15,219 nt of DNA, taken from contig DAIAVG010000013.1 in NCBI GenBank assembly GCA_027445725.1, positions 1 to 15,219 of the forward strand, read 5' to 3'. Positions 1 to 15,219 of the stretch are shown piece after piece. A program made the translations under genes and the position numbers. Below the pieces are notes generated by a model. That model was given only the letters and a program-made list of their open reading frames with translations, searched no databases and was not told where the DNA came from. The stretch comes from Acidithiobacillus sp. (lineage in GTDB: Bacteria > Pseudomonadota > Gammaproteobacteria > Acidithiobacillales > Acidithiobacillaceae). Numbering within the stretch: the first letter of the stretch is position 1; each line of letters opens with the position of its first letter.

Positions 1-1
1 G

Positions 2-1282
<1,281 letters not shown>

Positions 1283-1305
1283 GGCCTTTTCTCGGGTAAC
1301 GCCGG

Positions 1306-1336
1306 ATGGCCCGTATCTCCAGAGGATGCGGGCCAT
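1306..1336 (+). terminator. Possible weak terminator hairpin after ettA
   Basis: A perfect 8-bp inverted repeat (ATGGCCCG, 1306-1313; CGGGCCAT, 1329-1336) with a 15-nt loop lies 24 nt after the ettA stop and before the rpmH promoter. No T-run follows, so a factor-independent terminator is uncertain; the placement between ettA and a new promoter is the main support. Confidence 0.3.
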
Positions 1337-1363
1337 TGAGTCCCGGAAATGCGGCTTGGCGCC

Positions 1364-1392
1364 TTGACTTTTGTGCAGCATCTCCTTATCTT
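1364..1392 (+). promoter_or_regulatory. Sigma-70 promoter for rpmH operon
   Basis: A -35 box TTGACT (1364-1369) and a -10 box TATCTT (1387-1392) are separated by exactly 17 nt. Transcription would begin near 1399, giving a leader of about 29 nt to the rpmH ATG. This is one of the two best sigma-70 matches I see in the window and sits where a ribosomal-protein promoter is expected. Confidence 0.72.
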
Positions 1393-1427
1393 CTCAGCCC
1401 TTAAGAATTATCCGCAGGAAGTGTCTC

Positions 1428-1562
1428 ATGAAGCGTACTTTTCAGCCTAGCGTCGTTCACCGTAAACGGACCCACGGTTTCCGTGCCCGCATGGCCACCA
1501 AATCCGGCCGTCTCGTACTCAAGCGACGCCGTGCCAAGGGCCGTCAGCGTCTCTGCCCGTAA
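1428..1562 (+). CDS. rpmH: 50S ribosomal protein L34
   Basis: This encodes a 44-residue, strongly basic protein of the large ribosomal subunit. It begins [18 protein letters not shown] and continues with the typical L34 pattern: [10 protein letters not shown], then a Lys/Arg-rich tail. Length is as in the family. The ATG at 1428 is chosen because it gives the canonical MKRTFQPS start and has AGGAAG (1416-1421) 6 nt upstream; longer in-frame starts upstream would overlap the promoter. It heads a tight + strand unit with rnpA, only 4 nt downstream. Confidence 0.97.
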
Positions 1563-1566
1563 GCCG

Positions 1567-1917
1567 ATGAACCCGGCGCAGGTGCATCCTCATCGTTTTA
1601 CCCGCGAGGATCGCCTCCGCCAGAAGGCGGCCATCCAGCGCACCCTCAAGCAGGGGCGTAAGAAGGTCTTCCCAGAATTGGTGATCTACACTTTGCATAA
1701 CGAATTGCCGCACCCTCGTCTGGGTTTGGCAGTGAGCCGCAAGGTGGGTAATGCCATAGTCCGTAACCGCGTCAAGCGGCGCCTGCGCGAAGCCTTTCGC
1801 CAACAGCCGACGCGCGCACAGGGGCGGGATGTGTTGGTCGTGGCGCGGGCGGGTGCCCGGCAACTCAGCATGCGGGCCATGGGCGTCTATTTCCAGCAAT
1901 TGCTGGGGAAGGCATGA
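1567..1917 (+). CDS. rnpA: Ribonuclease P protein component
   Basis: This encodes the 116-residue basic protein subunit of RNase P, which assists the catalytic RNA in 5' maturation of tRNAs. The RNR signature [15 protein letters not shown] lies at residues 57-71, followed by RLREAFR. The conserved phenylalanine-containing N-terminal strand ([11 protein letters not shown], 10-20) and a C-terminal LVVARxGA segment are present. The ATG at 1567 gives the usual length. No clear Shine-Dalgarno precedes it, and the start is 4 nt after the rpmH stop, so translational coupling to rpmH is likely. The frame stays open upstream inside rpmH, so a longer form is formally possible. Confidence 0.95.
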
Positions 1918-2129
1918 GCGCACGGCGCGTGGCCGTCGTTGTGGTGCGCGGCTATCAGTATGTCATCAGCCCCATGCTCGGACACCACTGCCGCTTTTAC
2001 CCGACCTGTTCCGAATATACCTGTCAGGCCATCGAACGCTACGGCATTGCCAAGGGTTCCTGGCTGGGCATCAAACGCATCAGCCGCTGCCATCCCTGGC
2101 AGCCCGGCGGTGTCGATCCCGTTCCTTAA
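1914..2129 (+). CDS. yidD: Membrane protein insertion efficiency factor YidD
   Basis: This is a 71-residue member of the YidD family, an inner-membrane-associated protein that helps insertion of YidC/Sec-dependent membrane proteins. It carries the family core [20 protein letters not shown] (residues 25-44) and the C-terminal [14 protein letters not shown] (58-71), with conserved cysteines at 26, 32, 37 and 59. An amphipathic N-terminal stretch ([15 protein letters not shown]) precedes the core. The start ATG overlaps the rnpA stop by 4 nt (ATGA, 1914-1917), indicating coupled translation. yidC follows after 16 nt, the usual order in proteobacteria. Confidence 0.95.
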
Positions 2130-2145
2130 AACGCCTTGGGGCCCC

Positions 2146-3750
2146 ATGGATACTCAGAAGACTATTCTTGCCTTTGCACTCGCTGTGGTCATTTTCCTGC
2201 TGTTTCAGGCATGGCAGGAACAGAATGCGCCGAAACCGGTTACGCCGACTGCCGTCCACCAAAGCGTTACGACTCCCAGCACGCCAACACCCGCTGGGGC
2301 TTCCGCGCCAGCGGCAGTGACCACACCGATAGTCGCGCCGGTCAGTACCAGTTTCCGACCGGCGACAGGACCCACGGTGCCTTTCCAGACACCGGTGTTC
2401 ACTGGCCAGATCGGCCTGAACGGCGGTGATATTCAAAACCTTGGCCTGCGTCATTATCCGCAGGCGGTGGATAATCCCGCACCTTACCCGATTCTCGACA
2501 CGGCAGCCGCTAGGCTCACCATACAGCAGAGTGGTTTCGTCAGCAGCGACGGACAGACCCTGGTTGCCCAGTTTGCCGTTCCTGCCGTTCAGAGCGCCGA
2601 TGGCCAGCCCATCATCCTCACCGGCAAGGCCGGTCCCCTGACCGTCAAAAAAACATGGACATTCCAGCCCGACAGCTATGTGGTGGAGGAACACATCACC
2701 ATCACCAATAGCGGCTCTGCGCCTTGGAGTGGCAGCTATTTTGACCAGTTCCTGCGCAATGACCGTGCCAAAAGCCACATGTTTATGTCGATTTTTACCG
2801 GTGCGGTGCTCATGCATAAGGGCAATTTCAGCGAGCAGAGTTTTAGCGACATCCGTGATCATCCAGTGCTAAAGGCGGGCCCCGGCTGGGCAGGGATGAT
2901 GGATCATTATTTCCTTGCCGCCATCCTGCCACCAGAGCATGCCCAGACCCAAGTCTATGCGCGCCCCTCGGGTGCCAATTATGTCGCCGGCACCAGTACT
3001 CCGCTGCCGATCCTGGCACCCGGCCAGAGCACCACCATCACCCAGCAACTCTTCCTTGGACCGAAGCAGCAGCAGACCTTGGCTGCCATGGGCCGCGGCT
3101 TGGAGCAGACCGTGGACTACGGCTGGTTCTCCGTCATCGCCGAGCCCATGCACGTGGTGCTGACCTGGTTCCATGGACTGGTCGGCAACTGGGGTCTGGC
3201 GATTATCCTGCTGGTCATAGTGGTCAAGTCCATCTTCTTCTACCCCTCAGCTATCAGTTACCGCTCCATGGCCAACATGCGCAAGTTGCAGCCCAAGCTG
3301 GAGAAACTGAAGAAGGAGGTTGGTGACGATCGCCAGAAACTTGGCGCGGCCATGATGGAGTTATATCGCAGCGAAAAGGTGAACCCCATGGCGGGCTGCC
3401 TGCCCATCGTGCTGCAGATGCCTTTCTTTATGGCCCTGTACTGGGTGCTGGTGGAGAGTGTGTCCCTGCGGCAGGCGCCCTTTATCCTCTGGATTCATGA
3501 TCTGGCCATACCGGATCCTTACTATATCCTGCCCCTGCTCATGGGCGTGTCCATGTTCTTCCAGCAGCGCCTCAATCCGGCACCAGTGGACCCGATGCAG
3601 AAGCGCATCATGTCCGCCCTGCCGGTGATCTTCGCGGTATTCTTCTCCTTCTTCCCGGCGGGTCTGGTACTGTACTGGCTGACCAACAATTTGGTCTCCA
3701 TCGGCCAGCAGTACTTGATCACCCGCCATATCATGGCGGCCAAGGACTAG
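2146..3750 (+). CDS. yidC: Membrane protein insertase YidC
   Basis: This encodes a 534-residue Gram-negative-type YidC, which inserts and folds inner-membrane proteins with or without SecYEG. Visible: an N-terminal membrane anchor (about residues 5-22, after MDTQK), a Pro/Thr/Ala-rich linker (about 29-90), a large periplasmic beta-domain (about 90-325), then the conserved core. In the core, the segment around WFHGLVGNWGLAIILL leads into the cytoplasmic hairpin YRSMANMRKLQPKLEKLKKE, which carries basic residues as in E. coli. Next come CLPIVLQMPFFMALYWVL, a segment around YYILPLLMGVSMFF, and the last span FFPAGLVLYWLTNNLVS. The ATG at 2146 gives the usual MDTQK start, with GGGG a few nt upstream. 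Longer in-frame starts reach into yidD and are unlikely. Confidence 0.96.
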   Translation: MDTQKTILAFALAVVIFLLFQAWQEQNAPKPVTPTAVHQSVTTPSTPTPAGASAPAAVTTPIVAPVSTSFRPATGPTVPFQTPVFTGQIGLNGGDIQNLGLRHYPQAVDNPAPYPILDTAAARLTIQQSGFVSSDGQTLVAQFAVPAVQSADGQPIILTGKAGPLTVKKTWTFQPDSYVVEEHITITNSGSAPWSGSYFDQFLRNDRAKSHMFMSIFTGAVLMHKGNFSEQSFSDIRDHPVLKAGPGWAGMMDHYFLAAILPPEHAQTQVYARPSGANYVAGTSTPLPILAPGQSTTITQQLFLGPKQQQTLAAMGRGLEQTVDYGWFSVIAEPMHVVLTWFHGLVGNWGLAIILLVIVVKSIFFYPSAISYRSMANMRKLQPKLEKLKKEVGDDRQKLGAAMMELYRSEKVNPMAGCLPIVLQMPFFMALYWVLVESVSLRQAPFILWIHDLAIPDPYYILPLLMGVSMFFQQRLNPAPVDPMQKRIMSALPVIFAVFFSFFPAGLVLYWLTNNLVSIGQQYLITRHIMAAKD

Positions 3751-3779
3751 GGTGGAACAGTCCGTGTTGAGTTAAGGGC

Positions 3780-5135
3780 ATGGACTACCAACAGGGAGAC
3801 ACTATTGTCGCGATTGCCACGCCGCCAGGAGAAGGCGGCGTTGGCATTTTGCGCCTTTCTGGACCAGAGGCCTTGTCCATCGCGACGGCACTCTGCGGCG
3901 GATCAAAAGTAAAATCACTGGCACCCCGCCATGCCCATTTTCGCCGCTTTCACGCTCGCGACGGCAGTATTATCGATCATGGTATAGCCCTCTATTTCCC
4001 CGCCCCACACAGTTACACCGGTGAAACCGTCGTTGAACTGCAGGGCCATGGCAGCCCGTTGGCCCTCGCCAGCCTGCTCACCGAGGCCATCGCTCTGGGT
4101 GCGCGGGCGGCGCGTGCCGGCGAGTTCAGTGAACGGGCCTTTCTCAACGGTCGTCTTGATCTTGCTCAGGCCGAAGCGATTGCCGACCTCATCCACGCCC
4201 GTAGCGACGCCCAGGCACGAGCCGCAGCGGCGAGCCTGGAGGGTGCCTTCTCGCAGGCGGTCGATGGCATCCATGGCCAGCTCTTGCAACTCCTCGCCCT
4301 CGCCGAGGCCGGACTGGATTTCAGTGAAGAAGACCTCGGCGATGCCCACGAACAGGCCATCGCCGATGGCCTGATGCGGCTGGAAGGCCAGATTGCCCAT
4401 CTGCTCAAGCAAGCACAACAGGGCGCCCGACTCGCCCGCGGCGGTCGCGTGGTGCTTGCCGGACGACCCAACGTCGGCAAATCCAGTCTGATGAACGCGC
4501 TCGCCCAGCGCGAATCGGCCATCGTCACCGCCATCCCCGGCACCACCCGCGACCTGCTCCGCGAAGAAATCGTCCTCGACGGCCTGCCGGTGGAGCTCAT
4601 CGATACCGCCGGGTTGCGCGCGGCCACGGATGCCGTGGAGGCGGAAGGCATCGCCCGCGCCCGCAACATACTGCACAATGCGCAACTGATCCTGCTGGTG
4701 GCCGATGCGAGCACGGGATGGCAGGCGGAGGACGAAGCCATCCTGCGCGATTTGCCGGAAGGACCGCGCCGTATCATCTGGAACAAGCTGGATCTGGTTC
4801 CCGTCCCACCCTTTACCCCTGCAGGTGAGGTGGCTATTGCCGTCTCCGCGCAAACTGGCGAGGGCCTCGACGTATTGCACCGCGGCTTGATTGAAGCACT
4901 CGGCGTACCGGGGGACAGTTGCCCCTTCAGTGCCCGCCGCCGCCACGTCGAAGCGCTGGAAAACTGCCTGCACCAGCTCGGCGCCGCGCGCGGCATGTCC
5001 CCACTGGGGGATGTCCCCGAACTGGTCGCTCAGTCTCTGCGTGAGGCCGCTGTGGCGCTGGCCAGCATCACCGGCCGTATGGATGTAGAAGATATTCTCG
5101 GCGAGATTTTTTCGCGCTTTTGTATCGGGAAATAA
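3780..5135 (+). CDS. mnmE: tRNA modification GTPase MnmE
   Basis: This 451-residue protein (also TrmE) works with MnmG to place the carboxymethylaminomethyl group on wobble uridine 34 of certain tRNAs, using a folate and GTP hydrolysis. The N-terminal folate-binding domain shows DTIVAIATPPGEGGVGILRLSG (7-28). A helical domain flanks the G domain: P-loop GRPNVGKSS (228-236), GTTRD (254-258), DTAG (275-278), NKLD (335-338), SAQTG (356-360). The C-terminus ends FCIGK (447-451) with the conserved cysteine at 448. Length matches the family. The start fits the family N-terminus, although the purine-rich stretch TTAAGGG ends only 1 nt before the ATG, closer than usual. It is 29 nt after yidC. Confidence 0.96.
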   Translation: MDYQQGDTIVAIATPPGEGGVGILRLSGPEALSIATALCGGSKVKSLAPRHAHFRRFHARDGSIIDHGIALYFPAPHSYTGETVVELQGHGSPLALASLLTEAIALGARAARAGEFSERAFLNGRLDLAQAEAIADLIHARSDAQARAAAASLEGAFSQAVDGIHGQLLQLLALAEAGLDFSEEDLGDAHEQAIADGLMRLEGQIAHLLKQAQQGARLARGGRVVLAGRPNVGKSSLMNALAQRESAIVTAIPGTTRDLLREEIVLDGLPVELIDTAGLRAATDAVEAEGIARARNILHNAQLILLVADASTGWQAEDEAILRDLPEGPRRIIWNKLDLVPVPPFTPAGEVAIAVSAQTGEGLDVLHRGLIEALGVPGDSCPFSARRRHVEALENCLHQLGAARGMSPLGDVPELVAQSLREAAVALASITGRMDVEDILGEIFSRFCIGK

Positions 5136-5189
5136 AGCGGGACTCATCCAAAAACTTAACTTATTTGAAGAGAGTCGCTATCCTATGGA

Positions 5190-7958
5190 ATGGACTCCGT
5201 ATTCTCGACAGAAAAGAAAATACTGGTAGGCTTTAGCCTAGCCGTGTTGGCGCTTATCCTGGTGGGGGCTCTGGCCTTTCGCACCGCAGCTGGCTATGTC
5301 CGAGCCTCTTATTGGGTGGAGCACACTCAGACGGTGCTACGGAGCCTTGACCGCTGTTGGGCGCTGATCAATGAGGCGGAAACTGCGCAGCGCGGCTATC
5401 TCCTTACTGGCAATTCTTTCTATCTCCAGGAACGTCAGGATGCAATCCAGCGTTTTCAGACGGTGCTGGATGATTTGCCGAACAAGGTGACGGACAACCC
5501 ACTCGAAGTGCGTCGGGCGGTGGCGCTACGGCAGCAGGCGCAGAGACGTTTAGAGATTCTTGACAGTGTTCTTGACGCTTACGAAAAGCAGGGCCTTCCG
5601 GCGGCCCAGGCGATGCTTGGTGCGGGCGAAGGGATCGCCGAAATGACAGCGGTGCACGATCTGGTCGAGAAGATGCGTGCGACCGAAAGCGGTCTGCTCA
5701 AGAAACGCACCGAGGCGGCCCAAGAGGCGGGCGAGGCAACGTTATGGGCCATCGGAATCACGGTTGTCTTGCTGATTGCCCTGCTTACCGGACTCTTTTG
5801 GCAAATTAGAAAAGAGGGGCGTGAGCGTCGCGAAGCGGAAAGAGGGCTGGAAGAATCCCTGCGTATTGAAAGCAGTCAAGGACAGATTCTTGCACTCTTT
5901 AGTGGTTCCAGTTTTGGGTTAACCGAGATCCTTCAACAAGTTCTGAGCATCCTGGCGGAGAATCATCCCTTCCCGGTCTCTGCATTTTATCGCTACGACG
6001 AATGGCAAGGCCACTTTGTTCTGGCTGCGCACCGGGGCACCGATAGACAACTGGCAACCAGTTTTCAGCGTGGAGAGGGGGTTCTGGGCGAAGCGGCTGT
6101 GTCAGACCATCTACAACGCTTGCGACAACCCGATGACAACTCTGGGTTTCTGGTGGACGCAGGGGTCTGTCAGTTTCGACCTGCAGAGATCGCCATGGTG
6201 CCGATCCGTTATCAGGAGCAGCGATTCGGGGTGCTGGTGGTGGCCTCGCTACAAGCGCTAAGCGAGAGGAAGACCACCTTCCTGGATAAGCTTTCCCTAG
6301 AGATGGGCGCTGCCCTCAACCATATCGCCCAGAAAGAAAACCAGCAAATCATGGCCGTTGAGTTGCGTAAACAAAGCGAAGAGTTGCTGGAGAGAAATCA
6401 GTTGCTGCGCATGGCAGATCAGGCCAAGTCCGACTTTCTGGCCAACATGTCCCATGAGTTGCGTACCCCCCTCAATGCCATTATCGGTTTTTCCGAGTTG
6501 TTGAAGGACGGCGTCATGGGTGATCTTAGCCCTGAACAAAAAGATGCCACCGAGGATATTTTTGAAAGCGGCCAGCATCTCCTCTCTCTCATCAACGATA
6601 TCCTGGACCTCTCGAAAGTGGAGGCGGGCATGATGAAGCTGGAGTTGGAAGCGACGAACCTCCACGATTTGCTCCAGGGTTCTTTGGGAATTGTCAGGGA
6701 GAAGGCAGTGGCCCACCAGATTCGACTGAACCTCGAAGTGGAACCAGATTTTCCTCCCGTTTACCTGGACGCGCGCAAGACCAAGCAGATTCTGTACAAC
6801 CTGCTGTCCAACGCCGTGAAATTTACTCCCGAGGGCGGTCAGGTAACGCTCTGCGGGCGCAGAAGAAGCGATCTGTCCGGCCCTGAATATGCCGCCTACC
6901 CCGGTTGGCTGGAAATCAGTGTGGCCGATACGGGTATCGGTATCGCGAAAAAAGACCAGGGTCGGCTTTTCAAACCTTTTGTCCAGGCTGACAGTGGTTT
7001 GGATCGCCGCTATGAAGGTACTGGCCTCGGTCTTTCCCTTGTCAAACGTCTGGCAGAACTGCACGGTGGGCGAGTAACCATGGAAAGTGCGCTTGGGGAA
7101 GGGTCGACCTTTCATGTCTGGATTCCCTGGCGAGAGGAGACCGTTCTTGCAGAGGCGGATCCCGCGAAGGCGGTTTTCGCCTCCCAAATCGATCGCTCCG
7201 CCTTGGTGGTAGAGAATGACGACGCCACTGCGACCCTCCTGCAAGGTTACTTGAGAAGCGACGGATTTCGCGTACGCTGGGCTCGCGACTCCGTTGGCGG
7301 TTTAAATATGGCACGTGAAGAGCGCCCAGATCTCATCATTCTGGAGATGAATCCGCCAGGCAAGGACGGCTGGGATTTTCTTGCGGCCCAGCGCCAGGAT
7401 GATCGCCTGGCCACCATCCCGTTGGTAATTACCAGTATGGATTCAGAACAGGGTTCGGGCTTCTCCCTCGGGAGTGTTCAAGTCCTGCAGAAACCAGTTG
7501 AAATGGAACGTCTGAAAGAAATCCTGCGAAAACTCGGGTTTGTGGTGACCAAACAGAATCGCCCCGTGATCCTGGTGGTCGATGACGATGCGCGGGCGGT
7601 GGAGATCATTAATCGCCAGCTGAGCAATGGCGGTTACGAGGTCATCAGTGCTTACGGCGGGCGGGATGCCGTGACCATGGCAGAACATCTTCATCCCGAT
7701 CTTATCCTGCTGGACTTGATGATGCCGGAATTCAACGGCTTCGACGTAGTGGACGCGCTGCAGAAAAACCCAAGCATGGCGGCCATCCCGGTTTTGGTTT
7801 TGACGGCTAAAATAATTACGCCAGAGGACCGCCGTCGCCTGAATGGGCATATACTGAAGATCATGGAGAAGGCGGGTTTCAGGCGCGACCAATTCCTCGG
7901 GGAGGTGCACCGCGCATTGAGCACCGCCCATTCTCGCCAAGGGGAAGGAAGTGCCTAA
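5190..7958 (+). CDS. Hybrid sensor histidine kinase (CHASE3-GAF-HisKA-HATPase-REC-REC)
   Basis: This is a 922-residue inner-membrane kinase. Order: TM1 (about 10-30); a CHASE3-type periplasmic domain (about 38-180) with the typical INEAETAQRGYLLTG; TM2 (about 185-204); a short coiled linker; a GAF-like domain (about 235-380); HisKA with phospho-accepting H422 in SHELRTPLNA; HATPase with N541, DTGIGI (580-585) and GTGLGL (610-615). Two receiver domains follow. REC1 (about 670-785) has acidic residues at 675-678 and K768, but Glu719 occupies the phospho-Asp position. REC2 (about 792-912) has the acidic triad region DDD (798-800), D842 in LILLDLMMP and T872, and looks competent. It starts 54 nt after mnmE and overlaps the next gene by 8 nt. 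No good Shine-Dalgarno lies close to the ATG. The signal sensed is unknown. Confidence 0.9.
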   Translation: MDSVFSTEKKILVGFSLAVLALILVGALAFRTAAGYVRASYWVEHTQTVLRSLDRCWALINEAETAQRGYLLTGNSFYLQERQDAIQRFQTVLDDLPNKVTDNPLEVRRAVALRQQAQRRLEILDSVLDAYEKQGLPAAQAMLGAGEGIAEMTAVHDLVEKMRATESGLLKKRTEAAQEAGEATLWAIGITVVLLIALLTGLFWQIRKEGRERREAERGLEESLRIESSQGQILALFSGSSFGLTEILQQVLSILAENHPFPVSAFYRYDEWQGHFVLAAHRGTDRQLATSFQRGEGVLGEAAVSDHLQRLRQPDDNSGFLVDAGVCQFRPAEIAMVPIRYQEQRFGVLVVASLQALSERKTTFLDKLSLEMGAALNHIAQKENQQIMAVELRKQSEELLERNQLLRMADQAKSDFLANMSHELRTPLNAIIGFSELLKDGVMGDLSPEQKDATEDIFESGQHLLSLINDILDLSKVEAGMMKLELEATNLHDLLQGSLGIVREKAVAHQIRLNLEVEPDFPPVYLDARKTKQILYNLLSNAVKFTPEGGQVTLCGRRRSDLSGPEYAAYPGWLEISVADTGIGIAKKDQGRLFKPFVQADSGLDRRYEGTGLGLSLVKRLAELHGGRVTMESALGEGSTFHVWIPWREETVLAEADPAKAVFASQIDRSALVVENDDATATLLQGYLRSDGFRVRWARDSVGGLNMAREERPDLIILEMNPPGKDGWDFLAAQRQDDRLATIPLVITSMDSEQGSGFSLGSVQVLQKPVEMERLKEILRKLGFVVTKQNRPVILVVDDDARAVEIINRQLSNGGYEVISAYGGRDAVTMAEHLHPDLILLDLMMPEFNGFDVVDALQKNPSMAAIPVLVLTAKIITPEDRRRLNGHILKIMEKAGFRRDQFLGEVHRALSTAHSRQGEGSA

Positions 7959-8313
7959 GCGAATTTTGATCATTGAAGACAATATGGTCAACTATAAGCT
8001 TGCGGGTATTATCTTGCGCAAGGCCGGTTATGAAATTCTGCATGCGGGCGATGCAGAGCAGGGTGTTGCTATCGTCCGTGCCGAGCATCCAGACCTCGTT
8101 CTTATGGACATTCATTTGCCTGGCATGGATGGACTGACAGCGATCCGCATCCTAAAGGGAGATTCCGCGACGCAGAGGATTCCCATCCTGGCCCTCACGG
8201 CCTTGGCTATGAAAGGGGATGAGGAAAGCATTTTTGCCGCTGGTTGCGATGCCTATCTAAGTAAGCCGATAGGTCATCGGGCGCTTATAGATATTGTGGG
8301 TCGTTTTCTTTAG
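7951..8313 (+). CDS. Single-domain response regulator (DivK-like CheY-type)
   Basis: A 120-residue stand-alone receiver domain with no output domain. Acidic residues E9/D10, phospho-acceptor D53 ([13 protein letters not shown]), T83 (ILALTA) and K105 (YLSKP) are all present, so it should accept phosphate. The start is GTG at 7951, directly preceded by GGGGAAGGAA, and it overlaps the kinase stop by 8 nt, indicating coupled translation. Proteins of this type relay phosphate or act by protein contact. Here it could shuttle between the upstream hybrid kinase and another partner, perhaps the downstream HD-GYP protein; that wiring is inference. Confidence 0.9.
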
Positions 8314-8329
8314 TCGTAGGAGGAAGCCG

Positions 8330-9400
8330 ATGCCTGAACAGCGTGCCATGATCTTGGTGGTGGATGATGAGGGAAGTTGCCGTCGTCTGCTCACCGCCTT
8401 GTTGCAGAACGATGGTTATGAGGTGCTGGCGACATCCAGCGCTCAGGAGGCATTGGAGCGGCTTCAGGACCGCCGACCGGACTTGATACTCACGGACGGT
8501 ATGATGCCTCAGATCAGTGGGTTCGAACTGGCGGCGCGGCTCAAGGCGGACTCCCGCTATGCTAACTTACCCATCATCGTCGTCACGGCCCTCGATGACC
8601 GCGAAACGCGTTTGCGCGCCTTGGAGGTCGGCGTAGATGATTTTCTCGGCAAACCGATAGACCGAGCGGAGTTGCGCGTGCGAGTACGCAATATTCTGCG
8701 GCTCAAGGATTATGGCGATCGAATTCAGCGGAACAATGAAATTCTGGAAACCACCGTCCGGCAGCGCACGGCTCAGCTGCACGATAGTTATTTGCAGACT
8801 ATCGACGTTCTTCTGCGTGCCGCCGAGAAAAAGGACGAAGAAACTGGCGCTCATATTCAGCGCATCGCCTATTATTGTAAGGAGTTGGCACAGCAACTAG
8901 GCATGGGGAAAGATTTTGTGGACCTCATTTTTGTGGCGAGCCCTATGCACGACGTAGGAAAGATTGGGATTCCCGATCATGTCCTGCTGAAACCCGGTCC
9001 CTTGGATGTTGCGGAATGGGCCATTATGCGTACGCACACCACGCTCGGCGCTAATATTATTGGCCAACACAACGTTTCACTGGAATTACAGATGGGATGG
9101 GAAATTGCTCTGGGCCATCATGAACGATGGGATGGAAGTGGTTATCCTTTCGGTAGAAATGGCAATGAGATCCCTCTGTCGGCAAGGATGATGGCATTGG
9201 CAGACGTCTATGATGCCTTACGAAGTCGGCGTCCTTATAAAGAACCGTTTGATCATGAAAGAGCAACGGATATTATCTTAAAAGGAGATGGACGGGTTAA
9301 ACCAGAGCATTTCGATCCTGATGTTTTGGCTGCATTTCCTCGCGCAGCCCCCAGTTTTGCGGAGTGCTACGCCGCATTAACCGATTGTGACATCTCTTAG
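8330..9400 (+). CDS. REC-HD-GYP response regulator, predicted cyclic-di-GMP phosphodiesterase
   Basis: A 356-residue RpfG-like protein. The receiver domain (about 6-122) has D12/D13, phospho-acceptor D56 (LILTDGMMP), T86 and K108. A helical linker (about 125-155) leads to the HD-GYP domain (about 155-350) with the HD pair H207-D208 in [10 protein letters not shown], the [11 protein letters not shown] block (263-273) and the [12 protein letters not shown] helix (286-297). The GYP triplet is intact, which in the family goes with hydrolysis of cyclic di-GMP. ATG at 8330 is chosen because AGGAGGA (8318-8324) sits 5 nt upstream; the longer frame from 8294 overlaps the previous gene. It is the last gene of the signalling operon, 16 nt after the single-domain regulator. 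Confidence 0.93.
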
Positions 9401-9450
9401 GAGGCAGGATTATTTGCATCGGTTGCCCAATGCATGCGGAATAAAAATCA

Positions 9451-9485
9451 GCAAATCCCCACCGGCAAGGCCGATGGGGATTTGC
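9451..9485 (-). terminator. Intrinsic terminator of the porin gene, also serving the convergent HD-GYP gene
   Basis: A perfect 10-bp stem (GCAAATCCCC, 9451-9460; GGGGATTTGC, 9476-9485) continues inward with CGGC/GCCG around an AAG triloop. Read on the - strand it is followed by TGATTTTTATT, a proper U-tract, and it lies 20 nt beyond the porin stop. On the + strand it lies 50 nt past the HD-GYP stop without a T-run. The two genes converge here. Confidence 0.85.
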
Positions 9486-9505
9486 GATTGCCAAGCCCTC
9501 AAATG

Positions 9506-10864
9506 TCAGAACGCAACAAATGCGGTAATTGCAATCTCATTGTCAGCGGCGCCAGCGACGCTTTGAGGCAATGCTCTTTGTGCAGGTGGGATGCTAGACA
9601 GGTTAGGTATTTTTACGCTTCTAACGAAATAATCAACCATTACCCTGGTAAACTTTGTAATATGATATTGGCCACCAATCGCCCAGGTTTTGAATATTCT
9701 CTCCTGTGGAGCGATATTGGGTAACCGGTCATAGACGTCATAGCGCAGGTCAAGCTCCAAACGGTTGGTCACAAAAAGCCCGCCGGAAACATAATATCCG
9801 CTAGCCTTATTCTGACTTCCAGGGTAAATCTGGGCGTCTGTGAGCGTAGGTGGTGCTGCTAGATATGTGTTAAATACTGCAGGAGCATCAATCATCCCGG
9901 AACCGCGCATATATTCGAACTTCGCCCATCTTCCCCAACGGTGCATGTATCCTTGCGTATACGTTATGCCAAGGCCATCCCTGGTCATGGAGTTAGATTG
10001 CCCATTAAAAATAGGGTTCGCATGCTGATACCAGAGGAATCCCGTCACATCACTGCGGAATGGCCCATGATCGGGTCCAAATCCCTTTAAAAGGTAAGAT
10101 GCCTGCAGGCGCGCGGCAACCAGTGGTCCGTTTGAGGTGTTAGTCCCTGTTAGTCGCCCAAAGTTGCCGACCATAACCCCATATGCATACTCCATATTCC
10201 CTGCATGAAACCAATCCATTACTTCTGCGCCAGGATACCGGAACGCATTATTCCCCAATACGTTTGTCCCAGGAACGGAATAGCTGCCGTATGGACCTGA
10301 CGTATACGTGGTGTTTGCAGAATAAAACGGCTGCAATATTAGTTGTTGGGTGACCGTGGTATAATTAAATCCAAATGCAAAGTTTGGGTATCCCTGCATG
10401 GCCTCTTCTGCCCCGGGTGCGCGGATGATACCCGCTTCAATGCGGGCACCAGGTATATAACTAAATGTAGCATGGGCATCCATAAGCTGCGGCGTGTAGT
10501 TGCCGCCGATGTGAGTAAACTGATTGTTCCCAAACTCGCCAGCCATCATGTATGAAATATGCTTATTGATGTTCCCCCGCAGCATAATGTGCGCGAAGAG
10601 AATATTAAATGATTTGCTGGAGGTGTCTTGTGGAGCCACCAAGTTGATTTTAGGGACCTGGCCGTTTACTGCCGTGGTTCCATTCATATACTTGTATAGC
10701 GGGATAATGAATCCGCTGAGGTGCACGAGCGGTGCTTTTGGTGGAGAAATTCCTTCCAACTTGAACCAATTTGCAGCGCTGGCCGATTCTATTGACCCTG
10801 TAGCCAGAGCGGCACAGGCAAGCGCACAGCTGATAAATTTTACTGTTCTTTTTTCCTTCCTCAT
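9506..10864 (-). CDS. Outer-membrane beta-barrel porin-like protein
   Basis: This encodes 452 residues with a clear Sec signal peptide: basic MRKEKR, hydrophobic core, then SASA-ANWF with likely cleavage near residue 30. The mature part is rich in Gly, Asn, Thr, Tyr and Phe, with many alternating strands such as RLELDLRYDVYDR and FTRVMVDYFVRS. It ends in phenylalanine (ITAFVAF), the usual C-terminal signal for BAM-dependent barrel assembly. I take it to be an outer-membrane channel, perhaps of the Porin O/P type; the substrate cannot be read from sequence. AAGGAG (10871-10876) sits about 6 nt before the ATG. Base composition is low in G+C compared with the flanks (I count 21 of 60 in 10321-10380). 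It lies downstream of a sigma-54 promoter and a small membrane-protein gene on the same strand. Confidence 0.85.
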   Translation of the reverse strand: MRKEKRTVKFISCALACAALATGSIESASAANWFKLEGISPPKAPLVHLSGFIIPLYKYMNGTTAVNGQVPKINLVAPQDTSSKSFNILFAHIMLRGNINKHISYMMAGEFGNNQFTHIGGNYTPQLMDAHATFSYIPGARIEAGIIRAPGAEEAMQGYPNFAFGFNYTTVTQQLILQPFYSANTTYTSGPYGSYSVPGTNVLGNNAFRYPGAEVMDWFHAGNMEYAYGVMVGNFGRLTGTNTSNGPLVAARLQASYLLKGFGPDHGPFRSDVTGFLWYQHANPIFNGQSNSMTRDGLGITYTQGYMHRWGRWAKFEYMRGSGMIDAPAVFNTYLAAPPTLTDAQIYPGSQNKASGYYVSGGLFVTNRLELDLRYDVYDRLPNIAPQERIFKTWAIGGQYHITKFTRVMVDYFVRSVKIPNLSSIPPAQRALPQSVAGAADNEIAITAFVAF

Positions 10865-11046
10865 CTCGATCTCCTTTAGGCATCGCGCCAGGCGTGCTCA
10901 TTTAGTTATCTGTTACTCAGCTGTTCTACAACGCCTTAATCCTTCATTACATGGGCGGCCGTGATAGCCAAAACTGAGTTCTTTAACTACTCAATGCAAC
11001 AACACCAGAAACTTAGCCAGACCAATGGTTGGTTAATAAAAGTGCG

Positions 11047-11085
11047 TATATCCATGCTATTGGCCAAGCCGATAACATGGATATA
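11047..11085 (-). terminator. Long intercistronic hairpin between small ORF and porin
   Basis: A perfect 10-bp inverted repeat (TATATCCATG, 11047-11056; CATGGATATA, 11076-11085) continues inward past one mismatch with seven more positions (TATTGGC against GCCGATA) around a 3-nt loop. It starts 4 nt after the stop of the 49-codon gene. On the - strand it is followed by CGCACTTTTATT. It may be a partial terminator or an mRNA stabiliser lowering porin expression relative to the small protein. Confidence 0.55.
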
Positions 11086-11089
11086 AATG

Positions 11090-11239
11090 CTAACTGTTAG
11101 GGTTTACCGTTTTTAACGAGGTCGCCATAATCCAATCCCAAGAGCTGGTAAGGTAGACGGTACCGCCAAGGCTGGCTAACAATAGTGAAGACAAAAGAAT
11201 TTTGTTATATGGAATATCTTTATGTACAATACCCGGCAC
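11090..11239 (-). CDS. Small single-span membrane protein, 49 aa, unknown function
   Basis: I do not recognise this protein. It starts at GTG (11239-11237), preceded with a 5-nt spacing by a perfect GGAGGT (11250-11245). It runs 49 residues: MPGIVHKDIPYNK, a hydrophobic segment ILLSSLLLASLGGTVYL (about 14-30), then SSWDWIMATSLKTVNPNS. The features suggest a single transmembrane helix; an uncleaved anchor seems more likely than a signal peptide, but a lipobox or cleavage site is not evident. The frame remains open upstream to 11317, yet only the GTG has a ribosome-binding site. It is the first gene after the sigma-54 promoter and lies 225 nt upstream of the porin gene, so it may be a small partner or accessory of that system. 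Confidence 0.6.
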   Translation of the reverse strand: MPGIVHKDIPYNKILLSSLLLASLGGTVYLTSSWDWIMATSLKTVNPNS

Positions 11240-11323
11240 GTTAGACCTCCAAAAATGAAAACAGGAATCCTGTCGCAGCATAGGTGATGTATGTACTCGG
11301 AGACCTATAGAAAGCATTTCCCC

Positions 11324-11376
11324 CTATAGATTCTCGATTCTCACCCTACATATAAGGCTACGACTATAATCTATAG
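11324..11376. repeat. 9-bp inverted repeat flanking the sigma-54 start point
   Basis: CTATAGATT (11324-11332) and AATCTATAG (11368-11376) are perfect inverted copies. The second overlaps the -12 element and the region just upstream of the predicted start point; the first lies about 35 nt into the transcript. A third CTATAG occurs at 11305-11310. It could be an operator or a chance feature of an A/T-rich leader. Confidence 0.4.
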
Positions 11377-11390
11377 CATGTATCGTGCCA
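11375..11390 (-). promoter_or_regulatory. Sigma-54 (-24/-12) promoter
   Basis: On the - strand the sequence TGGCACGATACATGCT matches the consensus TGGCAC-N5-TTGCW with a single mismatch (A for the first T of the -12 box). The invariant GG and GC are present at exactly the right spacing. Transcription would start near 11364 and run leftward through the 49-codon gene and toward the porin. An NtrC-family activator gene lies directly upstream on the same strand. Confidence 0.78.
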
Positions 11391-11524
11391 GCTATATGAA
11401 GATGGCAGGGTGCTGTTTTGTTTTAATATTCTTATGATGGAGAGGGTCAAGGGGCGCGCGAATGAACCAAACGGCGCATCTGAACGGTGAAGTTGTGCCA
11501 AAAGGGCCAGCGAGTGCCCATTCC

Positions 11525-11538
11525 GGTCACGTTTGACC
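11525..11538. promoter_or_regulatory. Candidate activator-binding palindrome A
   Basis: A perfect 5-bp dyad, GGTCA and TGACC separated by 4 nt, lies about 135 bp upstream of the sigma-54 -24 element. It is short and could be fortuitous; position is compatible with an upstream activating site. Confidence 0.25.
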
Positions 11539-11569
11539 ACACCAAGGTAGGGACTATGCCGACAGCCTG

Positions 11570-11586
11570 ACATCCCCGGGGGATGT
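11570..11586. promoter_or_regulatory. Candidate activator-binding palindrome B
   Basis: ACATCCCC and GGGGATGT form a perfect 8-bp dyad around one central G. It lies about 180 bp upstream of the -24 element, within the usual range for enhancer sites of NtrC-type activators, and between that promoter and the activator gene. It is the best enhancer candidate here, but binding is inferred. Confidence 0.45.
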
Positions 11587-11626
11587 GTGATGGTCGGCGG
11601 TGCCGTAAAGCAGGTCAGCAGGCTGG

Positions 11627-11670
11627 GTTAGGGTGGTTGATATGAAGTCGTCCCAAGACGACCACCTAAC
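11627..11670 (-). terminator. Nested inverted repeats after the activator gene
   Basis: An inner perfect hairpin GTCGTC (11647-11652), loop CCAA, GACGAC (11657-11662) sits inside an outer imperfect repeat, GTTAGGGTGGT (11627-11637) against ACCACCTAAC (11661-11670). It begins 9 nt past the activator stop. No strong U-tract follows on the - strand, so termination is only plausible. Confidence 0.4.
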
Positions 11671-11678
11671 TGCCGTGG

Positions 11679-13046
11679 TTATTCCTTCTCGCCGCCCAGC
11701 AAATCCTCGTGGTCGCCGATGAGCCCGAGGTTTTTCATGCGGGTGCGCAGTTGCTTGCGGCTGATGCCGAGCAGAATGGCGGCCTGGCTCTGGTTGAAGT
11801 GGGTTTTGTTCAAGGCCGAAACGACCGCTTCGCGCTCTACCGCGTGAAGGCCATAAGTCCCGCCGGCGGGGAGTGCTCTCTCCGTTTCCGCGATACGCAT
11901 CTCATTCGGGAGATCGGTCGTAAGTATGGTGCCGCTCCGATTGAGCACCACCAGCCGTTCGACGATATTCTCGAGCTGGCGGATGTTGCCGGGCCATGAA
12001 TACGCGCTGATGGTGGCCAGCGCCGGGGCCTCGATATCCATTTCAGGCCTTCCGACGGCTGCGCAGACCCGGCGCAGAAAATGGCGCACGAGAGGGGCGA
12101 TGTCCTCACGCCGTTCGCGCAGCGGCGGGATATGCAGCGGGATGACATTCAGGCGGTAATACAGGTCTTCCCGAAAGCTGCCTTCTTCCACTGCTTTGGC
12201 GAGGTCCACGTGGGTCGCGGCAATGATGCGGGCGGCGAGGCGCAAGGGCTGGTGCCCGCCAAGGCGCGTGTATTCCCGCTCCTGCAGGGCCCGCAGCAGC
12301 TTGACCTGCATGGGCAGCGGCATATCGCCGACCTCGTCCAGGAAGAGCGTGCCTGCGCCCACCATTTCTAACTTCCCCGCCTGAGTGCGCAATGCGCCCG
12401 TAAAGGCGCCCTTCTCGTACCCGAAGATTTCGCTTTCCACCAGATCCAGGGGGATGGCCCCGCAGTTGAAAGCGATAAAAGGCGCTTGGGTCCGCGGCGA
12501 GGCGATGTGTAGCGCCCTGGCGACCAACTCCTTGCCGGTGCCCGACTCCCCGGTAATAAGTACGCTAGAAGCGGCTGGCGCGATGAGATCAATCATCTCC
12601 AGCATCTCGAAGGTGCCCAGGCTCTCCCCGATGATGCCGTGGCGCGGCAGGTCCTGGCGGTGGGGTGGTATGGTGTAGCCGCGGCGGCTCAGGGCTTGGC
12701 GAATGACCGCGACAAGTTCCCCCTCGTCCACCGGTTTGGTCAGGTAATGCTCCGCGCCCGCCTTGATGGCCTGTACCGCCTGTTCGATTTCGCCATAGGC
12801 AGTGGCGATCAACACCGGAATCTCGGGCCAGCGTTCCTTGATGTGCCTTAGCAGTTCGGTGCCGCTCATCCCCGGCAAACGCTGGTCCGTAAGGACCAGG
12901 ACGGGAATATCCCGAGCCATGACCGCCAGCGCTTCTTCCGCCCTTTCGGTTTGTATGGTCGAGAATCCCTCGGCCTCCAGGATGGCGGCGAGTACACTGC
13001 GCAGATTTTTTTCGTCCTCGACGATGAGAATTTTCTGGGATGGCAT
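11679..13046 (-). CDS. NtrC-family sigma-54-dependent response regulator
   Basis: A 455-residue enhancer-binding activator. The receiver domain (1-120) has E10/D11, phospho-acceptor D54 (VLVLTDQRLPGM), T82 and K104 (LTKP). The AAA+ domain (about 138-370) has Walker A GESGTGK (166-172), the GAFTGA loop that contacts sigma-54 (213-218), Walker B LFLDEVGD (234-241) and the arginine-finger-like REDLYYRLN region. The C-terminal Fis-type helix-turn-helix is at about 418-441 (NQSQAAILLGISRKQLRTRM). All motifs needed to activate sigma-54 RNA polymerase are intact. It starts 51 nt after the kinase gene and is probably its cognate partner. The start ATG lacks a close Shine-Dalgarno (AGGGG lies about 18 nt upstream). 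The pair resembles ZraSR/HydHG and the TspS-TspR type described in Acidithiobacillus caldus; the exact orthology is unknown. Confidence 0.95.
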   Translation of the reverse strand: MPSQKILIVEDEKNLRSVLAAILEAEGFSTIQTERAEEALAVMARDIPVLVLTDQRLPGMSGTELLRHIKERWPEIPVLIATAYGEIEQAVQAIKAGAEHYLTKPVDEGELVAVIRQALSRRGYTIPPHRQDLPRHGIIGESLGTFEMLEMIDLIAPAASSVLITGESGTGKELVARALHIASPRTQAPFIAFNCGAIPLDLVESEIFGYEKGAFTGALRTQAGKLEMVGAGTLFLDEVGDMPLPMQVKLLRALQEREYTRLGGHQPLRLAARIIAATHVDLAKAVEEGSFREDLYYRLNVIPLHIPPLRERREDIAPLVRHFLRRVCAAVGRPEMDIEAPALATISAYSWPGNIRQLENIVERLVVLNRSGTILTTDLPNEMRIAETERALPAGGTYGLHAVEREAVVSALNKTHFNQSQAAILLGISRKQLRTRMKNLGLIGDHEDLLGGEKE

Positions 13047-13097
13047 GCCGATGGTTTTTTCAATACCCCTAAAATGACGATACCGATGTGTGGGCCA

Positions 13098-14507
13098 TCA
13101 ATCGGAACGCTGCGGAGGCAGGCAGAGCGCGAATTCCGCTCCCCCATCCCGTTGGCGCAATTCCACCTGGCCGTCGTGAACCATCATGATCTTGGTGACC
13201 ACCGCCAGCCCAAGGCCGCTACCCTTCGCCTTCCCTGTCACATAAGGCTTGAAAATGTCACTGACCCGCTCCGGTGGCACCCCTGGGCCATTGTCCACAA
13301 CCCCGGTCACGAACTGACCATTGCCTTCGCGCCGACCGTATAGGGTAATGCAGCCACCCTGGTTCGGCAAGGCTTCGACAGCGTTGAGCAGCAGGTTGCT
13401 GATAGCCTGCTCCAACAATTGAGGATCGACGATAACCTGCAGGGATGGAAGGCAATCTATAGTAAGGGCAATATTTTTGGCCTCCAAATCCGTCGCGTGC
13501 CGCTTGCTGCTGCGTAAGAGCAACTCCAGCGCGGATACTTCTGTGAGCTGTATATGGTAAGGACGCCCGAAATCCAGGAAACCCTGGGTCATGTCATACA
13601 GTCGCTGGACCTCTTCTTCGATGATATTGATGAAATCCTGCCGGTTCACCGGCTGCTCGTAGCGGACCAGATATCGCGCCGCACCGCGCAAGGACGAAAG
13701 GGCGTTGCGGATTTCGTGAGCCACCTGGGCCGACATCTCTCCAATCGTGGCCATGCATTGCATCGCCTGTTGCCTCCGGTGTAACTTGTTGAGTTCCATC
13801 AGGTATTGTTGCAGACGCTGTTCCAGCCTCTTGAAGCCTTCCTCTAGGTGCGTCATCTCGTCGCCATCCGCCGGAACGGGGGGATATGGCGAGAAACCGT
13901 CTACATGGAGCCGCGACTCCATGTCTGCCATCTTCTGCGAGAGGCGCAGGATGGGGCGGGTGAAGGCCTTGCCGATCAGCGATGCACCGATGAGGCCAAG
14001 GAAAGCCGTGATAATGCCAAGAAAGGAAAGACGCCTAATCGCAAGGTCCATGCGAGTATCCACTATGTTTTGGATAGCGTCGTTATTGGGATGCAGGCTT
14101 ACATAGCCTAGCATATGCGACCCAACACGGATGGGGGCCGTAAATTCCGCGCGCCCCGAGCTTGGCGGCACTGGTTCTTGTCGGCCGATCGCGGTTAACT
14201 GCGTACTCGCGATTATTACGCCTTGCTGATTTATTATGATTGCATGACGGATAAGTGGATTGCTCTCGACCTGCTTAATGAGTTTGAACAGCGCGCTCCC
14301 ATCTTTGAGTAATAGAGGGCCAGCGGCATCGTGGGCAAGTCCTCGGCTGAGATGGAGAACTTTGCCATGAATCCGCCCCTCCATATTTTGTTCGACGGCG
14401 GTGTAAAGAAACAGGACGATCGTCCCATAGATGCCAGCTATGAGCATGAGCACAAAGATCATACTTTTGGAACGCAGGCTCAAATGGCGCCAGAAATTAA
14501 GGGCCAT
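13098..14507 (-). CDS. Membrane sensor histidine kinase (HAMP-HisKA-HATPase), partner of the NtrC-type regulator
   Basis: A 469-residue kinase, counted from ATG 14507. TM1 is at about 16-36, a periplasmic sensor at about 37-159 without cysteines (it looks PDC/Cache-like, with HAIIINQQGVIIASTQ), TM2 at about 160-180, and a HAMP segment around 181-235 with the TRPILRLSQKM motif. HisKA has H264 in AHEIRNALSSL, followed by HATPase with N375, DNGPG (405-409) and GSGLGL (429-434). It is expected to autophosphorylate and feed D54 of the downstream regulator. The start is ambiguous: a TTG at 14558 adds 17 residues, but neither start has a good ribosome-binding site; the ATG lies 15 residues before TM1, as usual. 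The ligand is unknown. Confidence 0.92.
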   Translation of the reverse strand: MALNFWRHLSLRSKSMIFVLMLIAGIYGTIVLFLYTAVEQNMEGRIHGKVLHLSRGLAHDAAGPLLLKDGSALFKLIKQVESNPLIRHAIIINQQGVIIASTQLTAIGRQEPVPPSSGRAEFTAPIRVGSHMLGYVSLHPNNDAIQNIVDTRMDLAIRRLSFLGIITAFLGLIGASLIGKAFTRPILRLSQKMADMESRLHVDGFSPYPPVPADGDEMTHLEEGFKRLEQRLQQYLMELNKLHRRQQAMQCMATIGEMSAQVAHEIRNALSSLRGAARYLVRYEQPVNRQDFINIIEEEVQRLYDMTQGFLDFGRPYHIQLTEVSALELLLRSSKRHATDLEAKNIALTIDCLPSLQVIVDPQLLEQAISNLLLNAVEALPNQGGCITLYGRREGNGQFVTGVVDNGPGVPPERVSDIFKPYVTGKAKGSGLGLAVVTKIMMVHDGQVELRQRDGGAEFALCLPPQRSD

Positions 14508-14579
14508 GGCGCGACTGAGGTGTGCAGTCAATAGTAGACACTCATACTCATGTTTCAATCGGCCCGTTCAGTTTCAGTG

Positions 14580-14603
14580 ATCTGCCGGATGAATACGGCA
14601 GAT
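14580..14603. repeat. 8-bp inverted repeat upstream of the kinase gene
   Basis: ATCTGCCG (14580-14587) and CGGCAGAT (14596-14603) are perfect inverted copies with an 8-nt gap. It lies about 73 nt upstream of the kinase ATG, in the probable leader or promoter. No T-run follows on either strand, so it does not look like a normal terminator. Confidence 0.45.
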
Positions 14604-14611
14604 ACCAGATA

Positions 14612-14637
14612 GCCAAGGCGTGAGTGAGACCCTTGGC
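14612..14637. repeat. 7-bp inverted repeat adjacent to the previous one
   Basis: GCCAAGG (14612-14618) and CCTTGGC (14631-14637) are perfect inverted copies with a 12-nt gap, 8 nt from the neighbouring repeat. The two form tandem hairpins between the tRNA and the kinase gene. They may be operators, a processing signal for the tRNA transcript, or a weak read-through barrier. Confidence 0.4.
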
Positions 14638-14749
14638 GGTTATGGAAAACCTCAGTTGACAGAAATTCTCTCGACCGTTTCGGTACTGTACTGAATCTGT
14701 GCCTGCGTACCTGGGATTGCCAAGAGGGGATTTATCACTAGCTAATTTG

Positions 14750-14826
14750 TGGTGGCGCTTCAGGGACTCGAACCCCGGACACGCGGATTATGATTCCGCT
14801 GCTCTAACCAGCTGAGCTAAAGCGCC
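14750..14826 (-). tRNA. tRNA with CAT anticodon, probably elongator tRNA-Met
   Basis: A 77-nt gene with encoded CCA. The acceptor stem GGCGCTT pairs with AAGCGCC. The D arm has AGCTCAGCTGGTTAGAGC. The anticodon arm is GCGGA, loop ATCATAA, TCCGC, and the T loop contains GGTTCGAGTCC. The anticodon CAT fits elongator Met. It lacks the GGG/CCC anticodon-stem pairs of initiator tRNA. A lysidine-modified tRNA-Ile (CAT) is the alternative, but the anticodon stem and loop look like proteobacterial elongator Met. Confidence 0.95.
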
Positions 14827-14839
14827 CCGCGAGACGCAG

Positions 14840-14868
14840 ATTAAAACGTTTACAGACGTTTCTGTCAA
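14840..14868 (-). promoter_or_regulatory. Sigma-70 promoter of the tRNA gene
   Basis: On the - strand a perfect -35 box TTGACA (14868-14863) and a -10 box TTTAAT (14845-14840) are spaced by 17 nt, ending 14 nt before the mature tRNA. A GC-rich discriminator follows, as in stringently controlled stable-RNA promoters. The spacer includes a 6-bp inverted repeat, AAACGT and ACGTTT (14844-14861). Confidence 0.8.
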
Positions 14869-15066
14869 GTTGCATGTGACCGAAATGGCGCAACCTTCCC
14901 TGGCATGTCGAGGGCGAAGAATCCAACGCCTGGGCTCTACAAATCGTTATCTACAAAAAGTGGGAAGTTATAATAGACTTCGGGCTTCATGCTTCCACTA
15001 TGCCGCGGTCCCCGACATAGTGTGCCGGGACGGAAAAAAGAAAAGAGCACGCTATAGCCGTACACA

Positions 15067-15095
15067 ATTTCTCGGTACGCCCCCCACCGAGAAAT
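15067..15095 (-). terminator. Hairpin after the partial gene at right edge
   Basis: A perfect 10-bp inverted repeat (ATTTCTCGGT, 15067-15076; ACCGAGAAAT, 15086-15095) with a 9-nt C-rich loop lies 17 nt past the stop of the gene entering from the right. No proper U-tract follows, so it may end or stabilise that transcript. Confidence 0.5.
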
Positions 15096-15112
15096 CAGCG
15101 ATTGTCGAGTTT

Positions 15113-15219
15113 TTATTTCCGGCTGGGATTAGGGTCCTCGGCTTTTAACTGTTGTGCCAGAGCCTGCAGTTTTTGCAGGGCAGGCATTTCCGGTTGCTGA
15201 ACCGTCTGCATAGTTGCTT
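15113..15219 (-). CDS. C-terminal end of an unknown protein, 5' end outside window
   Basis: On the - strand an open frame runs in from the right edge and stops at TAA (15115-15113). The visible end is about 35 residues, polar and probably helical: QPEMPALQKLQALAQQLK followed by AEDPNPSRK. The composition is protein-like, and a perfect hairpin follows the stop. I do not recognise a family from this tail. The true start lies beyond the window. Confidence 0.55.
   Translation of the reverse strand, partial: ATMQTVQQPEMPALQKLQALAQQLKAEDPNPSRK

Follow-up and report, generated by a model that had tools for sequence, protein, structure and literature searches.

Remnant of tetH behind a TcsSR-type sigma-54 regulator pair in Acidithiobacillus

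The window (the whole 15,219-nucleotide stretch of Acidithiobacillus DNA that was analysed) carries a locus best explained, and very probably so, as the tet operon (tcsS-tcsR-tetH-porin) of iron-oxidising Acidithiobacillus in which tetH has lost its interior without a change of reading frame. Sequence comparison established which gene was deleted, showed that the junction is in frame, and revealed conservation of the promoter, the putative activator site and the regulators. A plausible misreading, in which a 49-codon ORF at this place was taken for a gene of a small membrane protein, is thereby corrected to a concrete gene loss. The classical tetH locus is empty here, and in the relative G001 the use of tetrathionate would rest on a different, 48% identical TetH. 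Reviews mention tetH knockouts made in the laboratory in A. ferrooxidans (partial text), and the deletion is their natural counterpart. A predicted tetH has been stated to be present in all published Acidithiobacillus genomes (PMC6335251, partial text), and this deletion is not reported in the accessible portions of PMC6335251, PMC10859504, PMC12194929, PMC5506826, PMC2754497, PMC5093147 and PMC8528912.

Anatomy of the locus

All elements named in the first-pass annotation (kinase, GAFTGA activator, promoter, 49-codon ORF, hairpin, barrel gene and terminator) were found on the minus strand (Table 1), and its account of a sigma-54 two-component unit followed by a porin, all on one strand, was supported. 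The tcsS ORF spans 13098–14558 with an ATG at 14507, gave a sub-threshold single-Cache match in the domain search, and encodes an ortholog (82.9% identity) of the kinase that precedes tetH in G016, which is probably A. ferrooxidans ATCC 23270. TcsR, which is 84% identical to the G016 protein, carries GAFTGA at residue 213 as well as Walker A and B motifs, as expected of an NtrC-type sigma-54 activator; the regulator pair is orthologous to AFE_0026/0027.

Table 1. Positions of the features of the locus in the window, with the evidence for each.
Feature	Position	Strand	Evidence
tcsS, sensor histidine kinase, ZraS/AtoS-like	13098..14507	-	HisKA and HATPase_c; H-, N- and G-box motifs
tcsR, NtrC-type sigma-54 activator	11679..13046	-	receiver, AAA+ (Sigma54_activat) and Fis-type HTH (HTH_8) domains
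Putative TcsR upstream activator site TGGCCCTTTTGGCACA	11494..11509	-	119 bp upstream of the -24/-12 element
Sigma-54 -24/-12 promoter TGGCACGATACATGC	11376..11390	-	motif match; orthologous A. ferrooxidans promoter mapped (PMC5506826, partial text)
tetH remnant, 49 codons, GTG start	11090..11239	-	two-ended match to tetH
Deletion junction, codons GGC/GGT	11162..11167	-	intact copies carry a further 1,350 bp here
Hairpin directly 3' of the remnant stop	11047..11085	-	fold z = -5.0
Outer-membrane porin, 452 aa, predicted general-porin/OprP-like barrel	9506..10864	-	member of an Acidithiobacillus porin family
Operon-closing terminator	9451..9485	-	16 pairs followed by a T run; fold z = -5.0

Compared to the tet operon of A. 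ferrooxidans ATCC 23270 (AFE_0026, AFE_0027, AFE_0029), the window shares the orthologous kinase and sigma-54 activator, the -24/-12 promoter, a porin downstream and mnmE beyond it, but differs in that tetH is reduced to 49 codons, the intergenic DNA is different, and a hybrid-kinase/HD signalling cluster lies between the porin and mnmE. The TspS-TspR/sox-II system of sulfur-oxidising Acidithiobacillus contains a paralogous sigma-54 pair (activator 69–72% identical in the other Acidithiobacillaceae rows and 63–64% in the two order-level rows), with a similar promoter and, at some loci, a similar activator site; soxYZ follow TspSR there, whereas the window has the tetH stub and the porin and no sox. 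A 2025 study calls TcsSR orthologous to TspSR (PMC12194929, partial text). A two-component pair also stands upstream of tetH in the RsrS-RsrR-tetH-doxD locus of A. caldus (PMC5093147, partial text), but RsrSR is EnvZ/OmpR-like and, unlike TcsSR, not a sigma-54 system (PMC6335251, partial text).

Profile searches with the window porin gave no hit in Pfam or NCBIfam at E ≤ 0.1, and a sequence search of the PDB gave none at E ≤ 1. Its predicted fold was closest to OprP/OprO of Pseudomonas, from which it differs in sequence (15% identity over that alignment) and in having no Pfam match of its own. The fold alignment comprised the window porin and 45 of 51 family hits (P0003, P0015, P0027, P0039, P0040 and P0042 were left out), and the PF07396 profile (phosphate-selective porin O/P) matched 15 of these 46 members, the window protein not being among them. 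A porin substrate was sought from the family and could not be derived, the fold being the only match. The downstream porin is not mentioned in the accessible text of the A. ferrooxidans papers.

At the position of the hairpin behind the remnant, fold z after tetH was -3.6 in G016, -0.6 in G013 and 0.0 in G011, and a conserved attenuator at this site was dropped as a candidate because the hairpin is weak in two of the four copies. The palindrome immediately after the activator gene had unremarkable RNA stability (z = -0.27).

The 49-codon frame and tetH

When 54 genomes were searched in translation with the 49-residue sequence, the same ORF was returned in G001 (96%), together with split matches in G011, G013 and G016. 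Residues 1–27 (1–32 in G016) aligned with the N-terminus of a single frame of ~500 codons in each of the latter three genomes, and residues 24–48 (24–47 in G016) with the C-terminus of the same frame; the C-terminal residues alone also matched TetH-type frames in further genomes. In G016 and G013 the ~500-codon frame is flanked by the activator and porin genes, and in G011 (A. ferruginosus) it shares one contig with the 3' end of the activator gene and the porin. It encodes tetrathionate hydrolase (PDB 6l8a and 7cqy, E = 0). The first-pass annotation had argued that, with no enzyme present, the output was probably envelope permeability or sensing; this was wrong, as relatives have tetrathionate hydrolase at that place and the window has lost it.

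Intact tetH comprises 499 codons against 49 in the window, a net loss of 450 codons with the frame kept. The first 25 and last 25 codons of tetH aligned to the window without gaps and share one glycine codon at the join, with DNA identity to the three intact copies of 55–57 of 75 positions over the first 25 codons and 61–63 of 78 over the last 26 codons including the stop. What remains is a shortened signal peptide joined to the final 25 residues, so that the catalytic Asp325, which is required for tetrathionate hydrolase activity (PMC10859504, partial text), is among the lost codons; the eight-bladed (PQQ-like) propeller of the enzyme is absent from the stub, and the 49-aa product had no Pfam match. 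The break regions in intact copies, GGCTGGGTGCCGT in G016 and GGAGGTACCGT in G013, look like short imperfect repeats of a kind that would suit slippage.

The deletion in G001 is identical, and the window and G001 are 99.36% identical over 12,398 bp. The deleted form also occurs in a public protein set as P0001 (49 aa, 7 contigs) and P0002 (75 aa, 3 contigs); one stub residue is Ile in G001, P0001 and P0002 and Ser in the window. An assembly artefact, in which a collapsed or chimeric join removed tetH from the contig, would gain some plausibility from the state of G001, which has the same join and is fragmented (~290 contigs, 81% complete), but the join recurs in the window, in G001 and in the 7 and 3 contigs of the separate protein set, the reading frame is preserved across it, and the sole other TetH in G001 at E ≤ 1e-60 is 48% identical. 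We regard such an artefact as extremely improbable, and nearly the same holds for the view that the system evolved to express the 49-codon ORF as a native gene for a small membrane protein. The latter could appeal to the good ribosome site (GGAGG precedes the GTG) and to a frame kept in the window, G001, P0001 and P0002. It was rejected because of the two-ended match to tetH, both halves of the ORF aligning, in order, to the two ends of that gene. The protein-set search, which covered proteins of 0.55–1.75 times the query length, moreover gave two proteins, both with the same deletion, and the stub differs between the window and G001 by no synonymous and one nonsynonymous change. The small membrane protein of the first-pass annotation is thus not borne out as a native gene, an idea that is strongly disfavoured and could be revived only if the stub was later put to new use; the ORF consists of the fused ends of tetH.

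Promoter and putative activator site

The -24/-12 element is unlikely to be present by chance: TGGCACRN5TGC matched twice in the window compared to 0.07 matches expected from shuffles, and the pattern was found in 22 of 20,000 Markov-1 sequences made from the 439-bp intergenic region. The window promoter matches the mapped tet promoter TGGCACAATACATGC; the orthologous promoter of A. ferrooxidans was mapped as sigma-54-dependent (PMC5506826, partial text). Conservation of the promoter in relatives that keep the genes, on which the first-pass annotation had staked its reading, was confirmed.

The putative activator site of the window is an imperfect palindrome, with a second arm of GGCACA rather than GGGACA, and an imperfect version of the TspR site of A. 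caldus, TGTCCCAAATGGGACA (PMC6335251, partial text). A palindrome-like sequence, TGGCCCTTTTGGSACA, was present in the window, G001, G008 and G016, with variants in G011 and G013, and at these six tcs/tet loci, which have both elements, the site stands 119–120 bp from the promoter. Taken alone and allowing up to 2 mismatches, the site was not enriched over a reversed control (3 vs 1 matches in G001, 2 vs 6 in G016 and 5 vs 2 in G008), and the case for it as a candidate activator site rests on position and on pairing with the promoter.

A pattern for the site, TGKCYCNNTTGGSACA, was written after the sites in G001, G008, G016, G019, G030 and G031 had been seen, and it is tested only by further sites. 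It occurred at 14 places in 11 of 31 genomes, with the reversed control occurring in 1 of 31. Ten of the 14 places lay beside tcsR, tspR or sox with a promoter-like match 119–233 bp further on, and among these ten only those in G003 and G009 (by tspR) were new; the remaining four (G015:C790, G018:C85, G030:C7 and G038:C28) had no promoter match near and were taken as chance. Most TspR loci had no match to the activator site as written. Over positions 415–441 of the HTH, the window protein differed from TspR at 3–4 of 27 residues in Acidithiobacillaceae and at 6–8 in G030 and G031, and from other TcsR proteins at 4–6 residues (G009, G013, G011 and G016) and at none in G008. The window HTH is therefore as near to TspR of Acidithiobacillaceae as to any other TcsR except that of G008, or nearer. 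With its defined sequence and its position ~120 bp before a -24/-12 element, the putative activator site opens the TcsR/TspR regulon to testing.

Relatives, the sox promoter and survival of the regulators

A tcsS at least 82% identical was found in 6 of the 32 relatives searched (G001, G008, G009, G011, G013 and G016), and in a kinase tree of 23 rows, which has long branches among its outer rows, these six and the window formed a 7-row clade with support 100/100, apart from the TspS rows. The first-pass annotation had proposed a gene-order comparison to see whether its six elements stay together. They do not: tetH and porin accompany tcsS in only 3 of the 6 relatives (G011, G013 and G016), and a deleted tetH with the porin is present in one (G001), in addition to the window. 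The other two, G008 and G009, have neither tetH nor porin directly after tcsR. G008 retains both promoter and activator site; between these and a doxDA-dsbD-thioredoxin group lies a 57-bp fragment of the porin gene (94.7% identical to the window), a scar of former porin DNA. The tcsR frame of G008 is broken, possibly through an error of the draft assembly. In G009, the 0.7 kb visible after tcsR before the contig ends contained no promoter, activator site, tetH or porin.

The earlier description of the module as self-contained was not supported, and a possible second target was found in relatives; statements on sox and on a second TetH concern G001 and G008 rather than the window's own genome. 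A soxYZ...soxB cluster on contig C34 of G001 and contig C124 of G008 (SoxY, SoxZ and SoxB called by NCBIfam in G001 and by similarity in G008) is preceded by the site TGGCTCGTTTGGCACA and a -24/-12 element (TGGCACGAAACATGC in G001, TGGCATGAAACATGC in G008) exactly 119 bp apart, a spacing equal to that of the tcs locus. At the TspSR loci where both sites matched (n = 5), they were 142–233 bp apart; soxYZ come next at 15 of the 16 TspSR loci of other genomes (none in G007). Just upstream of sox, G001 retains a piece of tcsR (parts of residues 322–455; 97–98% DNA identity to window tcsR) that is identical to the intact regulator over residues 415–441, and G008 retains scraps of kinase and activator. 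At the cut-offs used, each of these two genomes has one regulator pair of the TcsSR type. As far as the G001 and G008 assemblies show, one regulator pair in this lineage would face two matching promoters, and TcsSR may act in trans on sox. The gap between promoter and soxY (~100–130 bp) leaves no room for soxX, which is placed first in sox-II (PMC6335251, partial text). The sox output is itself eroding, because G001 has no counterpart of the G008 soxA (best hit 43% over 61 residues) and its soxZ directly abuts the next gene, where G008 has soxA between them.

By homology, TcsS would sense a reduced sulfur compound and phosphorylate TcsR, and phosphorylated TcsR would bind the palindrome that precedes the -24/-12 element by ~120 bp and open sigma-54 RNA polymerase there. 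The transcript formerly would have encoded tetrathionate hydrolase and the porin, and would now encode the 49-codon stub and the intact porin. We infer what the signal is, that TcsR contacts the DNA, that the porin is co-transcribed and that the circuit continues to work, and the regulatory links from TcsSR to the porin and to sox are likewise putative. In the closest relative the same regulator probably serves the sox promoter too, which could be one reason for its survival.

It is a real possibility, somewhat short of an even chance, that after the loss of tetH TcsS/TcsR became the cell's only regulator of its type and controls sox in trans together with the porin. The paired elements at 119 bp before sox, the decayed tcsR-like pieces beside them with their unchanged residues 415–441, the single pair in each of G001 and G008, and the nearness of the window HTH to TspR all favour it; the erosion of sox in G001, the broken tcsR of G008 and the incompleteness of G001, in which a second regulator pair could be missed, count against it. 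A rather unlikely alternative is that the regulators, promoter and porin have merely not yet been lost after tetH and that nothing is selected. In keeping with this, tetH is missing in three ways, by internal deletion (window and G001), by replacement with a porin scar (G008) and by absence from the 0.7 kb after tcsR (G009), and the G008 tcsR is broken unless the assembly is in error. Against it, tcsS, tcsR and the porin are intact in the window and G001 with their motifs kept, and divergence from G016 has a purifying pattern (omega 0.19 for tcsS, 0.09 for tcsR and 0.10 for the porin), though the deletion may be younger than most of that divergence. Differences between the window and G001 (four synonymous and one nonsynonymous in tcsR, one of each in tcsS) are too few to prove selection after the deletion. 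A further reading, less likely than not, is that the sigma-54 pair, having lost the enzyme gene beside it, persists as sole regulator of two separate outputs, the home porin and a sox promoter whose own regulator copy decayed to fragments, with enzyme genes eroding around a conserved circuit.

With regard to TetH elsewhere in these genomes, none was found at E ≤ 1e-60 in G009 (85% complete), and G008 has one at that threshold (59%). For the second TetH of G001, one promoter-like match (TGGCATGTTACATGC) was found inside the 3' end of the upstream gene, with no activator site paired with it. This protein is 48% identical to the A. ferrooxidans enzyme, keeps an Asp at the 325 position, and is encoded next to a TauE-type exporter and an ArsR-rhodanese protein.

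Porin variation and flanking genes

Between the window and G001, its closest relative among the genomes compared, which shares the tetH deletion, differences in the porin gene (indels included) were clustered in two short stretches, at 9568–9611 and 10277–10342 in window coordinates, in contrast to the 99.4% identity observed across the entire 12.4 kb. These two variable stretches probably represent surface loops under diversification or recombination. In G016 (very probably A. ferrooxidans ATCC 23270), mnmE directly followed the porin, without the signalling genes found between them in the window.

Features of the window and of related loci
Feature	Location	Strand	Context
doxDA-dsbD-thioredoxin	L044 (G008:C40) 3361-4808		downstream of conserved sigma-54 promoter, in place of tetH and porin
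~100-bp segment containing nested inverted repeats	window 11570-11675	-	immediately 3' of activator gene
Genes for a hybrid CHASE3-GAF histidine kinase, a single receiver and a receiver-HD protein of phosphodiesterase type	window 5190-9400	+	between mnmE and porin
sox cluster with decayed tcsR-like fragment	L064 (G001:C34) 1729-5618
Second, divergent TetH	L045 (G001:C29) 2806-6005		grouped with TauE/SafE exporter and ArsR-rhodanese regulator

Repeats after the activator gene

The segment holding the inverted repeats had no counterpart in the compared sequences of three tetH-carrying relatives (G011, G013 and G016), and the RNA stability of the repeat was not out of the ordinary in a fold test.

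Related loci in G008 and G001

The G008 locus retained a 57-bp porin scar, and the frame of its activator gene was broken, which may reflect an assembly error. In the sox cluster of G001, soxA was absent between soxZ and the next gene, and a putative activator site and a -24/-12 element lay 119 bp apart.
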